Positions 1 to 55,554 of a DNA stretch of 55,554 nucleotides are shown here, piece by piece (the first letter of the stretch is position 1; each line of letters begins with the position of its first letter). The translations under genes were made by a program, and so were the position numbers. Below the pieces are notes generated by a model. It was not told the origin of the DNA. It was given only the letters and a program-made list of their open reading frames with translations, and searched no databases. The stretch is from a virus, in IMG/VR virus record IMGVR_UViG_3300033148_006010, positions 1 through 55,554 of that record. The stretch is one strand, 5' to 3'.

Positions 1-2
1 AC

Positions 3-92
3 TTCTTAGAGACGAAGAAAGAAAAATGCCTTGAAGCAAAGCTGTCATCTTTCGGGGTAAGTGGTGATAAAGACTTTGATGTTGAGTACTAA
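3..92 (+). CDS. C-terminal end of a truncated upstream gene
   Basis: The reading frame is open from the window edge to a TAA at 90-92 and encodes 29 residues ending in the acidic tail GDKDFDVEY. An SD-led gene starts 17 bases later, as expected for the end of a real gene on the same strand. The acidic, aromatic C-terminus loosely recalls tails of phage DNA-binding proteins, but 29 residues are too few for assignment. Function unknown; the 5' part lies outside the window. Confidence 0.55.
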   Translation, partial: FLETKKEKCLEAKLSSFGVSGDKDFDVEY

Positions 93-108
93 TTACAGGA
101 GACAGGGG

Positions 109-330
109 ATGAAACTAAAAGATTTGCCGGAAGATAAACCACTTATAGGAACTAAGATTAAGATTCCTATTAAAATAAGAAAAGAGCAAGAACTTCCCAA
201 AACTTGGATGACCATTTATTCCGGGTGGAATAAAGGACTATGGTTAAAGACGAATTTAGGTGACGAAAGGATTTATCCTTTTACATTTGATGAATTTAGT
301 AAGATTGAAAACTATGAGGTTAAAAAATAA
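109..330 (+). CDS. Small hypothetical protein (73 aa)
   Basis: The frame is open from 61, but the ATG at 109 is chosen because it follows a purine-rich SD (GGAGACAGGGG). The product is basic and soluble with no signal peptide or membrane segment; a central WMTIYSGWNKGLWLKTNLG stretch suggests a small beta-rich fold. It ends 10 bases before the next start. It belongs to the string of small genes at the left edge, typical of early regions of tailed phages. Not recognised. Confidence 0.6.
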   Translation: MKLKDLPEDKPLIGTKIKIPIKIRKEQELPKTWMTIYSGWNKGLWLKTNLGDERIYPFTFDEFSKIENYEVKK

Positions 331-340
331 AGGAGGAAAT

Positions 341-565
341 ATGGAAAGTAAGGTAGCTTATATGATACATCCAGTATGGCTTAGGATAGGACAGAAAAGT
401 GGGATTGTTGATTATAATGTAGTGGCAATAGGGACTTACAATAGATTACGCAAAATCCGTCGAGAAAGGCTATTTAAAAAATCCAAATTTGGCTGTTCCA
501 TAGCTTTAATAACTTCATGTGACACCATGGAAGAAGCAGAAAAATGTATTAAAAGAGTAAGATAA
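341..565 (+). CDS. Small hypothetical protein (74 aa)
   Basis: The ATG at 341 follows a consensus AGGAGG at 331-336. A longer frame exists upstream but lies over the previous gene, so the short form is preferred. The product is basic (RLRKIRRERLFKKSK near the middle) and ends in DTMEEAEKCIKRVR, a pattern seen in small phage proteins that carry a 'display value plus EAE helix' layout. No catalytic motif is visible. Function unknown. Confidence 0.6.
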   Translation: MESKVAYMIHPVWLRIGQKSGIVDYNVVAIGTYNRLRKIRRERLFKKSKFGCSIALITSCDTMEEAEKCIKRVR

Positions 566-581
566 TTATAGGAGGCAGGGG

Positions 582-740
582 ATGAAAAGAGAACACAAAA
601 TTAAAAAAATTAAGCAAACTTATGGGCTATAATCCTTCATTCATGGGGAGCAAGCAGGCTATGAACTGGACAGACAAATTGACGAACTAGAAGACGAGCT
701 GTTTTTTAATGATAAATCCTCAAACAAGGAGGGTGTATGA
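582..740 (+). pseudogene. Small early gene interrupted by an in-frame TAA
   Basis: An ATG at 582 follows a strong SD (GGAGGCAGGGG). It reads 16 codons (MKREHKIKKIKQTYGL) to a TAA at 630-632. The same frame then stays open for 35 codons, with a charged, protein-like composition (GYELDRQIDELEDELFFND), to a TGA at 738-740 that overlaps the next ATG by four bases. No SD-led restart is seen after the stop. The simplest reading is a 52-codon gene broken by one nonsense change, or a sequence error. Readthrough is possible but unsupported. The N-terminus is basic and the C-terminal half an acidic helix; function unknown. Confidence 0.55.
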
Positions 741-973
741 GTGCAGATAATGGAATATATATACACAAGTTTAGAAATGAGTGGGGTGTTACTCATGCAC
801 AAGCTATAGAGAATATATATTGGAAACGTGGGGATAAGAAGTATAACTATAATATTCTATATTCGTATTTTAAGAATGAACCGAGATTTAAGACTAGGGC
901 AGAGGCATTAGAATATGCCCATAATTTATATCATAAAATCGGATATGTTGAATATGGGGTTTGTGAAGTTTAA
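737..973 (+). CDS. Conserved phage protein of the MSADNGIYI type (78 aa)
   Basis: The start ATG overlaps the previous TGA (ATGA) and follows AAGGAGGGTG. The N-terminus MSADNGIYI and the HAQAIENIYW block match a small protein family I recognise from many unrelated phages, usually in early or accessory regions. The second half carries EALEYAHNLYH and YGVCEV, also typical of that family. There is no known biochemical function. Length is near the usual 75-110 residues, so the gene looks intact. Confidence 0.7.
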   Translation: MSADNGIYIHKFRNEWGVTHAQAIENIYWKRGDKKYNYNILYSYFKNEPRFKTRAEALEYAHNLYHKIGYVEYGVCEV

Positions 974-995
974 ATCCCCCAAAGGAGAGTGAGGC

Positions 996-1034
996 ATGAA
1001 TAAGAGTGTGGAGAAAATAAAAAACTCCAACTAA
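996..1034 (+). CDS. Possible 12-codon peptide ORF
   Basis: ATG at 996 follows AAAGGAGAGTGAGG, a good SD, and encodes MNKSVEKIKNSN before TAA. It lies in the gap before the next gene. It may be a tiny peptide, a remnant of a larger gene, or a leader peptide. Only the SD supports it. Confidence 0.2.
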   Translation: MNKSVEKIKNSN

Positions 1035-1075
1035 AAGGGTGAGGGATTTTCTCAATAAGTTAATAAAAATAATAC

Positions 1076-1107
1076 TTGATAAATTGTGTAAATTTTTGTA
1101 ATATAAT
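1076..1107 (+). promoter_or_regulatory. Candidate sigma70-type promoter
   Basis: TTGATA at 1076-1081 and a perfect TATAAT at 1102-1107 are separated by 20 bases, longer than the ideal 17. The predicted start near 1114 would coincide with the first arm of the inverted-repeat leader at 1113. The spacing makes it moderate to weak; an activator or an alternative -35 may be involved. Confidence 0.35.
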
Positions 1108-1112
1108 TTTAT

Positions 1113-1210
1113 GGTTGCAATACTAAATCTAAAAATTAAAATTGAAATCTTTTTACTGGACTATAGTATCGAAATTGGTATTGCAACCTTTCTTTTTACT
1201 TAGTCCAGTA
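1113..1210 (+). promoter_or_regulatory. Leader with two interlocked inverted repeats (possible H-type pseudoknot)
   Basis: Arm A (1113-1123, GGTTGCAATAC) is the perfect reverse complement of 1178-1188. Arm B (1154-1163, TACTGGACTA) is the perfect reverse complement of 1201-1210. The order A-B-A'-B' gives a pseudoknot topology if both helices form on RNA, or two mutually exclusive hairpins. A direct repeat TCTTTTTACT also occurs at 1148-1157 and 1191-1200. The element begins where transcription from the TATAAT at 1102 would start and ends 10 bases before a small membrane ORF. Protein-binding operators are the alternative. Confidence 0.45.
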
Positions 1211-1219
1211 TCTTTTTAT

Positions 1220-1369
1220 ATGTATTCAAATTGGAAATCTGAATTAAAAATTAAAGTATTATTTTGTATAGGATTACTAACAACTTGTTTTTGTATAGTA
1301 GTTATATTTTGTGGAATTTGTTTTGTTGTTTCTTGTATTAATAGTACAATAAATATTTTACTTATATGA
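1220..1369 (+). CDS. Small membrane protein (49 aa)
   Basis: From ATG 1220 the product has a short charged N-terminus (MYSNWKSELKIK) followed by ~30 mostly hydrophobic residues rich in Cys, Ile and Val: one long or two short membrane segments. The frame is open upstream to a TTG at 1142, but that stretch overlaps the structured leader. No clear SD precedes either start. The stop overlaps the next ATG (ATGA), which supports a real gene and translational coupling. Function unknown; superinfection exclusion or holin-like roles are only guesses. Confidence 0.4.
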   Translation: MYSNWKSELKIKVLFCIGLLTTCFCIVVIFCGICFVVSCINSTINILLI

Positions 1370-1944
1370 ATGAGATAAAAACAGCGAATTATTTAATGTG
1401 GATTAGAGGTACAACAAAGATTGAGGATTTTATTGAAGAATCTTTACAGTTAGGAATATCAAAAAAACTTCCATTCTTGCCTAGATTGCTTAATAAAGGT
1501 AGTAAAATATATTTAGCTTCATTACAAATTAAACTTGTTAGAGATATAAGAGGGAAAATTAAACATGAAACCAATCCTATTATTTTTGGTGAGTTTGTTG
1601 TTAACCATGTTGATTTCATTGTTAATACTATAGAGCCATTACTAAATAAGAAATTTGAAAAGAGAGGGTTAGTTTTTCAACAGCTTACAAAAAAGCAGAC
1701 TAGAAAAGAACCTCGACGAAAGGAAGGTAAAAGATTAACAATAGGTAGTATATATGCAGTTAATTACCCACCTGATGACTATACAAAGAAAATTGAAAAT
1801 AGAAAAGGCATTTTTACGATTTATAATCCATTTTTGTCTATTAAGGGAATTAAATTTTTTAGAGGTTTAAAATATTTTGATTTAGATGATTATTTAATAT
1901 GGTATAAAAAGCAAAATGAAAAAGATTCTAAACAAAATAACTAA
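1366..1944 (+). CDS. Conserved phage hypothetical protein (192 aa)
   Basis: The N-terminus (IKTANYLMWIRGTTKIEDFIEESLQLGISKKLPFLP) resembles a protein I recall from other phages only as hypothetical. The middle is basic (KKQTRKEPRRKEGKR) and the C-terminal third has FTIYNPFLSIKGIKFFRGLKYF, a beta-hairpin-like pattern. There is no catalytic motif, signal or membrane segment. It opens the replication/recombination block and is coupled to the small membrane gene by an ATGA overlap. Confidence 0.65.
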   Translation: MNEIKTANYLMWIRGTTKIEDFIEESLQLGISKKLPFLPRLLNKGSKIYLASLQIKLVRDIRGKIKHETNPIIFGEFVVNHVDFIVNTIEPLLNKKFEKRGLVFQQLTKKQTRKEPRRKEGKRLTIGSIYAVNYPPDDYTKKIENRKGIFTIYNPFLSIKGIKFFRGLKYFDLDDYLIWYKKQNEKDSKQNN

Positions 1945-1960
1945 GAAATTTAAGGAAGTA

Positions 1961-2314
1961 ATGAATATGACTCCAGAAGAAGAAATTAAAAAAATTGAAA
2001 AAGAGTTAATGACCGATGATGAGTTTATTAAAAATCTTGAAGAAGGGAAGCAAGAAGTTGTTACTAATCAACCTGAATTACCGAATATGCCAGAAAAAAC
2101 AGGTTTAGGAAAACAAATTGATAAGATTGTAGAGATAAAAAAGGATTTATCTATTATTAAAAAAGTTTTGAAAAAAGAGATGAACTTGTTATATGAAATG
2201 TTAGAAAAAGAACAAAGAACATATATTGCAGTTGAACATTTTGAAGTTAATATCGAACATTCAAAACCTAAAATAAAATTTAAAAGGAGAAAAAACAATG
2301 GGAAGAAAACCTAA
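1961..2314 (+). CDS. Charged coiled-coil protein (117 aa)
   Basis: ATG at 1961 is preferred because AAGGAAG precedes it by a normal distance; the longer frame from 1916 overlaps the previous gene and lacks an SD. The product has an acidic N-terminal helix (TPEEEIKKIEKELMTDDEF), a central helix with heptad character and a basic C-terminus (KIKFKRRKNNGKK). The layout suggests a small accessory protein of the recombination block. Not recognised. Confidence 0.6.
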   Translation: MNMTPEEEIKKIEKELMTDDEFIKNLEEGKQEVVTNQPELPNMPEKTGLGKQIDKIVEIKKDLSIIKKVLKKEMNLLYEMLEKEQRTYIAVEHFEVNIEHSKPKIKFKRRKNNGKKT

Positions 2315-2981
2315 AAATATAGCAAAAAAAGAAATGGACTTAGAAAGCGAAATACAACGATATAATCCACGTTATCAAGGATTGATACAAGAATCAAGCG
2401 AATTAAAAATAATTGATGATATTACTTATAAAAGAGGAATTGATTTAGTTAGAGATTTGAATATTTTATCTAATAGCTACAAAAAGCTTAGAAATTTTAT
2501 AGTAAAGCCATTTAAAGACCATATTAAGGTTATTGAAGGTAGAATTAAGCCATTTGAAAATAAGATTAAAGATATTGTAGGTGATTATAAATCTGGACTT
2601 AAAGGTCAAATGTCTAATTACGAAATTAAAAAACGAGAAGAAGCACAAAAAAAGCAAGATGATTTTAATAAACAGCAACAAGAGCAATATAAAGAACAAG
2701 TTAGTAGTGCTGAACAAAATGGGGAAATTGTACCTACTGCACCTGTACCTATAAAGGTTGAAAGAGAAAAAGAAGAAGGGGTGCAATTTAGGGATAATTA
2801 TATTTTTGAAATTGAGGATGAATCAAAAGTACCGAATGAGATTAATGGAGTATTGCTTAAAATGTTAAACACAAAAGCTATACAGGGATTAATTGATGCT
2901 GGAGTAAGGCAAATAGAGGGATTGAAAATTTTTAACAGACCTATTCCTGTAATTAAAGAACAGAAAATAGAAGATTTGTAG
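2298..2981 (+). CDS. Helical protein, DUF1351-like (227 aa)
   Basis: SD AAGGAG precedes ATG 2298. The product is almost entirely helical: paired helices at residues 40-100 (NILSNSYKKLRNFIVKPFKDHIKVIEGRIKPFENKIKDIV) followed by a Gln/Glu/Lys-rich segment and a small C-terminal domain. This order resembles DUF1351-type phage proteins that sit beside RecT/exonuclease genes. The family is known by context rather than by an established activity. A RecT and a RecB-like nuclease are encoded further downstream. A Gam-like nuclease inhibitor is a weaker alternative. Confidence 0.4.
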   Translation: MGRKPKNIAKKEMDLESEIQRYNPRYQGLIQESSELKIIDDITYKRGIDLVRDLNILSNSYKKLRNFIVKPFKDHIKVIEGRIKPFENKIKDIVGDYKSGLKGQMSNYEIKKREEAQKKQDDFNKQQQEQYKEQVSSAEQNGEIVPTAPVPIKVEREKEEGVQFRDNYIFEIEDESKVPNEINGVLLKMLNTKAIQGLIDAGVRQIEGLKIFNRPIPVIKEQKIEDL

Positions 2982-3021
2982 TATTGTGGTGTAGTGTGTT
3001 GTGTCCTCCTAGTTGTGTTTA

Positions 3022-3049
3022 GGTAGGGTGAAAATCCCTACCGATTTTT
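3022..3049 (+). terminator. Intrinsic terminator
   Basis: A perfect 7-bp GC-rich stem, GGTAGGG (3022-3028) with CCCTACC (3036-3042), closes a 7-base loop and is followed by GATTTTT. It sits in the 101-base gap between two co-directional genes, so it would end or attenuate the upstream transcript before the ERCC4/primase block. The U-tract is short, so partial readthrough is likely. Confidence 0.65.
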
Positions 3050-3082
3050 GAAAAAAAATAATAAAAAGTGAGGTAATTAATT

Positions 3083-3595
3083 ATGGTAGATGATGAATTA
3101 GAAGATACTGAAATAGAAGTAAATGATTGGAAAAATCAAAAGGAAAACAATGTACCCGAGAAGGGGAGATATAAATTTAAACCTTCTTCTTTGGTTGACA
3201 AAAATTATGTTTCAAAAAGCGGGAATATATGTTTTGTAGTTGAAATTCTTATTGATGGATGGTGTAAGAAAAAGTGTTTTTTGATTAAGCATGACGGAGA
3301 GGGGAAACGTACAAGCATGTCACATATTTATTATAATTTTTTATTTGCTTTAGGAATAAGAAATACTAATAAGAGATTCTCATTTCGTTGGAGTGATATT
3401 GCTGATAAAGAGGGGTATTGTGATGTAGTGCCTACAAGTGATGGAACTGATATTAATATTCAGAATTTCTCTCCTATAGGAGAACCGACTGCTCCTATAA
3501 ATGATGTACCTCCTGAAAATACAAGCGAAAAGGAAGAAAAACCTAAAAAGAAAAAAGCGGAGAAAAAGGAATCTGAAAGCATTGATGATTTATGA
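3083..3595 (+). CDS. Possible ssDNA-binding-like protein (170 aa)
   Basis: ATG 3083 follows AGTGAGGTAA. A central segment (residues ~25-80: GRYKFKPSSL...GNICFVVEILIDG...KKCFLI) alternates like a small beta-barrel. It is followed by a helical HIYYNFLFALG motif and a long charged tail (EKEEKPKKKKAEKKESESIDDL). A beta-rich core plus an acidic terminal IDDL recalls phage ssDNA-binding proteins, including the DUF669 group. The location before an ERCC4 nuclease and primase-helicase fits. This is inference from layout; no diagnostic motif is seen. Confidence 0.35.
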   Translation: MVDDELEDTEIEVNDWKNQKENNVPEKGRYKFKPSSLVDKNYVSKSGNICFVVEILIDGWCKKKCFLIKHDGEGKRTSMSHIYYNFLFALGIRNTNKRFSFRWSDIADKEGYCDVVPTSDGTDINIQNFSPIGEPTAPINDVPPENTSEKEEKPKKKKAEKKESESIDDL

Positions 3596-4068
3596 CAAAA
3601 GACGATATTGAGGCAATAAATAAGTTTAAAATTCTCACTGCAAAAAACGAACAGTTGCCTTATAAATTTCCTAACACTAAATTTTTTACAATGCCTATGG
3701 GTCATGGTGATTATACTATTGAATATAATAATCGGGCTTATTACAGTAAAATTGTAGCTGAAAGAAAATCTAGTGTTACGGAACTTTATGAGGCGACTGG
3801 TTCGCAAAGGGCAAGATGGGAAAGAGAACTTGAAAATTTAAGTAAGATAGATATTAAAGTAGTATTATGTGAATTTTCTTATTTAGATATCGTAAATAAA
3901 CAAAATCATGGAAAATTATCTTCTGCATCGGTTTATGGTTCAATTTGTAAATGGCAAGCTGTTTATGGAATACCATTTATTTTTTGTGAGAATAGAGCTA
4001 ATGCAAGGAATTTTCTTTATAAGATGTTTTTTGAGTATGTTAAGTATAAAATATTGAAATTAAAATAG
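3592..4068 (+). CDS. ERCC4-type nuclease (158 aa)
   Basis: The product carries the XPF/ERCC4 pattern: GDYTI (residues ~40-45), a VAERKSS active-site block with TEL(Y)EA following, and a conserved C-terminal helix pair (ASVYGSICKWQAVYGIPFIFCENRANARNFLY). ERCC4 nucleases cut branched DNA with a metal bound by the ERK motif. Small phage versions are single-domain and probably process recombination or replication intermediates. The motif is ERKxxxE rather than ERKxxxD. Start ATG overlaps the preceding TGA. Confidence 0.75.
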   Translation: MTKDDIEAINKFKILTAKNEQLPYKFPNTKFFTMPMGHGDYTIEYNNRAYYSKIVAERKSSVTELYEATGSQRARWERELENLSKIDIKVVLCEFSYLDIVNKQNHGKLSSASVYGSICKWQAVYGIPFIFCENRANARNFLYKMFFEYVKYKILKLK

Positions 4069-4077
4069 GAGAATAAT

Positions 4078-4218
4078 ATGTTTATAATTGATGAATTAAC
4101 TACGATAGAAGTAATGCAAGACGTTGGTGAGTTTTCAAATGTACAGGATTGTGATAAAAATGATAAAGAAATAAATGAACAGTTGTATGTACAAATGATG
4201 GAATTAGATATATGTTAA
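4078..4218 (+). CDS. Small acidic protein (46 aa)
   Basis: An ATG at 4078 follows AGGAGAATAAT, a strong SD, directly after the ERCC4 gene. It encodes MFIIDELTTIEVMQDVGEF and a further acidic stretch to TAA at 4216-4218, overlapping the next start. The product is very acidic and probably unstructured or a short helix. Position and SD support translation. Function unknown. Confidence 0.5.
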   Translation: MFIIDELTTIEVMQDVGEFSNVQDCDKNDKEINEQLYVQMMELDIC

Positions 4219-4400
4219 CTTTAAAACAATTCGATAAACATTTAGATAATTACAAAAAAGTAATGAAGATAGAAATTACTCCGCAGATATTTTTTAAGCA
4301 ATTTAGAATATGCTTTACAGGAGTAAGAGGGCAGTTTAGAAAAACGTACAATGAATTTAGAAAGTATAGTAGACATTTTCAACAGTTGAGTTTATTTTAA
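4212..4400 (+). CDS. Small basic protein (62 aa)
   Basis: Begins inside the previous gene and ends on the A of the primase start (TAATG), so it sits in a translationally coupled chain. The product is basic and aromatic-rich (FFKQFRICFTGVRGQFRKTYNEFRKYSRHFQQ), consistent with nucleic-acid contact. No known domain is seen. A role with the primase is suggested only by coupling. Confidence 0.5.
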   Translation: MLTLKQFDKHLDNYKKVMKIEITPQIFFKQFRICFTGVRGQFRKTYNEFRKYSRHFQQLSLF

Positions 4401-7120
4401 TGGCAAATATTATAGAAAGTATTAAACAAAGTGAAAGTTTAGAAGTTTATATTGCTAGACTAACTGGATTTCATTGGAAAAATGAAGGGGCTGGTAAGGA
4501 TTTGTTTGAATGTCCTTTATGTGGAGGGCATAACTGTTTTAAATTAGCTCCGCAGGGTTTTGTAAAATGTTTTCAATGTCAGTCTGTAGCATTTGATATT
4601 ATTCAGTTTAGGTCTTTATATCAGAATATTACATGGAGAGAGGCATTAAATAGATTTGCGGATGAATTAGGACTTAAAAAATATTATAGAAAAGATATAG
4701 ATTGGATAGGGATTCGTGAAACTGCTTGTCAAATTTCTAAAGATATTCTTTATTCTTGTCAAATGAAATATAAATTTCGTGGTAAAAAATATACTCCATT
4801 AAGTTATTTAGTTGATTATAGGCAACATTCTTACGATGCGATAAATTATTTTAGACTCGGTTTTAATGACGGTACATTAGTAGACAAATTGAAAGAAAAA
4901 TATTCGATGGAAACTATAAAATCAAGTGGTATAGATAAGATTCAAGATGGAGTTTTTTTATATCCATTTATCGCAAGTGAAGAGATTAAATATTTTCGAC
5001 TTAAAGACCCGAATAAACTAAAAAAATCTCAAATGTCAGAAAGTGTAAGAAGTGCTGGAGCTTATTGGTATAATCAAGATTGTATAAAAGATAATAATGA
5101 TGTTATTTGTGTTGAAGGAGAAGATGATGTTATATCACTTTGGGATGTGGGTGAAAACGCAATAGCATCTATTGGCAATATAACGATTGAACAAATTAAT
5201 TATCTTAAAACATTATCGCCTTCTACCGTATACAGTTGTTTTGATAATGATGATGAAGGGAGAAGAGATAGAGATAGATTGATTAAAAATTATGACAATA
5301 CAAAAACTTTTATTTTGAATTTGCCATCCGGAGAAAATGATATTGATGAAGCCTTAAAAAATGCTATTAGTAAAAAAGCTCTTATTCATCAAATGAAAAT
5401 TAATGCAGAAGCTCCATCTCCAGAAATGGTAAGCAACATTAAACAACGTCCCGATGGATATTTTATAGAAAAAACATATAAGAATTTTTCACAAGAGGTT
5501 AGATTAACTAATTGGATAGGATTTATAGAAGCAATTATAATTAGAGAAGAAGGAATAAGAGATAGAAAGGTGAAAATTAAAATAGGCAAATTTGAAACTA
5601 CTGTATTTATGGATGGAAACGTATTATCTAATGCTTCTCGATTTAGAGAATTTCTTCTAAATAATTGCGATATTACCTGTCTTTTTCAGGGTACTGATAA
5701 TGATTTAAATGCTTTAGTACAATACTGGGGATTAATTTATAATCCTATTATAGTAAAAGAAACCGAGTGTGTTGGAGAGATTGAAGAAGGTTTTATAGCT
5801 GATAATGTATTTTTTGGATTTAATAATGATATTAAGCCTATTATTGGTGGTTATTTAAATATAGACGATAAACATTCTATTAAAATACCTACAATTTCTA
5901 ATCAGGCTGGAAGTAGACATGAAATACCTTATTTTCCATTTCATCAACCTGCTGGCGGTATTGATAAATTTAAAGAGAATGTTTTCGATTTGTTAATTAA
6001 AAATCGCAATTTAAAGGTTGCTATTGCTATAGGGTGGATAAAGGCTACATTGTGGAGTAAGATGTTTTTTGATAAGCATAAATTTTTTCCATTAATGATG
6101 ATACATGGTAAAAAAGAAGCTGGAAAGACTATATTTAGTTCGTGGCTTATGAGTATGTTAGGGATGCGTGATGTCTCTCCTATTTCTTTAAGAGCTGGCG
6201 GTACTACTGCTGTAGGATTAGAAAGACGTTTAGCGTATTATTCAAGTTTGCCTATATGGACAGACGATTATAAAAACGAAGAATTTGAAGGACAAAAATT
6301 TCATACATTTTTTAGAAATATTTTTAATCGTGTATCAGCTTCTAAGGGTATTAAAAATGAAGAACGCAAAATTAGACAAGTAATAGTAAGAGGATGTTTG
6401 CTTGTAGATGGTGAAACATCACCTACAGATGCGGCTTTGAATAGCAGAATGGTAACTTTTGAACTTACGCAGGCAGAAAGGGTAGATAAATATTTTAATG
6501 ATATTGTTAAATTAGAACCAGATTTTGCTTATGTAGGATTTGATTGGTTAAAAAATAGGATTACTACTTATCCTAATTTTATAGCAAATTTTGGAGAGTT
6601 AAATGAATTGTTTCGTAAATCTATATCATCCCCTAGACAGGCACAAGTTTGGGCTGTAGCAGTTGCTTCTACGCTTACAGAGCCGTTTTTTGCTAAACAA
6701 AAAGATAAAATAATTAATTTTGCTGTTAGACTAGCTAATCACGAAATTAAAGAGCAAGAAAGCGAAGAAACTATAGGTATGCTTTGGGAGGCACTTGATA
6801 TATTACATAAGATGGGAAGAACAAACGAACAGTATATTAAATTTAATGGTTATGAGGCACAGTTACAAATACATTTAGCCGCACTTCTCGGGGCTATAAG
6901 TGGTGATTCCTCTACAAGAAGATATAAACTACCTAACGTAAGAGAAACCGCTAAGATCCTTAAACAAGAGCCATATTGCTTAGGGAACAAGCTATCTACA
7001 GTAGACAATAAGACTGCAAGGCGTTGGATAATAGACCTTAGTCATAAGCAACTTCCTGAAATTCTAAAAAATATGTTTTCTAATAGCGAACAATCTGAAC
7101 AAAATCTTGATGGATTATAG
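4400..7120 (+). CDS. Primase-helicase (906 aa)
   Basis: A CHC2-type zinc finger is visible at residues 38-60 (CPLC...CFQC, with His44). A TOPRIM region at ~230-300 shows VICVEGEDDV and CFDNDDEGRR. A helicase-type ATPase has Walker A GKKEAGKT near residue 570 and a probable Walker B LPIWTDDYK. Such enzymes make RNA primers and unwind DNA at the phage fork. The ATPase resembles the phage D5/DUF927-like group more than the DnaB fold of T7 gp4. At 906 residues it looks complete. The iteron-rich candidate origin follows directly. Confidence 0.85.
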   Translation: MANIIESIKQSESLEVYIARLTGFHWKNEGAGKDLFECPLCGGHNCFKLAPQGFVKCFQCQSVAFDIIQFRSLYQNITWREALNRFADELGLKKYYRKDIDWIGIRETACQISKDILYSCQMKYKFRGKKYTPLSYLVDYRQHSYDAINYFRLGFNDGTLVDKLKEKYSMETIKSSGIDKIQDGVFLYPFIASEEIKYFRLKDPNKLKKSQMSESVRSAGAYWYNQDCIKDNNDVICVEGEDDVISLWDVGENAIASIGNITIEQINYLKTLSPSTVYSCFDNDDEGRRDRDRLIKNYDNTKTFILNLPSGENDIDEALKNAISKKALIHQMKINAEAPSPEMVSNIKQRPDGYFIEKTYKNFSQEVRLTNWIGFIEAIIIREEGIRDRKVKIKIGKFETTVFMDGNVLSNASRFREFLLNNCDITCLFQGTDNDLNALVQYWGLIYNPIIVKETECVGEIEEGFIADNVFFGFNNDIKPIIGGYLNIDDKHSIKIPTISNQAGSRHEIPYFPFHQPAGGIDKFKENVFDLLIKNRNLKVAIAIGWIKATLWSKMFFDKHKFFPLMMIHGKKEAGKTIFSSWLMSMLGMRDVSPISLRAGGTTAVGLERRLAYYSSLPIWTDDYKNEEFEGQKFHTFFRNIFNRVSASKGIKNEERKIRQVIVRGCLLVDGETSPTDAALNSRMVTFELTQAERVDKYFNDIVKLEPDFAYVGFDWLKNRITTYPNFIANFGELNELFRKSISSPRQAQVWAVAVASTLTEPFFAKQKDKIINFAVRLANHEIKEQESEETIGMLWEALDILHKMGRTNEQYIKFNGYEAQLQIHLAALLGAISGDSSTRRYKLPNVRETAKILKQEPYCLGNKLSTVDNKTARRWIIDLSHKQLPEILKNMFSNSEQSEQNLDGL

Positions 7121-7425
7121 GTCGAATGTTATTATGTTATTACAGCAAAAATCAAAATCGTTGATAATCAATACTTTTCAGACGTAATAACAAAATAACA
7201 CAATAACAAGAAAAAATACATATATATATAATGTCATATACACATATAGTTTTTCATATATATTTATACCTATACAATATACTATGCTCACTCTCGTACG
7301 AGGTTATATATATATTGTTATTTATGTTATTTTGTTATTATTATATATTATATATTGATAAATCAACAAAAAGTACTAATAACATAAATTTGAGTTTTAA
7401 TAACATAATAACATTTTTATAAAAT
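7121..7425. other. Candidate replication origin: AATAACA iterons around an AT-rich core
   Basis: This 305-base gap holds eleven perfect copies of AATAACA or its complement TGTTATT, mostly 8 bases apart. Minus-orientation copies are at 7127 and 7135; plus at 7186, 7194 and 7202; minus at 7316, 7325 and 7333; plus at 7378, 7399 and 7407. Segments 7127-7143 and 7184-7200 are inverted repeats matching at 16 of 17 positions. Between the clusters lie an extremely AT-rich core and the palindrome CTCGTACGAG (7293-7302). The position between primase-helicase and helicase genes suits an origin. A 63-codon ORF at 7231 is low-complexity and rejected. Confidence 0.55.
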
Positions 7426-8799
7426 ATGAATTATAAAGAATTTTTAAATAATAAAACTATTAATACATATAATAGTGGATTCAAAGTAAAAGATAGTGAT
7501 TTGAACCCTAAAATGTTCGATTTTCAAAAATATATAGTTAGTTTGGCATTATATAGGGGAAGTTCTGCTATTTTTGCGGATTGTGGTTTAGGTAAAACTA
7601 TTATGGAATTAGATTGGGCATATAATGTAGTAAAATATACTAATAAACCAGTTTTAATTTTGACTCCTCTTGCTGTATCTTATCAAATGCTCAGAGAAGG
7701 GAAAAAATTTGGTATTGAATGCACAAGGTCGGATAATGGGAATATTACAAGTGATATTATTGTGACGAATTATGAAAGATTAAAATATTTTAATAGTAAT
7801 GATTTTGCTGGTGTTGTATGTGACGAATCTAGTATTTTAAAGTCTTTTGATGGGGCTATTAAAAATAGTATAAATGGTTTTATGAAAAGGATTAAATTTA
7901 GATTATTAGCAACGGCGACGGCCGCTCCTAATGATTATATAGAGTTAGGTACGTCAAGTGAATGTTTAGGTAATTTAGGTTTTATGGACATGTTAAATAA
8001 ATACTTTAAAAATGATAGTAATAATAGTTCTATAGGCAGACGGTATTATGGTGAAGCTCCAAAATGGAGATTTAAGGGTCATGCAGAGTTGCCTTTTTGG
8101 AGATGGGTGATTTCATGGGCTATCGCTTGTAGAAAACCATCTGATTTAGGATTTGATGATAAAAAGTTTATATTGCCTAAATTAATTGAAAGATATCATT
8201 TAGTTGAAACTAATAAAAAGGCAGATGATATGTTATTTAATTTGCCAGCTTATGATTTGAGAGAACAGAGGCAAGAGAAGAAAAGAACAATAGAAGATAG
8301 ATGTGAAAAAATTTATGATTTAATAGGAGGAGATGATAAGATTACTATGGTATGGTGTCACTTAAATGATGAAGGGGATTTACTTGAAAGGATGATTCCT
8401 GATTCTGTGCAAATTAGTGGCAGAGAAAAAGACGAAATAAAAGAAAGAAAATTTTTAGATTTTTTAAATAGTGAAGTCAGAGTGCTGATTACTAAACCTA
8501 AAATTGGAGCATGGGGTTTGAATTTTCAGCATTGTAATCGTATTACTTATTTTCCATCACATTCTTATGAACAATATTATCAAGCAGTTCGGAGATGTTG
8601 GAGATTTGGGCAAAAGAAAAATGTTGAAGTTAATGTTGTTCACACTGTTGGAGAAAAACGGATATTGGAAAATATGCGGCAGAAAGCAAAAAAAGCCGAT
8701 GATATGTTTGCAAATTTAATTAATGAAGTAGATAATGCAATAAATTATAAAAAGGTAGATATATTTAAAAATAAAATGGAGTGTCCAAAATGGCTATAG
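7426..8799 (+). CDS. SF2/SNF2-type DNA helicase (457 aa)
   Basis: Motif I ADCGLGKT is at residues 51-58, motif II VVCDESS at ~130-136 (DExx form) and motif III ATAT at ~162-165. The C-terminal lobe carries motif V/VI (QAVRRCWRFGQ), characteristic of SNF2-like phage helicases. These ATPases translocate on duplex DNA and are common beside phage replication genes and methyltransferases. Start ATG 7426 lies just after the iteron region, so transcription or translation here could influence origin use. Length and motifs indicate an intact gene. Confidence 0.85.
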   Translation: MNYKEFLNNKTINTYNSGFKVKDSDLNPKMFDFQKYIVSLALYRGSSAIFADCGLGKTIMELDWAYNVVKYTNKPVLILTPLAVSYQMLREGKKFGIECTRSDNGNITSDIIVTNYERLKYFNSNDFAGVVCDESSILKSFDGAIKNSINGFMKRIKFRLLATATAAPNDYIELGTSSECLGNLGFMDMLNKYFKNDSNNSSIGRRYYGEAPKWRFKGHAELPFWRWVISWAIACRKPSDLGFDDKKFILPKLIERYHLVETNKKADDMLFNLPAYDLREQRQEKKRTIEDRCEKIYDLIGGDDKITMVWCHLNDEGDLLERMIPDSVQISGREKDEIKERKFLDFLNSEVRVLITKPKIGAWGLNFQHCNRITYFPSHSYEQYYQAVRRCWRFGQKKNVEVNVVHTVGEKRILENMRQKAKKADDMFANLINEVDNAINYKKVDIFKNKMECPKWL

Positions 8800-9767
8800 C
8801 GAATAAAATAATTAAGGATAAATATGCTTTATATCATGGAGATTGTATAGAAATTATGCAAGATATGCCTAACGATAGTATTCATTTATCTATATATTCT
8901 CCCCCATTTGGTGGTTTGTATAATTATAGTAGTAGTGAAAGAGATTTATCTAATTGTTTTGATTATGAAGAATTTTTTAAACATTATAATTTTGTTGTAA
9001 AAGAGATTAATAGATTAACTTTGCCCGGGCGAATTACGGCTGTACATTGTACTGATATTCCTTCTAGCAATACAGGACAAGATTATTTGACTGATTTTGC
9101 AGGTGACATTATTCGATTGCATGAAAAAACAGGATTTCATTTTATAGCAAGACATACTATATGGAAAGAACCTTTATGGGTTAGAAATAGAACTATGTGT
9201 AAAAATTTATCGCATAGAACAACAGTTGATGATTCTGCATATGCTGGGGTAGCTTCTGCTGATTATATGTTAATTTTTAGAAAAAAAGGTAAAAATAAAA
9301 TACCTATTATACATCCTACTGGTTTTCATTATTATTGTGGAGAATCGCCATTACCAAAAGAAGTTTTACAATATAAGGGTTTTAAAGGCGACCAGAAAAA
9401 AAATCAGTTTTCTCATCATGTATGGAGGCGTTATGCTAGTTCTATTTGGGATGATATTAGAATGAATAGAGTTTTACCGTTTAGAGATTGCAAAGACCCT
9501 GATGACGAAAAGCACGTGCATCCCTTACAGCTTGATATTATAGATAGAGTAATATCGTTAAGAAGTAATTTTGATGAAATTGTTTTTACTCCTTTTATGG
9601 GTGTTGGTAGTGAAGTATATAGTGCTATTGTTAATGGTAGAAAGGGGATAGGGGTAGAGTTAAAAGAAAGTTATTTTAGGCAAGCAGTTAAAAATATGGA
9701 AATTGCTAAATTTAATCAGTTTGAAGAAGATTCTAATAGTCAAATGAAGATATTTGATGAGATATAA
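8790..9767 (+). CDS. DNA methyltransferase, amino (N4/N6) type (325 aa)
   Basis: The catalytic SPPF motif (residues 37-40, motif IV of the N4-cytosine/N6-adenine class) comes first. The SAM-binding FMGVGS motif (motif I) lies near the C-terminus, followed by GRKGIGVELKESYF. This is the beta-type order. ATG 8790 is preferred over the GTG at 8781 because TGGAG lies seven bases upstream of it. The gene overlaps the helicase by 10 bases. There is no cognate restriction gene, so it is probably an orphan enzyme protecting phage DNA or marking replication. The target sequence cannot be read from the gene. Confidence 0.85.
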   Translation: MAIANKIIKDKYALYHGDCIEIMQDMPNDSIHLSIYSPPFGGLYNYSSSERDLSNCFDYEEFFKHYNFVVKEINRLTLPGRITAVHCTDIPSSNTGQDYLTDFAGDIIRLHEKTGFHFIARHTIWKEPLWVRNRTMCKNLSHRTTVDDSAYAGVASADYMLIFRKKGKNKIPIIHPTGFHYYCGESPLPKEVLQYKGFKGDQKKNQFSHHVWRRYASSIWDDIRMNRVLPFRDCKDPDDEKHVHPLQLDIIDRVISLRSNFDEIVFTPFMGVGSEVYSAIVNGRKGIGVELKESYFRQAVKNMEIAKFNQFEEDSNSQMKIFDEI

Positions 9768-10037
9768 ATGTTAATAAATCTAAAAAAATTATTTAGTAAA
9801 AAAGAACAAGAGCTAAATATCTGCGAAAAAATCATATCTCAAATGGAACCTATAAAAAGAGATAGATTTAGAAAAAGATACGAACAGGCTTTACAAAATG
9901 GAAATGCTAAGTGTGCAGATTGTGGGTTAGTGACAGGAGTATTTAATATTACTTTACATAAAGTTATTGATTCTGGAAAAGAGAAAAAAGTTTGTCAGAT
10001 TTGTTTAAAAAGATATGAAAAGAATCCCTGTAAATAA
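9768..10037 (+). CDS. Small zinc-finger protein (89 aa)
   Basis: Starts directly after the methyltransferase stop. The N-terminal half is a charged helix; the C-terminal half has CADCG and CQIC pairs plus a last Cys, a probable zinc knuckle with an intervening His. Such small zinc proteins in phage replication operons are often DNA-binding or endonuclease accessory factors. It lacks the HNH catalytic residues I would expect for an endonuclease. Function unknown. Confidence 0.55.
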   Translation: MLINLKKLFSKKEQELNICEKIISQMEPIKRDRFRKRYEQALQNGNAKCADCGLVTGVFNITLHKVIDSGKEKKVCQICLKRYEKNPCK

Positions 10038-10039
10038 TT

Positions 10040-10129
10040 CCTGTCGTTCTTACTTTATCAACCGTCTATTTAGAGGGTTAGTTAAAGGACAAAATGGGAT
10101 ATTATATAATTTTTCATTTGAACGGCAGG
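10040..10129 (+). promoter_or_regulatory. Structured leader upstream of the nucleotide-metabolism genes
   Basis: A 10-bp outer helix joins CCTGTCGTTC (10040-10049) and GAACGGCAGG (10120-10129), with one G-U pair. Inside is a long imperfect hairpin (10053-10087): CTTTA with TAAAG, AACC with GGTT and TCT with AGA around an ATTT loop. The remaining ~32 bases are unpaired and AT-rich. The element ends 19 bases before the SD-led HAD gene. A closed multi-helix unit before nucleotide-related genes resembles a riboswitch or attenuator, but it matches no class I recognise. Confidence 0.45.
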
Positions 10130-10148
10130 TTTGGGAATAGGAGAGATA

Positions 10149-10628
10149 ATGAATATAGGTTTTGATTTAGATGGCACTTTGTGTAATATTTCTGGTACAG
10201 AATTAAACTTACTTCAGATTAATAAGGAAAAATTTAAAAACTTGCATGGTAGACAAAACGCAGAAAAATATTATTATTTGGAGAGAAGGCCTACTTTTAA
10301 TGCAAGAATGTTTATGGCAGAAGGTGATAAAGGATTTGCAATTACAGCTAGGCCAAAAAAGTTTAAGGATATAACAAAGAGATGGATGAAGCATTTTTAT
10401 CCTGATATTCCAGTATATCATCTTACTAAAATAATTAAACTTAAAAAACATAAAAACATTGCAGAGATGATGTATCAGGTTGCTAAAAATAAGTTAAATA
10501 TAATGAGAAAATTGAAGATTAAAGTTTATTTTGATGATGACCCTCGTTCTATATTTGCTTTGAGAAAAATGTCGAAAGATATAAAATTTATTCAATATGG
10601 AGGTTTATTGCTCGATGAGAAAATTTGA
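10149..10628 (+). CDS. HAD-superfamily phosphatase, 5'-nucleotidase-like (159 aa)
   Basis: Motif I FDLDGTL holds the two catalytic Asp residues (6 and 8). An ITAR block gives motif II and VYFDDDPRS near residue 130 gives motif IV. The small size and position next to a dATP/dGTP pyrophosphohydrolase suggest a deoxynucleotide 5'-phosphatase of the NT5C-like group. ATG 10149 follows AGGAGAG; an upstream in-frame start at 10131 has no SD. It could lower a specific nucleotide pool during infection, but the substrate is unproven. Confidence 0.7.
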   Translation: MNIGFDLDGTLCNISGTELNLLQINKEKFKNLHGRQNAEKYYYLERRPTFNARMFMAEGDKGFAITARPKKFKDITKRWMKHFYPDIPVYHLTKIIKLKKHKNIAEMMYQVAKNKLNIMRKLKIKVYFDDDPRSIFALRKMSKDIKFIQYGGLLLDEKI

Positions 10629-10980
10629 TACAGGGGCTACTAGAGATAATGAGGAAGGAAAATATGATTATGAGGGGTTTTTGAGTCCTTTATTTCTTGA
10701 AGCGTTTGGTGCTTATATGAATGAACATAGAAAACAAGCTGATGGAGAGTTGAGAGATTCCGATAACTGGCAAAAAGGAATACCTTTAACAGCTTATATA
10801 AAATCCATGTTTAGACATTTTGTAGATTTATGGTTTTTACATAGAGGATATAAAAGATTTGATAAAAAAGATGGACACGAATTAACTATAATAGAAATTT
10901 GTTGTGCGATTATGTTTAATGTTCAAGGATATGGACACGAAACTATTAAAAAACAGATAAAGGATAGTATAAATGAATAA
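10615..10980 (+). CDS. MazZ-like dATP/dGTP pyrophosphohydrolase (121 aa)
   Basis: The product carries the family signature FDTGATRD, the block YDYEGFLSPLFLEAF and RDSDNWQKGIP with MFRHFVDLWFLHRG. I recognise this as the dATP/dGTP diphosphohydrolase family (DUF5664 type). It includes MazZ of phages that replace adenine by 2-aminoadenine, but many members occur in ordinary-genome phages. The ATG at 10615 fits the conserved N-terminus MRKFDTGA; GGAGG is 11 bases upstream. It overlaps the HAD gene by 14 bases. No PurZ or DatZ homologue is seen in this window. Confidence 0.75.
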   Translation: MRKFDTGATRDNEEGKYDYEGFLSPLFLEAFGAYMNEHRKQADGELRDSDNWQKGIPLTAYIKSMFRHFVDLWFLHRGYKRFDKKDGHELTIIEICCAIMFNVQGYGHETIKKQIKDSINE

Positions 10981-11776
10981 GTTTATTTTTTGGGATTTCG
11001 ATTCAAAAAAGCACATTAAAACTGATAAAGTTTTACAAATGAGTGCTACCGATATTTCAATGGGGCAAGAGTGTGAATGGAAACTTTATTTTAAATATAC
11101 AAAAGTATTAAAACCGAAGAAAAATATATATTTAGTAATGGGAAGTGTTTTTCATTCAGTTATAGAACAGGATTTAAAATATTTTGTATTGCAGAAAAAA
11201 CATAAAACATATCAAGATTTAAAGACTTATTTTGAAAGTGAATGGAGCCGACAGATTCAAAATTGTGATATGCGAAATTTATCTGAAATAGAAGCTAAAA
11301 ATAAGTGTTTGAATTATATTACTAATTACTATAGAGATATTATTAAACTTATATATCCTTTAAATATAGAAAATATAGAAAGATTTTTTAGAACATTTAT
11401 TACTTATCAAGGGCAAAGATTAGGAATTACTGGGAAGGTAGATTTAATAGATAAATCGTTATTTATAGTAGACCATAAAACAAGCTCAAGAGGGTGGACA
11501 CAAGAAGAAGCTAATAAAGAATTTCAGGCACAGATTTATCCTTATTGTTTAAAAAGTTTAGGATTGGATATAAGAGGATTTAAGTTTAATGTAGTAAATA
11601 AGCAAGGAGTTAATGTTTTTACAATCAATTATGATACAGCGAAAGTTAAAGATATTTTAATAAAAGCATTTGATACTAAAAAGCATTTAGAAGAGGGGAA
11701 TATGTTTAGAGCTAAGAGTCAAAGAATATGTAAGTTTTGTGAATATAATAGTATTTGTAAGGAGAAATTAGGATAG
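10973..11776 (+). CDS. Cas4/RecB-like PD-(D/E)XK nuclease (267 aa)
   Basis: After an N-terminal segment with MSATDISMGQECEWKLYFKY, the nuclease core shows GKVDLID (catalytic Asp) and VDHKTSS (D-x-K). A C-terminal cysteine group (CKFCEYNSIC) probably ligates an iron-sulfur cluster with an upstream Cys, as in Cas4/AddB-type nucleases. It is directly upstream of RecT, so it is the probable exonuclease partner of the annealase in phage recombination. It overlaps the previous gene by 8 bases and looks intact. Confidence 0.8.
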   Translation: MNKFIFWDFDSKKHIKTDKVLQMSATDISMGQECEWKLYFKYTKVLKPKKNIYLVMGSVFHSVIEQDLKYFVLQKKHKTYQDLKTYFESEWSRQIQNCDMRNLSEIEAKNKCLNYITNYYRDIIKLIYPLNIENIERFFRTFITYQGQRLGITGKVDLIDKSLFIVDHKTSSRGWTQEEANKEFQAQIYPYCLKSLGLDIRGFKFNVVNKQGVNVFTINYDTAKVKDILIKAFDTKKHLEEGNMFRAKSQRICKFCEYNSICKEKLG

Positions 11777-13005
11777 TGAATAAAGAAGAAATTAATAATT
11801 ATATATTAGAAGTACAAGAAAAATGGGATAATCTTACACAGAAAGGACAGCAAGAATTTTTAGATGCGTTAGTTAATGCAGATATGACTTTAGCAAAAGA
11901 TCCGAGAGCATATGAATTAGTGCAAGATGCGTTAGATTGGGAAAATAAATTAAGAAAGGAGAAAAATATGGAAAATAAAAATAAGACAGGTAAGGAATTA
12001 TCTACTATTTTGAAAAGCGGTGCTATTGTAAAACAGGAAATGACTAATCAAGAGTGGAAAGAGATAGTAATTTCTTTATATCATTCAGGTTATTTTGCAG
12101 ATGTAAAATCAGTAGCACAAGCAATTGCAAAAGCACAATGTGGTAAAGAGTTAGGTTTTGCTCCGTTTTATTCTTTACAACACGTGTATATTATACCTGG
12201 AAAGCCTCCTGCTGTAGATGGGCAAGCGATGGCGGCATTAATAAAGAGAGCTGGATATAATTATAGAGCTATTAAACATAATAACGATATTTGTACTATT
12301 AAGTTTTTTGACCAGAAAGGGCAAGAGTTAGGGGAATCTACTTTTACTTATGAAGAAGCTAGAAGAATTAGGCAAGGTGGGAAAGCATTAACTGATAAAT
12401 CTGTATGGCAGAACTATAGGCAGGATTTATTATTCTGGAGAACATTATCAAGAGGGGCTAGAAGATATTGTCCTGATGCTATATCTGGAGTTTATTATTA
12501 TGAAGAAGTGGATTATGATACACAACAGATAGAAACTTCAAAAACTGATTTGTCTGAATTTAAAACAGATACCAAGTCAGAACAAAAACAAGTTCCTGTA
12601 GTAGATGCAGAAATTGTACAAGAAACAAAAGGTCGTAAAGAACAGCTTCAAGAATTAGTTGAACAACATGGAAAGGATAAAATAAAACAAGCAAAAGATA
12701 AATTAGAAATTCAAGAATCGCTATTAAATATTACAGATGAGGCATTTAAAGCATTTGCTGAATCATTAGAAGTTAAAAAAGAAAAGGAAAAAGAAGAAAA
12801 ACCCGAAAAAAAGAAAAAATCTAAAAAAGCTGGAATGACTATAGATGAAAAGAAATCTAAATTAATAGAATTAGTGGAAAAATATGGAAAAGCAGATGTT
12901 AAGGAAGTTAAAGATAAAATGGAAATTGAAGGTAAAATTGTTGAACTTAATGATAAAGAATTTAATAAATTCGTTAAAAATGTTGAAAAGGAGGCAGATA
13001 TATAA
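11776..13005 (+). CDS. recT: RecT-family ssDNA annealing protein, extended (409 aa, GTG start)
   Basis: The RecT core (residues ~65-260) includes AIAKAQCGKELGFAPFYSLQHVYIIPGKPPAVDGQAM and LLFWRTLSRGARRYCPDAI, matching RecT-type annealases that pair complementary single strands. The GTG start at 11776 overlaps the nuclease stop. A second start, ATG 11968, has a strong SD (AAAGGAGAAAAAT) and would give a 345-residue form beginning exactly before the RecT core. The C-terminus has two tandem ~40-residue repeats (ELVEQHGKDKIKQAKDKLEI and ELVEKYGKADVKEVKDKMEI) joined by a Lys/Glu linker, unusual for RecT. Confidence 0.8.
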   Translation: MNKEEINNYILEVQEKWDNLTQKGQQEFLDALVNADMTLAKDPRAYELVQDALDWENKLRKEKNMENKNKTGKELSTILKSGAIVKQEMTNQEWKEIVISLYHSGYFADVKSVAQAIAKAQCGKELGFAPFYSLQHVYIIPGKPPAVDGQAMAALIKRAGYNYRAIKHNNDICTIKFFDQKGQELGESTFTYEEARRIRQGGKALTDKSVWQNYRQDLLFWRTLSRGARRYCPDAISGVYYYEEVDYDTQQIETSKTDLSEFKTDTKSEQKQVPVVDAEIVQETKGRKEQLQELVEQHGKDKIKQAKDKLEIQESLLNITDEAFKAFAESLEVKKEKEKEEKPEKKKKSKKAGMTIDEKKSKLIELVEKYGKADVKEVKDKMEIEGKIVELNDKEFNKFVKNVEKEADI

Positions 13006-13445
13006 TGGATTTAAGTTATAAGCCATTTGAAGATATTACTAATGTTAAAGACGGTACTCCTGCTAATGCGTTTTTAAGGTTCTTTTATGCTTTTAAAGAA
13101 AGAAATCCAGATAAGATGCTAGAAGTATGTCAAAAGACGTGGAAATCGAAGCCTAAGGCACGAGAAAAGCTAGAATTGTGGTTTGGTACGTTATTCTTAA
13201 AAGGAATGAAAATAACTGAAATAAAGCGTATTTCTGATACTGTCTATGATGTTACAGCTAGAGTAGGGATCAAGCCGAGAAAACAGCAACAATCGTTAGT
13301 TACTTTAGTTACAGGGCGTGTAATTTGCGAATCTCATCCTTATACACCTAGTAAAATGGGAACATGGGGAGTTAATCCTTTAAGTGTTTTAAAAGGGCTT
13401 GGAATTGTAAAGAAAATTTATTTTGATGAACAGTTTTTTGAATAG
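13005..13445 (+). CDS. Hypothetical protein, NTF2-like fold suspected (146 aa)
   Basis: Start ATG overlaps the RecT stop (TAATG), with AGGAGG upstream. The N-terminal half has paired helices (GTPANAFLRFFYAFKERNPDKMLEVCQ) and the second half beta strands (EIKRISDTVYDVTARVGI, LVTLVTGRVICE). This is the secondary-structure order of NTF2-like proteins, but there is no sequence signature. It closes the recombination block. Confidence 0.5.
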   Translation: MDLSYKPFEDITNVKDGTPANAFLRFFYAFKERNPDKMLEVCQKTWKSKPKAREKLELWFGTLFLKGMKITEIKRISDTVYDVTARVGIKPRKQQQSLVTLVTGRVICESHPYTPSKMGTWGVNPLSVLKGLGIVKKIYFDEQFFE

Positions 13446-13451
13446 TTTAGT

Positions 13452-13472
13452 ATAAACTATAAACTATAAACT
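13452..13472. repeat. Three tandem ATAAACT heptamers
   Basis: ATAAACT occurs three times head to tail at 13452-13472, just after the stop of the previous gene and preceded by AGTTTAGT, which adds partial dyad symmetry. The 108-base gap also holds a TATAAT at 13546-13551 directly before the next ATG. The repeat looks like an operator for a small DNA-binding protein, possibly one of the HTH proteins encoded nearby. Confidence 0.4.
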
Positions 13473-13553
13473 TATGTAATAAAATACATATATAATATGT
13501 AATAAATTATATATTGGAATAATGATAAAAATATTGTTTATACGATATAATAT

Positions 13554-14258
13554 ATGAAAAATGTAAAAAATAATAGATTAAAACATATAAAAAAAGTGAA
13601 AAAAGAAGGTAGATATTTCTTTAGTGTTGTTGAAGAATGTGTAATGAATAAAGAATATCAATGGGGAAGAGGTGGAAGAATAGAAGTTTATGATTCTAAA
13701 GATAAATCAGGTTATGCATTATATGAAGCACGTTTTTTTATTCCTAAAGAGTTTATAAATACTTTTAGAGAAGTGTTTGATTTTAAAACGTCAAATAGAT
13801 TGCCTTTTATTCGTTTTGATTGTGATGATATAAATAGTAATGTAAATTATGTTAATTTAACAGCAGGATTATTGCAAAATAGGTATGAAGGGCAAAAAAT
13901 ACGCCTTCAATCTTCCCATTTAGAATCTCATTCTTATGATAGATTTATTAATTCTTTAAGTGATGATTTGCTTTATAATTTAGCTATAGGAAGACAATGT
14001 ACTATTGTTGATTGTAGTTCTAATTATACTGGGAAGATTAAGCGTAGAGGGTTGCCTATAATAAAATATATATTAGATTATATTTGGTTTAAAAAAGAAA
14101 CAATTATTTCACCTTATGGATTAGCTCAAATGCGTACTATTTATCAAGGGCTTTCAAAAACAACAAAACAGAGAATAAAATACTATAGAAAGTTTTTACA
14201 TGTAGATGATATTAGATTGAGAGTTGTAATAATACCAGTTTATAAAGAAAAATATTGA
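13554..14258 (+). CDS. Hypothetical protein (234 aa)
   Basis: A basic N-terminus (NNRLKHIKKVKKEGRYFFSVV) leads into a mixed alpha/beta body with GGRIEVYDSKDKSGYALYEARFFIPKEF, and a basic C-terminal third (TTKQRIKYYRKFLHV). No signal, membrane segment or catalytic motif is recognised. No SD precedes ATG 13554 and a TATAAT box lies only two bases upstream, so the true start may be internal (next ATG 13644) or the mRNA begins further upstream. Possibly regulatory, by position. Confidence 0.5.
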   Translation: MKNVKNNRLKHIKKVKKEGRYFFSVVEECVMNKEYQWGRGGRIEVYDSKDKSGYALYEARFFIPKEFINTFREVFDFKTSNRLPFIRFDCDDINSNVNYVNLTAGLLQNRYEGQKIRLQSSHLESHSYDRFINSLSDDLLYNLAIGRQCTIVDCSSNYTGKIKRRGLPIIKYILDYIWFKKETIISPYGLAQMRTIYQGLSKTTKQRIKYYRKFLHVDDIRLRVVIIPVYKEKY

Positions 14259-14270
14259 GAGGTAAAAAAT

Positions 14271-14504
14271 ATGGGTATATTCATGCAAAAAGTTAATAGT
14301 AAAAATGTAGATAGTGTTGGATATGGTGAGAATCAGACTTTGAGGATTAAATTTAAGAGTGGAGCTATTTATGATTATCTTCAAGTACCTATAGGAGTAT
14401 TTAATCTTCTTATACAGCTTAGTAAATCAGGACAGTCTATTACAAAGGCTTTAAATCAGCATGTGAAAGATATATTTCCATTTACGAGGATTGATAATAA
14501 ATGA
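14271..14504 (+). CDS. KTSC-domain protein (77 aa)
   Basis: The sequence matches the KTSC pattern: VNSKNVDSVGYGENQTLRIKFKSGAIYDYLQVP, followed by a helix. The family is named for a short C-terminal KTSC-like motif, which is not visible here; the end is RIDNK. KTSC domains occur singly or fused to phage and lysyl-tRNA-synthetase-like proteins; their role is not established. The gene is SD-led (GAGAGG) and ends in an ATGA overlap. Confidence 0.75.
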   Translation: MGIFMQKVNSKNVDSVGYGENQTLRIKFKSGAIYDYLQVPIGVFNLLIQLSKSGQSITKALNQHVKDIFPFTRIDNK

Positions 14505-14680
14505 AACATAATAAATTTTATACAAATGCTCGTAAATTCAAGATATATCAAGATTATGTATCTTTAGTTACTATTAAGTATTTAAAACCGAAAGATGCCG
14601 TAAAACAGATATGTAAGAAGTATAATATTTGTAAAAAGACACTTTATAATTACTTAAATAAGTTTAAGGGAATGATATGA
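14501..14680 (+). CDS. Small HTH protein, copy 1 (59 aa)
   Basis: ATG 14501 overlaps the KTSC stop. Residues ~28-56 (LKPKDAVKQICKKYNICKKTLYNYLNKF) fit a helix-turn-helix like those in Helix-turn-helix_23/resolvase-type DNA-binding modules. The 60-residue protein at 14849 has the same order (LTPKQASMKIQEKYNICRRSIYYYIKQF), so the two are paralogues. Both are candidates for binding the operator-like repeats at 13452 or 15075. The stop overlaps the next start. Confidence 0.6.
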   Translation: MKHNKFYTNARKFKIYQDYVSLVTIKYLKPKDAVKQICKKYNICKKTLYNYLNKFKGMI

Positions 14681-14847
14681 CTGTAGTTTGCAAATATATA
14701 TATAGTCGCAGGCAAAAACGAAGAAAACATCATAATAAATATCCAAAAATTATTTCTTATGAATGTAAAAGAGGTAATCATAATGGATGTACTTCTTTGA
14801 ATTGTATATGTAAATGTCATAATAAAGCATATTTAATGAGAGGTTAA
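14677..14847 (+). CDS. Small Cys/His zinc peptide (56 aa)
   Basis: ATG 14677 overlaps the preceding TGA and follows AAGGGA. After a basic N-terminus (YSRRQKRRKHHNK), residues 30-48 read CKRGNHNGCTSLNCICKCH. This C-x-x-G-x-H-x-x-C ... C-x-C-x-CH pattern occurs in small phage and bacterial zinc peptides. It lies between the two HTH paralogues and is probably part of the same regulatory cluster. Function unknown. Confidence 0.6.
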   Translation: MTVVCKYIYSRRQKRRKHHNKYPKIISYECKRGNHNGCTSLNCICKCHNKAYLMRG

Positions 14848-14848
14848 T

Positions 14849-15031
14849 ATGGAATCATGGTTTTATGAAGCGAATAAGCGTAAAATAAAGATATTGAAAG
14901 AGTATTTATATTTACTTAATAAAAAGAGTTTAACCCCAAAACAAGCATCCATGAAGATTCAAGAAAAATACAATATATGTAGAAGAAGTATTTACTACTA
15001 TATTAAACAGTTTAAAAACACTCCTTTATAG
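14849..15031 (+). CDS. Small HTH protein, copy 2 (60 aa)
   Basis: Starts one base after the previous stop, with GAGAGG upstream. The C-terminal half is a helix-turn-helix (LTPKQASMKIQEKYNICRRSIYYYIKQF) aligned with the protein at 14501. The recognition helix differs enough that the two may bind different sites. It is the last gene before the 307-base gap leading to the packaging genes, a natural place for a late-gene regulator. Confidence 0.6.
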   Translation: MESWFYEANKRKIKILKEYLYLLNKKSLTPKQASMKIQEKYNICRRSIYYYIKQFKNTPL

Positions 15032-15338
15032 TCGAAAACATACCTTAATAGAAATCTATATTTAAACTAATAGATTGCAAAACGTTGCAAAACGTTGCAA
15101 CAATCTTGATTTCCTTTTATTTATCTATTATATTATTAGTACATTAGAATTACTTCATAGTATAATACGTTATAGTAAAATTTAAAGTTTTTTGCATTGA
15201 TTTTTGAAAAAGTTTAATCGTAAAAATTGAAAAAATGAATTAAACTGATTTAGTCGTAAAAACAGCTTGCTTGTAGATATATAACTATGACGTATTTGAC
15301 GATTAAAAATAGCTAACGTAGGAGCAAATAAAAAGCGT
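15032..15338 (+). promoter_or_regulatory. Gap between early and packaging modules; candidate late promoter region
   Basis: This 307-base gap has no credible ORF. It contains the TTGCAAAACG repeats (15075-15101), a TATAAT at 15161-15166 in a CATAGTATAATACG context without a good -35 box, and two related stretches ending in CGTAAAAA near 15220 and 15257. A weak -35 suggests an activator-dependent promoter, as expected for late genes. No intrinsic terminator was found. Confidence 0.35.
15075..15101. repeat. Tandem TTGCAAAACG repeat, operator-like
   Basis: Two perfect copies of the decamer TTGCAAAACG (15075-15084 and 15085-15094) are followed by TTGCAAC (15095-15101). Each junction contains the palindrome AACGTT, and the last part forms GTTGCAAC, so the run is close to symmetric. 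It has the roughly one-turn spacing of cooperative protein-binding sites and lies ~45 bases past two HTH genes. Confidence 0.45.
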
Positions 15339-16232
15339 ATGGTAAAACGTAGAGCAAAGAGAAAAAGCGGTGCATTAAATAGATACTTACAAAATGGCAA
15401 TACTGCTTTAGATAATAGTCAATTTACAAATTTAGAAGTCAAGAATCCATTTAAAGAATTAGAGAAAAAAGATAAGTTTATTCCGCAAGTCAAAGATAAG
15501 AAACCTGAAGTAAAACAAGAACAAGAGATTAAATTACCCTTTATACCGAGTGGGCAGGAAATAAAGGATTTTGACGAAAACCAAATGCCTTTATTCTGTA
15601 ACTATTGTGATATGCGTAAGACGTGTCCTGATGGTAGAAAGGCTATTACTAGGAAAGACCAGAAAGAGCTTATTGTATGTACTAGAAGAAAAGAGTTCGC
15701 TATGTTAATCAAGGAAGCACATATTAGCGATAGACAAGGGTTAATCAACTATATGCGTAAATTGAGGCAAGTAAATGCCCTTAGAATAGGAAGGGCAGTA
15801 TATAAAGAAGCCCTTGCAAACGACGGGATAGATAAGAACTTATCGGTACTAATAGATAAACAGATAGACCATGCTACAAGTGAATATAAACTACTTACTC
15901 CAACAGAAAAGAATCAAGGTAATTTTAGCTTTCATTTAACTACTATACACAATACAGTAGATGCCTTTAATGAGCTTCCAACACAACTGAAAACATACGT
16001 TGTTAAACTAATGCGTGCTAAACTAGAACAATTGAAATCCAATAGTATTACAATACCAACACCCAATAACGATTCCCTTAATACTAAACCAGATACCATC
16101 CCTCATCCTAAACAAGATAATATTCCCAATCCTAACGAGGTTCGAGTAAGCGGGGGAAAGGTCGTTAGCGAGCCAGACAATTCGATTTCAAAAACTATTG
16201 TAAAGAAAGAAAACAAGGAGTTAAGAACGTAA
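15339..16232 (+). CDS. Hypothetical protein, possible small terminase subunit (297 aa)
   Basis: The N-terminal ~75 residues are basic and low-complexity (VKRRAKRKSGALNRY). Residues ~85-115 hold a cysteine group (CNYCDMRKTCPDG...VCTRRKE) that could bind zinc or iron-sulfur. The middle is helical, and the last ~75 residues are Pro/Asn/Ser-rich. Position just upstream of the large terminase suggests a small terminase, but no HTH is obvious and the cysteines are atypical. The evidence is positional. Confidence 0.4.
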   Translation: MVKRRAKRKSGALNRYLQNGNTALDNSQFTNLEVKNPFKELEKKDKFIPQVKDKKPEVKQEQEIKLPFIPSGQEIKDFDENQMPLFCNYCDMRKTCPDGRKAITRKDQKELIVCTRRKEFAMLIKEAHISDRQGLINYMRKLRQVNALRIGRAVYKEALANDGIDKNLSVLIDKQIDHATSEYKLLTPTEKNQGNFSFHLTTIHNTVDAFNELPTQLKTYVVKLMRAKLEQLKSNSITIPTPNNDSLNTKPDTIPHPKQDNIPNPNEVRVSGGKVVSEPDNSISKTIVKKENKELRT

Positions 16233-16365
16233 CGTATTTTGCTTCCGATAATTTATATTATGTTACATTAATTATTAATATATTAATTTGTTTAAGTACA
16301 AGTGTTGATTTTTCAACGAATTTTAAAAGATAATAAATATGGAGAATACGAATGTAAATATGCCT

Positions 16366-16466
16366 TACTCCCCCCCTTAGTAATTTATGTCAAGGGTGGG
16401 GGTATAAAAAAAGAAGGGTTGCTATCCCCTCGCTATTTGCACTAAAAATTTTGGAATTGCAAATAG
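16366..16466. other. Three consecutive hairpins upstream of the terminase genes
   Basis: Hairpin 1 pairs TACTCCCCCCCTT (16366-16378) with AAGGGTGGGGGTA (16392-16404) at 12 of 13 positions, one as G-T. A smaller AGGG/CCCT hairpin is at 16415-16430. Hairpin 3 pairs CTATTTGCA (16433-16441) with TGCAAATAG (16458-16466). The poly-C/poly-G stem is extreme in such an AT-rich genome. There is no U-tract after it, so it is not an ordinary terminator. Rest of the gap 16233-16513: AT-rich, no credible gene. A packaging (cos/pac) site or leader RNA are the main options. Confidence 0.35.
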
Positions 16467-16513
16467 GTAGTTGGTAGAAAAATATAATAAATTTTTTTTG
16501 GAGATAGTGGTAT

Positions 16514-16642
16514 ATGTGGGATGTGAGAGATAAGCGTAAATTTATGAAAAAATGGGAGGAGTTTAAACGGTATAGTTTGAAGATTTGTAATATAAATAAT
16601 GAGCAAGAGGTTAATAAAAGTGAAAATAAAAATAATAAGTAA
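16514..16642 (+). CDS. Small charged protein (42 aa)
   Basis: ATG 16514 lies ten bases after GGAG and encodes MWDVRDKRKFMKKWEEFKRY and a Lys/Asn-rich end to TAA at 16640. It overlaps the next gene by 23 bases. The first half is a good amphipathic helix. Not recognised; a small terminase is not supported at this size. Confidence 0.35.
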   Translation: MWDVRDKRKFMKKWEEFKRYSLKICNINNEQEVNKSENKNNK

Positions 16643-17087
16643 GATATGGGTATTGGTATTAGTGGGGTTGCTTTCTGCTTGTGCTACACAAGAGCCTAAA
16701 GTAGACGGATGGAGTTTTATAGTACAAGATAAAAGAGAAGTAGTAAATATACGTTTAGGTATATTGTTTTTTGATTTTGATGAAAGCAATATAAAAACTA
16801 GTACGAAAGAAAATTTAGATAAAATTGTTACTTTGCTTTTGAGTAATGATTTTTTTGATATTGAAATACATGGGCATTGTGATAATAGGGGAACTGATGA
16901 GTATAATATGATTCTTGGAGGTAAGCGTGCTAGTGTCGTAGCTAATTATTTATTGGCTTGTGGAATAAATGCGAAAGATATAAGAGTTATTTCACATGGT
17001 GCGAAACAGTCGTTTAGTAATTTCCATTGGCAAAATCGCAGAGTTGAGATTATAGCAAAAACGAGAAATGCAATTAAAGGAACTTGA
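16620..17087 (+). CDS. OmpA/Pal-like lipoprotein (155 aa, GTG start)
   Basis: The GTG at 16620 is chosen because AGAGG precedes it and it gives a normal lipoprotein signal (MKIKIISKIWVLVLVGLLSAC, lipobox Cys21); an ATG at 16599 would add seven residues without an SD. The C-terminal domain is OmpA-like: FFDFDESNIKTSTKENL, HGHCDNRGTDEYN and GKRASVVANYLLACGI with NRRVEI. This fold binds the diaminopimelate peptide of peptidoglycan, and Pal anchors outer membrane to wall. An outer-membrane lipoprotein between packaging genes is unusual; envelope modification, superinfection exclusion or lysis timing are possible roles. Confidence 0.8.
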   Translation: MKIKIISKIWVLVLVGLLSACATQEPKVDGWSFIVQDKREVVNIRLGILFFDFDESNIKTSTKENLDKIVTLLLSNDFFDIEIHGHCDNRGTDEYNMILGGKRASVVANYLLACGINAKDIRVISHGAKQSFSNFHWQNRRVEIIAKTRNAIKGT

Positions 17088-19683
17088 ACAGAACGTAAGT
17101 AACGTAGAAAATATAATTAACAGTTTAGAATCTGTAGAAGATTTAGAACAGTTGCTTTGGAATATAGAGCATCCTGATTTAGATTTTCCAGAGGTAGGAC
17201 TGGTTGAGTTTGTTTTGTCTGATAAGTATTTAGATTGTAAAGATGAAATATACGATAGTTGTTTAAATGATTTAAAGTCAATGGAAAAAGGCGGGCAGAA
17301 AAGAATTATATTAGAAGGAGCTCCTGGTTGTGGTAAATCTTTTGTTTCTTCATGTCTGATTTCTTATACATTAGCACGAACATTATCTTTAAGGAGTCCT
17401 CAAAAAACATTTGGTATGGCTAGAGGAACTTTTATATGTGCTATGAATATGGGAGTAAATGAAATAAATGCTAGGAATGTTATATTTAATGATGTAAAAG
17501 CAAGGATAGATAATTCTCCGTGGTTTCAAAAGTTTTTTCCTCCTGACCCTGAAATAAAATCTGCACTTAGATTTAGTAAGAATGTAGGGCTTATTCCTGG
17601 TAACAGTAAGATGACATTTCCTTTAGGATTTAATGTATTTTGTGCAGTTATGGATGATTGTGCTTGGTATCAAGATACAGATGAAAAAGATATAGCGAAA
17701 GAAATGTATGAACAATTAGATAAGAGAATATCAAGGCGTTATCCTACTTGTCCATGGGCTTATTTGATTATGGTTAGCAATCCTTCTTATAATAACAAGT
17801 TTATTGAAAAAATGCAAGAAAGGGCTTTTGCAGAACCTAATAAATATTGGGCTATGCGTAGAAAGATATGGGATGCGAAACCTTTTATGTATTGTGGAAA
17901 GACATTCGAATATAATGGCAGACAAATTCCTATAGAGCATAAAGATGATTACGAAAAAGACCCTGTATCTGCTGAAAGGGATTTAGAGGCTAAGCCATCC
18001 GCTTCTTTAATGCCATTTTTTAAGTCTATGATTCCAGTATATCAATCTCTAAATAAAGCCGTTAAAAATCCAGTAGAGGGAAAAGATTTTAATAGAATAT
18101 CGGAATCTTTTAAGCCAATAGATGTTAATTATTTTATACATTTAGATTTAGCCGTTAATAAATGTAGTGCGGCTCTTGCTATGAGTAGATGGCTTTCTAC
18201 AAATAAGATACGAGTTGAATTAATAATGAGGTTTGACCCTAAACAGCTTGGTGGGGAAATTAATTTTGAAGATATTAGAGAATATATTTATTTACTTAAG
18301 GATATGAAGTTTAATATTAGAAGATTGACGGCAGATGGTTTTAATTGTTTAGGCGGTAATACTGAAATTCCTTTGTTAAATGGCAATGTAAAGAAAATTA
18401 AAGATATTAAAGCAGGGGATTATGTTTATAGTTTGAATAATAATCAAGAAATAGTAGCCGGTAGGGTAAAATCAGATGCTAAAATGACTGGAATGAAAAG
18501 GATAATCAGAATTACTTTAGATAATGGACAAGTTATTGATTGTTCTGAAGAACATCCATTTTTAATGCGAGATAATATTTATAAAAGGGCTAATGATTTA
18601 AACATTGATGATAGTTTAATGCCTCTATATAAAAAGACAGGTATGTTAGATTTAAGTTCATATGAAATGACTTTTAATCCTAGATATAATAGATATGAGT
18701 ATACACATAGATTAATAGCAAGACAAATGAATATTTTAAGGAAAGGTTTAATAGTTTATCATAAAAACGGTAATAAAAAAGATAATTGTCCTACTAATTT
18801 AATGTCTGTGACCCATACAGAACATAGTAAATTACATAGAGATTTAGGTAGATATGCTTGTAGAATTATGCGTGCAAAATTAAGAAATATGCCTAAATCT
18901 ATTAAAATAAAGAATGAAAAATTTTTAATGAATTCTAAGATTTATCATATGTCAATTTTTAAAAATAAACATATAGAGGCAGGTAAAAAAAGTTGGATTA
19001 CTAAAACAAAGATGGGGCAAGAGTGTCCATTGGTACAATGGAGAAAAGATAATTCTGTTAAATATTTTCAATATATGAAAGAAGTATGGAGTAGAAAGGG
19101 ATATAAAGAAAGATTATCCAATAAAATATCAAAATCTATAAAAAGTTTATGGAATAACGAGGAATATAGAAAAAAAATGTCAGAAGTTCATAAAGGTAAA
19201 ATTCCATGGAATAAAGGAAAAGTTTTAAATCATAAAATTATTAACATAGAGCGATTGCCTATTTATATTGAAATGTATGATTTTGAGGTTGAAAAATATC
19301 ATAATTTTGCATTACAAGCTGGTATTTTTGTTCATAATTCTGTAGATTTTCTCCAGATAATGAAACGTAGAGGCATTACTGATTGTGATACGCTTTCATT
19401 AGATAGAACAGACGTACCTTATACTACATTTGGTTCAAAAGTATTAGAGGGATTAGTAGAATTTCCGTGGGTAAATATAGATAATGCCAGGGTTTTTGAA
19501 TCGCCACAAAGTCCAGAGGAATGGTTTATAAAAGAAGCTAAGACATTAGAAAGGGCTGGAAACAAAATTATAAAACCACCTAAAGGGAGTAAAGATGTTA
19601 TAGATGCTGTATGTGGTAGCGTATATAATGCTGTAGAAGTTGGAAATAAAAAAGCTAGAAAATTTTCTGTTAAAATTGTTTAA
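17068..19683 (+). CDS. terL: Large terminase subunit with intein (871 aa; 540 aa after splicing)
   Basis: The packaging ATPase shows Walker A GAPGCGKS near residue 90 and Walker B VMDDCAWYQD near residue 195. The C-terminal nuclease domain contains FIHLDLAVNKCSAAL and the split motif LTADGFN/SVDFLQ. The gene is interrupted in that nuclease motif by an in-frame 331-residue intein (427-757). After splicing the enzyme has a normal length. It cuts concatemers and pumps DNA into the prohead through the portal encoded next. The gene overlaps the Pal-like gene by 20 bases. Confidence 0.9.
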   Translation: MQLKELEQNVSNVENIINSLESVEDLEQLLWNIEHPDLDFPEVGLVEFVLSDKYLDCKDEIYDSCLNDLKSMEKGGQKRIILEGAPGCGKSFVSSCLISYTLARTLSLRSPQKTFGMARGTFICAMNMGVNEINARNVIFNDVKARIDNSPWFQKFFPPDPEIKSALRFSKNVGLIPGNSKMTFPLGFNVFCAVMDDCAWYQDTDEKDIAKEMYEQLDKRISRRYPTCPWAYLIMVSNPSYNNKFIEKMQERAFAEPNKYWAMRRKIWDAKPFMYCGKTFEYNGRQIPIEHKDDYEKDPVSAERDLEAKPSASLMPFFKSMIPVYQSLNKAVKNPVEGKDFNRISESFKPIDVNYFIHLDLAVNKCSAALAMSRWLSTNKIRVELIMRFDPKQLGGEINFEDIREYIYLLKDMKFNIRRLTADGFNCLGGNTEIPLLNGNVKKIKDIKAGDYVYSLNNNQEIVAGRVKSDAKMTGMKRIIRITLDNGQVIDCSEEHPFLMRDNIYKRANDLNIDDSLMPLYKKTGMLDLSSYEMTFNPRYNRYEYTHRLIARQMNILRKGLIVYHKNGNKKDNCPTNLMSVTHTEHSKLHRDLGRYACRIMRAKLRNMPKSIKIKNEKFLMNSKIYHMSIFKNKHIEAGKKSWITKTKMGQECPLVQWRKDNSVKYFQYMKEVWSRKGYKERLSNKISKSIKSLWNNEEYRKKMSEVHKGKIPWNKGKVLNHKIINIERLPIYIEMYDFEVEKYHNFALQAGIFVHNSVDFLQIMKRRGITDCDTLSLDRTDVPYTTFGSKVLEGLVEFPWVNIDNARVFESPQSPEEWFIKEAKTLERAGNKIIKPPKGSKDVIDAVCGSVYNAVEVGNKKARKFSVKIV
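18346..19338 (+). mobile_element. HNH-endonuclease intein in the large terminase (331 aa)
   Basis: The intein starts at Cys427 (CLGGNTEIPLLNG, block A), has block B CSEEHPF, and ends FALQAGIFVHN (blocks F and G), followed by Ser758 as first C-extein residue. These are the residues expected for standard protein splicing. Between them is an HNH homing endonuclease (HRLIAR...VYHKNGNKKDNCPTNL...EHSKLH) and a NUMOD3-like stretch (KKMSEVHKGKIPWNKGK). It is inserted at the nuclease active-site motif DGF-(N/S)-VD, a conserved site that favours homing. All key residues are present, so it looks active. Confidence 0.88.
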
Positions 19684-19694
19684 GAGGTTTTAAA

Positions 19695-21332
19695 ATGGAT
19701 AATAAAGAACAGCATAAAATAGATAGAAGTAAAAAAGTTAGAGCTTATATTACTAAGGGTTTCGATGGACAGACAAGAGTTATTCCTGAAACCGAATTAG
19801 AGAAATATAGAGTTGCTAGGAATAAAGAAACAAATTTAAGTTCACAACAGTTAATGCAATCTGATTATATTATGGATTATACTGGCGAGAATTTAATTAA
19901 AGCTCCCTATAATTTATCTTATTTATGGCGATTTATGGAATTATGTACAGAACATTCTGCTTGTGTTAGACAAAAAGCTAGTGATGTATGTGGTTTAGGG
20001 TGGAAAATAGTAAAACGTAAAGGTATTAAAGATGCAAATATAGAAGAAAAAAACAAATTAGAAGCGTTTTTCGATTTTGGGAATCCCGACGAAACTTTTA
20101 CAGAAATAATAGAGAAAGTCTGGATTGATTATGAATCTATGGCAAATGCTTATTTAGAAGTTATTAGAAATCCTAATACTGGTGAGCCTGCGGCTTTATA
20201 TCATATTCCTGCACAGACTATTAAATGCGGAAAAATGAAAGATATTTTTATACAAATACGAGGTTTTAATAAAAAAATATTTAGAAGATTTAATACAGGA
20301 GATAGAGTTACTAAAGCATGGGCAAAGACTAAGATATATGGTGAATTATTAAAAGCAAAAAGTAATAAAAAGCTTAGTGACCCAAATTTTTTACTTGGAT
20401 GGGATTTTGAAAAAGCGACTTCTGAATTAATACAAATTAAAAATTATTCTTCGAGAAGTTCTTATTACGGTATTCCAGAATGGATAGCTTCACTTGGTGC
20501 TATACTCGGGAATGTGCAATGTAGAGATTATAATTTGAAATTTTTTGATAATAACGGTGTACCTCATTATGCGATTATTATTAAGGGTGCTGATTTAGAC
20601 CCTGATATGGAAAAAGTTATTGCTACATATTTTAGTCAAGAAATTAGAGGAGATGCACATAAAACATTAATTATACCTATTAACAGTCAAGAGGTAGAGG
20701 TTACATTTGAAAAACTTTCTACGGACATTAAAGATGCTTCTTTTAGAATGTATAGACAGGATAATAGAGATGAGATTATAAGAGCACACAGAGTGCCTTT
20801 TTCTAGGGTTAATGTAGCAATTCCTGGCAAACTTGGGGGTGGTGGAGTTTCTAGGGAAGAATCTGAAACATACAAAAAATCTATTATAGCTCCTAAACAA
20901 TTAGTTCTTGAACATAGAATTAATGAGAAAATTATTAAACGTGGTTTTGGTATTAATAGTTGGATTCTTAAATTTAACAAGTTAGATGCTACAGATGTAG
21001 AAACCGATATGAGAATAGATACTGCTTATGTAAAAAGCGGTATTAAGTCTATTAATGAGGCGAGAGAAAATTGTGGATTAGAACCTGTTGAAGGTGGTGA
21101 TAGAGTTTTTATTAATACTGCTACTGGAATGGTATTTTTAGATGAAATGGAAAGTATGTTAAGCGGACAGGCAATAGGTACACAAGCACAGCAAGAACAA
21201 AATCAAGTTACAGAAAAAGCATTGCAAGGATTACATGTTACATTACAGAAATTACTTGACGATAGAGAAGAATATAAAAAATCTACTCAAGGTTTAGTTG
21301 GAAAACTTATAAATAAAATATTAAATAAATGA
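19695..21332 (+). CDS. Portal protein, PBSX-like family (545 aa)
   Basis: The sequence fits phage portal proteins of the HK97/PBSX type: LIKAPYNLSYLWRFMELCTEHSACVRQKASDVCGLGW near the N-terminus, an EVIRNPNTGEPAALYHIPAQTIK wing region, YYGIPEWIASLGAILGN, and a clip/crown with VPFSRVNVAIPGKLGG. The portal forms the dodecameric DNA gate and docks the terminase and connectors. SD AAGAGG precedes ATG. The C-terminal ~50 residues are a Gln-rich helix. The gene ends in an ATGA overlap with the gp7-like gene, the usual order. Confidence 0.85.
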   Translation: MDNKEQHKIDRSKKVRAYITKGFDGQTRVIPETELEKYRVARNKETNLSSQQLMQSDYIMDYTGENLIKAPYNLSYLWRFMELCTEHSACVRQKASDVCGLGWKIVKRKGIKDANIEEKNKLEAFFDFGNPDETFTEIIEKVWIDYESMANAYLEVIRNPNTGEPAALYHIPAQTIKCGKMKDIFIQIRGFNKKIFRRFNTGDRVTKAWAKTKIYGELLKAKSNKKLSDPNFLLGWDFEKATSELIQIKNYSSRSSYYGIPEWIASLGAILGNVQCRDYNLKFFDNNGVPHYAIIIKGADLDPDMEKVIATYFSQEIRGDAHKTLIIPINSQEVEVTFEKLSTDIKDASFRMYRQDNRDEIIRAHRVPFSRVNVAIPGKLGGGGVSREESETYKKSIIAPKQLVLEHRINEKIIKRGFGINSWILKFNKLDATDVETDMRIDTAYVKSGIKSINEARENCGLEPVEGGDRVFINTATGMVFLDEMESMLSGQAIGTQAQQEQNQVTEKALQGLHVTLQKLLDDREEYKKSTQGLVGKLINKILNK

Positions 21333-22204
21333 TAACTATAGAAAAACATAAACAAGCGATAGAGATTGTAAAGAATACTTTACATTTGTTAAAAGTATCT
21401 TCTAAACAGTTGCGTATAGAGAAAAAGTTTGAATCACAATTAAGAGTTGTTTTTAATAAGCAAGAAAAAGAATTTTGGAGATTAGAAAAACGAGGTAGAT
21501 GGTTAGAAAAATGTTATATAAAAGCTCAACAAGATTTATCTAAAATTAAAAAGATGGGCATATCAGATAATCCTACTGAAAGAATAGGGTTCATTTCTAA
21601 AATGACAAAAGAATGGCGTAATAGTATAGATAATGATAATAACTTAGAAGAAGTTATATATAGTAATTATAAAGAAGGATATAATTTAGGTGGGCAGAAG
21701 GTTTTGACTGAATTTGCTATACAAGCGAATTTTAATTTAAGGGCTTTAAATGTTTTAGATGCTTTAGGTAAAAAAGCTCATTTAGTGGGTAAGGAAATAA
21801 ATGACGTTAGTTGGGATTTACTTAATAATAAGATTGCTGATAGTTTTTGGAAAGAAGGGAATGGAATAGAACAAGTTACAGCAGATATAAAGGGAATGTA
21901 TAAAGAAACCTATTATCATAGAGGTAGGAATATAGCAAGGACTGAAACTGGTTATGCTGTAAGTGAAGCTAGTTATCAATCTTATAAAAAGGCAAATGTA
22001 CCTATGTTAGAATGGATAGCTGAAATAGATGCTTGTAAATTATGTTCTCCTTTAAGAGGGCAAAAAGTAAAAACTGGAGAATATTTTGATAATGGTTTGG
22101 GGTGGAGAGGGAAAAGACCTTTAGTTCATCCTAGTTGTAAATGTGATATTGTTGGATATGTATCAGATGATTTTATTCCTAGTAAATACTGGGATGGAAA
22201 ATAA
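21329..22204 (+). CDS. Mu F/SPP1 gp7-like minor head protein (291 aa)
   Basis: The C-terminal domain shows the family pattern NIARTETGYAVSEASYQSYKKA followed by a Cys/His group (WIAEIDACKLCSPLRGQ ... LVHPSCKCDIVGY). This matches the Mu F / SPP1 gp7 head morphogenesis family, a minor head component next to the portal. The N-terminal 150 residues are long helices. In relatives it acts in early DNA injection or prohead assembly. It is intact and translationally coupled to the portal gene. Confidence 0.85.
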   Translation: MITIEKHKQAIEIVKNTLHLLKVSSKQLRIEKKFESQLRVVFNKQEKEFWRLEKRGRWLEKCYIKAQQDLSKIKKMGISDNPTERIGFISKMTKEWRNSIDNDNNLEEVIYSNYKEGYNLGGQKVLTEFAIQANFNLRALNVLDALGKKAHLVGKEINDVSWDLLNNKIADSFWKEGNGIEQVTADIKGMYKETYYHRGRNIARTETGYAVSEASYQSYKKANVPMLEWIAEIDACKLCSPLRGQKVKTGEYFDNGLGWRGKRPLVHPSCKCDIVGYVSDDFIPSKYWDGK

Positions 22205-22222
22205 CTTAAGGGGGCTATAATT

Positions 22223-23794
22223 ATGCCGTGGGAAGAAACTGATGATTTTATACGAAGTGGGCATGGAGATAAGAATAAATATTCTACATGTCGTACTACT
22301 ACTTTCGATGATAAATTACCGAAAGGGATAAAAGCAGTATATTGTAAACGAAAAGATAATAGTAAATGGGAAATTCAAAGTTATTTATTTCCAAAATCTC
22401 AAGGATGGAATATGGGCAATGCTAAGAGTTGGTTTAAATCTCATAATAAATCTATTAATAAGAATGTTATAGCATATCTTACTAGAAATTTAATTAAAAG
22501 TGGTAATATGCCAGCAATGATTATAGATACTTCTATTGCAAAAATGATAAACGGTGAGATTGTTAATGTTATAGTTAAGACAAAAGAATTTAAAAAGTAT
22601 TTAAAAGAACCTATAGCTTTAGCGGGAGAGGACAATAAAATATATACGATTGTTACTTTAAATGAACCGATAAAAGTAGATAAAAAGCAATTTAATGTAT
22701 TAATTGATAAACATGGTATAGATGAAATTAAATTGGAACAATTAATACAAAAAAACAAAGAATGGAATAATGATATTTTATGGTTATATTCATTTAAGAT
22801 GTTACGAAAATTTGATATGCCTATTGATTTTTATATTCCGCCTGATACTAAGGATTGGATTGATGGTGTTAATATAATGAATTTACAAATATTAGATATT
22901 ACTAAGGAGTTGTTGCAAAAGTCTAGTAAAGGTGAATTACAAGATTTACATGAAAAGATACATAGTATTTGGAAATTACTTAAAAAAATAGAAGTTACGG
23001 AAAAAAGAATTAAAACTATTGAATTACTTATTAATAAGCATAATATTATTAAGGAAATATTTGTAGAAAAAGAGATTGAACATCAAGATATAGATACTTT
23101 AGATAATATAGGGAATGATAATAATGAAGAAGATTTACAGAAAATAATTAGACAAGAAGGTAAAGAATGGGTTTTGTATTCAAGTGATGGTAAAAAAGTT
23201 TTAGGAAGGCATAAATCAGAAAAAGAAGCGTTAGCACAAGAAAGGGCTATCTTAGTTAATAAGCAGAGAATAGAAAAATTTATCCCTATCTGCAAAATTG
23301 ATGAAGAAAAATGTATTGTGTATGGAGAAGTTTTAGTACCTGATGTTGTAGATGCTCAAGGGGATAAGATAACAGTAGAAGAAATAGAAAAAGCATGTCA
23401 TTGGTATATGGAAAACTCTCAAAAAAGTAAAGTTATGCACAAAGGCGATTTTATTGAAACTGCTGTAGTAGAAAACTATATAGCTCCTATAGATATGACA
23501 GTAAAAAATATGCAAGGTGAAAGTTATAATATTAAAAAAGGTACTTGGATTATGGCTACTAAGATTTACGACGATAAAATTTGGCAACAGGTTAAATCTG
23601 GAGAACTTACTGGGTATTCTATAGGTGGTGTAGGATATAAAGAAGAAATTCAAATGCGAGATACATTTAATTGTAGTTGTATTAAATGTGGTTATAAAAT
23701 TATGAAAAGTGAACAGCATTGTTCAGAGCTTAAATGTCCTAAATGTGGCGGACAAATGCGAAGGGTTGAAAGACCTAGTACGGGGCAAGAATAA
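22223..23794 (+). CDS. XkdF-like putative prohead protease with extra domains (523 aa)
   Basis: Residues ~370-480 carry the XkdF/S78-like block: IVYGEVLVPDVVDAQGD, EKACHWYMENSQ, VMHKGD, AAVVENYIAPIDMT-like and GTWIMATKIYDDKIW with SGELTGYSIGG. This family is a predicted capsid maturation serine protease. The N-terminal region (WEIQSYLFPKSQGWNMGNAKSWFKSH) is a separate domain, and residues ~305-345 (GKEWVLYSSDGKKVLGRHKSEKEALAQE) a small third one. The C-terminus is a zinc ribbon (CIKCG...CPKCGGQM) instead of the usual 'SLVD..A' end, which appears in the gene at 25847. Confidence 0.75.
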   Translation: MPWEETDDFIRSGHGDKNKYSTCRTTTFDDKLPKGIKAVYCKRKDNSKWEIQSYLFPKSQGWNMGNAKSWFKSHNKSINKNVIAYLTRNLIKSGNMPAMIIDTSIAKMINGEIVNVIVKTKEFKKYLKEPIALAGEDNKIYTIVTLNEPIKVDKKQFNVLIDKHGIDEIKLEQLIQKNKEWNNDILWLYSFKMLRKFDMPIDFYIPPDTKDWIDGVNIMNLQILDITKELLQKSSKGELQDLHEKIHSIWKLLKKIEVTEKRIKTIELLINKHNIIKEIFVEKEIEHQDIDTLDNIGNDNNEEDLQKIIRQEGKEWVLYSSDGKKVLGRHKSEKEALAQERAILVNKQRIEKFIPICKIDEEKCIVYGEVLVPDVVDAQGDKITVEEIEKACHWYMENSQKSKVMHKGDFIETAVVENYIAPIDMTVKNMQGESYNIKKGTWIMATKIYDDKIWQQVKSGELTGYSIGGVGYKEEIQMRDTFNCSCIKCGYKIMKSEQHCSELKCPKCGGQMRRVERPSTGQE

Positions 23795-24049
23795 ATGATT
23801 AAAAGCTATTATAATCGTTTTAAATTTAATAAAAAGCATGGAATAGGACTTTTAAAGAATATTATTAGTCTTTTAAGTATATTATATGTGGATAAAAAGT
23901 CTTTAATCTATATTATTTTTACTATAATAGGCAATTATCTTGCTTATTATTATTTTAATATTAGAGATATTAGTTTATGGCTTATAACTCTTTTTGCACA
24001 AGGTTTAATATACGAAGTTATTATTAAAGGGAAAGAGGATATAGTTTAA
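23795..24049 (+). CDS. Small membrane protein in the head operon (84 aa)
   Basis: Starts right after the protease stop. It has a basic N-terminus, two hydrophobic segments (residues ~37-53 and 60-76) and a charged C-terminal end (IIKGKEDIV). A membrane protein is unusual inside a head operon; an accessory holin/antiholin or membrane-bound insertion gene are options. It begins a ~2 kb block, with three more genes, that separates the protease from the scaffold-like gene. Confidence 0.5.
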   Translation: MIKSYYNRFKFNKKHGIGLLKNIISLLSILYVDKKSLIYIIFTIIGNYLAYYYFNIRDISLWLITLFAQGLIYEVIIKGKEDIV

Positions 24050-24050
24050 T

Positions 24051-24326
24051 ATGGGAATGACAGCAATACAGGTTATTGGAGATATAGCCGCAAGTCATGG
24101 TTATAGAGTTATTATTGATTCTACTACTACAGCAGGAAAAATTTATTTTGGATTTGCAAAATCGGGAGCGAAAAAAAGTGATGCGGCTTGGTTTATTTTA
24201 TGTTTAGATAGAACAGTTAGTGGAATACAGGATTTTGAATGGGCTAATGGCGGTGGATTATATAATAGAAATAAAATATGGAATCATAGAGCAGATGGAA
24301 CTTATATTTATCAACAGGATATATAA
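24051..24326 (+). CDS. Small hypothetical structural-type protein (91 aa)
   Basis: GAGGA lies upstream of ATG 24051 (ATG 24057 is an alternative). The product is compact and mixed alpha/beta: AIQVIGDIAASHGYRVIIDSTTTAGKIYFGFAK, then WFILCLDRTVSGIQDFEWANGG, ending YIYQQDI. I have the impression of small virion proteins next to fibre genes, without a named family. The gene ends directly before the exported fibre-like gene. It may be a capsid decoration or fibre base protein. Confidence 0.45.
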   Translation: MGMTAIQVIGDIAASHGYRVIIDSTTTAGKIYFGFAKSGAKKSDAAWFILCLDRTVSGIQDFEWANGGGLYNRNKIWNHRADGTYIYQQDI

Positions 24327-25490
24327 ATGAAATATTTTTTATCAATATTGTTTTTAATTTTTAGTTTGCAAATTGCAAATTGTTTAGAATATGATTTTGA
24401 TAATTATAATCCTTTATTACCTTATGGATTTGAACAAGTGCAATCTACACAATCTTATGCAAATGGTATTCAAGTTGCTATAGATACTAATACTTTAAGA
24501 ACAGATTTAAATATAGAAATTATTAATAGAATTGCCGAAGATAATCTTATAAGTGATGCAACAGGTCAATTAGCATTAGAATTACAAAACGAAATTTCTT
24601 CTCTTTATTATAATATTGGCGGAGATACACTAGAAGGGGAGATGGATGCCGATTCTAACAATATAGTAAATGCAGGTTCTATGACATTTACTACAGACGG
24701 AATGAAAATATATTCAGACGGGAACTCAATACAACAAAGCACGACTACATTTAATGGACAGATAGATATTAATCTGGACGGCATTAATCAAATGATATCT
24801 ATTACTCAAACACACGACAATAGTATTAATAATCAAGCATTGATTTATGTCAATGACGATAGAACAAAGACTTATGCAAATCCTAAAGAAGCTACATTTT
24901 ATGCAGACGTATATCAAAATCTTGCTTACGGGTTCGCTACTACCAGGGATATATACGCTAATGGTGCGGTAAGGGCGTACACTTTTAACCCGGCTAATAG
25001 TATTGCAATGATGGACTATGCTTCATTGTATTTAGGCAGTTCAAATGATTCATGGATAAGATGGGGGCCATGGGGAACTGCTCATAGTGCCAGATGGGTT
25101 GTAAAGGTCAATAATGCTGGCTATAGCGGGAATATTGATATTTTAGAGGGGGGCGAGTTTGCAAACAGCTTAAATCACGGGTTACAGGCAAACCCAACGC
25201 TTAATATTTGGAATGATGGGGCGACAGGATGTTTGAGAATGACCTCTGACGGAGATTTCGGAGTGATGACTGTATATGAAAGAAGTGCGGGGGTGGAAGG
25301 AGTAAAGATAGATACACATACTTACGTAGGTGATGGTGGTGGTTTTTATCCTGATTGGGTAGACCCGCTTCCCAGTTCCGGTTATGACGCAGGGGCGGTA
25401 GTGGTTTCTACAACTACAGGATATGTACTTTACATTTCTACTGAAAAGGTAACATCCGTAAATTCATGGCAGAAAGTAGCCGACCAATAG
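24327..25490 (+). CDS. Exported fibre-like protein with Sec signal (387 aa)
   Basis: The N-terminus MKYFLSILFLIFSLQIANC is a Sec signal peptide, possibly a lipoprotein type because Cys follows AN. The body has fibre-like repeats (LEGEMDADSNNIVNAGSMTFTTDGMKIYSDGNSI) and a C-terminal part with a tail-fibre flavour ending VVVSTTTGYVLYISTEKVTSVNSWQKVADQ. Phage fibres normally fold in the cytoplasm, so a signal peptide is notable. Bases ~24920-25490 are visibly richer in G and C than the flanks, which suggests an exchanged tip. A similar pair lies at 39883-41291. It may be displayed on the host rather than the virion. Confidence 0.6.
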   Translation: MKYFLSILFLIFSLQIANCLEYDFDNYNPLLPYGFEQVQSTQSYANGIQVAIDTNTLRTDLNIEIINRIAEDNLISDATGQLALELQNEISSLYYNIGGDTLEGEMDADSNNIVNAGSMTFTTDGMKIYSDGNSIQQSTTTFNGQIDINLDGINQMISITQTHDNSINNQALIYVNDDRTKTYANPKEATFYADVYQNLAYGFATTRDIYANGAVRAYTFNPANSIAMMDYASLYLGSSNDSWIRWGPWGTAHSARWVVKVNNAGYSGNIDILEGGEFANSLNHGLQANPTLNIWNDGATGCLRMTSDGDFGVMTVYERSAGVEGVKIDTHTYVGDGGGFYPDWVDPLPSSGYDAGAVVVSTTTGYVLYISTEKVTSVNSWQKVADQ

Positions 25491-25498
25491 GAGATATT

Positions 25499-25789
25499 AT
25501 GAAATACATTACATTAACAATAATGATAATCTTTTGCACTTTGCAAAATGCAAATGCACTGAATCATGTCAACGTAGATTTCAACAAAATAGAACAGGCG
25601 ATAGAAGCATTAGAGCAATATAAAAGAGTGCTGACTGTTTATCAAGACGGGAAGGTTCATATAGGCAGACAGGATATAGATATTGATTCTAATGATGCCC
25701 TTAAAATTTGGATAGAGAACAAACTGGACACCTTGGCTATTGATGCTAATACTAAAATGAATGACCTTAAATCGGAGATAACGAAATAA
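25499..25789 (+). CDS. Small exported helical protein (96 aa)
   Basis: ATG 25499 follows AGGAGATATT and begins a Sec signal peptide (KYITLTIMIIFCTLQNANA). The rest has a short helix (FNKIEQAIEALEQYKRVLTVY), a strand with GKVHIGRQDID and a C-terminal coiled coil (IDANTKMNDLKSEITK). It forms a pair with the fibre-like gene just upstream, as 40920 does with 39883. Export and a trimer-like helix suggest an accessory or chaperone for the fibre-like protein. Function unknown. Confidence 0.55.
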   Translation: MKYITLTIMIIFCTLQNANALNHVNVDFNKIEQAIEALEQYKRVLTVYQDGKVHIGRQDIDIDSNDALKIWIENKLDTLAIDANTKMNDLKSEITK

Positions 25790-25846
25790 TAAAAATATAT
25801 AAAATAAAAAGTTGATGATACTTATATTATCCTATAAGGAGGCATA

Positions 25847-26515
25847 ATGAAACAATATGATTTATCGAATGTAAAAACAAATGAAGTATCTCTTGTAGAT
25901 TCAGGAGCTATTAAGAAAAAATTTATAATTTATAAAAATAAAAATTCAAAATTGAACATTGGAGGGAATAGATCTATGACCTTAGAAGAATTAAAAAAGC
26001 TAGGGCTTATTGATGATGAAGAAATAAATAAACTTAGTAAGACAGATAAAAGTGCTGAGGAAATTGAAACTTCATTAATTCAGCGACTCGTAGAATCTGT
26101 AAAAAAGGTTCTATCTTCTGAAAAAGTTGAAAAAGATAGTGATGGAAAAGATGGTGATGATAAAAATAAGGAAGGGGATGAGAAAGCAGATGTTGCTAAG
26201 ACTAAAGAAGATATAAAAAAGTTGCAGGATAAAATTGATGAGCTTACTAAGTTGCTTGATGAAAGCAAAAAGAGTCAAGATTTGCTTCAGAAAATTAGCG
26301 AATCCAAAGACCTTAAGGAATTTGCACAATATCTTAAGAAATCTAAGGAGCTTTTTAAGAAAACTGAAAACCCTGATAAAGATACTATGATAGTTAAATC
26401 TCTTGAAGGAATTATACAAAGACTAGAGAAAGTAGAGCTTAAATCTAATGGTATTGATGGCAATGAAGATATACAAAAAAATAAGTCATCAAAATGGGGC
26501 GGAGCATTTCTATAA
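25847..26515 (+). CDS. Scaffold-like protein with a protease-tail N-terminus (222 aa)
   Basis: The N-terminal 35 residues (YDLSNVKTNEVSLVDSGAIKKKFIIYK) look like the end of XkdF-type proteases, usually 'SLVDRPAN..F.I.K'. Then comes a long charged coiled coil (residues ~45-195) typical of scaffolds, ending SSKWGGAFL. An internal ATG at 25976 has a strong SD (GGAGGG, 25961-25966) and would give a 179-residue pure scaffold. The pattern recalls nested protease/scaffold genes such as lambda C/Nu3. Position just before the major capsid gene fits. The SD AAGGAGG also precedes ATG 25847. Confidence 0.65.
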   Translation: MKQYDLSNVKTNEVSLVDSGAIKKKFIIYKNKNSKLNIGGNRSMTLEELKKLGLIDDEEINKLSKTDKSAEEIETSLIQRLVESVKKVLSSEKVEKDSDGKDGDDKNKEGDEKADVAKTKEDIKKLQDKIDELTKLLDESKKSQDLLQKISESKDLKEFAQYLKKSKELFKKTENPDKDTMIVKSLEGIIQRLEKVELKSNGIDGNEDIQKNKSSKWGGAFL

Positions 26516-26570
26516 TTGAATTGAAAAATTAATAATAAAAATTATAAATATTATTTTGAGGTAAAAACGT

Positions 26571-27566
26571 ATGCAAACACCTGAACAGTTAATTGAAAAA
26601 GCGATAATTCAGACTGGGGATATGTCTGGAACTGGTGAAGGCGGTTTACTACAACCTGAAATAGCGAATAAATTTGTTGATTACGTTATTGACCTTTCGG
26701 TAATGACAAATAATGCGAGGATGGAAAAAATCACACCTGACCAGAAGTATATTGATAAGGTGGCAGTTGGAAGTCGTGTTGCAGAAGCTAAGTCACAAGC
26801 AACAACGACTACTACTCGTAGAGGAATATCTACTGAAAGAGTTACGATAACGTGTAAACAGATTATAGTTCCGTGGGAAATTTCAAAAGAAACTCTTGCT
26901 CGTAATATAGAAGGGGAAGCTTTTGAAGACCATGTAGCAAAAATGATGGCAACACAGTTGTCAAATGACTTGGAAGAGTTGTTTATTACTGGAGATACAG
27001 ACTCTAGCGATGCATTTCTTGCACTTACTGATGGTTGGGCTAAAGATGCTTCTGAAAATGGGCATATTTATGATGCAGAAAGAAAAGACCTTGATAGTGT
27101 TTCTGATGCTAAAACCGTATTCGGGAATATGATACGTTCTATGCCAAATAAGTTTAAGAGAAATCGTGCTAACCTTAGATTTTTTATGGGTACGAATGTT
27201 GCTCAAGACTACATTGATGCACTTTCAGCAAGAGCAACAACGCTTGGAGATAAGGCACTTTCCGAGAGATTCACGCTTACTCCGTTTGGTATAGAATTAG
27301 TTGAAGTTCCGACTATTCCGACTAATCTATCGTATAGTTCTCCGACGTATTCCGATAATTCGTATATATTGCTTACACATTATCAGAATTTGATAGTGGC
27401 TTTCGAGGTTCAGTATGCTGGCTCACAGTCAGGTATTGAATTATTGAAAGATAGGGATATATATAAGAATACACGGCAATATTGTTTACATCTGTCTGCG
27501 GATTGTGCGATACAAGAAGATGATGCTATTGTTTATGCAGAGAATGTTAAATCTGTATCTGGATAA
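26571..27566 (+). CDS. Major capsid protein, HK97 fold (331 aa)
   Basis: Features of HK97-fold capsids are present: an N-terminal arm, GGLLQPEIANKFVDYVIDLSVM (E-loop/N-arm region), KQIIVPWEISKETL, a spine helix FEDHVAKMMATQLSNDLEELFITG and a P-domain/A-domain with LRFFMGTNVAQDYIDALSARAT and FGIELVEVPTIP. It follows scaffold and precedes connectors, the normal order. There is no long N-terminal delta domain, consistent with a separate scaffold. SD is GAGG. The most abundant virion protein; a stable hairpin follows its stop. Confidence 0.85.
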   Translation: MQTPEQLIEKAIIQTGDMSGTGEGGLLQPEIANKFVDYVIDLSVMTNNARMEKITPDQKYIDKVAVGSRVAEAKSQATTTTTRRGISTERVTITCKQIIVPWEISKETLARNIEGEAFEDHVAKMMATQLSNDLEELFITGDTDSSDAFLALTDGWAKDASENGHIYDAERKDLDSVSDAKTVFGNMIRSMPNKFKRNRANLRFFMGTNVAQDYIDALSARATTLGDKALSERFTLTPFGIELVEVPTIPTNLSYSSPTYSDNSYILLTHYQNLIVAFEVQYAGSQSGIELLKDRDIYKNTRQYCLHLSADCAIQEDDAIVYAENVKSVSG

Positions 27567-27587
27567 GAATTAAAAAACTTTAAATAT

Positions 27588-27662
27588 GTATGGGAGTGGT
27601 TAGAATTAATTATGTTAGTAAGAGATTATCTGAAAACTATTAAACATCTAGCCACCCCATAC
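27588..27662 (+). promoter_or_regulatory. Long stable hairpin after the capsid gene
   Basis: Segments 27588-27604 and 27647-27662 pair over 16 base pairs with one bulged A and one G-U pair (GTATGGG-GTGG with CCAC-CCCATAC at the base). The ~42-base loop has a small AGA/TCT hairpin. No U-tract follows, so it is not a classical terminator. Lying 22 bases after the capsid stop and 20 before the next start, it may stabilise the abundant capsid mRNA or dampen the glycosyltransferase gene. The arms resemble a 7-bp tRNA acceptor stem by chance; there is no T-loop or CCA. Confidence 0.5.
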
Positions 27663-27681
27663 AGTAAGTTAGGAGAAGAAA

Positions 27682-29604
27682 ATGCGATTTGTTTTAAATG
27701 ATAAATTAGGTAGTTTTAGATTTAGAACTTATACTTTTTTGCCGAAAAAAGTAATAGATGTTATTAATGAAAATGATATATGTGATTTACTAAAAAATAA
27801 AAAAGTAAAAGCTCTTGATTTAAAAGTCGTAAAAACTGAAACTATTCCTATTGTAGAAAAGAAAGCAAAAGAAGGACAATTAAGAATAGGAGCTTTGAGG
27901 GTCGGAGGATTAGGAGATACTTTACAGTTAGGTTGTCATGCTAGAGCTATCAAGCGTAAATTTCCTGCATGCTTTTTAACTGTTTATGTGCGTGATAAAA
28001 TAGCTGTAGAAATTATGCAATATAATAAGTGGATTGATAAAACTATACAAGTTGGTATGCAAAGTTGGGATAATATTGTAGATAGAGAATCTATTAGATA
28101 TGATATTTTTTATGATTTTAGATATGTGGTAAAAGTTATATTTAATACTGATAAATTTCCTAAGTATAAAAAGCAGACTGAAGATATTTTTGAACAGTAT
28201 AAAAAAATATATAATAATTTCTGCAAAAGTAATTATAAATTAGAAAAATTAAATACTAATTTAATAGATTTTAGTAATAAAACTGCATGCTTAGATGGTT
28301 CTGAAAATGATTTAACTTTTGATTTAAAGAATAATTTTTGTGGTTATGCTAGAGTAATGGCGAAACAAAAATATATAACGATTCATGTTTCTTCTGGTAA
28401 ATATAGAATAACTAAATCGTGGAATATTGAAAGATGGCAACAGATTGTTAAATATCTTATTAGTTTGGGTTATACTATTATACAGTTAGGAAGCAAGGGA
28501 GAGCCAGTTATTAACAATGTAGTTGATTTAACTGGATTATCGAATATACAAGAAACTGCTTGGATTTTACATGGTTCGCAATTTCATATAGACACAGAAG
28601 GAGGATTAGTACATTTAGCGAAAGCAGTTAATACTCAATCTATAGTTATATTTGGTGCTACTCCAGTAGAATGTTTTGGTTATAAAGGGAATATTAATAT
28701 TAGAGATAACAGTTGTTCTCCTTGCTGGTATAGAACAATAGACTGGGAGCAAAAATGTCCTGATGGTTACGAAACGCCTATATGTTTAGACAAAATAAGC
28801 GTTGATTTGGTTAAAGAAGCGATTAATGTATTTCATATACAGTTTAAAGACAAAAAGGAAATAGTTAGTAAAATAGAAAGACCTTTAGTTAGTATTATTA
28901 TTCCAGTTTATAATCAATTAAAATATTTGAAAGTTACAATAGATTCGATATTAAATAACACGAAAGAAAATATCGAATTAATTATTATTGATAATGGTTC
29001 TGGAAATGAAGTTAAAGAATATCTTAATAATTATAAAAGCTCGAAGATGATTCATATTATTACTAACGATAAAAATTTAGGATTCGGAAAAGCGAATAAT
29101 CAAGGTGCAAAAAGAGCACAGGGAAAATATTTATTATTTTTAAATAGTGATGTCAAAGTAAGTAATGATTGGCTTACTAAGTTACTTGATGGAATTAATG
29201 AGGAAAAAATTGGCATGGTTGGGGTAGCTGGTGGCAGATTAGATAAAAATTTTAGATGTACTGGTATAGTTAGAACTAATGATGCAAGTTATAATTATTT
29301 AGAAGGATGGTGTTTATTATTAGAAAAGCAATTATTCGATGATATTGGTGGATGGGATGAAAGATTTTTTGCTTTTAGTGAAGATGCAGATTTAAGTTAT
29401 AGAATTAAAAAATGCGGTTATAAATTAAAAATAGTTGAAGGGGTTCATATTCATCATTATAGAAATAGAACGGTTTATAATCAAAATGATTTTGATGTTG
29501 CAAAAATGTCATTAGAAAGTAGTAATAAACTAAAGATAAAAATAAAAAGTAGAGGAGGGAGTAAAAATGAAGTATGCAAAATTAAAGAAAGGCAGTTCTT
29601 ATAG
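27682..29604 (+). CDS. GT9-GT2 bifunctional glycosyltransferase with virion-type N-terminal domain (640 aa)
   Basis: Three parts are visible. Residues 1-55 (SFRFRTYTFLPKKVIDVINENDICDLL) resemble the N-terminus of the next gene. Residues ~65-390 are a GT9/heptosyltransferase-like GT-B fold (GALRVGGLGDTLQLGCHARAIK ... FHIDTEGGLVHLAKAV..IVIFGATP). Residues ~400-600 are a GT2 domain (VSIIIPVYNQLKYL, IIDNGSG, LNSDV as DXD-like motif, GGWDERFFAFSEDADLSYR). It sits between capsid and connector genes, which with the shared N-domain suggests attachment to the head or action on a capsid protein. Donor and acceptor unknown. Confidence 0.75.
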   Translation: MRFVLNDKLGSFRFRTYTFLPKKVIDVINENDICDLLKNKKVKALDLKVVKTETIPIVEKKAKEGQLRIGALRVGGLGDTLQLGCHARAIKRKFPACFLTVYVRDKIAVEIMQYNKWIDKTIQVGMQSWDNIVDRESIRYDIFYDFRYVVKVIFNTDKFPKYKKQTEDIFEQYKKIYNNFCKSNYKLEKLNTNLIDFSNKTACLDGSENDLTFDLKNNFCGYARVMAKQKYITIHVSSGKYRITKSWNIERWQQIVKYLISLGYTIIQLGSKGEPVINNVVDLTGLSNIQETAWILHGSQFHIDTEGGLVHLAKAVNTQSIVIFGATPVECFGYKGNINIRDNSCSPCWYRTIDWEQKCPDGYETPICLDKISVDLVKEAINVFHIQFKDKKEIVSKIERPLVSIIIPVYNQLKYLKVTIDSILNNTKENIELIIIDNGSGNEVKEYLNNYKSSKMIHIITNDKNLGFGKANNQGAKRAQGKYLLFLNSDVKVSNDWLTKLLDGINEEKIGMVGVAGGRLDKNFRCTGIVRTNDASYNYLEGWCLLLEKQLFDDIGGWDERFFAFSEDADLSYRIKKCGYKLKIVEGVHIHHYRNRTVYNQNDFDVAKMSLESSNKLKIKIKSRGGSKNEVCKIKERQFL

Positions 29605-30040
29605 AACTAAAGGATATACGTTTAATAAGGGTATTTGGGTTGAAATAAATGAAAATGATGTACAGTATTTAATAGATAATTGTAGTAGTAAAATAGAGTT
29701 TGCTCCTGATGGGATAGTACCTAAAAATGATATACAAGAAACTAATCTTAATGGGATAATTGGAATGCAAGGCGAAGGTAAAAAACAAACTGTTGGCACT
29801 ATTGGTTTTAAAGAAAGTGTAAGAGATGAGTTTTCTGATGCAGAGGAAGCAGAAATAATTAAAGTAAAAGAAAAATATCAGAGAAAAAGAGAAAAAGCAA
29901 TTAAAGTAAAAGAGGAAAAAGAATTGCAAGAAAAAACAGAAAGAGAAAAACAGACAGAAAAAAATAATAAGCCAGAAAGCAAAGGCGATATTTCTGATGC
30001 TCAATATATTCATAAGAAATATAGAAACGAAGGTGATTAA
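29567..30040 (+). CDS. Head-associated protein sharing the fusion enzyme's N-domain (157 aa)
   Basis: AGGAGGG inside the end of the previous gene precedes ATG 29567. The first ~45 residues (SSYRTKGYTFNKGIWVEINENDVQYLIDN) align with residues ~10-45 of the glycosyltransferase fusion, both sharing the order YTF ... INEND...L. The C-terminal half is a Glu/Lys coiled coil (EKYQRKREKAIKVKEEKELQEK) ending QYIHKKYRNEGD. Its place before the connectors suggests a small head or neck component. The duplicated N-domain may be a binding module for the virion. Confidence 0.55.
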   Translation: MKYAKLKKGSSYRTKGYTFNKGIWVEINENDVQYLIDNCSSKIEFAPDGIVPKNDIQETNLNGIIGMQGEGKKQTVGTIGFKESVRDEFSDAEEAEIIKVKEKYQRKREKAIKVKEEKELQEKTEREKQTEKNNKPESKGDISDAQYIHKKYRNEGD

Positions 30041-30042
30041 AT

Positions 30043-30684
30043 ATGGGGAATTATTATACGTTAGCACAAGCTAGAACTGATGGTATAACTTCATCGGAAG
30101 CTAGTGATGACAAAGTTAATGAAGAAATAAATCGTGCAGAAGAATTACTAGAGAAATGGACTGGGCGTAAATTTTATGCTCGTGATTTAAGTCTAAGTCT
30201 TGATGGTACAGGGAAGGAATGGTTAGATTTAAGTAGGTATCGTCCTATAAATAGTATTAGTTCAGTAGTAATAGATGATGATACAATTAGTGTAGATGAT
30301 TATATAGTTATTTACGAGAATTCAGGAATTTTGAGAATTAAGCGAGAGGGATGGAGTGTTTTTTCTGGACAGCATCAAGCATATTATACTTTTACTAGGG
30401 GTTCTCAGAATATTGATATTGAAGGCAATTTTGGTTTTGAAACAGTACCTTACAATATTAAATATGTAATTAAAAAAATGTTATTCAGAGAGATTCGACC
30501 TAGAGAAAGTTTTGGTAAGTTTGAAAGTGAACATATAGGAAATTATTCTTATAAATTAAATACTGCTAGAAATGCAAGAGGTGGGAAAGGAGAAATTTTA
30601 ACAGGTGACCCTGAATTAGATAGAATTATACATACTTATAAAGATAAAATATCGTTGTTATCTGTTACGAGAGGGTGGCAGTGA
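30043..30684 (+). CDS. Head-tail connector, adaptor gp6-like (213 aa)
   Basis: The layout matches adaptor proteins that dock on the portal: an N-terminal helix pair with EEINRAEELLEKWTGRKFY, then a beta domain (LSLDGTGKEWLDLSRYRPINSISSVVID) and a C-terminal helix region (PYNIKYVIKKMLFREIRPRES). The 'LDL..RPI.SI..V' string is typical of HK97 gp6 / SPP1 gp15-like proteins. Position after head genes and before the stopper is as expected. It ends in a GTGA overlap with the next gene. Confidence 0.75.
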   Translation: MGNYYTLAQARTDGITSSEASDDKVNEEINRAEELLEKWTGRKFYARDLSLSLDGTGKEWLDLSRYRPINSISSVVIDDDTISVDDYIVIYENSGILRIKREGWSVFSGQHQAYYTFTRGSQNIDIEGNFGFETVPYNIKYVIKKMLFREIRPRESFGKFESEHIGNYSYKLNTARNARGGKGEILTGDPELDRIIHTYKDKISLLSVTRGWQ

Positions 30685-31025
30685 GTTTAGATAGTATGTT
30701 TCCTATAACTGATGCAGTAATTAAACAACAGGTAAAGACTTCTGATGGTATGGGGGGTTATACTTTAACGTGGAGTACAAGAGTATCTGCTTATAAATGT
30801 AGAATTTATTCTGCTATAGGTATGATAGAAATTATTCAAACAGGGCAAAATTTATTGGTTACGCATAAATGTATAGGCGAATATAATGCAAATATTATTG
30901 AAGGCGATGCTCTTGTTAATGGAAGCGATAGTTATAGAATAGTACAAATTGATAAGATTTATAATAGGGAAAGAATACATCATTTGGAAATGAGATTGAA
31001 AAAGGAAAATATAATTTATGAGTAA
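30681..31025 (+). CDS. Head closure (stopper) protein (114 aa, GTG start)
   Basis: GTG 30681 is chosen because GAGAGGG lies five bases upstream and it overlaps the previous stop; a GTG at 30675 is too close to the SD. The product is a small beta-barrel-like protein: VIKQQVKTSDGMGGYTLTWSTRVSAYKCRIYS, and YRIVQIDKIYNRERIHHLEMRLKK. It matches the phage head-tail joining family (SPP1 gp16 / HK97 stopper type). It closes the channel after packaging. Operon order supports this. Confidence 0.75.
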   Translation: MSLDSMFPITDAVIKQQVKTSDGMGGYTLTWSTRVSAYKCRIYSAIGMIEIIQTGQNLLVTHKCIGEYNANIIEGDALVNGSDSYRIVQIDKIYNRERIHHLEMRLKKENIIYE

Positions 31026-31506
31026 GGATTTTCTGGTATCAATTAATACTGAACTTTTTGATAAGTCTATTCAAAATTGTATTAATCAAATTAATGCGTG
31101 GGAAGATGATATTGATGATGCAATTCAGGATTTAACTTATTTGGGTGTTTTAAAAATTGCGGCAGAAGCTAAAAAGCATCATGCTTTTAAATCTCAAACA
31201 GGTACTTTGGTTCGTTCTATCCATGTAGCTCCATTTGAAGCCAATCATGATAATGATGAAGCAAGTGCAGAAAATACAAATTTAATAGATTCAAAAGGTA
31301 AAAAAGCTAGCAGAGAAGGAAACAATATTATTGCTCAAATAGGGAGTTGGCTTAGATATGCTTATGCTATTGAAACTGGTAAACATCATGAAGGGGGAAA
31401 ACCTTATCCTTATTTATTACCAGCTTTTGAAAGTAAACATAAAGAAAGTCAAAATTATATTATAAATGGAATTAGAAAAATTTTAGAGAAAAGAGGACAT
31501 ATTTAA
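31018..31506 (+). CDS. Tail completion protein, HK97 gp10-like (162 aa)
   Basis: The N-terminal helix (IQNCINQINAWEDDIDDAIQDLTYLGVLKIAAEAKKHHAFKSQTGTLVRSIHV) is the recognised start of the HK97 gp10 family. The C-terminal part has SWLRYAYAIETGKHHEGGKPYPYLLPAFE, which fits the conserved 'Y...E.GT......PFL.PA' motif. Such proteins act in tail completion or neck assembly. Overlaps neighbours on both sides by short stretches. Intact. Confidence 0.8.
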   Translation: MSKDFLVSINTELFDKSIQNCINQINAWEDDIDDAIQDLTYLGVLKIAAEAKKHHAFKSQTGTLVRSIHVAPFEANHDNDEASAENTNLIDSKGKKASREGNNIIAQIGSWLRYAYAIETGKHHEGGKPYPYLLPAFESKHKESQNYIINGIRKILEKRGHI

Positions 31507-31937
31507 TGCAAGCATTATGGACAGCGATTTGGAATAAACTTAGTAATGATTCTACTCTAGTGAGTTTAATAAATTATACTAGCTCTACTAATACTTTAAA
31601 GAGAGGAAATAGTTGTAAAAAAATTAGTTTTTCGACGACAAAACCTGAAGCCGTTACATTTCAAGAATGGACTGATGTAAGAACTAATAAAACTTCTAAT
31701 GATGGAATGAGAGATATTACTGTTTTATTTGTATGTTGGAGCAAAAGGTCTGATTCAAAGTCTGATATTTTAGCTGATTATTTAATAACTTTACTTGATG
31801 GGGTAGATATTTCTAGCGATGATTTATTAAATTACTATTCTGATTATGATGACTTTAGAAGTTCTCCATATTATGATGATGATGAAAAGGCATGGAGAAT
31901 TGATATTAGATTTCGCTTTAAAGTTGTATTAAAATAA
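31506..31937 (+). CDS. Tail terminator protein (143 aa)
   Basis: Starts on the final A of the gp10-like stop (TAATG). The sequence has the order of tail terminators: an N-terminal helix (LWTAIWNKLSNDSTLVSLIN), a beta-strand region (DITVLFVCWSKRSDSKSDILADYLITLLDG) and a final strand (WRIDIRFRFKVVLK). Similar proteins (lambda gpU, HK97 gp10/11 neighbours) form the ring ending tail tube growth. Assignment rests on layout and position between gp10-like and tube genes. Confidence 0.65.
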   Translation: MQALWTAIWNKLSNDSTLVSLINYTSSTNTLKRGNSCKKISFSTTKPEAVTFQEWTDVRTNKTSNDGMRDITVLFVCWSKRSDSKSDILADYLITLLDGVDISSDDLLNYYSDYDDFRSSPYYDDDEKAWRIDIRFRFKVVLK

Positions 31938-31953
31938 AAAGGGGGTGATAAAA

Positions 31954-32460
31954 ATGGGAACGGTTGCTAATGTAGTTGTAAGTGGTACAAGTATAGCATT
32001 GTCTATTGATGATACTGATGTAGGTTATACAGAAGATGGCGTTGCTGTAGAACATACTAAGGAGTATATGGATATTGAAGCTGACCAATCCGTTGATATT
32101 CTAGGTAAAAAGGTTGTGCGTGAAATATGCCGTGTTACTGTTAATGTAGAAGAAGCTACACTTGACAATATAAAGATAGCAATGGGTGAGGAAAATTCTA
32201 TATCAAATGATGGAAGTTGGAAACGTCTATCATTTGGTGGTGGAAGCACAGAACAAGAACATGAATTGCTATTTACTGGTAAAGCTCCGGGTACGAGTAA
32301 GACAAGAAAACTTCACATTTATAAGGCTATAAGTGTAGAGTCTATTGAAACTTCGTATAAAAAAGGTGAAAAGACATTAGTACCAATAGTCTTTCAGGCA
32401 ATAGCTGATACTGATAAGCCTGCAGGCAGACAGTATGGTTATTATGAAGATGAAATATAA
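31954..32460 (+). CDS. Major tail tube protein (168 aa)
   Basis: AAGGGGG precedes ATG 31954 by eight bases, so that start is preferred over the upstream GTG. The sequence is beta-rich: VGYTEDGVAVEHTKEYMDIEADQSVDILGKKVVREICRVTVNVEEATLDNIKIAMG is characteristic of siphovirus tail tube proteins, with the 'E....D....G' pattern. Located between terminator and chaperone genes, as expected. Polymerises around the tape measure into the tail tube. Confidence 0.8.
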   Translation: MGTVANVVVSGTSIALSIDDTDVGYTEDGVAVEHTKEYMDIEADQSVDILGKKVVREICRVTVNVEEATLDNIKIAMGEENSISNDGSWKRLSFGGGSTEQEHELLFTGKAPGTSKTRKLHIYKAISVESIETSYKKGEKTLVPIVFQAIADTDKPAGRQYGYYEDEI

Positions 32461-32475
32461 ATAAAGGAGTAGATT

Positions 32476-32772
32476 ATGGAAAATAAAAATAAAGATAGTT
32501 ACAAATATGAATATGCATTTAGTAATTTTTATCTTACTGCATTTTTGACTTGTGAACATGCACATCTTGTAAAGATAGTGATGGTAGATAAAAATAAAAA
32601 GAAATGCGAATTTATATTGAGAAGTAATGTTGAATTAGAACCTATAGCAAGGGATTATTTTAATGGTAAAATTAAGATAGACCCTCAAAAGCATAAGGAA
32701 AAAATCGTTGCATTGAAGTCTGCATTACATGAAGTCTTAGAAAAGAATGGAGATAATAAAAATGGAAAATAA
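32476..32772 (+). CDS. DUF5659-like small tail-operon protein (98 aa)
   Basis: AAAGGAG precedes ATG 32476. The sequence YEYAFSNFYLTAFLTCEHAHLVKIVMVDKNKKKCEFILRSNVELEPIARDYFNGKIKIDPQKHKEKIVALKS follows the DUF5659 pattern ('y.tsnfylAa.L...g..L......' and a C-terminal 'Y..G...vd...y'). The family is found in many phages with no known role. Here it lies between tail tube and chaperone genes. It overlaps the next gene by 11 bases. Confidence 0.6.
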   Translation: MENKNKDSYKYEYAFSNFYLTAFLTCEHAHLVKIVMVDKNKKKCEFILRSNVELEPIARDYFNGKIKIDPQKHKEKIVALKSALHEVLEKNGDNKNGK

Positions 32773-33166
32773 AAATAATGAATTAAAGCAGTTGTTTCCG
32801 ACGGCAAAGGAAGTAAAAATTGCGGATAAGGTTTTCTTTGTTAAACCTATGGTATGGACGGATATTGTTGCAGTTGTAGAATCTATTGTTGAAGCTATAG
32901 CTAAAATAAATGATAAAAACCCAGACCTTGATTTAGAAAAGTTTGATATAAAAAAAGACCTTATTAAACTTATACCAATTACAGATGAAATTCTAAATAT
33001 ATTTGCTAGGTGGTTGAAAGTAGATTATAAATGGTTAAAAGATAGTTTAACTATAAAGAATCTTATACAATTACTACAGGATTTCATTGATATTAATGAA
33101 ATTAATGAGGTTAAGTCGCTTTTTTTCGGACTAAAACTCAAGGTTCAGGAAGTAATAAAGAAATAG
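32762..33166 (+). CDS. Tail assembly chaperone, gpG-like (134 aa)
   Basis: ATG 32762 (MENKNNELKQLFPTAKEVKI) is preferred over 32747 because it follows TGGAGATAATAAAA and matches the size of such proteins. The sequence has VFFVKPMVWTDIVAVVESI and KWLKDSLTIKNLIQLLQDFIDIN, typical of the chaperone placed before the tape measure. As with lambda G, a slippery run (33120-33126) near its end can shift ribosomes into the -1 frame, giving a longer GT-type form. It coats the tape measure during tail assembly. Confidence 0.7.
   Translation: MENKNNELKQLFPTAKEVKIADKVFFVKPMVWTDIVAVVESIVEAIAKINDKNPDLDLEKFDIKKDLIKLIPITDEILNIFARWLKVDYKWLKDSLTIKNLIQLLQDFIDINEINEVKSLFFGLKLKVQEVIKK
33121..33127 (+). other. Programmed -1 frameshift site TTTTTTC
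   Basis: In the gpG-like frame the codons are CTT TTT TTC, so the heptamer T-TTT-TTC fits X-XXY-YYZ for tandem -1 slippage. After slipping, the frame continues without a stop into the 33208-33453 region. The same arrangement between tail tube and tape measure genes is a well-known feature of siphovirus tails. Confidence 0.65.
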
Positions 33167-33453
33167 TTTGGGCTGATATTGTAACACGGCTACGAACATA
33201 TTGGACTTTGGGTGAGATTGAGCAGTTTTCGATAATACAGTTTAAATATTATTTAGATGCTTTAAATAGAAAAAGACTTAATGATAATATAGATAGGGCT
33301 AATATAATTCGTATGGCGGTAAATGCGAAGGATAGAGATTACAATAGGTTTATAAGAAGTTTGGAAAGGATTAAAGCACGAAGCGGATTGTTGCAAGATA
33401 AAAAAGTAACAGAAAAAGATATGCAAAAATTAGGAATAGGTAAAAAGAGGTAA
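33127..33453 (+). CDS. Frameshift extension of the tail chaperone, gpT-like (108 codons)
   Basis: This frame has no ATG start of its own; reading from 33127 in the -1 frame gives RTKTQGSGSNKEIVWADIVTRLRTYW and then LGEIEQFSIIQFKYYLDALNRKRL to TAA at 33451. Joined to the first 122 codons of the gpG-like gene it gives a ~230-residue protein. Helical composition and position just before the tape measure match lambda-type GT proteins. The alternative is independent initiation at TTG 33208, which has GGG but no convincing SD. Confidence 0.6.
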   Translation, partial: RTKTQGSGSNKEIVWADIVTRLRTYWTLGEIEQFSIIQFKYYLDALNRKRLNDNIDRANIIRMAVNAKDRDYNRFIRSLERIKARSGLLQDKKVTEKDMQKLGIGKKR

Positions 33454-33454
33454 T

Positions 33455-36067
33455 ATGGCTACTATTGGAGAAGCGGTTTTAGAATTTAGAACTCAACTTA
33501 CTAATTTTAAGAAGGGTATGGATGAGGCTAAAACTAGCTTAGGTAAATTCGGTGCGGCTGTTAGAGATAATGCACAAGGATTTAGAAATGCTGGTATTGC
33601 TATCGGTGCTTTTTCTGCGGCAGTAATTGGATTAGGAACAAAGGGAGTAATGTCTGCGGCTAAGTTTGAATCACAACTACAAAATGTTGCTACTATGTTG
33701 GACAATACAACAATGAAATTTATGCCTGAATATAAAAAGGGCTTAGAAAATTTAGCACAGAAATATGGAGAATCCACAGCAACATTATCTAAAGGCTTGT
33801 ATGATATTTTATCTGCAAGTGTTGATGCTGAAAAAGCATTAGACGTATTGGACGCTTCTGCTCAATTAGCAAGAGGGGGTTTAACTGATACAGGGGTTGC
33901 GGCGGATGCTTTGACTACAATTATAAATGCTTATCAAATGTCAGCAGATAAAGCTACAGATATTAGCGATTTACTTTTTGCTGTTGTTAAACGTGGTAAA
34001 ACTACTATGGGGGAGTTAGCTCCTGCTGTTGGTATGGTTGCAACGACAGCTTCTACTGCTGGATTAAGTTTAGAAGAAATGGGAGCTATGCTTGCTACTA
34101 TGACAAGAAGTGGTTTAAATACTAGAACCGCTGTTGTATCTTTAAATATGGCAATGACGGGAATATTAAAACCTACTAAACAGGCGAAGGAAGCGGCGAA
34201 AGAATTAGGGCTTGAATTGAATACTACTACATTGCGGGAAAAAGGATTAATTGGAATGGTAGATATTTTAAATACTGCTACCGACGAACAACTTGCAAGG
34301 ATTTTCCCTAATATCCGTGCATTTCGTGGTTTGGCAGTTGCTTTAAATGATACTACTGGATATGAGAAAGATTTACAGATAATGACAAATAGAACAGGAT
34401 ATACTCAAGAAGCGTTCGGAAAACAAACAGATACTGTAACATTTTCATTTGAAGTATTTACTCAAAAAGTAGAGGCTTTGTGGAGAAAATTAGGAGAAAC
34501 CTTATTACCTGCTGTAGAAACAGGAATAGATTATTTTTCTGAATTTATTGATTATATTAATGATACTAATACTGCATTTACAAAAATAATTGTTGTTGGG
34601 GGGGCATTTATAGGTATATTAGGAGTAATGTTATCACCAATATTGTTAATGATTGGTTATTTGCCACAGATTGCCTTAGGATTTAAAGCCATTGGTTCTG
34701 CATTAACGTTACTTTCTGCACATCCTATAATTGCATTAGCAATTGCTGTAGTGGGATTAGGTACTATTTTTACTAAATATTTTAACAGAAGAATAGACCA
34801 ACAACTTACAGAACAAGAAAATGAATTACGATTAAGTAAAACTATTAAAGGGCGTATAAAGCTTATTAAAAAAGAGATGGAAGAAATTAAGACACTTGCT
34901 ACTAGTGCAGAAGTTAATGAAAAATATAGAATAGAATTGTTAGAAAATTACAACAAAAAACAGAAACAATTGAAATTTTATGAACAGAAGCTTGCAGAAG
35001 AAACTGAAAAGAAAAAAACAGAAGCGGCAAGAATAGAAGCTGAAAAACAGAAACAAATAGACAAAGAACAATCTAAGATTAAAGAAGCTCAAGCTGGAGC
35101 AGAAGCTGAAAGATTAGCGGCAATTAAACAAGCAGAGTTAGATAGAAAAGCAGAAGCACAAAGAATGTATGATGAGGCAATGTATGAACATCAAGTTGAG
35201 CAAGGACAAATAACACTTGAACAGCAACGAATTGACCTTGAACAGCAACTAGCTAATGTACGAGGAAATCTTATAAAAGAATTAGAAGTAAAAAGGAAAA
35301 TATGGCAATTAGAAACTAAAATAGCAGGAGAAAGGTCAAAAACAATTGTTGGTGGATTTAAGAAAGCCATAGAAGAAATGAAAAAAAAGCAAATTGATTG
35401 GGCAAATAATTTTACTCAATTGTTTAATGATATTCAAGATTCTTTTAAATCCGGTATTGTCAATATGCTTAAAGGTGCTAATAATTTTAAAGAAGGCATT
35501 AAGACAATTACAGATGGTATTAAAAATGCATTTTTTGACATGATAGCTAAGGTAATAGCTGAATGGATAATGCAACATATTATTATGAAAGCAATTACAA
35601 AGGCATGGAAAGTCTATGAGATTAAAAGTGCGGCAGGAGTAGCCGCAGCTAGAGCTGCCGCCGCCGCCGCATGGTCTTTGTTTGCATCTGTTGCAATAGG
35701 AGCCGCAGTAGGAGCCGCAGTAATAGCAATGGCTAATCAATTCAGGGATGGTGTTAGAAACTTTGAAGGTGGTATGGCGATTGTAGGTGAACAAGGAGCC
35801 GAACTTGTAAGTTTACCTAAAGGGAGTAATGTTTATAGTCATAGCGATTCTTTAGGAATTGCAAGAAATATAAGAACAAATGCAGGTTCAGGAAATATTG
35901 TAAAGTTGGGTGATATAAATATTGATATTGCAAGTGTAAGTAAAGATAATATTAGTGAAATATGTGACCAATTAACGGAAGCTGTAAAAGAGGGAAATAT
36001 GCCAGCGATAAATTTGGTTAAGGCGATTAGTAAAGAGGGCGGTTTTAGAAGTGATGAGGTATATTAA
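33455..36067 (+). CDS. Tape measure protein (870 aa)
   Basis: The N-terminal ~330 residues follow the TP901-type tape measure pattern (FGAAVRDNAQGFRNAGIAIG, FESQLQNVATMLDNT, SKGLYDILSASVDAEKALDVLDASAQLARGGLTDTGVAADALTTIINAYQM). Hydrophobic segments occur near residues 375-440 and ~725-765. The middle is a long coiled coil (EAARIEAEKQKQIDKEQSKIKEAQ). At roughly 0.15 nm per residue it predicts a tail near 130 nm, so a siphovirus-like virion. It fixes tail length and is ejected ahead of DNA. One of the longest genes, as usual. Confidence 0.88.
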   Translation: MATIGEAVLEFRTQLTNFKKGMDEAKTSLGKFGAAVRDNAQGFRNAGIAIGAFSAAVIGLGTKGVMSAAKFESQLQNVATMLDNTTMKFMPEYKKGLENLAQKYGESTATLSKGLYDILSASVDAEKALDVLDASAQLARGGLTDTGVAADALTTIINAYQMSADKATDISDLLFAVVKRGKTTMGELAPAVGMVATTASTAGLSLEEMGAMLATMTRSGLNTRTAVVSLNMAMTGILKPTKQAKEAAKELGLELNTTTLREKGLIGMVDILNTATDEQLARIFPNIRAFRGLAVALNDTTGYEKDLQIMTNRTGYTQEAFGKQTDTVTFSFEVFTQKVEALWRKLGETLLPAVETGIDYFSEFIDYINDTNTAFTKIIVVGGAFIGILGVMLSPILLMIGYLPQIALGFKAIGSALTLLSAHPIIALAIAVVGLGTIFTKYFNRRIDQQLTEQENELRLSKTIKGRIKLIKKEMEEIKTLATSAEVNEKYRIELLENYNKKQKQLKFYEQKLAEETEKKKTEAARIEAEKQKQIDKEQSKIKEAQAGAEAERLAAIKQAELDRKAEAQRMYDEAMYEHQVEQGQITLEQQRIDLEQQLANVRGNLIKELEVKRKIWQLETKIAGERSKTIVGGFKKAIEEMKKKQIDWANNFTQLFNDIQDSFKSGIVNMLKGANNFKEGIKTITDGIKNAFFDMIAKVIAEWIMQHIIMKAITKAWKVYEIKSAAGVAAARAAAAAAWSLFASVAIGAAVGAAVIAMANQFRDGVRNFEGGMAIVGEQGAELVSLPKGSNVYSHSDSLGIARNIRTNAGSGNIVKLGDINIDIASVSKDNISEICDQLTEAVKEGNMPAINLVKAISKEGGFRSDEVY

Positions 36068-36828
36068 TGAATAATAGAGATATGTATTTTTTATCGAAGA
36101 ATTATATTAATAGTGATGATACTATTAATGTATCTTCAGGTGATGATTATAAATCTTATATTTACGACCAGAATAAATCTGTACAATGGGAAAGTTCTGG
36201 CGAAACAAGTGAAACTGGATATGATACTTATATAGAAATTATTTTTTATGAGGGATTGAGTACTGTTAATAGAACTTATGATACTATTGTTTTACAAAAT
36301 ATAAATCTTAAAAAGTTTAAGTTACAAAATTACAATGGTTCTTATGCAGATATTTCGGGGGCAAGTTATACAGTTAATGCAGATAGTACAGTTAGAATTA
36401 AATTGGCTTCTTCTGTTACTGGCAGTAGAATTAAATTATTAATGCAAAGCACAATCAGTTCAGGAGAAGAAAAGAAAGTAGGACAGTTTTGGGTAATGCT
36501 TGAAACCTATCAATTACAAAATCCTAGAACTACTAGGAGTAGACAGGTTGAAGTTGAAGGAGATTTTTATCGTTTGGGTGATGGCACTGGAGAACAATGG
36601 AGTATATATGAAAAGTGGAATAAAAAATATACATTTAAATATTTATCAGATACGCAAATAGATGAACTTTATGATATTTATAATGAGCACGAAGAATTTA
36701 GTTTTTACGAAGATTATACAAGAGATATTGATTCGATTAGATTGGTACATTGGATAGGAAAATTTAAAGATAAAGATGATGCCAGAGTGGAATTACATAC
36801 ATTAAATATGGAGCTTGTGGAATTATGA
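36067..36828 (+). CDS. Distal tail-like protein (253 aa)
   Basis: It directly follows the tape measure (TAATG overlap), where Dit proteins are encoded. The N-terminal domain has a jelly-roll-like strand pattern (TIVLQNINLKKFKLQNYNGSYADISGASYTV). The C-terminal part (RQVEVEGDFYRLGDGTGEQWSIYEKWNKKYTFKYLSDTQIDELYDIYNEHEEFSFYED) resembles receptor-side hub proteins. It likely forms the hub joining tail tube and tip. No sequence signature is diagnostic. Confidence 0.6.
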   Translation: MNNRDMYFLSKNYINSDDTINVSSGDDYKSYIYDQNKSVQWESSGETSETGYDTYIEIIFYEGLSTVNRTYDTIVLQNINLKKFKLQNYNGSYADISGASYTVNADSTVRIKLASSVTGSRIKLLMQSTISSGEEKKVGQFWVMLETYQLQNPRTTRSRQVEVEGDFYRLGDGTGEQWSIYEKWNKKYTFKYLSDTQIDELYDIYNEHEEFSFYEDYTRDIDSIRLVHWIGKFKDKDDARVELHTLNMELVEL

Positions 36829-39641
36829 AATCAGTTAGTAATGATTTTCTTAATGTACAAAATAAACATGGAATAAAATATTTCTATGAGATATATTTAT
36901 ATCGTAGATATTGGAATGGTTCTAGTTATATATGGGAAGAATCTGGTACGAATTTAAAACCTTATTTAAAAGAAAGAGGAATTGCTAATATAAAATGGGC
37001 ATTAGATACAGAAGGTTTAAATGTGTGGCGTGTTGCAAATTTACAAATTGAATTACGAAACAAAGTAGGAAAGTTCGAGGAAGGTGGTGGATTTTTTGCT
37101 TCTCCTTATATTCGTTATCGTTCTAAAATTCAAATAAAAGTTGGCTATACTTTAGCAGATGGTACGACGGAAACTTGTTATATTTTTTCTGGTTTTATTA
37201 ATAAAGATGTGAAACAAAATGTATTGGAAGAAACTATAATCTTTCCTTTAATGGGAAAAGATATTCTATTGTCTGAGACTTCTGCTGAAAACGTATGTAA
37301 TAGTGTTACTGGTGAGAATATAGGAATAGGAGATAATTCTACTACAGAATTTACTACAACTTATAACGGAGTTGGTAAAGTAATTAAAGTCTATGTTGAT
37401 GGTGTTGAAGTTACGGAAGGTAAGGATTATACGATTAGTGATTTAAATACATATGCAAGTCCTGCTAAGATTACTTTTGAAGTAGCTCCTTCTACTGGAC
37501 AAGCTATAACTTGTGATTATAACCATTGGTATAAAGACCAGACAATTTCTTATATAGTAGGAAAATTACTTGATAAAGCGGGTTTTACTTCTGGAGAAAG
37601 AACATTAGGAAGTATGGTTTTTGATTATGGTAGAAAATATAAAGTATGGGATACTAAAACTCAATTTGAAGCTACTGCTGTAAGAAGTAGAAATTTAGAT
37701 ACTACAGTTGTAGAAGGGAATGTACAGCTTAAAGAAGAAGATATGAGTGATGATGTAGAAACGAATGAAAATGTTACTATAAATGATTCTTATCCAGACC
37801 AAACGGCAGAAATTAATAATACAGACGATAATTGGGATATTAATTTTGATTGTGATGATACTCCAGAAAATGAAGGTTGGAATAAAACTGTATATTATGG
37901 CGGTCTTTCTACTGAAGAATCTACTGATGGAAAATATCATTTGGTATGTAATGCTCTTACAAGTATTGAATATAAAGTTAGTATTGATAATACACAATTA
38001 AGTTGTTTTAAATGTAAATTAAATAATGCAGTAGCAAATAATTCTTTTAGTTTTAAAATTGAAGGTGGTGCTTATAAAATTACAGCAGTTCTTTTATATT
38101 ATGGGGGAGATTGGTTAGCTTATTTTAGTGAAATTGGGTCAGGAACTAATGTTAATTTGAGTAAAATTATACAAGAAACTGGTGCTAGTTGGAATAATTA
38201 TCATACATTTGATGTTATGATAACTGATAGTGGTGTAGCTCATTTATATGTAGATGGAATTGATGTATTGTCTGGTAATGCATCTTCTTCTGTTTTAGCT
38301 GATAATTATACTTGGACAATTGATGGTAATTCTGGATTTGAGATTTATATAGATTATATTAAAGGATGTTATGATGAAGGTGTTTCTCCAGGTCATATAA
38401 TTAGAGGGGTTTTAATTTCTGATCCAATAGATTTAGGAGTGGCTCCAGCTTCGGTTAGCAATATTGGTAATCCGTTTTTAGATTATACTTCTGGAGGTAC
38501 AAATTCTTACCTTACTATTGCAATTCAAACAAGTGATTCATCAGATTTTTCATCTGGTAATGATGATTGGATGATTGCTACTGTTAGTGCTGGGGTTGTT
38601 ACTATTAATCCTAATACTGCTTTAAAAAGATATATTAGATGGCAAATAAGTATGACAGAAATTGATGATGTCTCTCCTTCAAGTCCTACATTAAATGAAA
38701 TTATTATGCCTGGGCATATGCTCTCAGAGAATATAGACTGTAGTGCTGATATTACTGCTTATAATTTATTTCAAAATTGGGGTGTAGATGAAAATGGTAC
38801 TAGAGTGTATTATTCTCAAAGTTCATCAGATGCTTCAAGTTGGGATTCTGAAGTGGTTATTTCTGGGACTACAATTTCTTCTACCGTAAAAAGATATATA
38901 AGATTTAGAACTGTTTTAACTATGACTACTACATATGGTACAACTCCTAAAGTATATAAACAAAAATTTACAAGAACTCAAGATACTTTTAATATAGCAT
39001 TAGCAAATTTTACTGATATGACAGTACAAGAAGCATTGGAAGAAATAGCGGAATTTCTTGATTTTGAAATAGGTATAGATACAGAAGGAAAATATTTTTT
39101 TCGAGCTAAAAATACAAGTGAAAGTATAGATTTAGAACTTGCTCAAAATACAAATATAATAGCAGTAGATAACTTTAATGCTGGATGGAGCAGGGTTAAA
39201 AATAGAATTAATGTAGAACATGGAGATTTTAAACGATTAATGACTTGTGAGAGTGAAGGAGATAGTGAGCCTACTAGCAAACAAAAATATGGTGAACAAG
39301 CATTAGAAATTTCAGATGCAACAATCGGAGTTGATGAAGATTTAGATATTGCTTATGGACTTGCTTATTTATATAGAACACGTTATAAAGACCCTAAAAA
39401 ATCAATGCGTTTGGTATGTAAAATGCTTCCTCAATTAGAACTTTCTGATACAGTAAATGTTAATTTTAAAGTACCTAAATGGTTATGGTTTTGGGGGCAG
39501 AAAGATGCTTATTGGGGAAAACCTACTATTTACTGGTGGGATAAAAATATTTTTCCGTTGATAGATGTAGTATGTAATGTAGTGGGAATTGAATTGGATT
39601 TAAAAAATTTTAGAAGTTATATAACTGTTCGGGAGATATAA
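36825..39641 (+). CDS. Tail tip protein with carbohydrate-type beta domains (938 aa)
   Basis: The first ~150 residues (YFYEIYLYRRYWNGSSYIWEESGTNLKPYLKERGIANIKWAL ... GFINKDVKQNVLEETIIFPLMGKDILLSE) resemble the hub part of tail tip proteins. Residues ~330-520 form a concanavalin/LamG-like domain (YHTFDVMITDSGVAHLYVDGIDVLSG). The next ~200 residues hold further beta modules, and the last ~220 return to a hub-type domain (NFTDMTVQEALEEIAEFLDFEIGIDTEGKYFFRAKN). Layout suggests a Tal-like protein with lectin-like inserts for surface glycans. Catalytic residues are not visible. Confidence 0.6.
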   Translation: MKSVSNDFLNVQNKHGIKYFYEIYLYRRYWNGSSYIWEESGTNLKPYLKERGIANIKWALDTEGLNVWRVANLQIELRNKVGKFEEGGGFFASPYIRYRSKIQIKVGYTLADGTTETCYIFSGFINKDVKQNVLEETIIFPLMGKDILLSETSAENVCNSVTGENIGIGDNSTTEFTTTYNGVGKVIKVYVDGVEVTEGKDYTISDLNTYASPAKITFEVAPSTGQAITCDYNHWYKDQTISYIVGKLLDKAGFTSGERTLGSMVFDYGRKYKVWDTKTQFEATAVRSRNLDTTVVEGNVQLKEEDMSDDVETNENVTINDSYPDQTAEINNTDDNWDINFDCDDTPENEGWNKTVYYGGLSTEESTDGKYHLVCNALTSIEYKVSIDNTQLSCFKCKLNNAVANNSFSFKIEGGAYKITAVLLYYGGDWLAYFSEIGSGTNVNLSKIIQETGASWNNYHTFDVMITDSGVAHLYVDGIDVLSGNASSSVLADNYTWTIDGNSGFEIYIDYIKGCYDEGVSPGHIIRGVLISDPIDLGVAPASVSNIGNPFLDYTSGGTNSYLTIAIQTSDSSDFSSGNDDWMIATVSAGVVTINPNTALKRYIRWQISMTEIDDVSPSSPTLNEIIMPGHMLSENIDCSADITAYNLFQNWGVDENGTRVYYSQSSSDASSWDSEVVISGTTISSTVKRYIRFRTVLTMTTTYGTTPKVYKQKFTRTQDTFNIALANFTDMTVQEALEEIAEFLDFEIGIDTEGKYFFRAKNTSESIDLELAQNTNIIAVDNFNAGWSRVKNRINVEHGDFKRLMTCESEGDSEPTSKQKYGEQALEISDATIGVDEDLDIAYGLAYLYRTRYKDPKKSMRLVCKMLPQLELSDTVNVNFKVPKWLWFWGQKDAYWGKPTIYWWDKNIFPLIDVVCNVVGIELDLKNFRSYITVREI

Positions 39642-39643
39642 TT

Positions 39644-39886
39644 ATGGCTAATGATGTGTCAATGCCTCATACGCTTGCAAATGGAGAAGGGAATATTCCA
39701 GATGCAGATGAATTAAATGATAATTTTGATAAATGTAATGATAAAATTTATGTAAGTGCAACCGCTCCCACAAGTCCGTATGAAGGGCAAATGTGGTATA
39801 AAACAGGTGTCGCTATACAAATTGCATTAAGAGTTTACGATGGTTCAAATTGGTATTCACTTATGACAGGAGGGCAGGTAGAATGA
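39644..39886 (+). CDS. Small tail/fibre protein (80 aa)
   Basis: Begins two bases after the tip gene, with GGGAGATATAATT upstream. An N-terminal helix (TLANGEGNIPDADELNDNFDKCNDKI) leads to VSATAPTSPYEGQMWYKTG and ALRVYDGSNWYSLMTGGQVE. The 'AP..P..G..WY.t......vYDG..W' pattern is common in phage tail fibre and baseplate parts. It probably links the tip to a fibre. Overlaps the next gene by four bases. Confidence 0.6.
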   Translation: MANDVSMPHTLANGEGNIPDADELNDNFDKCNDKIYVSATAPTSPYEGQMWYKTGVAIQIALRVYDGSNWYSLMTGGQVE

Positions 39887-40920
39887 AAAAATGTTTATTA
39901 GTTTTAGGGTTATTGCTCATAACTTCTAAAATTTGTGCATTAACACCTTATACAATAGAATATGATACTACTACAACACCGACTTCAATGATTCAAAGAA
40001 TGGCTGGAGAATTTCGCATAGGTAATTCTACAGTAACTTATACTGTATTATTTTCTAGCTATAGTTGTACTTTTGATAATACTGTTACTTTTAGTGTTCA
40101 AGGTACAGGTTCTTTTAATAATCTTACTGCTACAGGAACAATTACACTTCCTTCAGCAAGTTTAGATGGTGCTGATATTAAAAATGATGAGGTTACTGAT
40201 ACACAGCTACAATATAATACAGGACAACATTTAACTTCTGTAAGTACTCCTACATTTGCACAGATAGATACTGGTCAGGGTGCTACTGAGGTTTATGAAA
40301 TGAATCAAAATGTTACTACAACATCTACCCCTACTTTTTCAGGAGCATCTATTTCTTCTTTAACCATAACTGAAGCATTTACATTTCCATTATCAGATGG
40401 AATATCAAATCAATATATGAAAACAGATGGAGATGGAACTATTTCTTGGGCTTCATTAACGGGTATGTTATCAAATGGAACTACTACGAATAATTGCATA
40501 TATTGGGATGGTGCATCTTGGAGTGAAACAGATAGTTTACAAAATGCAGGAAGCGGTGGAGTAACAACGATAAATAGAGTATTGATTTCAAGTTCAATCG
40601 GAGATGCGACGCCTGTAGCAAATACCATCTATCAAGAAAGTTTAATAAAGGGTTGGATTCAGATGGATCAGATAGCAGGAACAATTACAAATAGTTTTAA
40701 TGTATCTAGTATTACAGACCACGGTGCGGGTGATTTCTCGATTATATGGGATACAAATTTTGCAAATGCCGCTTATGCCTGTGTTGCCACATCGCAGACT
40801 AAAGATTTTGCCACCATAATATCAATGGGTGTTGGTGATGTTCGAGTCAAGTCAATCAAAGACGACGGCTCGGCTACAGATAGAGCTATATTTTGTGTTA
40901 TAGCCATAGGAGATCAATAA
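39883..40920 (+). CDS. Exported tail-fibre-like protein with Sec signal (345 aa)
   Basis: AGGAGGGCAGGTAG precedes ATG 39883, which begins the signal peptide KKCLLVLGLLLITSKICA. The body has fibre repeats (SFNNLTATGTITLPSASLDGADIKNDEVTDTQL; STPTFSGASISSLTITEAF) and a C-terminal tip (FNVSSITDHGAGDFSIIWDTNFANAAYACVATS) of a type I know from phage tail fibres. As at 24327, a Sec signal on such a protein is unusual. The tip-encoding end (~40690-40910) is richer in G and C. It could be placed on the host surface or matured in the periplasm. Confidence 0.65.
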   Translation: MKKCLLVLGLLLITSKICALTPYTIEYDTTTTPTSMIQRMAGEFRIGNSTVTYTVLFSSYSCTFDNTVTFSVQGTGSFNNLTATGTITLPSASLDGADIKNDEVTDTQLQYNTGQHLTSVSTPTFAQIDTGQGATEVYEMNQNVTTTSTPTFSGASISSLTITEAFTFPLSDGISNQYMKTDGDGTISWASLTGMLSNGTTTNNCIYWDGASWSETDSLQNAGSGGVTTINRVLISSSIGDATPVANTIYQESLIKGWIQMDQIAGTITNSFNVSSITDHGAGDFSIIWDTNFANAAYACVATSQTKDFATIISMGVGDVRVKSIKDDGSATDRAIFCVIAIGDQ

Positions 40921-41291
40921 TGAAAAAATATATATTATTAGTTTGTTGTTTTTGTGCGTCTTTTTTGTCGGCTGAACATAAACTACTGCCGAAAGTTAGG
41001 GTATTCTGCAATCCAGACAATACTATTTCAGTTACATATTTTATAGATAAGGCAAAAAATGCAAATGAATCCGATTCGGAGTTCATGGATAGGGAAACCG
41101 AAGAAAACTTTTATGGGTTGCCTTATATAGATATGTATCCAAAAGATTTGCCATCCGGAGAAACAAGACATCAATGGAGATGGCGAGAAGTGAAAGGACA
41201 AAAAGAAATATGGATTGATACATCTATAGAGAAACCAAAATCTAAAATACAGCTTTTGGAAGAAAGAATCAAGGCATTAGAGGCGAAATAA
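40920..41291 (+). CDS. Small exported protein, second fibre partner (123 aa)
   Basis: ATG 40920 overlaps the previous stop (TAATG) and follows AGGAGAT. It begins with a signal peptide (KKYILLVCCFCASFLSA). The mature part has strands (KVRVFCNPDNTISVTYFIDKAKN), an acidic segment and a C-terminal coiled coil (SKIQLLEERIKALEAK). It parallels the 25499 gene: short, exported, helical end, next to an exported fibre. No known family; probably an accessory of the fibre-like protein. Confidence 0.55.
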   Translation: MKKYILLVCCFCASFLSAEHKLLPKVRVFCNPDNTISVTYFIDKAKNANESDSEFMDRETEENFYGLPYIDMYPKDLPSGETRHQWRWREVKGQKEIWIDTSIEKPKSKIQLLEERIKALEAK

Positions 41292-41368
41292 TGGACATCA
41301 AAACCAAAAAGAAACTTCTCTTATATTTATATATTTATTTTAGAGATTTAGGAGGAATAGATGAATAG
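41291..41368 (+). CDS. Possible 25-residue peptide before the lysis genes
   Basis: ATG 41291 overlaps the previous stop (TAATG) and reads MDIKTKKKLLLYLYIYFRDL to TAG at 41366, overlapping the holin-candidate start. It has a basic end and a short hydrophobic run. There is no SD of its own; it may be translated by coupling. Low confidence. Confidence 0.25.
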   Translation: MDIKTKKKLLLYLYIYFRDLGGIDE

Positions 41369-41621
41369 TCGAGATAGAAAATATATTAAAGACTTAATAG
41401 AGCCAGTTAATTTAAAAATAAATTTTGTTAAAGAAACAGTTGAAGATATTAAAAAAGCAGTTAATCCAAAATTAGAAAAACACGAAAATAGAATACAAAC
41501 CTTAGAAGATATACATTGTATGCAAGGTAAATTTTGGAAAAGATTTTGGCAAATTACTGCTTCTTGTGCAGGGTTAGGTATATTAATTGTAGCAATAATA
41601 ACTTTAATTAGGAGTATATAA
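41361..41621 (+). CDS. Holin candidate, XhlA-like topology (86 aa)
   Basis: AGGAGG precedes ATG 41361. The N-terminal ~55 residues form a charged helix (IKDLIEPVNLKINFVKETVEDIKKAVNPKLEKHENRIQTLED), followed by one C-terminal membrane segment (ITASCAGLGILIVAIITLI). This is the order of XhlA-type hemolysin/holin-associated proteins. It lies directly before the amidase endolysin with a TAATG overlap. A real holin is plausible, but another membrane protein in this genome could fill that role. Confidence 0.6.
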   Translation: MNSRDRKYIKDLIEPVNLKINFVKETVEDIKKAVNPKLEKHENRIQTLEDIHCMQGKFWKRFWQITASCAGLGILIVAIITLIRSI

Positions 41622-42223
41622 TGGTTACAAAATATGTATTAAGAAATAAACCAAAATATATTATTATACATCATTCTTTAAGTCCTGATAAAAGTACGAG
41701 GGATTGGGAAGGATTAAGAAAATATCATTTAGAAAAAGGATGGTTAGATATAGGTTATCATTATGGATTTGAAAAAATAGATAAAAGTTATATGATAAGA
41801 ACAGGTAGACCCCAAAATGTAGAAGCGGCACATGCTTTAGGTTTTAATAATAAAAGCATAGGTATTTGTATCGTTGGTAATTTTGATTTAGAAACTCCTA
41901 TAAAAAAAGGATTTTTGTTTTCTTTAGGTTGTTTCGTAAGAGAATTACAACGTAAATATCAGATTAAAGCTAAAAACGTACTAGCACATAGAGAAACATA
42001 TCTTATTTTAGAAAAGGAAAATAGATTTGATATTTTAAAACGATTGGAATGGAAATCATGTTGTGGAAAATTATTTAGTATGACGAAATTTAGGGCTAGA
42101 TTAATTCAAAACAATCCTCATCAAAATTCGTTTAGTGAACAGGGCTTACTAAATGCATTATTTTATGATAAGGAATTAGAAGCACGAAATAAAATAATAG
42201 AGAATAAAGGAGTTAATATATGA
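41621..42223 (+). CDS. N-acetylmuramoyl-L-alanine amidase endolysin (200 aa)
   Basis: The amidase/PGRP fold is recognised by IIIHHSL (His17/18), IGYHYGF (His47), EAAHALG (His71), SIGICIVGNFD and LAHRETY (His123), with SCCGKLF near residue 148 for the zinc-binding Cys found in related amidases. It cleaves the amide bond between the glycan and the peptide of peptidoglycan. There is no signal peptide, so export depends on a holin. No separate cell-wall-binding domain, as usual for phages of diderm hosts. Confidence 0.88.
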   Translation: MVTKYVLRNKPKYIIIHHSLSPDKSTRDWEGLRKYHLEKGWLDIGYHYGFEKIDKSYMIRTGRPQNVEAAHALGFNNKSIGICIVGNFDLETPIKKGFLFSLGCFVRELQRKYQIKAKNVLAHRETYLILEKENRFDILKRLEWKSCCGKLFSMTKFRARLIQNNPHQNSFSEQGLLNALFYDKELEARNKIIENKGVNI

Positions 42224-42756
42224 ATATACGATATATAATATATAGTATTTCGAATTCGATTTTACTTTTATTTTTACTTACTTTATGGGGGTGTGGGGGG
42301 AATAAAAGCTTACTTAATCCTGAACTTACTTTATTTAAAGCACAAGCTCAAAAAGATTTAGTAGCTGGGGTTAAAAATGAGGTTAAGGAAGTGAAGGCAC
42401 AAATGGATAGTTTGGTTAAGGCACAAGTTAATTTACAATCGCAGATAGATTCGGAAGTCGAAGCTAGATTTAATACTCAAGCTGGATTTAATAATAGGCA
42501 AGATGAAACGAATATACAATCTGGTAGAGATACGACTACAGTTACTAATGATACTAATTTAATGAAGTATATAATTTATGCCCTTAGTTCTTTATGTATG
42601 ACACTTATAATAGGGCTTATAACGTGCTTAAAGATGTTTATTAAGTTAGGCAAACGGAAAGACTTTTATAAAGAACAGACTTTGTTACATGCACAATCTG
42701 AAGAAGCGATTAAACAATTAAGAGAATTGCATGATTCATATATCAGTAAAAAATAA
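42220..42756 (+). CDS. u-spanin-like lipoprotein with C-terminal membrane anchor (178 aa)
   Basis: The N-terminus ends in a lipobox (LLTLWGC, Cys25), so the protein would be anchored in the outer membrane. A ~85-residue periplasmic coiled-coil region (EVKEVKAQMDSLVKAQVNLQSQIDSEVEARF) follows. A membrane segment at ~116-140 is then followed by a 38-residue charged tail. Lipoprotein at one end and inner-membrane anchor at the other is the topology of unimolecular spanins that fuse the two membranes at lysis. The long tail is longer than usual. Coupled to the endolysin by ATGA. Confidence 0.65.
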   Translation: MNIRYIIYSISNSILLLFLLTLWGCGGNKSLLNPELTLFKAQAQKDLVAGVKNEVKEVKAQMDSLVKAQVNLQSQIDSEVEARFNTQAGFNNRQDETNIQSGRDTTTVTNDTNLMKYIIYALSSLCMTLIIGLITCLKMFIKLGKRKDFYKEQTLLHAQSEEAIKQLRELHDSYISKK

Positions 42757-42759
42757 CGC

Positions 42760-42788
42760 TTGACAAGTATATTGAAATTTACTATAGT
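42760..42788 (+). promoter_or_regulatory. Consensus sigma70 promoter of the accessory cassette
   Basis: TTGACA (42760-42765) and TATAGT (42783-42788) are separated by the optimal 17 bases. It lies four bases after the lysis operon stop and only 12 before the next ATG, so the mRNA would start about six bases before that ATG. The promoter would let the 42801-54365 genes be expressed independently of the late operon. Confidence 0.7.
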
Positions 42789-42800
42789 AATATTACATTT

Positions 42801-43394
42801 ATGGGAAAAAAATATTTAACCCTTCCGAGTTTCCCTATAATCAAACCTGAAGAATTAAACCCTCTTGATGTTTGTTTTAATCTTGATACTAATAAGTTTA
42901 CAGCATGGGGAGAACATACTTTTAGGAAATATCCTTATAAGCAAGTTCCTACTCATGCTTATTTTCATATTAGGCATCAGATAATATTAAACGTAGGCCT
43001 ATGTGGAGTTTATATAGATTATCTTAGTACATATCTTAATAAGAGTCATGCAATATTAGTTATACATTTTAAAGATAGTGGTTGGAATATAGAAAATAAA
43101 TTAATTGACGTGTGTTTTCATGAATTTATAAAAAGCAAAAAATTATTACATTATGATTTTGGTGGTTATGGCAGTTTTATCCCGTTTTTAAATAAGATTT
43201 TTAAATCTAGTAAAAAGTTAGATTTTTGTAGTGATAATGTGGTTGATAATGGGCAAGCTGTAGAGTATAAATTTTTTAATGGTTTAGATAGCGAGCATAC
43301 TTCTCCTGCCGATTTATTATTAAGAGCGTTAAAATCTAATGATGATAATGTAGAAGTTAGATTATTAAAACCTAAAGGGGTTTATAATGGCTAG
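42801..43394 (+). CDS. Papain-like YiiX-type protein, tentative (197 aa)
   Basis: It starts just after a consensus promoter and lacks an SD, so its mRNA may be leaderless. Residues ~50-60 read THAYFHIRH, and a second block FCSDNVVDNGQAVEYKFFNG precedes TSPADLLLRA. His early, Cys later and a 'SPADL' end fit permuted NlpC/P60 (YiiX-like) folds, which cleave or bind acylated or peptide substrates. The central RHQIILNVGLCGVYIDYLSTYLNKSHAILVIHF is strand-rich. The assignment is tentative. Confidence 0.4.
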   Translation: MGKKYLTLPSFPIIKPEELNPLDVCFNLDTNKFTAWGEHTFRKYPYKQVPTHAYFHIRHQIILNVGLCGVYIDYLSTYLNKSHAILVIHFKDSGWNIENKLIDVCFHEFIKSKKLLHYDFGGYGSFIPFLNKIFKSSKKLDFCSDNVVDNGQAVEYKFFNGLDSEHTSPADLLLRALKSNDDNVEVRLLKPKGVYNG

Positions 43395-44754
43395 AACAAG
43401 TCATAATGGTGATTTTTGGTTAAGAAATAATAACGAAAAATTGAATGACTTAAAACATTTAGTAAGAGTAGCTCCACAATTAAGTGATAGTCAATTAGCA
43501 CAACAATTAGGTAGTAATAAGCAAGCTATAAGGAGAGCAAGACAAAGATATAATATTTGGAGAGTAAGTAATAATCGAGCAGAAAGAGAAAATACAAATG
43601 GTATTCTTGTAGATAAACAACAAAATCATCTTATTGCTGATATAATAATAAAGTCTAAAAAAGGTAAAAAACCTACTATTAAAGATGCATTAAATAATCC
43701 AAAATTTAGAGAGATACTTAAAACTGGATGTATAGATTTAAATAAATATGAAATATCAAGATTTGTTACTAATAGTTGGGACGTTACAAATAGGAAAGGA
43801 GAAAGATTTACTAATTATCAGTTTAAAATATGGTGGACATTAAAAATTCCTAATATTCTTTTAAGTGTTTTTGAAGAAATAGAAAAAAATATAGCTAAAA
43901 AAAGTCAAAGTTGTAATAAAAAAATATACAATAAAAATGCAAAAAGAATGATTGAAATATCGTTATATGATTTACATTATGGAATGTTATCGTGGAGTAG
44001 AGAAACAGGAGAGGATTATGATTTAAAAATTGCTAGAAATGTATATGAAAATGCTATTAGTCAAATTATTGATAGAGTTAAAAATATAGAAGTAGATTAT
44101 TTTTTATTCCCTATAGGTAATGATTTTTTACATGTTAACAATATTACGAACAAGACTCCGACAGCAGAACACTCACTTGATGTAGATAGTAGATTAGTGA
44201 AAATTATATCTGAATCAGAATATATGTTAAGAGATAGTATTAATCAGTTAAAAAAAATTGCTCCTGTGAAATTGTTTTGGGTTCCTGGAAATCATGATCC
44301 ACAAACAAGTTATTATTTATTAAGAATGTTAGGTAATTTTTTTCATAATGATATCAATGTAGAGGTTGATACAAGTCCTAAGCCTCGTAAATACAAAGTA
44401 TATGGTAAATGTTTAATTGGATTTATGCATGGATGTACTGAATCAAATAGAAAAAATTGGGCTTTAATGATGGCAGATGAAGAGCCTGATTTGTGGAAAT
44501 CAGACCAGTATCGTGAAATACATACAGGGCATCAGCATAGAAAAAATGAATTAGTTTATCATTCTGCATCTACTCATGGTGGAGTTACAATAAGGATTAT
44601 TCCTTCAATTTGTGCTACGGATTTTTGGCATTATACTAAAGGTTTTACGAAAACTTCCAAAACTGCACAATTCTTTGTATGGAATAAAGATTATGGATTA
44701 GAAAGTATTCAAGATATTCATATCAGAATGGATTTATATAAAAAGAAAAAATAA
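43387..44754 (+). CDS. HTH protein fused to a calcineurin-like phosphoesterase (455 aa)
   Basis: The N-terminus carries a helix-turn-helix (LSDSQLAQQLGSNKQAIRRARQRYNIW). From ~residue 190 the metallophosphoesterase motifs occur in order: DLHYG, GNDFLH, GNHD, MHG and GHQHRKN. These coordinate two metals. This two-part form is known in several phages, with no established substrate; a nucleic-acid or nucleotide phosphatase is likely from the HTH. It overlaps the preceding gene by 8 bases and is part of the accessory cassette. Confidence 0.8.
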   Translation: MARTSHNGDFWLRNNNEKLNDLKHLVRVAPQLSDSQLAQQLGSNKQAIRRARQRYNIWRVSNNRAERENTNGILVDKQQNHLIADIIIKSKKGKKPTIKDALNNPKFREILKTGCIDLNKYEISRFVTNSWDVTNRKGERFTNYQFKIWWTLKIPNILLSVFEEIEKNIAKKSQSCNKKIYNKNAKRMIEISLYDLHYGMLSWSRETGEDYDLKIARNVYENAISQIIDRVKNIEVDYFLFPIGNDFLHVNNITNKTPTAEHSLDVDSRLVKIISESEYMLRDSINQLKKIAPVKLFWVPGNHDPQTSYYLLRMLGNFFHNDINVEVDTSPKPRKYKVYGKCLIGFMHGCTESNRKNWALMMADEEPDLWKSDQYREIHTGHQHRKNELVYHSASTHGGVTIRIIPSICATDFWHYTKGFTKTSKTAQFFVWNKDYGLESIQDIHIRMDLYKKKK

Positions 44755-44757
44755 TAT

Positions 44758-45048
44758 ATGAAAACTGTTTTAGAGATAGAACAGACTCTGCCTCGAAATA
44801 AAAATGAAATTGAATCTAAAGGTGGTAATTATAGCGACCTTGAAAGTTCAGGACTTATACAGCATAAAATTTGGATAGATGAAACAAAAGATATTTATGA
44901 ACGAATAGATAGTATATATCATGAATTTACGCATTTCTTATATTCTTTTTTTGAGTTAGAAGAACCAGTTTGTTATAATGCAGGCCAAAAAGCGGCGGAA
45001 GAATTTAAAAAACATGTAGCAAGATTAAGACGTGAGAGGAAAAAATGA
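44758..45048 (+). CDS. Mini zincin-like metalloprotease (96 aa)
   Basis: The motif HEFTHFLYSF (HExxH zincin) occurs at ~residue 56, after IYERIDSIYHEF. This group of small phage proteins has the metal-binding helix but not much else, so catalytic activity is uncertain; a third ligand may be a downstream Glu (AAEEFKK). It lies between the phosphoesterase and the first glycosyltransferase. Its substrate is unknown. Confidence 0.55.
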   Translation: MKTVLEIEQTLPRNKNEIESKGGNYSDLESSGLIQHKIWIDETKDIYERIDSIYHEFTHFLYSFFELEEPVCYNAGQKAAEEFKKHVARLRRERKK

Positions 45049-45710
45049 AAGTTAGTATTGTTATGCCTACTTATAATATGCAAAATACAATAGATAGGGC
45101 TATTGATAGTATTATTAAACAAACTTATAAAGACTGGGAATTAATAATTGTTAATGATGGCAGCATAGATTATACTGATGATTTAGTAAAAGAATATATA
45201 GAAAAAGATAATCGAATAAGATTGTGTTCTTTATATCAAAATCAAGGAAGGGCAAATGCTTATAATATAGGTATCGTTCAAGCTAAAGCCGATTTAATAG
45301 CAATTCATAATGCTGATGATGTTTATTATCCTAAGAAAATTGAAAAGCAAATTGTAATATTCACATGGAATAAGATTTTAGATGTTTTAGGTACAGGGTT
45401 AAAAATACCAAAATACAATAAGAAAGAAATTGCCCCTCATCAAGTAACTGCCGAGATATATAAACATATGATGATTAATCATGCTACTATAATGTTCAAG
45501 AAAAAGTGGTTTTATAAAGTAGGTGGTTATGATACTAAATTTAAAAGATGTGTAGATTGGGATTTTTGTTGTAAGTTATTTGATGCTGGAGCTGTAATGC
45601 AAAGTATAAATACTATTTTGTATGTTTGGTATCCGAATATAAATACAGATGGATATAATGAATCGGTTGATGCTGTAAGAAAAAAATGGGAGTATAAGAC
45701 AAAAAAATGA
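45045..45710 (+). CDS. Glycosyltransferase family 2 (221 aa)
   Basis: A canonical GT-A start (KVSIVMPTYNMQNTIDRAIDSIIKQTYKDWELIIVNDGS) is followed by a DXD-like AHNADDV site at ~88-93. It transfers sugar from a nucleotide donor; the acceptor is unknown. ATG overlaps the previous stop, so the gene belongs to a coupled chain. It is the first of the glycosyltransferases of the cassette. No membrane segment, so it acts at the cytoplasmic side. Confidence 0.8.
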   Translation: MKVSIVMPTYNMQNTIDRAIDSIIKQTYKDWELIIVNDGSIDYTDDLVKEYIEKDNRIRLCSLYQNQGRANAYNIGIVQAKADLIAIHNADDVYYPKKIEKQIVIFTWNKILDVLGTGLKIPKYNKKEIAPHQVTAEIYKHMMINHATIMFKKKWFYKVGGYDTKFKRCVDWDFCCKLFDAGAVMQSINTILYVWYPNINTDGYNESVDAVRKKWEYKTKK

Positions 45711-46360
45711 AATATCCTATTGGAATTGTTGTCGTAGCGGTTAATATAGAAGATAAAATTAGAACTAGGTTTAGAGATATTTTATATTCTAGTTCTTCTT
45801 TATATATGGATTGGATATGTACGGTTCGTTATTGGGAAGAATATAGTATGAATATTGATGGATTGCTTAATAAAAGTGAAGCACTTAATGATGGAATTAC
45901 GAGATTGCGAGATGAATGCGAAATTATAATTTGCACTGATATAGATATGCTTATACCGCCTCAATTAATTGAATATACTTATGAAATGTTAAAAGTTCCT
46001 AATAATACTAATTTGTGGATTCCCGCTAGGAATATAGATGAAGATAAAATTACACCTATTGAATGGGATAAATGGAAAAAATTGCCTTTGCGTATGAGTG
46101 GTACAGGTAGTTTTAATGCTATGCGAACAGAAGATTGGATTGAAAGCGGAGGATGGGATGAACGATTTATAGGATGGGGAGGAGAAGATGATTTTTTTAA
46201 ATTACAAAGAGAACATTTTGGAATTAAAACTATTGTAAGTACTGATTTTCCTTTGATGCATGTTAATCATTTGCCTAGACAAAATAAACAAGCATTAAAT
46301 GGTATTAACAAAAATGTTTTAGAGATAAGATTAAAAGAAGGATTTAAAAAATGGTTATAA
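45707..46360 (+). CDS. GT-A glycosyltransferase, galactosyltransferase-like C-motif (217 aa)
   Basis: The TDIDM motif at residues 77-81 serves as DXD site. The C-terminal GGWDERFIGWGGEDDFFKLQREHFG is the recognised 'GW.GEDDD' motif of GT7/beta-galactosyl-type and chondroitin polymerase-like enzymes. The usual N-terminal GT2 motif is modified (IGIVVVAVNIEDKIRT). Two genes in the cassette share this 'GGWDERF' motif, this one and the 27682 fusion. Donor and acceptor unknown. Confidence 0.7.
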   Translation: MKYPIGIVVVAVNIEDKIRTRFRDILYSSSSLYMDWICTVRYWEEYSMNIDGLLNKSEALNDGITRLRDECEIIICTDIDMLIPPQLIEYTYEMLKVPNNTNLWIPARNIDEDKITPIEWDKWKKLPLRMSGTGSFNAMRTEDWIESGGWDERFIGWGGEDDFFKLQREHFGIKTIVSTDFPLMHVNHLPRQNKQALNGINKNVLEIRLKEGFKKWL

Positions 46361-47040
46361 ATCCTAATCATAATTACGTTACTTTTTTTGTATGTTTGCA
46401 ATGTCAAAGGCATTGCTCTGAATGTAGTCAACAACCTTTAATGAATTGGAAGCCTAAATATCAAATGAGTTTAGAAGAAATAGAAAAGTTTATTAAAGTT
46501 ACTAAAGATTCTGGCTATGATAAATTTAAATGGATTATAATATCTGGTGGAGAACCGTTATTGTGGAATAATTTAGAGGAAGGATTATCTTTATTAAAAA
46601 AATCTAAGATTGCTAATGCTATCAAAATTTTTAGTAATGGAATCAATGTATCTAAAATTACATATAAAGTATTGATTAATTCTAGTGTAATAAGGGTATC
46701 ACAATATAAAGAAAATTGGCAAATATTACAAGATTTAAAAAGACAATATAAAAACAAAATAGAAATTGTTGATAGAACTGTTCATACTAAACTACCTACT
46801 AAATTGTATGATAATGTTTTACCTGCTAAATGCCATTGTCAAGGTTATGCTGTTTGTGATAATAAGATTTATGCTTGTCCTATGATACCTGCTATTTGTC
46901 GTAAATTAAATTTTGATATAGAATATTTTTGTCCTATTATTCCTCATTGGGTAGAAGCATTAGATTTATTTAATAGGGAAAATGAATATGTTTGTCAAGG
47001 ATGTATAGGTAATTTAAAAGTTAGAGAAAAAATAAAATGA
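46351..47040 (+). CDS. Radical SAM protein with SPASM-like cysteines (229 aa)
   Basis: The CxxxCxxC cluster motif is at residues 18-25 (CQRHCSEC), with a further Cys15. SGGEP at ~65 helps bind SAM. The C-terminal part is cysteine-rich (CHCQGYAVC, ACPMIPAIC, VCQGCIGN), as in SPASM/Twitch domains that bind a second iron-sulfur cluster. Such enzymes modify peptides or carbohydrates by radical chemistry. It is embedded in a run of glycosyltransferase genes, so sugar modification is a reasonable guess. Substrate unknown. Confidence 0.75.
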   Translation: MVINPNHNYVTFFVCLQCQRHCSECSQQPLMNWKPKYQMSLEEIEKFIKVTKDSGYDKFKWIIISGGEPLLWNNLEEGLSLLKKSKIANAIKIFSNGINVSKITYKVLINSSVIRVSQYKENWQILQDLKRQYKNKIEIVDRTVHTKLPTKLYDNVLPAKCHCQGYAVCDNKIYACPMIPAICRKLNFDIEYFCPIIPHWVEALDLFNRENEYVCQGCIGNLKVREKIK

Positions 47041-47606
47041 ATATAAAAGAACAAGCAAAAAAAAATTTATTAGATTTTAAACAAGTAGCAGATGAATTAA
47101 AAATTCCTTTTTTTCTACAGGCGGGAACATTGTTGGGAGCATATAGAGATAAGGACTTTGTTAAGGGAGATGAAAGTGATTGTGATTTAGGTATTTTAGA
47201 ATGTTATTATAAGCGTATTCATGAATTAATGATTACATTGAAAGCAATAGGGTTTAAAGTATCTTATATTTTTAGATTTGAAAATGCTATTGAAAGTGTT
47301 AAATTTGAAAGAGGACAAAATCATCTTGATGTTCTTAGTATACATATTAGAGGGAGTAGGGCATTTAATTTAGGTAGAAGTTTTGGTTCTCATGGATTAC
47401 CCTCTATTTTTGCATATACTTTTTCATCGGCTTGTTTTATAATATTTGAAAAATTAAAGTTTCTTGGTACAGAATTTGATGTACCTTATCCAACTGAAAT
47501 GTATTTAAATGATAAATATAGAGATTGGAGAGTTCCTGTTTCAAGAGAAAAATATGATTATTTAGATGTTAAACAAGCACCTTGTATAAATAATACTGAT
47601 TGGTGA
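47037..47606 (+). CDS. LicD/fukutin-like nucleotidyltransferase-fold protein (189 aa)
   Basis: The sequence FFLQAGTLLGAYRDKDFVKGDESDCDLGIL is the LicD/fukutin signature (GTLLG..R...f...D.D.D), followed later by LGTEFDVPYPTEMYLNDKYRDWRVP, also typical. LicD-type enzymes transfer phosphocholine or related phospho-groups to glycans. In this cassette it would decorate the glycan with a charged group. Overlaps the radical SAM gene by four bases. Intact. Confidence 0.75.
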   Translation: MNIKEQAKKNLLDFKQVADELKIPFFLQAGTLLGAYRDKDFVKGDESDCDLGILECYYKRIHELMITLKAIGFKVSYIFRFENAIESVKFERGQNHLDVLSIHIRGSRAFNLGRSFGSHGLPSIFAYTFSSACFIIFEKLKFLGTEFDVPYPTEMYLNDKYRDWRVPVSREKYDYLDVKQAPCINNTDW

Positions 47607-47614
47607 TATCCAAA

Positions 47615-48125
47615 ATGAAAAAAATAATATATGCAACAATTTGGGGAGAAGAAAAAATATCCCTTCCTACAGAACTTCCTATTTTATATAGCTATCCTTA
47701 TTCAATTAATTTACCTAAACATGTTGTTAAATCTACTTTATTTGATGCGTTATCTCATGCTAGATGCGTTATCTCATGCTATAGAAGCATTTTGGGCCAA
47801 TGATGCTACAGATGAAACAAAGAGATATTCAATTATAGCTATATCATTAATAAGACAATATTTAAATTATTGTTAAGAAGGTTGGCTATTGGTTGAAGCA
47901 GGAAACTATGCAGGTAGAGCTATAGCTTTAACTCGTACAAATATAGTTCATTCTACATCATATAATCTTACAATTAATTATGGCATAGAACATGGTACGG
48001 CATGTAGTATTTTATTACCTGATATTGTTAGTTATATGAATAATAAAGAACTGCCAATATTTTTTGGTTTAAAAAATACTCAAGAATTAGTTTGTTATCT
48101 AAGATTATTGAGGGATTCTTTATGA
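47615..48125 (+). pseudogene. Decayed iron-containing alcohol dehydrogenase
   Basis: Three frames encode fragments of one Fe-ADH: LPTELPILYSYPYSINLPKHVVKSTLFDALSHA; then IEAFWANDATDETKRYSIIAISLIRQ; then EAGNYAGRAIALTRTNIVHSTSYNLTINYGIEHGTACSILLP. The first frameshift is caused by a 19-base tandem duplication at 47744-47781. A second break lies near 47870, and the normal ~380-residue length is lost at both ends. The spacing and 'HSTSYNLT..YGIEHG' block resemble the phosphonoacetaldehyde-reductase-like branch. It is clearly inactive. Confidence 0.75.
47744..47781 (+). repeat. 19-base perfect tandem duplication
   Basis: The segment GATGCGTTATCTCATGCTA occurs twice in direct succession at 47744-47762 and 47763-47781. 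Deleting one copy restores the reading frame through DALSHAIEAFW of the dehydrogenase, so this is the inactivating event or one of them. A recent duplication or an assembly artefact are the possible origins. Confidence 0.9.
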
Positions 48126-49084
48126 TAAATAAAATTGCAATTATATCTTATACAAGTAGACAAGAGGGATGTCTTTCCGGAGTAGAAAGATTTAATTGGT
48201 ATTTACAAAAAGCAATTGGTGGAAAAATATATACTGGAACAATGTTTAAAATGCCTAGTCCTCAGGCTTTAAATGCTGTTTTACAACATGAAGGATTAAT
48301 AGATGAAGAAACTTTATGTATAGTAGATGGTTCTTGGGGACTTGGAATAGATGTTGGTATTCTTGTTATAAGTGTTGTTCATGGTACTTGGGCGGAATTT
48401 AATTTAAGAAATCACAAGAAACATATTGAAGATAAAGACCAAGATAATATGTGGCATAGGCCTAATACAAAAATGGTTGCTGTATCAAATGCATCTGCTA
48501 AATATCTTTTAAAACATCATAAAGTTAAAGCGGATAAGATTATTTTAAATGGAGTTGATACAAATATTTTTAAACCTATTGAGCATAAACAAGTTAATCA
48601 TAAACCTGTTGTATTACATTGTGGTAGGGATTATAATAAAGATGGTGGTGGAAAATTACAACAAATTAAAGAGATGTTAAAAGATAAATTTCATTTTAAA
48701 TTATTGAATGTTAAGGACGGCGAAGAAATAAAAGTATTTCAACATTCTGATATAGTTTTACAATGTTCAAAATATGAAGGTAATTCTTATTTTATGCTTG
48801 AAGGAATGGCTTGTGGTTTACCTGTTGTTGCAAGCAGGGCTGGACTTTTTGAAGAAAAAACAATTTGTGGATATAAAAGTTTTAAGGGATTATTAGGAGA
48901 TACTTTAGAATATGATGCTAATGTTGATGAATTTGTACAAGCTATTGAAAGCGTTTATGAAAATAATAAGAAATATAATTATGGACAAAATTGTAGAAGG
49001 TGGATTTTAGAAAATGCTACATTTGAAATTTTTGCAAATCAATGGAAGGAATTTATAGAAGGAAATTATGGATTTAAAGTTTAG
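48122..49084 (+). CDS. Glycosyltransferase family 4-like (320 aa)
   Basis: ATG 48122 follows GAGGG and gives a proper GT-B N-terminus (NKIAIISYTSRQEGCLSGVERFNWYLQKAI). The C-terminal domain has VVLHCGRDYNKDGGGK and the donor-site motif EGNSYFMLEGMACGLPVVAS (E-x7-E type), diagnostic for GT4. An additional ILNGVDTNIFKP is typical of the linker. It overlaps the decayed dehydrogenase by four bases. It acts in the cytoplasm on an unknown acceptor. Confidence 0.8.
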   Translation: MINKIAIISYTSRQEGCLSGVERFNWYLQKAIGGKIYTGTMFKMPSPQALNAVLQHEGLIDEETLCIVDGSWGLGIDVGILVISVVHGTWAEFNLRNHKKHIEDKDQDNMWHRPNTKMVAVSNASAKYLLKHHKVKADKIILNGVDTNIFKPIEHKQVNHKPVVLHCGRDYNKDGGGKLQQIKEMLKDKFHFKLLNVKDGEEIKVFQHSDIVLQCSKYEGNSYFMLEGMACGLPVVASRAGLFEEKTICGYKSFKGLLGDTLEYDANVDEFVQAIESVYENNKKYNYGQNCRRWILENATFEIFANQWKEFIEGNYGFKV

Positions 49085-49781
49085 TTGTGTTATTTTGACT
49101 TATAACAGAAAAGATGTTTTGAAAAAATGTTTACTTGCTGTAGCAGAAAATACTTATGAGCGTAGATGTAATTATGAAGTTATTGTTGTTAATAATTGTT
49201 CTAATGACGGAACATTAAAATTGCTTGATATTATGGGCGGACAGTTTGATAATTACAAAGTTCTTAATCTTAATAGAAATTATGGTGTTATTGCTCGTAA
49301 CAGAGCATTTAATCTTGCACGTGGGAAGTATATAGTTCAAATAGATGATGATGTTTTAGTTCAAAAAAATTGGGATAAAGAAGTTTTTAAATATTTTAGA
49401 AATCCTCAGGTTGGAGCAGTAGGAACGGAAGGGTCAAAATGGATAGGTTGGGTAAACAAGCATAATAAAGATATAAAAATAGGTGATTATGTAGATTTTC
49501 TTACTGGACAATTTTGGGTATTTAAAAATGAGAGTTGGTTATACGATGAAAGTTTTGGACATTTTTGGCACGAAGAATCTGATTTACAAATGTGGATGAA
49601 ATATAGAAAGAAATATAGGTTTTGTCAATGTAATAGAAATGTTATTAGGCATTTAGAATTAAGAAGCGAAAAGACAATGGATTGGAAGTTGCATGATAAA
49701 AATTGGCAGATGTTTGTTGATAAATGGAAGCCGAGAGAAAATCAATTAAATCTAGAGGGAAAAAATGCAAAGGTATTATAA
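49068..49781 (+). CDS. Glycosyltransferase family 2 (237 aa)
   Basis: The N-terminus has FSCVILTYNRKDVLKKCLLAVAENT, then YEVIVVNNCSNDGT, and the donor site is VQIDDDVLVQ near residue 90. A C-terminal histidine (FGHFWHEESDLQMWMKYR) fits the GT2 catalytic region. The start lies 17 bases inside the previous gene. The last ~30 residues are basic and aromatic. It is a cytoplasmic transferase with unknown substrate. Confidence 0.75.
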   Translation: MDLKFSCVILTYNRKDVLKKCLLAVAENTYERRCNYEVIVVNNCSNDGTLKLLDIMGGQFDNYKVLNLNRNYGVIARNRAFNLARGKYIVQIDDDVLVQKNWDKEVFKYFRNPQVGAVGTEGSKWIGWVNKHNKDIKIGDYVDFLTGQFWVFKNESWLYDESFGHFWHEESDLQMWMKYRKKYRFCQCNRNVIRHLELRSEKTMDWKLHDKNWQMFVDKWKPRENQLNLEGKNAKVL

Positions 49782-49908
49782 TTTAGATTATTTTTTAAGA
49801 CCAGATGTTTATTTAAAAGTACATGAAGCTTATTGGAAGAGCCATAAAATTAAAAGATTTTTTAGAAATTTAATGATATTATGGTATATAATTAGAGGGA
49901 AAATATGA
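49765..49908 (+). CDS. Small basic aromatic protein (47 aa)
   Basis: ATG 49765 follows AGAGGGA and overlaps the previous gene by 17 bases; the stop overlaps the next ATG (ATGA). The peptide reads YYNLDYFLRPDVYLKVHEAYWKSHKIKRFFRNLMILWYII, basic with a hydrophobic end. It looks like a membrane-surface peptide. The coupling on both sides supports a real gene. Function unknown. Confidence 0.45.
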   Translation: MQRYYNLDYFLRPDVYLKVHEAYWKSHKIKRFFRNLMILWYIIRGKI

Positions 49909-50864
49909 AAAAAATATTATTTGTATCACACGGATTTGCCTGTTTTATGTCAGACATATTATTCCATGGTTTAAAAAAATCAGGTTACGATGTTACTGAA
50001 TACCCTCAAGGAACTCATTATTATGGTGGAGATAGTGTGTTTGCAGGCAGGAAAAACTTAGGTAAGAATGATTTTTTAAACTTTTGTTATTTTGATTTTT
50101 CTAGAAAACAGTTGTCAGATGAAGAAATATTAAATCAAGATTATGATGCTGTTATAATTACTTCTTGGGTACCAGAAAAACCATGGATATTAGAAAATAT
50201 TTATAAGCGTTTTAAAGGTAAAATTCCTATTGCATTTGTGGATGGAGAAGACGATAAAATAATTAGAAAAAGAGAATTTTATAATGATATTTATTTTAAA
50301 AGAGAAGCTTGTAATAATGAAAATGTTAAACCTATTACGTTTGGTATTATAGATAAATATGAATTTGATTTAATAGATTATAATAAAAAACATTATGATT
50401 TAAGCTTTATCGCATCTGGACATAATATAAATAGTTTAAGATGTCAAATGTTCAGATTTTTAAAACAAGAAAAGAATGATAAAATATTTTATATGGATGT
50501 TGAAAGAGATAAAAGAGGTATGTTGTCTTACGCAGAGTATTTCAATGTTTTACGCAATTCAAAAATTGGTATTAGTATAGAAGGGGAAGGATATGATACA
50601 TATCGTTATTGGGAAGTTCCTTATTTTGGGGCAATGCTTATAGCTGATATGCCTAAAATAGATATATCTAATAATTTCATTGATATGGAAAGTGCTGTAT
50701 TTTTTAAAAACATTATGGATTTTCAAGATAAATTTAATTTCTTAAAAAAGAATCCCTTAAAAATAAAACATATTGCTGAACAAGGATATCAACATTTAAT
50801 GAAATATCACACGTCTAAAAACAGGGCTCAATATGTTATAAACGAATTGGAGAAAATAAAATGA
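49905..50864 (+). CDS. GT1/GT4-like glycosyltransferase (319 aa)
   Basis: The N-terminus MKKILFVSHGFACFMSDILFHGLKKSGYDV is a Rossmann-type start; the C-terminal half contains IGISIEGEGYDTYRYWEVPYFGAMLIADMP, the conserved motif of the Glycos_transf_1_2/exostosin-like group. The last 60 residues are a helix pair as in that family. It is a GT-B enzyme, substrate unknown. Overlaps the next gene by four bases, in a coupled chain. Confidence 0.7.
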   Translation: MKKILFVSHGFACFMSDILFHGLKKSGYDVTEYPQGTHYYGGDSVFAGRKNLGKNDFLNFCYFDFSRKQLSDEEILNQDYDAVIITSWVPEKPWILENIYKRFKGKIPIAFVDGEDDKIIRKREFYNDIYFKREACNNENVKPITFGIIDKYEFDLIDYNKKHYDLSFIASGHNINSLRCQMFRFLKQEKNDKIFYMDVERDKRGMLSYAEYFNVLRNSKIGISIEGEGYDTYRYWEVPYFGAMLIADMPKIDISNNFIDMESAVFFKNIMDFQDKFNFLKKNPLKIKHIAEQGYQHLMKYHTSKNRAQYVINELEKIK

Positions 50865-51631
50865 TAGATATTGTAATAGTAAATTATAATTATGGTAAAT
50901 ATATAATACCTTTATTAAATTCATTACTTAAATGTCAAGATGTGTCTTTTATAAATCAAACCATAACAGTTGTTGATAATAAATCTAAAGATGATTCTGT
51001 TCAATTAATTACTGATTGGCTTTATAATAAAGATTTTTCGTGTAATTTAATTATGTCTGAAAATAAAGGTTATGCTCATGCTGTTAATTTAGGGGCAAGA
51101 ATTAATAAAAGTAAATATATCATGATTTTAAATGCAGATATGCTTGTTTTGGATAGTTTTTGGAAAGAGAAATTTATAGATACATTTGAATCAGAGAAAA
51201 ATATTGCAGTTGTAGGGTGTAAATTAATTGACCAGTTTAAAAAAGTTGTTGGTGCGGGTACTATGGGTACATTTCAACGTAGACAATTTAGAGCTTATGG
51301 TGTGAACGATTCTGCGATTCCTAGCGATATTTTTAATCAACCTGCAGATTGTATTAATGTTTGTGGTGCGGCTTATATGGTTCGTCGTGATATATTTGAA
51401 AAGCTTGGAGGTTTTGATGAAGATTTTTTTATGTATTATGAAGAAGAATTTTTTTCAATTAAGGTTCAAAAATTGTTAGGAATGAAAGTTAGATATATAC
51501 CTTATACAACATTTTTACATTATTCAAATCCGTCCGGAAAGTTTAATAACGAAAATCGTTATCAAAGAATATCAGGTAAAACTTTCATAAGGAAATGTAA
51601 AGAAATAGGAATACAGGGGGTTCAGGTATGA
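50861..51631 (+). CDS. Glycosyltransferase family 2, rhamnosyltransferase-like (256 aa)
   Basis: IDIVIVNYNYGKYIIPLLNSLL, TVVDNKSKDDSV and ILNADMLVLDSF mark a GT2 enzyme; the later CGAAYMVRRDIFEKLGGFDEDFFMYYEEEFFSIKVQ is the typical 'GGFDE.FFMY.ED.d' motif of rhamnosyltransferase-like members. Acceptor unknown. It overlaps its neighbours by four bases on both sides. Length is close to the family norm, so intact. Confidence 0.8.
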   Translation: MIDIVIVNYNYGKYIIPLLNSLLKCQDVSFINQTITVVDNKSKDDSVQLITDWLYNKDFSCNLIMSENKGYAHAVNLGARINKSKYIMILNADMLVLDSFWKEKFIDTFESEKNIAVVGCKLIDQFKKVVGAGTMGTFQRRQFRAYGVNDSAIPSDIFNQPADCINVCGAAYMVRRDIFEKLGGFDEDFFMYYEEEFFSIKVQKLLGMKVRYIPYTTFLHYSNPSGKFNNENRYQRISGKTFIRKCKEIGIQGVQV

Positions 51632-52332
51632 GTATAATAGGTGCGTGTGTGGTTTATAATAATCAACATATTTTTCATAAACCATTAGAAACATTTAGAG
51701 CTTTATGTGATAAAATAATTATAGTAGATGATTGTTCTGGATTTTTTTATAAAGGAATGATTCAAAAATATTATAATAAGAATAATTGGCGAGTATATGC
51801 ATTAGGCAAAAAAACGAAGAAAGAAATTGAAAGACGTTCTAAATTATGGAATTTAATTTGTGAAGATAGTACTGAAAATGATTGGATTGTTTTGCTTGAT
51901 TCAGATGAATCTTATCACGAAAAAGACTGGAAGCATTTGTTAGATTTAATGAATCAATATAAAAACGATGACCATATACGATATATTGCTACTAGATTAT
52001 ATAACATGTGGAGCGAAACGGAATATAGAATAGATGGTTACTGGAATCCTAAATTTGAATTAAAAAGGCGAATTTTTAAACTTAAAAAAGGAGATTATGT
52101 GCCTAGAAATTTTAATCCGAATATTATAGAATGTGGCGAAGTTCCTAGTTATGTTTTCGGATTAAGTGGTATAAATACGGAATGTAAATTGCTTCATTGG
52201 GGCTATGTTTTACCCAAAGAAAGACAGCGTAAATACGAATTTCATAAAAAAGTAGACCCTGAAGGAAAATTTCATTTATCTTCTCATATAGACAGTATAA
52301 TTCAAAAACCTACATTGACGACATTGACATGA
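51628..52332 (+). CDS. Glycosyltransferase family 2-like (234 aa)
   Basis: The start IIGACVVYNNQHIFHKPLETFRALCDKIIIVDDCS is a GT-A type N-terminus, and WIVLLDSDESYHE gives the DXD site near residue 85. The C-terminal part (KLLHWGYVLPKERQRKYEFHKKVDPEGKFH) has the 'HWGY' pattern seen in phage and capsule GT2-like enzymes of the 'galactosyl-hydroxylysine' or 'TPR-free' type. Substrate unknown. ATGA overlap at both ends. Confidence 0.7.
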   Translation: MSIIGACVVYNNQHIFHKPLETFRALCDKIIIVDDCSGFFYKGMIQKYYNKNNWRVYALGKKTKKEIERRSKLWNLICEDSTENDWIVLLDSDESYHEKDWKHLLDLMNQYKNDDHIRYIATRLYNMWSETEYRIDGYWNPKFELKRRIFKLKKGDYVPRNFNPNIIECGEVPSYVFGLSGINTECKLLHWGYVLPKERQRKYEFHKKVDPEGKFHLSSHIDSIIQKPTLTTLT

Positions 52333-53462
52333 AAAAAATAGCATTAATTAATCCTGCAAGTTCTTTTTTAGTTCATGATGGAGATAGACCACCTTTAAAT
52401 CTTGCTTATCTTGCTACAAGTGTTAGGCAATCACACGATATAAAAATTTTTGATTTTTCTATAAATAATCATTTAAAATTACTCAGAGAAATTAGAAAAT
52501 ATAATCCTGATATTATTGGATATACTGCTACTACTCCTACTTTTCCTGAAACTGTAAGATTATTAAAAGAAATATCGGTTATTGTACCGACAGCTATAAA
52601 TGTTATCGGTGGTGTCCATGCTACAATTATGCCTAAATATTGTTTAAAATGGTTTGATTATGTAATTATAGGTGAAGCTGATTTTAGTTTTAAGAAATTT
52701 TGTAGCGAAGAAAAACCGAAAGATAGAATTATTAAATCTGATACGATATATAAAATTGATGGACTATTACCAGCACGAGATTTATTGCCTATGAATAAGT
52801 ATAACATGCAATTAGATAACGAAAAATGTACAATTATAATTACTTCAAGGGGATGCCCTTATGGATGTATTTATTGTAGTTCGATTGCTGGTAAAAGAGT
52901 AAGATTAAATAGTGCCGAAAATGTTGTTAATGAAATTGGTGATATAATGAGTAAATATAATTATAGAAGTTTTTATTTTCTTGATGATATATTTACTATA
53001 GATAGATTTCGGGTATTTGAAATTTGTAGATTAATAAGAGAAAGAAAATTGAATATTGAATTTAGAATTACTACTAGAATTGATTTAGTTGATAAGGTTA
53101 TGTTAAATGTTTTAAAAGCATCTGGTTGTAAAATGATTTGTTATGGTTTAGGATCTGGTTCCGATAGAATGTTAAAATTTTATAATAAGAAATTTCAAGT
53201 ACAAGATATTAAAAGAGTTGTTAATATGACTAAACAAGTTGGCATTGAAATAAAAGGGTTTTGGATGCATTCTAAATATGAAAATATAGAGGATGGAAAC
53301 GATACTGATAGTCTTATAAAGGAATTAAATTTAAAAGAAAATGGCATATACGATTTAGTTGTATATCCAGGTTCTGAATTGTGGCGAAGGGAAATGAAAA
53401 ATATAGAGCCAGATATTCAATATTTTGAAAAATTATATCATGGAGGAAAGAATAATGCGTAA
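52329..53462 (+). CDS. B12-binding-like radical SAM protein (377 aa)
   Basis: Residues 1-125 form a cobalamin-binding-like Rossmann domain (ALINPASSF...DRPPLNLAYLAT, NPDIIGYTATTPTF, NVIGGVHATIMP, YVIIGEADFSF), but no DxHxxG motif is visible, so B12 may not bind. The radical SAM core has C176-x3-C180-x2-C183 (RGCPYGCIYC), FLDDIF and CYGLGSGSD. Related enzymes methylate or rearrange lipids, sugars and peptides. At 377 residues it is slightly short at the C-terminus. It lies in the glycan cassette. Confidence 0.8.
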   Translation: MKKIALINPASSFLVHDGDRPPLNLAYLATSVRQSHDIKIFDFSINNHLKLLREIRKYNPDIIGYTATTPTFPETVRLLKEISVIVPTAINVIGGVHATIMPKYCLKWFDYVIIGEADFSFKKFCSEEKPKDRIIKSDTIYKIDGLLPARDLLPMNKYNMQLDNEKCTIIITSRGCPYGCIYCSSIAGKRVRLNSAENVVNEIGDIMSKYNYRSFYFLDDIFTIDRFRVFEICRLIRERKLNIEFRITTRIDLVDKVMLNVLKASGCKMICYGLGSGSDRMLKFYNKKFQVQDIKRVVNMTKQVGIEIKGFWMHSKYENIEDGNDTDSLIKELNLKENGIYDLVVYPGSELWRREMKNIEPDIQYFEKLYHGGKNNA

Positions 53463-53586
53463 GGAAACTATTTTGGATTATATTTGTCCAAAATGCGGTT
53501 ATAATAGGTGGAAAACTGTAATTAAAGGTAAAAAATATCAATGTAGAAACAAGAATTGTAATTATATTAAGGAGATGAAACGATGA
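53455..53586 (+). CDS. Zinc-ribbon peptide (43 aa)
   Basis: GGAGGAAAGAATA precedes ATG 53455. The product reads YICPKCGYNRWKTV and then YQCRNKNCNYIKEM: two Cys pairs forming a zinc ribbon. It overlaps the radical SAM gene by 8 bases and the next gene by four. Small ribbons like this often bind nucleic acid, but no partner is evident in a glycan cassette. Confidence 0.6.
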   Translation: MRKETILDYICPKCGYNRWKTVIKGKKYQCRNKNCNYIKEMKR

Positions 53587-54365
53587 GCAGGGTTTTACTT
53601 ATAGCAGGTGGATATAGGTTAGGCGACAGTTTCCATCTTATTCCTATATTACGCAAATTAGCTCAAAAACATGATGAAATAACATGGATTACTGGAGAAT
53701 ATGCTAGAGAAGTATCTACCTTTTTAGCTTCTGTTTCGAATTTAAAAATTAAACATTTAAGAATTATGAGTGAGTATAGAAAACCTGGAGACATAACAGA
53801 CAGGGAACGATTTGTTAATCATATATTTTATAATGATGGTAGGAATAGAGATGAAATAAATCCTAAACAATTTGATGAAATAGTAACAGATGTTCGCTGT
53901 AGTTTTGAAATTGCTTATAATTATAAAGGTTATATTGGTAATTATCCAGAATTAACTACTATTGATTTACTTATTGAAAAAAAATCTTTACCTTATATAT
54001 GTGTTCAACCTGATAGTATATCAAAACAGAAATCTATAAAAAGTTTAGTAAATCTTGATTATCCTTTACGCACTTATACTTTGGGTTGTAAAAATGAATT
54101 GCTAGTTTTTAAATCGCAAGATGCTAGACAAATTCCGTATGAAGAATCTATGAAATTGCTTTATCAGTCAAGATTTAATGTATGTATTCATTCTAGTTTT
54201 GCATGTGCAAGTTTTTACTTTAATAAGCCTACAATTATTATCCATTTTTTTAATGGGCAGTTCAAATTTGGCAAGTTTCATAATAACTGTTTAGACCTTG
54301 TAACTCCTACAGGAAAACAGATAGAACAAGCTATGAGAGAATACGCTGAAAAATACAAGTCTTAA
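53583..54365 (+). CDS. GT9-like glycosyltransferase (260 aa)
   Basis: The N-terminus VLLIAGGYRLGDSFHLIPILRKLAQKHDEITWITG has the 'G..GD.....P.l..L' pattern of GT9 (heptosyltransferase-like) enzymes, as in the 27682 fusion. The C-terminal half has FNVCIHSSFACASFYFNKPTIIIHF, resembling the donor-side 'H......A......vvlfg' region. It is shorter than typical GT9 enzymes (~330). It is the last gene of the cassette. Confidence 0.6.
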   Translation: MSRVLLIAGGYRLGDSFHLIPILRKLAQKHDEITWITGEYAREVSTFLASVSNLKIKHLRIMSEYRKPGDITDRERFVNHIFYNDGRNRDEINPKQFDEIVTDVRCSFEIAYNYKGYIGNYPELTTIDLLIEKKSLPYICVQPDSISKQKSIKSLVNLDYPLRTYTLGCKNELLVFKSQDARQIPYEESMKLLYQSRFNVCIHSSFACASFYFNKPTIIIHFFNGQFKFGKFHNNCLDLVTPTGKQIEQAMREYAEKYKS

Positions 54366-54432
54366 TATCCTCGACGATAAAAGTCGTATTGTAAGGTAGT
54401 ATAAATCGGTATAAACTTTTTTAAAATAACTA

Positions 54433-54461
54433 TTGACAATAAATGGTATATGTACTATACT
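54433..54461 (+). promoter_or_regulatory. Consensus sigma70 promoter before the small early-type genes
   Basis: TTGACA (54433-54438) and TATACT (54456-54461) have the optimal 17-base spacer. The transcript would start near 54468, giving a ~170-base leader before the ATG at 54640. The bases 54366-54432 before it hold no gene; a small CGAC/GTCG hairpin lies near 54372-54386 without a U-tract. Confidence 0.75.
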
Positions 54462-54479
54462 GTTAGTGTAAGAAGATGT

Positions 54480-54640
54480 AAAACTAAGGGGTTTGAGAAA
54501 GTGTTAAAACTAAGGGAAAAACAATCAAAAAATCTTGTAAAAAATCAAAGGGACAGGTTTACCCTTAGTTCGTTTGGTACTCAGCCAAACACCCTGTCCC
54601 TAAATTTGCATAGTAAAAAACTAAGGGGGGTAAAATTTAT
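54480..54640 (+). promoter_or_regulatory. Leader with a possible pseudoknot switch over the Shine-Dalgarno
   Basis: AAAACTAAGGG occurs three times: 54480-54490, 54506-54516 and 54617-54627; the third includes the SD of the gene at 54640. The exact complement CCCTTAGTT is at 54562-54570. It is presented inside a closed unit: stem AGGGACAGG (54549-54557) with CCTGTCCCT (54593-54601), and a hairpin GTTTGG/CCAAAC (54572-54590) with loop TACTCAG. The exposed complement can pair either with the two upstream copies or with the SD copy, a design like a competitive switch. Alternatively the repeats are protein operators. Confidence 0.5.
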
Positions 54641-54839
54641 GTCTGAATTAAATTTAGTTTGGAAAAATAGTATTGAAAAAGAACAAGCGTGTAGATTGAT
54701 AGAAGAACAGAAAAAGACGAATGACAGATTGATAAAAACGACTCGACAGCTTGAAATAAAATTGATAGTAGCAGAAGCATTTAACGATAGGTTGATTAAG
54801 GAAAAAGAAGAATTAAATAGAAAATTAAAAGAAATATGA
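54640..54839 (+). CDS. Small coiled-coil protein behind the structured leader (66 aa)
   Basis: AAGGGGGG lies 9 bases before ATG 54640 (MSELNLVWKNSIEKEQACRLIEEQKK). The frame is open further upstream, but that part lies in the leader and has no coding character. The product is one long helix with heptads ending EKEELNRKLKEI; probably a dimeric coiled coil. First gene of the promoter at 54433. Function unknown; being the first gene behind a switch-like leader suggests a regulated early protein. Confidence 0.6.
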
Positions 54840-55006
54840 TAGTAACAGGTATATATATAAAAGGCAATAGAGAAATGATTGTGGCTTATAATATTTTAAA
54901 AAAGGGAAATAAGTTTATTCCTGTATCTGGTACATATTATAGAAAATATAATATTAACGATATAGAATATAATAAATTATTAGGAAGGAGTAAAAAATGT
55001 ATATAA
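54836..55006 (+). CDS. Small hypothetical protein (56 aa)
   Basis: Starts on an ATGA overlap with the previous gene. The peptide is MIVTGIYIKGNREMIVAYNILKKGNKFIPVSGTYYRKYNIND and a charged end: likely a small beta-sheet protein. No motif recognised. It overlaps the next gene by 10 bases. Confidence 0.45.
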   Translation: MIVTGIYIKGNREMIVAYNILKKGNKFIPVSGTYYRKYNINDIEYNKLLGRSKKCI

Positions 55007-55155
55007 GACAATGTTGTCATTGTAAGAAATATTTAGGAATTAAAGCTATATGGAGTTGTAGAAGTTTTAAGGCATTTTTGAAAGGATTGTTTATTATGCA
55101 GGGGATAATTCACGGTTATTGTCGTTTTTGCGAACGGAATGTGTTTGTAAGGTAG
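54997..55155 (+). CDS. Small cysteine-rich protein (52 aa)
   Basis: GGAAGGAG precedes ATG 54997. The product has CCHCKK near the N-terminus and GYCRFCERN near the C-terminus, separated by a basic hydrophobic helix: a split zinc-binding layout. Its function is unknown. It overlaps the preceding gene by 10 bases. Confidence 0.5.
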   Translation: MYIRQCCHCKKYLGIKAIWSCRSFKAFLKGLFIMQGIIHGYCRFCERNVFVR

Positions 55156-55238
55156 TAAACTATTAAAAAATAAAAATACCCATTTTAAATCGCAAATATA
55201 TGCAAAAAATAAATTAATATATTAGAAAGGAGATAAAA

Positions 55239-55358
55239 ATGACTATATTGCAGATAAATCAAGTAAGGGCAGAATTGGCAGATAAGTTAGAAAATTATGA
55301 AATTACAGAGGATGAATACTGGTTTGAAATAGAAGAAATGATAAGAAATTTAGAATAA
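55239..55358 (+). CDS. Small acidic helical protein (39 aa)
   Basis: GAAAGGAG precedes ATG 55239. It encodes MTILQINQVRAELADKLENYEITEDEYW and a further acidic helix ending IRNLE. The acidic, helical style matches other small genes at this end. The 83 bases before it (55156-55238) are AT-rich without an ORF. Confidence 0.5.
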   Translation: MTILQINQVRAELADKLENYEITEDEYWFEIEEMIRNLE

Positions 55359-55379
55359 TTTTTATAAAGGAGAAATGAT

Positions 55380-55442
55380 ATGGATTAGATGAAAGATATA
55401 TTTTCAGAACACGAAAAACAAATAGGGAATACAAACTCATAG
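55380..55442 (+). pseudogene. Short ORF with an early in-frame TAG
   Basis: AAAGGAG ideally serves ATG 55380, but this reads only Met-Asp before TAG (55386-55388). A second ATG at 55389 in the same frame continues MKDIFSEHEKQIGNTNS to TAG at 55440. Reinitiation could express the 17-residue peptide, or the gene is a remnant. It is the second small gene of the window with an early in-frame stop. Confidence 0.3.
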
Positions 55443-55451
55443 GAGGAAACG

Positions 55452-55554
55452 ATGAAAATAAATACAATCAGACACGGAGACTTACTACTACAAAGAATAG
55501 ACAAGCTACCAGAAGGACTTAAAGAAGCAAACACAAAAGTTATTATGACAGGGA
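55452..55554 (+). CDS. Truncated gene at the right edge, conserved phage protein type
   Basis: AGGAGGAAAC precedes ATG 55452, a strong start. The visible 34 residues (INTIRHGDLLLQRIDKLPEGLKEANTKVIMTG) match the N-terminus of a small protein I know from several phages only as hypothetical, with the 'RHGD..l..i..LP.G' pattern. The frame runs off the window, so length and end are unknown. Confidence 0.55.
   Translation, partial: MKINTIRHGDLLLQRIDKLPEGLKEANTKVIMTG

Follow-up and report, generated by a model that had tools for sequence, protein, structure and literature searches.

The leader in front of the gene at 54639 raises the question of whether its transcript sets its own translation, through competing pairings over the Shine-Dalgarno (SD) sequence, or whether its conspicuous repeats have another origin. 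The window, that is, the whole virus record of 55,554 bases (29.7% GC), carries every main gene on the + strand. The leader lies between a glycosyltransferase/radical-SAM block and a rightward operon cut off by the record end. In a circular genome, this operon would presumably continue into the replication genes at the window start; no end repeat was present when we looked for one in the window. The features to which we refer are as follows.

3.6-13 kb, + strand: primase, helicase, methylase and nuclease genes
17-42 kb, + strand: terminase, portal and tail genes
45-54 kb, ending at 54365, + strand: glycosyltransferase/radical-SAM block
54433-54461, + strand: sigma-70-type promoter, TTGACA-17-TATACT, 11 of 12 matches, the best in 53400-55554
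54480-54490, + strand: repeat copy 1, AAAACTAAGGG, with the SD-like UAAGGGG (-7.7 kcal/mol with the anti-SD)
54506-54516, + strand: repeat copy 2, AAAACTAAGGG, the favoured nested partner of the complement (pairing probability, 0.65)
54538-54552, + strand: fourth direct copy, degenerate, TAAAAAATCAAAGGG (81% similarity to copy 3 across 16 nt)
54549-54557, + strand: 5' arm of stem P1, AGGGACAGG
54562-54570, + strand: CCCTTAGTT, complement of all three repeats, on the 5' side of the P1/P2 internal loop
54572-54590, + strand: P2 apical hairpin, GTTTGGT-ACTCA-GCCAAAC
54593-54601, + strand: 3' arm of P1, CCTGTCCCT; with 54591-54594, an alternative partner of the copy 3 SD
54617-54627, + strand: repeat copy 3, AAAACTAAGGG, containing the SD; TAAGGGGG extends to 54629
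54639-54839, + strand: first gene of the operon, encoding a 66-aa lysine/glutamate-rich, coiled-coil-like protein without a database match
54836-55006, + strand: second gene of the operon, with its start and the stop of the first gene sharing ATGA

An earlier note on this DNA had described a consensus promoter, repeats at 54480, 54506 and 54617 and a perfect complement at 54562-54570. The promoter indeed agrees with the consensus at 11 of 12 positions, all three repeats are located as claimed, and the complement is CCCTTAGTT. Transcription would start near 54468. Two coordinates needed revision. The gene had been placed at 54640, and its start codon, ATG, occupies 54639-54641. Both stems are present: P1 (54549-54557 with 54593-54601, 9 bp) as described, and the second stem (54572-54578 with 54584-54590) with 7 bp, including one U-G, rather than 6. 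Spacers of 4 nt separate P1 from the complement, 17 nt P1 from copy 3 and 32 nt copy 2 from P1, and the degenerate fourth copy overlaps the P1 5' arm. The second gene is probably coupled translationally to the 54639 gene via the ATGA overlap.

The repeat core, TAAGGG(GG), is an extended SD, complementary to the 3' end of 16S rRNA. CCCTTAGTT is therefore an anti-SD strand, and copies 1 and 2 are SD look-alikes; the AAAAC flank common to the repeats exceeds what an SD requires. This phage uses SD sequences regularly, as 36% of 72 starts have a duplex of -6 kcal/mol or lower, compared to 7% of random sites. The duplex of copy 3 (-11.3 kcal/mol) ranks fourth among the 72 starts, which bears out the proposal that this copy contains the SD of the downstream gene (54639). 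The match between the SD region and its upstream complement (9 nt, 4 G/C) is the longest among the 72 starts, the sole other 9-nt match having 1 G/C. Moreover, the three CCC tracts of the leader all lie in the hairpin and are able to pair with the SD G-run, and only 6 C residues occur in the 81 nt upstream of P1.

A strong but ordinary ribosome-binding site (RBS) might account for part of this. Under this explanation, the SD-like repeats would be decoy or standby sites that arose by local duplication, the 5' hairpin would stabilise the mRNA, and nothing would switch. TAAGGG is, after all, the SD core, gene 22223 is preceded by a similar RBS (AACTTAAGGGGG), and the degenerate fourth copy suggests duplication. 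The leader ensemble is also not unusually stable (see below). A perfect complement of 9 nt, exposed in the loop of the hairpin, would be left unexplained, and we consider an ordinary RBS unlikely.

We compared the arrangement with chance expectation. On both strands of the 55.5-kb window, exact AACTAAGGG occurs five times, four of them within 54482-54627 (146 nt); the fifth, at 42581, is inside a gene. In dinucleotide shuffles of the leader, we counted any GC-containing 9-mer with at least two direct copies and a complement, four in all. The observed combination of repeats and complement was reached in 0 of 15,000 shuffles for 9-mers and in 17 of 30,000 for 7-mers. Elsewhere in the window, no 9-mer containing three or more G/C reaches three copies in one region, both strands counted. 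The cluster of repeats and complement exceeds chance. The hairpin (54545-54605, -22.0 kcal/mol) had a z score of -5.16 as + strand RNA and of -2.36 on the other strand; among 61-nt segments across the entire window it ranked second, behind one at 35616 within a coding region. Taken over its full length (54468-54660), the leader was not unusually stable (z = -0.58); it is set apart by its repeats and its hairpin rather than by stability in general. A functionless accident would suit a single genome that offers no conservation evidence; given the shuffles and the hairpin z score of -5.2, it is very improbable.

Could the repeats act as DNA? Three direct sites and one inverted site of 9 to 11 bp behind a promoter might be operators for a regulator of the phage or the host, or else the iterons of a replication origin. 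The exact 11-bp conservation includes AAAAC, which is dispensable for SD function, an inverted copy exists, and the locus lies beside a promoter at the junction of two gene blocks. Phage origins can sit in early leaders. However, the copies run from about +13 to the SD without overlapping the promoter, and their centre spacings (26, 54 and 57 bp) lack helical phasing. The motif is non-palindromic, the inverted copy matches at just 9 of 11 positions, and the sole other exact copy (42581) is within a gene. Copy 3, furthermore, coincides with the SD, and the hairpin favours + strand RNA. No clear DNA-binding regulator came up in those proteins that we scanned with Pfam. We judge DNA sites to be improbable, if still worth weighing.

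To describe the RNA, we modelled its folding. As the earlier note had proposed, the complement is predicted to be essentially unpaired between the stems of the isolated hairpin, and the three copies are able to compete for it. In the nested (pseudoknot-free) ensemble, the complement paired with copy 2 (0.65) or copy 1 (0.28), together about 93%, and with copy 3 at only about 1e-5, while P1 was nearly absent (0.013). The SD G-run was mostly paired in this ensemble; its partner in the minimum-energy structure was the P1 3' arm, whose ACCC and CCCU pair with GGGU and AGGG. This SD-masking role of the P1 3' arm had been overlooked. Pairing of copies 1 or 2 with the complement had been expected to release the SD; by itself it does not, since the nested fold hides the SD with the P1 3' arm. 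In the nested picture, freeing the SD cost 5.4 to 8.5 kcal/mol with the complement on copies 1 or 2 and 2.2 kcal/mol with P1 formed, so that part of the proposed switch logic is reversed.

Pseudoknots were estimated roughly, as the stack plus an assumed penalty of 7 to 12 kcal/mol. P1 together with one copy:complement pseudoknot was about equal to the nested ensemble, better at a penalty of 7 and worse at 12. The pseudoknots ranked copy 2, then copy 3, then copy 1, within about 2 kcal/mol, which is below model error. The loops should sterically permit both pseudoknots. With pseudoknots included, all states fell within 2 to 3 kcal/mol, and the outcome depended on the penalty assumed; the energies are too close to decide the resting state. 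In a growing-chain calculation, copies 1 and 2 captured the complement once it was made, before the SD exists. The predicted direction of switching differs between folding models.

We also considered that the leader is translated. Initiation at GTG 54501, with copy 1 as its SD, would yield an N-terminally extended protein or ribosome-controlled attenuation. The UAAGGGG SD lies 9 nt before this GTG, and the frame is open for 46 codons into the 54639 gene (P of about 0.02 by shuffling), as is the frame from ATG 54450. Its codon score (-0.19) falls in the out-of-frame range, with no real in-frame segment that low, and it lacks the stop codon of a leader peptide. With codon usage like that of a wrong frame, the leader was rejected as coding sequence, and a translated leader seems highly unlikely. 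Terminator attenuation was rejected as well, as no terminator-like site (hairpin plus U run) was found in 53400-55554.

Searches for relatives followed several routes. No Rfam 15 covariance model matched at its gathering score, in line with the earlier impression that this is not a recognised riboswitch class; at a lax E-value only RF01098 appeared, at 16.7 bits versus 70, which is not meaningful. No homologous leader was found in IMG/VR, GTDB genomes, GenBank phages or plasmids, and blastn of the leader against phages and plasmids gave no meaningful match. Two AACTAAGGG with a 12- to 42-nt gap occurred in 70 IMG/VR stretches; among the matches listed, these were coding or low-complexity repeats, and, again among those listed, the complement was near paired AACTAAGGG only at the window's own locus. 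The pattern CTAAGGG-CCCTTAG-CTAAGGG occurred in 8 IMG/VR stretches, none of them homologous, and its 8-mer version in GTDB genomes gave just one cyanobacterial repeat. For the neighbouring proteins (54639, 53583 and the primase), no homologues were found. The portal search yielded one contig with an identical portal, a 27-kb fragment whose position suggests that it spans about 15.7-42.9 kb of this genome, and one 68% relative; the helicase search yielded 19 relatives (46 to 61%). Ten records of portal or helicase relatives were searched whole, and the leader was absent from them. A portal profile had no match in GTDB genomes, and hence no host prophage was found there.

Together, these results tentatively favour, at just short of even confidence, a cis-acting RNA leader (about 54468-54638) that would govern how the 54639 gene, together with its coupled neighbour, is translated, with competing SD pairings deciding the outcome. 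The leader is real and non-random, with the anatomy of a competitive SD-masking RNA, and the mechanism is plausible. A perfect complement lies upstream of the SD and has alternative partners. In favour of an RNA leader are the repeat/complement cluster beyond chance, the strong hairpin, far more so on + strand RNA (z scores of -5.2 versus -2.4), the confinement of the CCC tracts to the hairpin together with a top-four SD and the longest SD-complement match, and the non-coding codon usage. In addition, a scan of about 280 kb of DNA from related and more distantly related phages did not turn up the signature of a repeated SD 8-mer and its complement, followed by SD and ATG. The RNA-leader reading is weakened by whole-leader stability no greater than that of shuffles, by the single genome without homologues, by the model-dependent switch direction and by the inherent self-similarity of SD-like repeats, TAAGGG being the SD core.

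According to our model, the SD and the two upstream SD-like copies could each pair with CCCUUAGUU, which a stable hairpin would present in its internal loop, and the hairpin 3' arm would be an alternative partner of the SD. The winning pairing would determine loading of the 30S subunit. Our analysis shows the sequence elements, their departure from randomness, the predicted hairpin and the strength of the SD, whereas we infer that the pairings form in cells, which way the switch would go and what might trigger it. Copies 1 and 2 would capture the complement first during transcription. An occupant of these copies, be it a 30S subunit, a protein of the phage or an RNA, would then let the complement pass to the true SD, and translation would be shut. 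It is doubtful that the leader is an RNA switch of the phage that is self-contained, with two upstream SD copies as baits for one hairpin-held anti-SD strand and the SD pseudoknot as the off state. This bait-type layout is absent from the known riboswitches and phage leaders compared here. If true, such a switch would give a phage a very compact means of timing its first genes, and its built-in bait design would be easy to test and reuse.

If the model is right, the leader resembles in outline the closest SD-masking systems described; it does not show the tested defining features of any one family. Viral pseudoknots that control translation initiation are rare, and the T4-type gene 32 pseudoknot was perhaps the sole viral autoregulatory example in a 2010 review (PMC3014915). 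That leader likewise belongs to a phage mRNA, has a pseudoknot-capable structure upstream of the RBS that controls initiation (there in autoregulated translation), and carries repeated short motifs (UUAA) that reach the RBS (PMC3014915). In gene 32, protein binding is cooperative and is nucleated by the pseudoknot, with the repeats as unstructured protein sites (PMC3014915), whereas here the repeats are predicted to pair with a hairpin strand and include the SD, and nothing recognised links the 54639 product to single-strand binding proteins. In T4 genes e, soc, 49 and I-TevI, the SD and/or start codon is similarly masked by intramolecular pairing, and for e and I-TevI the block depends on the promoter that makes the transcript (PMC3014915); in our leader, every competing segment is 3' of the single strong promoter in the vicinity. 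In translational attenuation of erm genes (PMC5118997), alternative leader pairings also decide SD exposure, and a ribosome stalls on a short leader peptide. Our leader has no separate peptide that would end upstream of the gene, as the one suitable open frame that we found lacks a stop and has non-coding codon usage. SAM-II-type translational riboswitches (PMC9373788) share a pseudoknot topology able to sequester the SD. Compared to these and H-type riboswitches generally, our leader lacks an Rfam match or evidence of a ligand pocket, and has two extra decoy copies upstream. SD-sequestering pseudoknot topology occurs in other H-type pseudoknot riboswitches as well.

Several further observations were made. 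The pattern search also returned an unrelated phage leader (IMGVR_UViG_3300036794_000027, minus strand, about 71-171) with two long, mutually exclusive hairpins that share CCCTTAG, CTAAGGGTAGTGGC:GCCACTACCCTTAG versus CCCTTAGTGATACCC:GGGTATCACTAAGGG, directly before the SD TTAGGAGG and an ATG; its competitive layout is similar, and, being found by pattern, it is a selected case. In the window, glycosyltransferases with B12-binding radical SAM and LicD-like genes form a large phage block (27682-29604 and 45045-54365). The terminase large subunit (17068-19683) has an HNH-endonuclease-like part at residues about 540 to 720, possibly an inserted element such as an intein. Directly 5' of it, an OmpA-family domain protein is encoded (16599-17087), which is unusual for a phage and may hint at a diderm host. 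A second promoter-like site, TTGACA-17-TATAGT, is located at 42760-42788, 12 nt 5' of gene 42801, and the minus-strand AACTAAGGG copy at 42581 lies about 180 nt upstream of it. Finally, 1105-1215 contains interlaced inverted repeats, GGTTGCAATAC/GTATTGCAACC and TACTGGACTA/TAGTCCAGTA, which form a strong hairpin on both strands.
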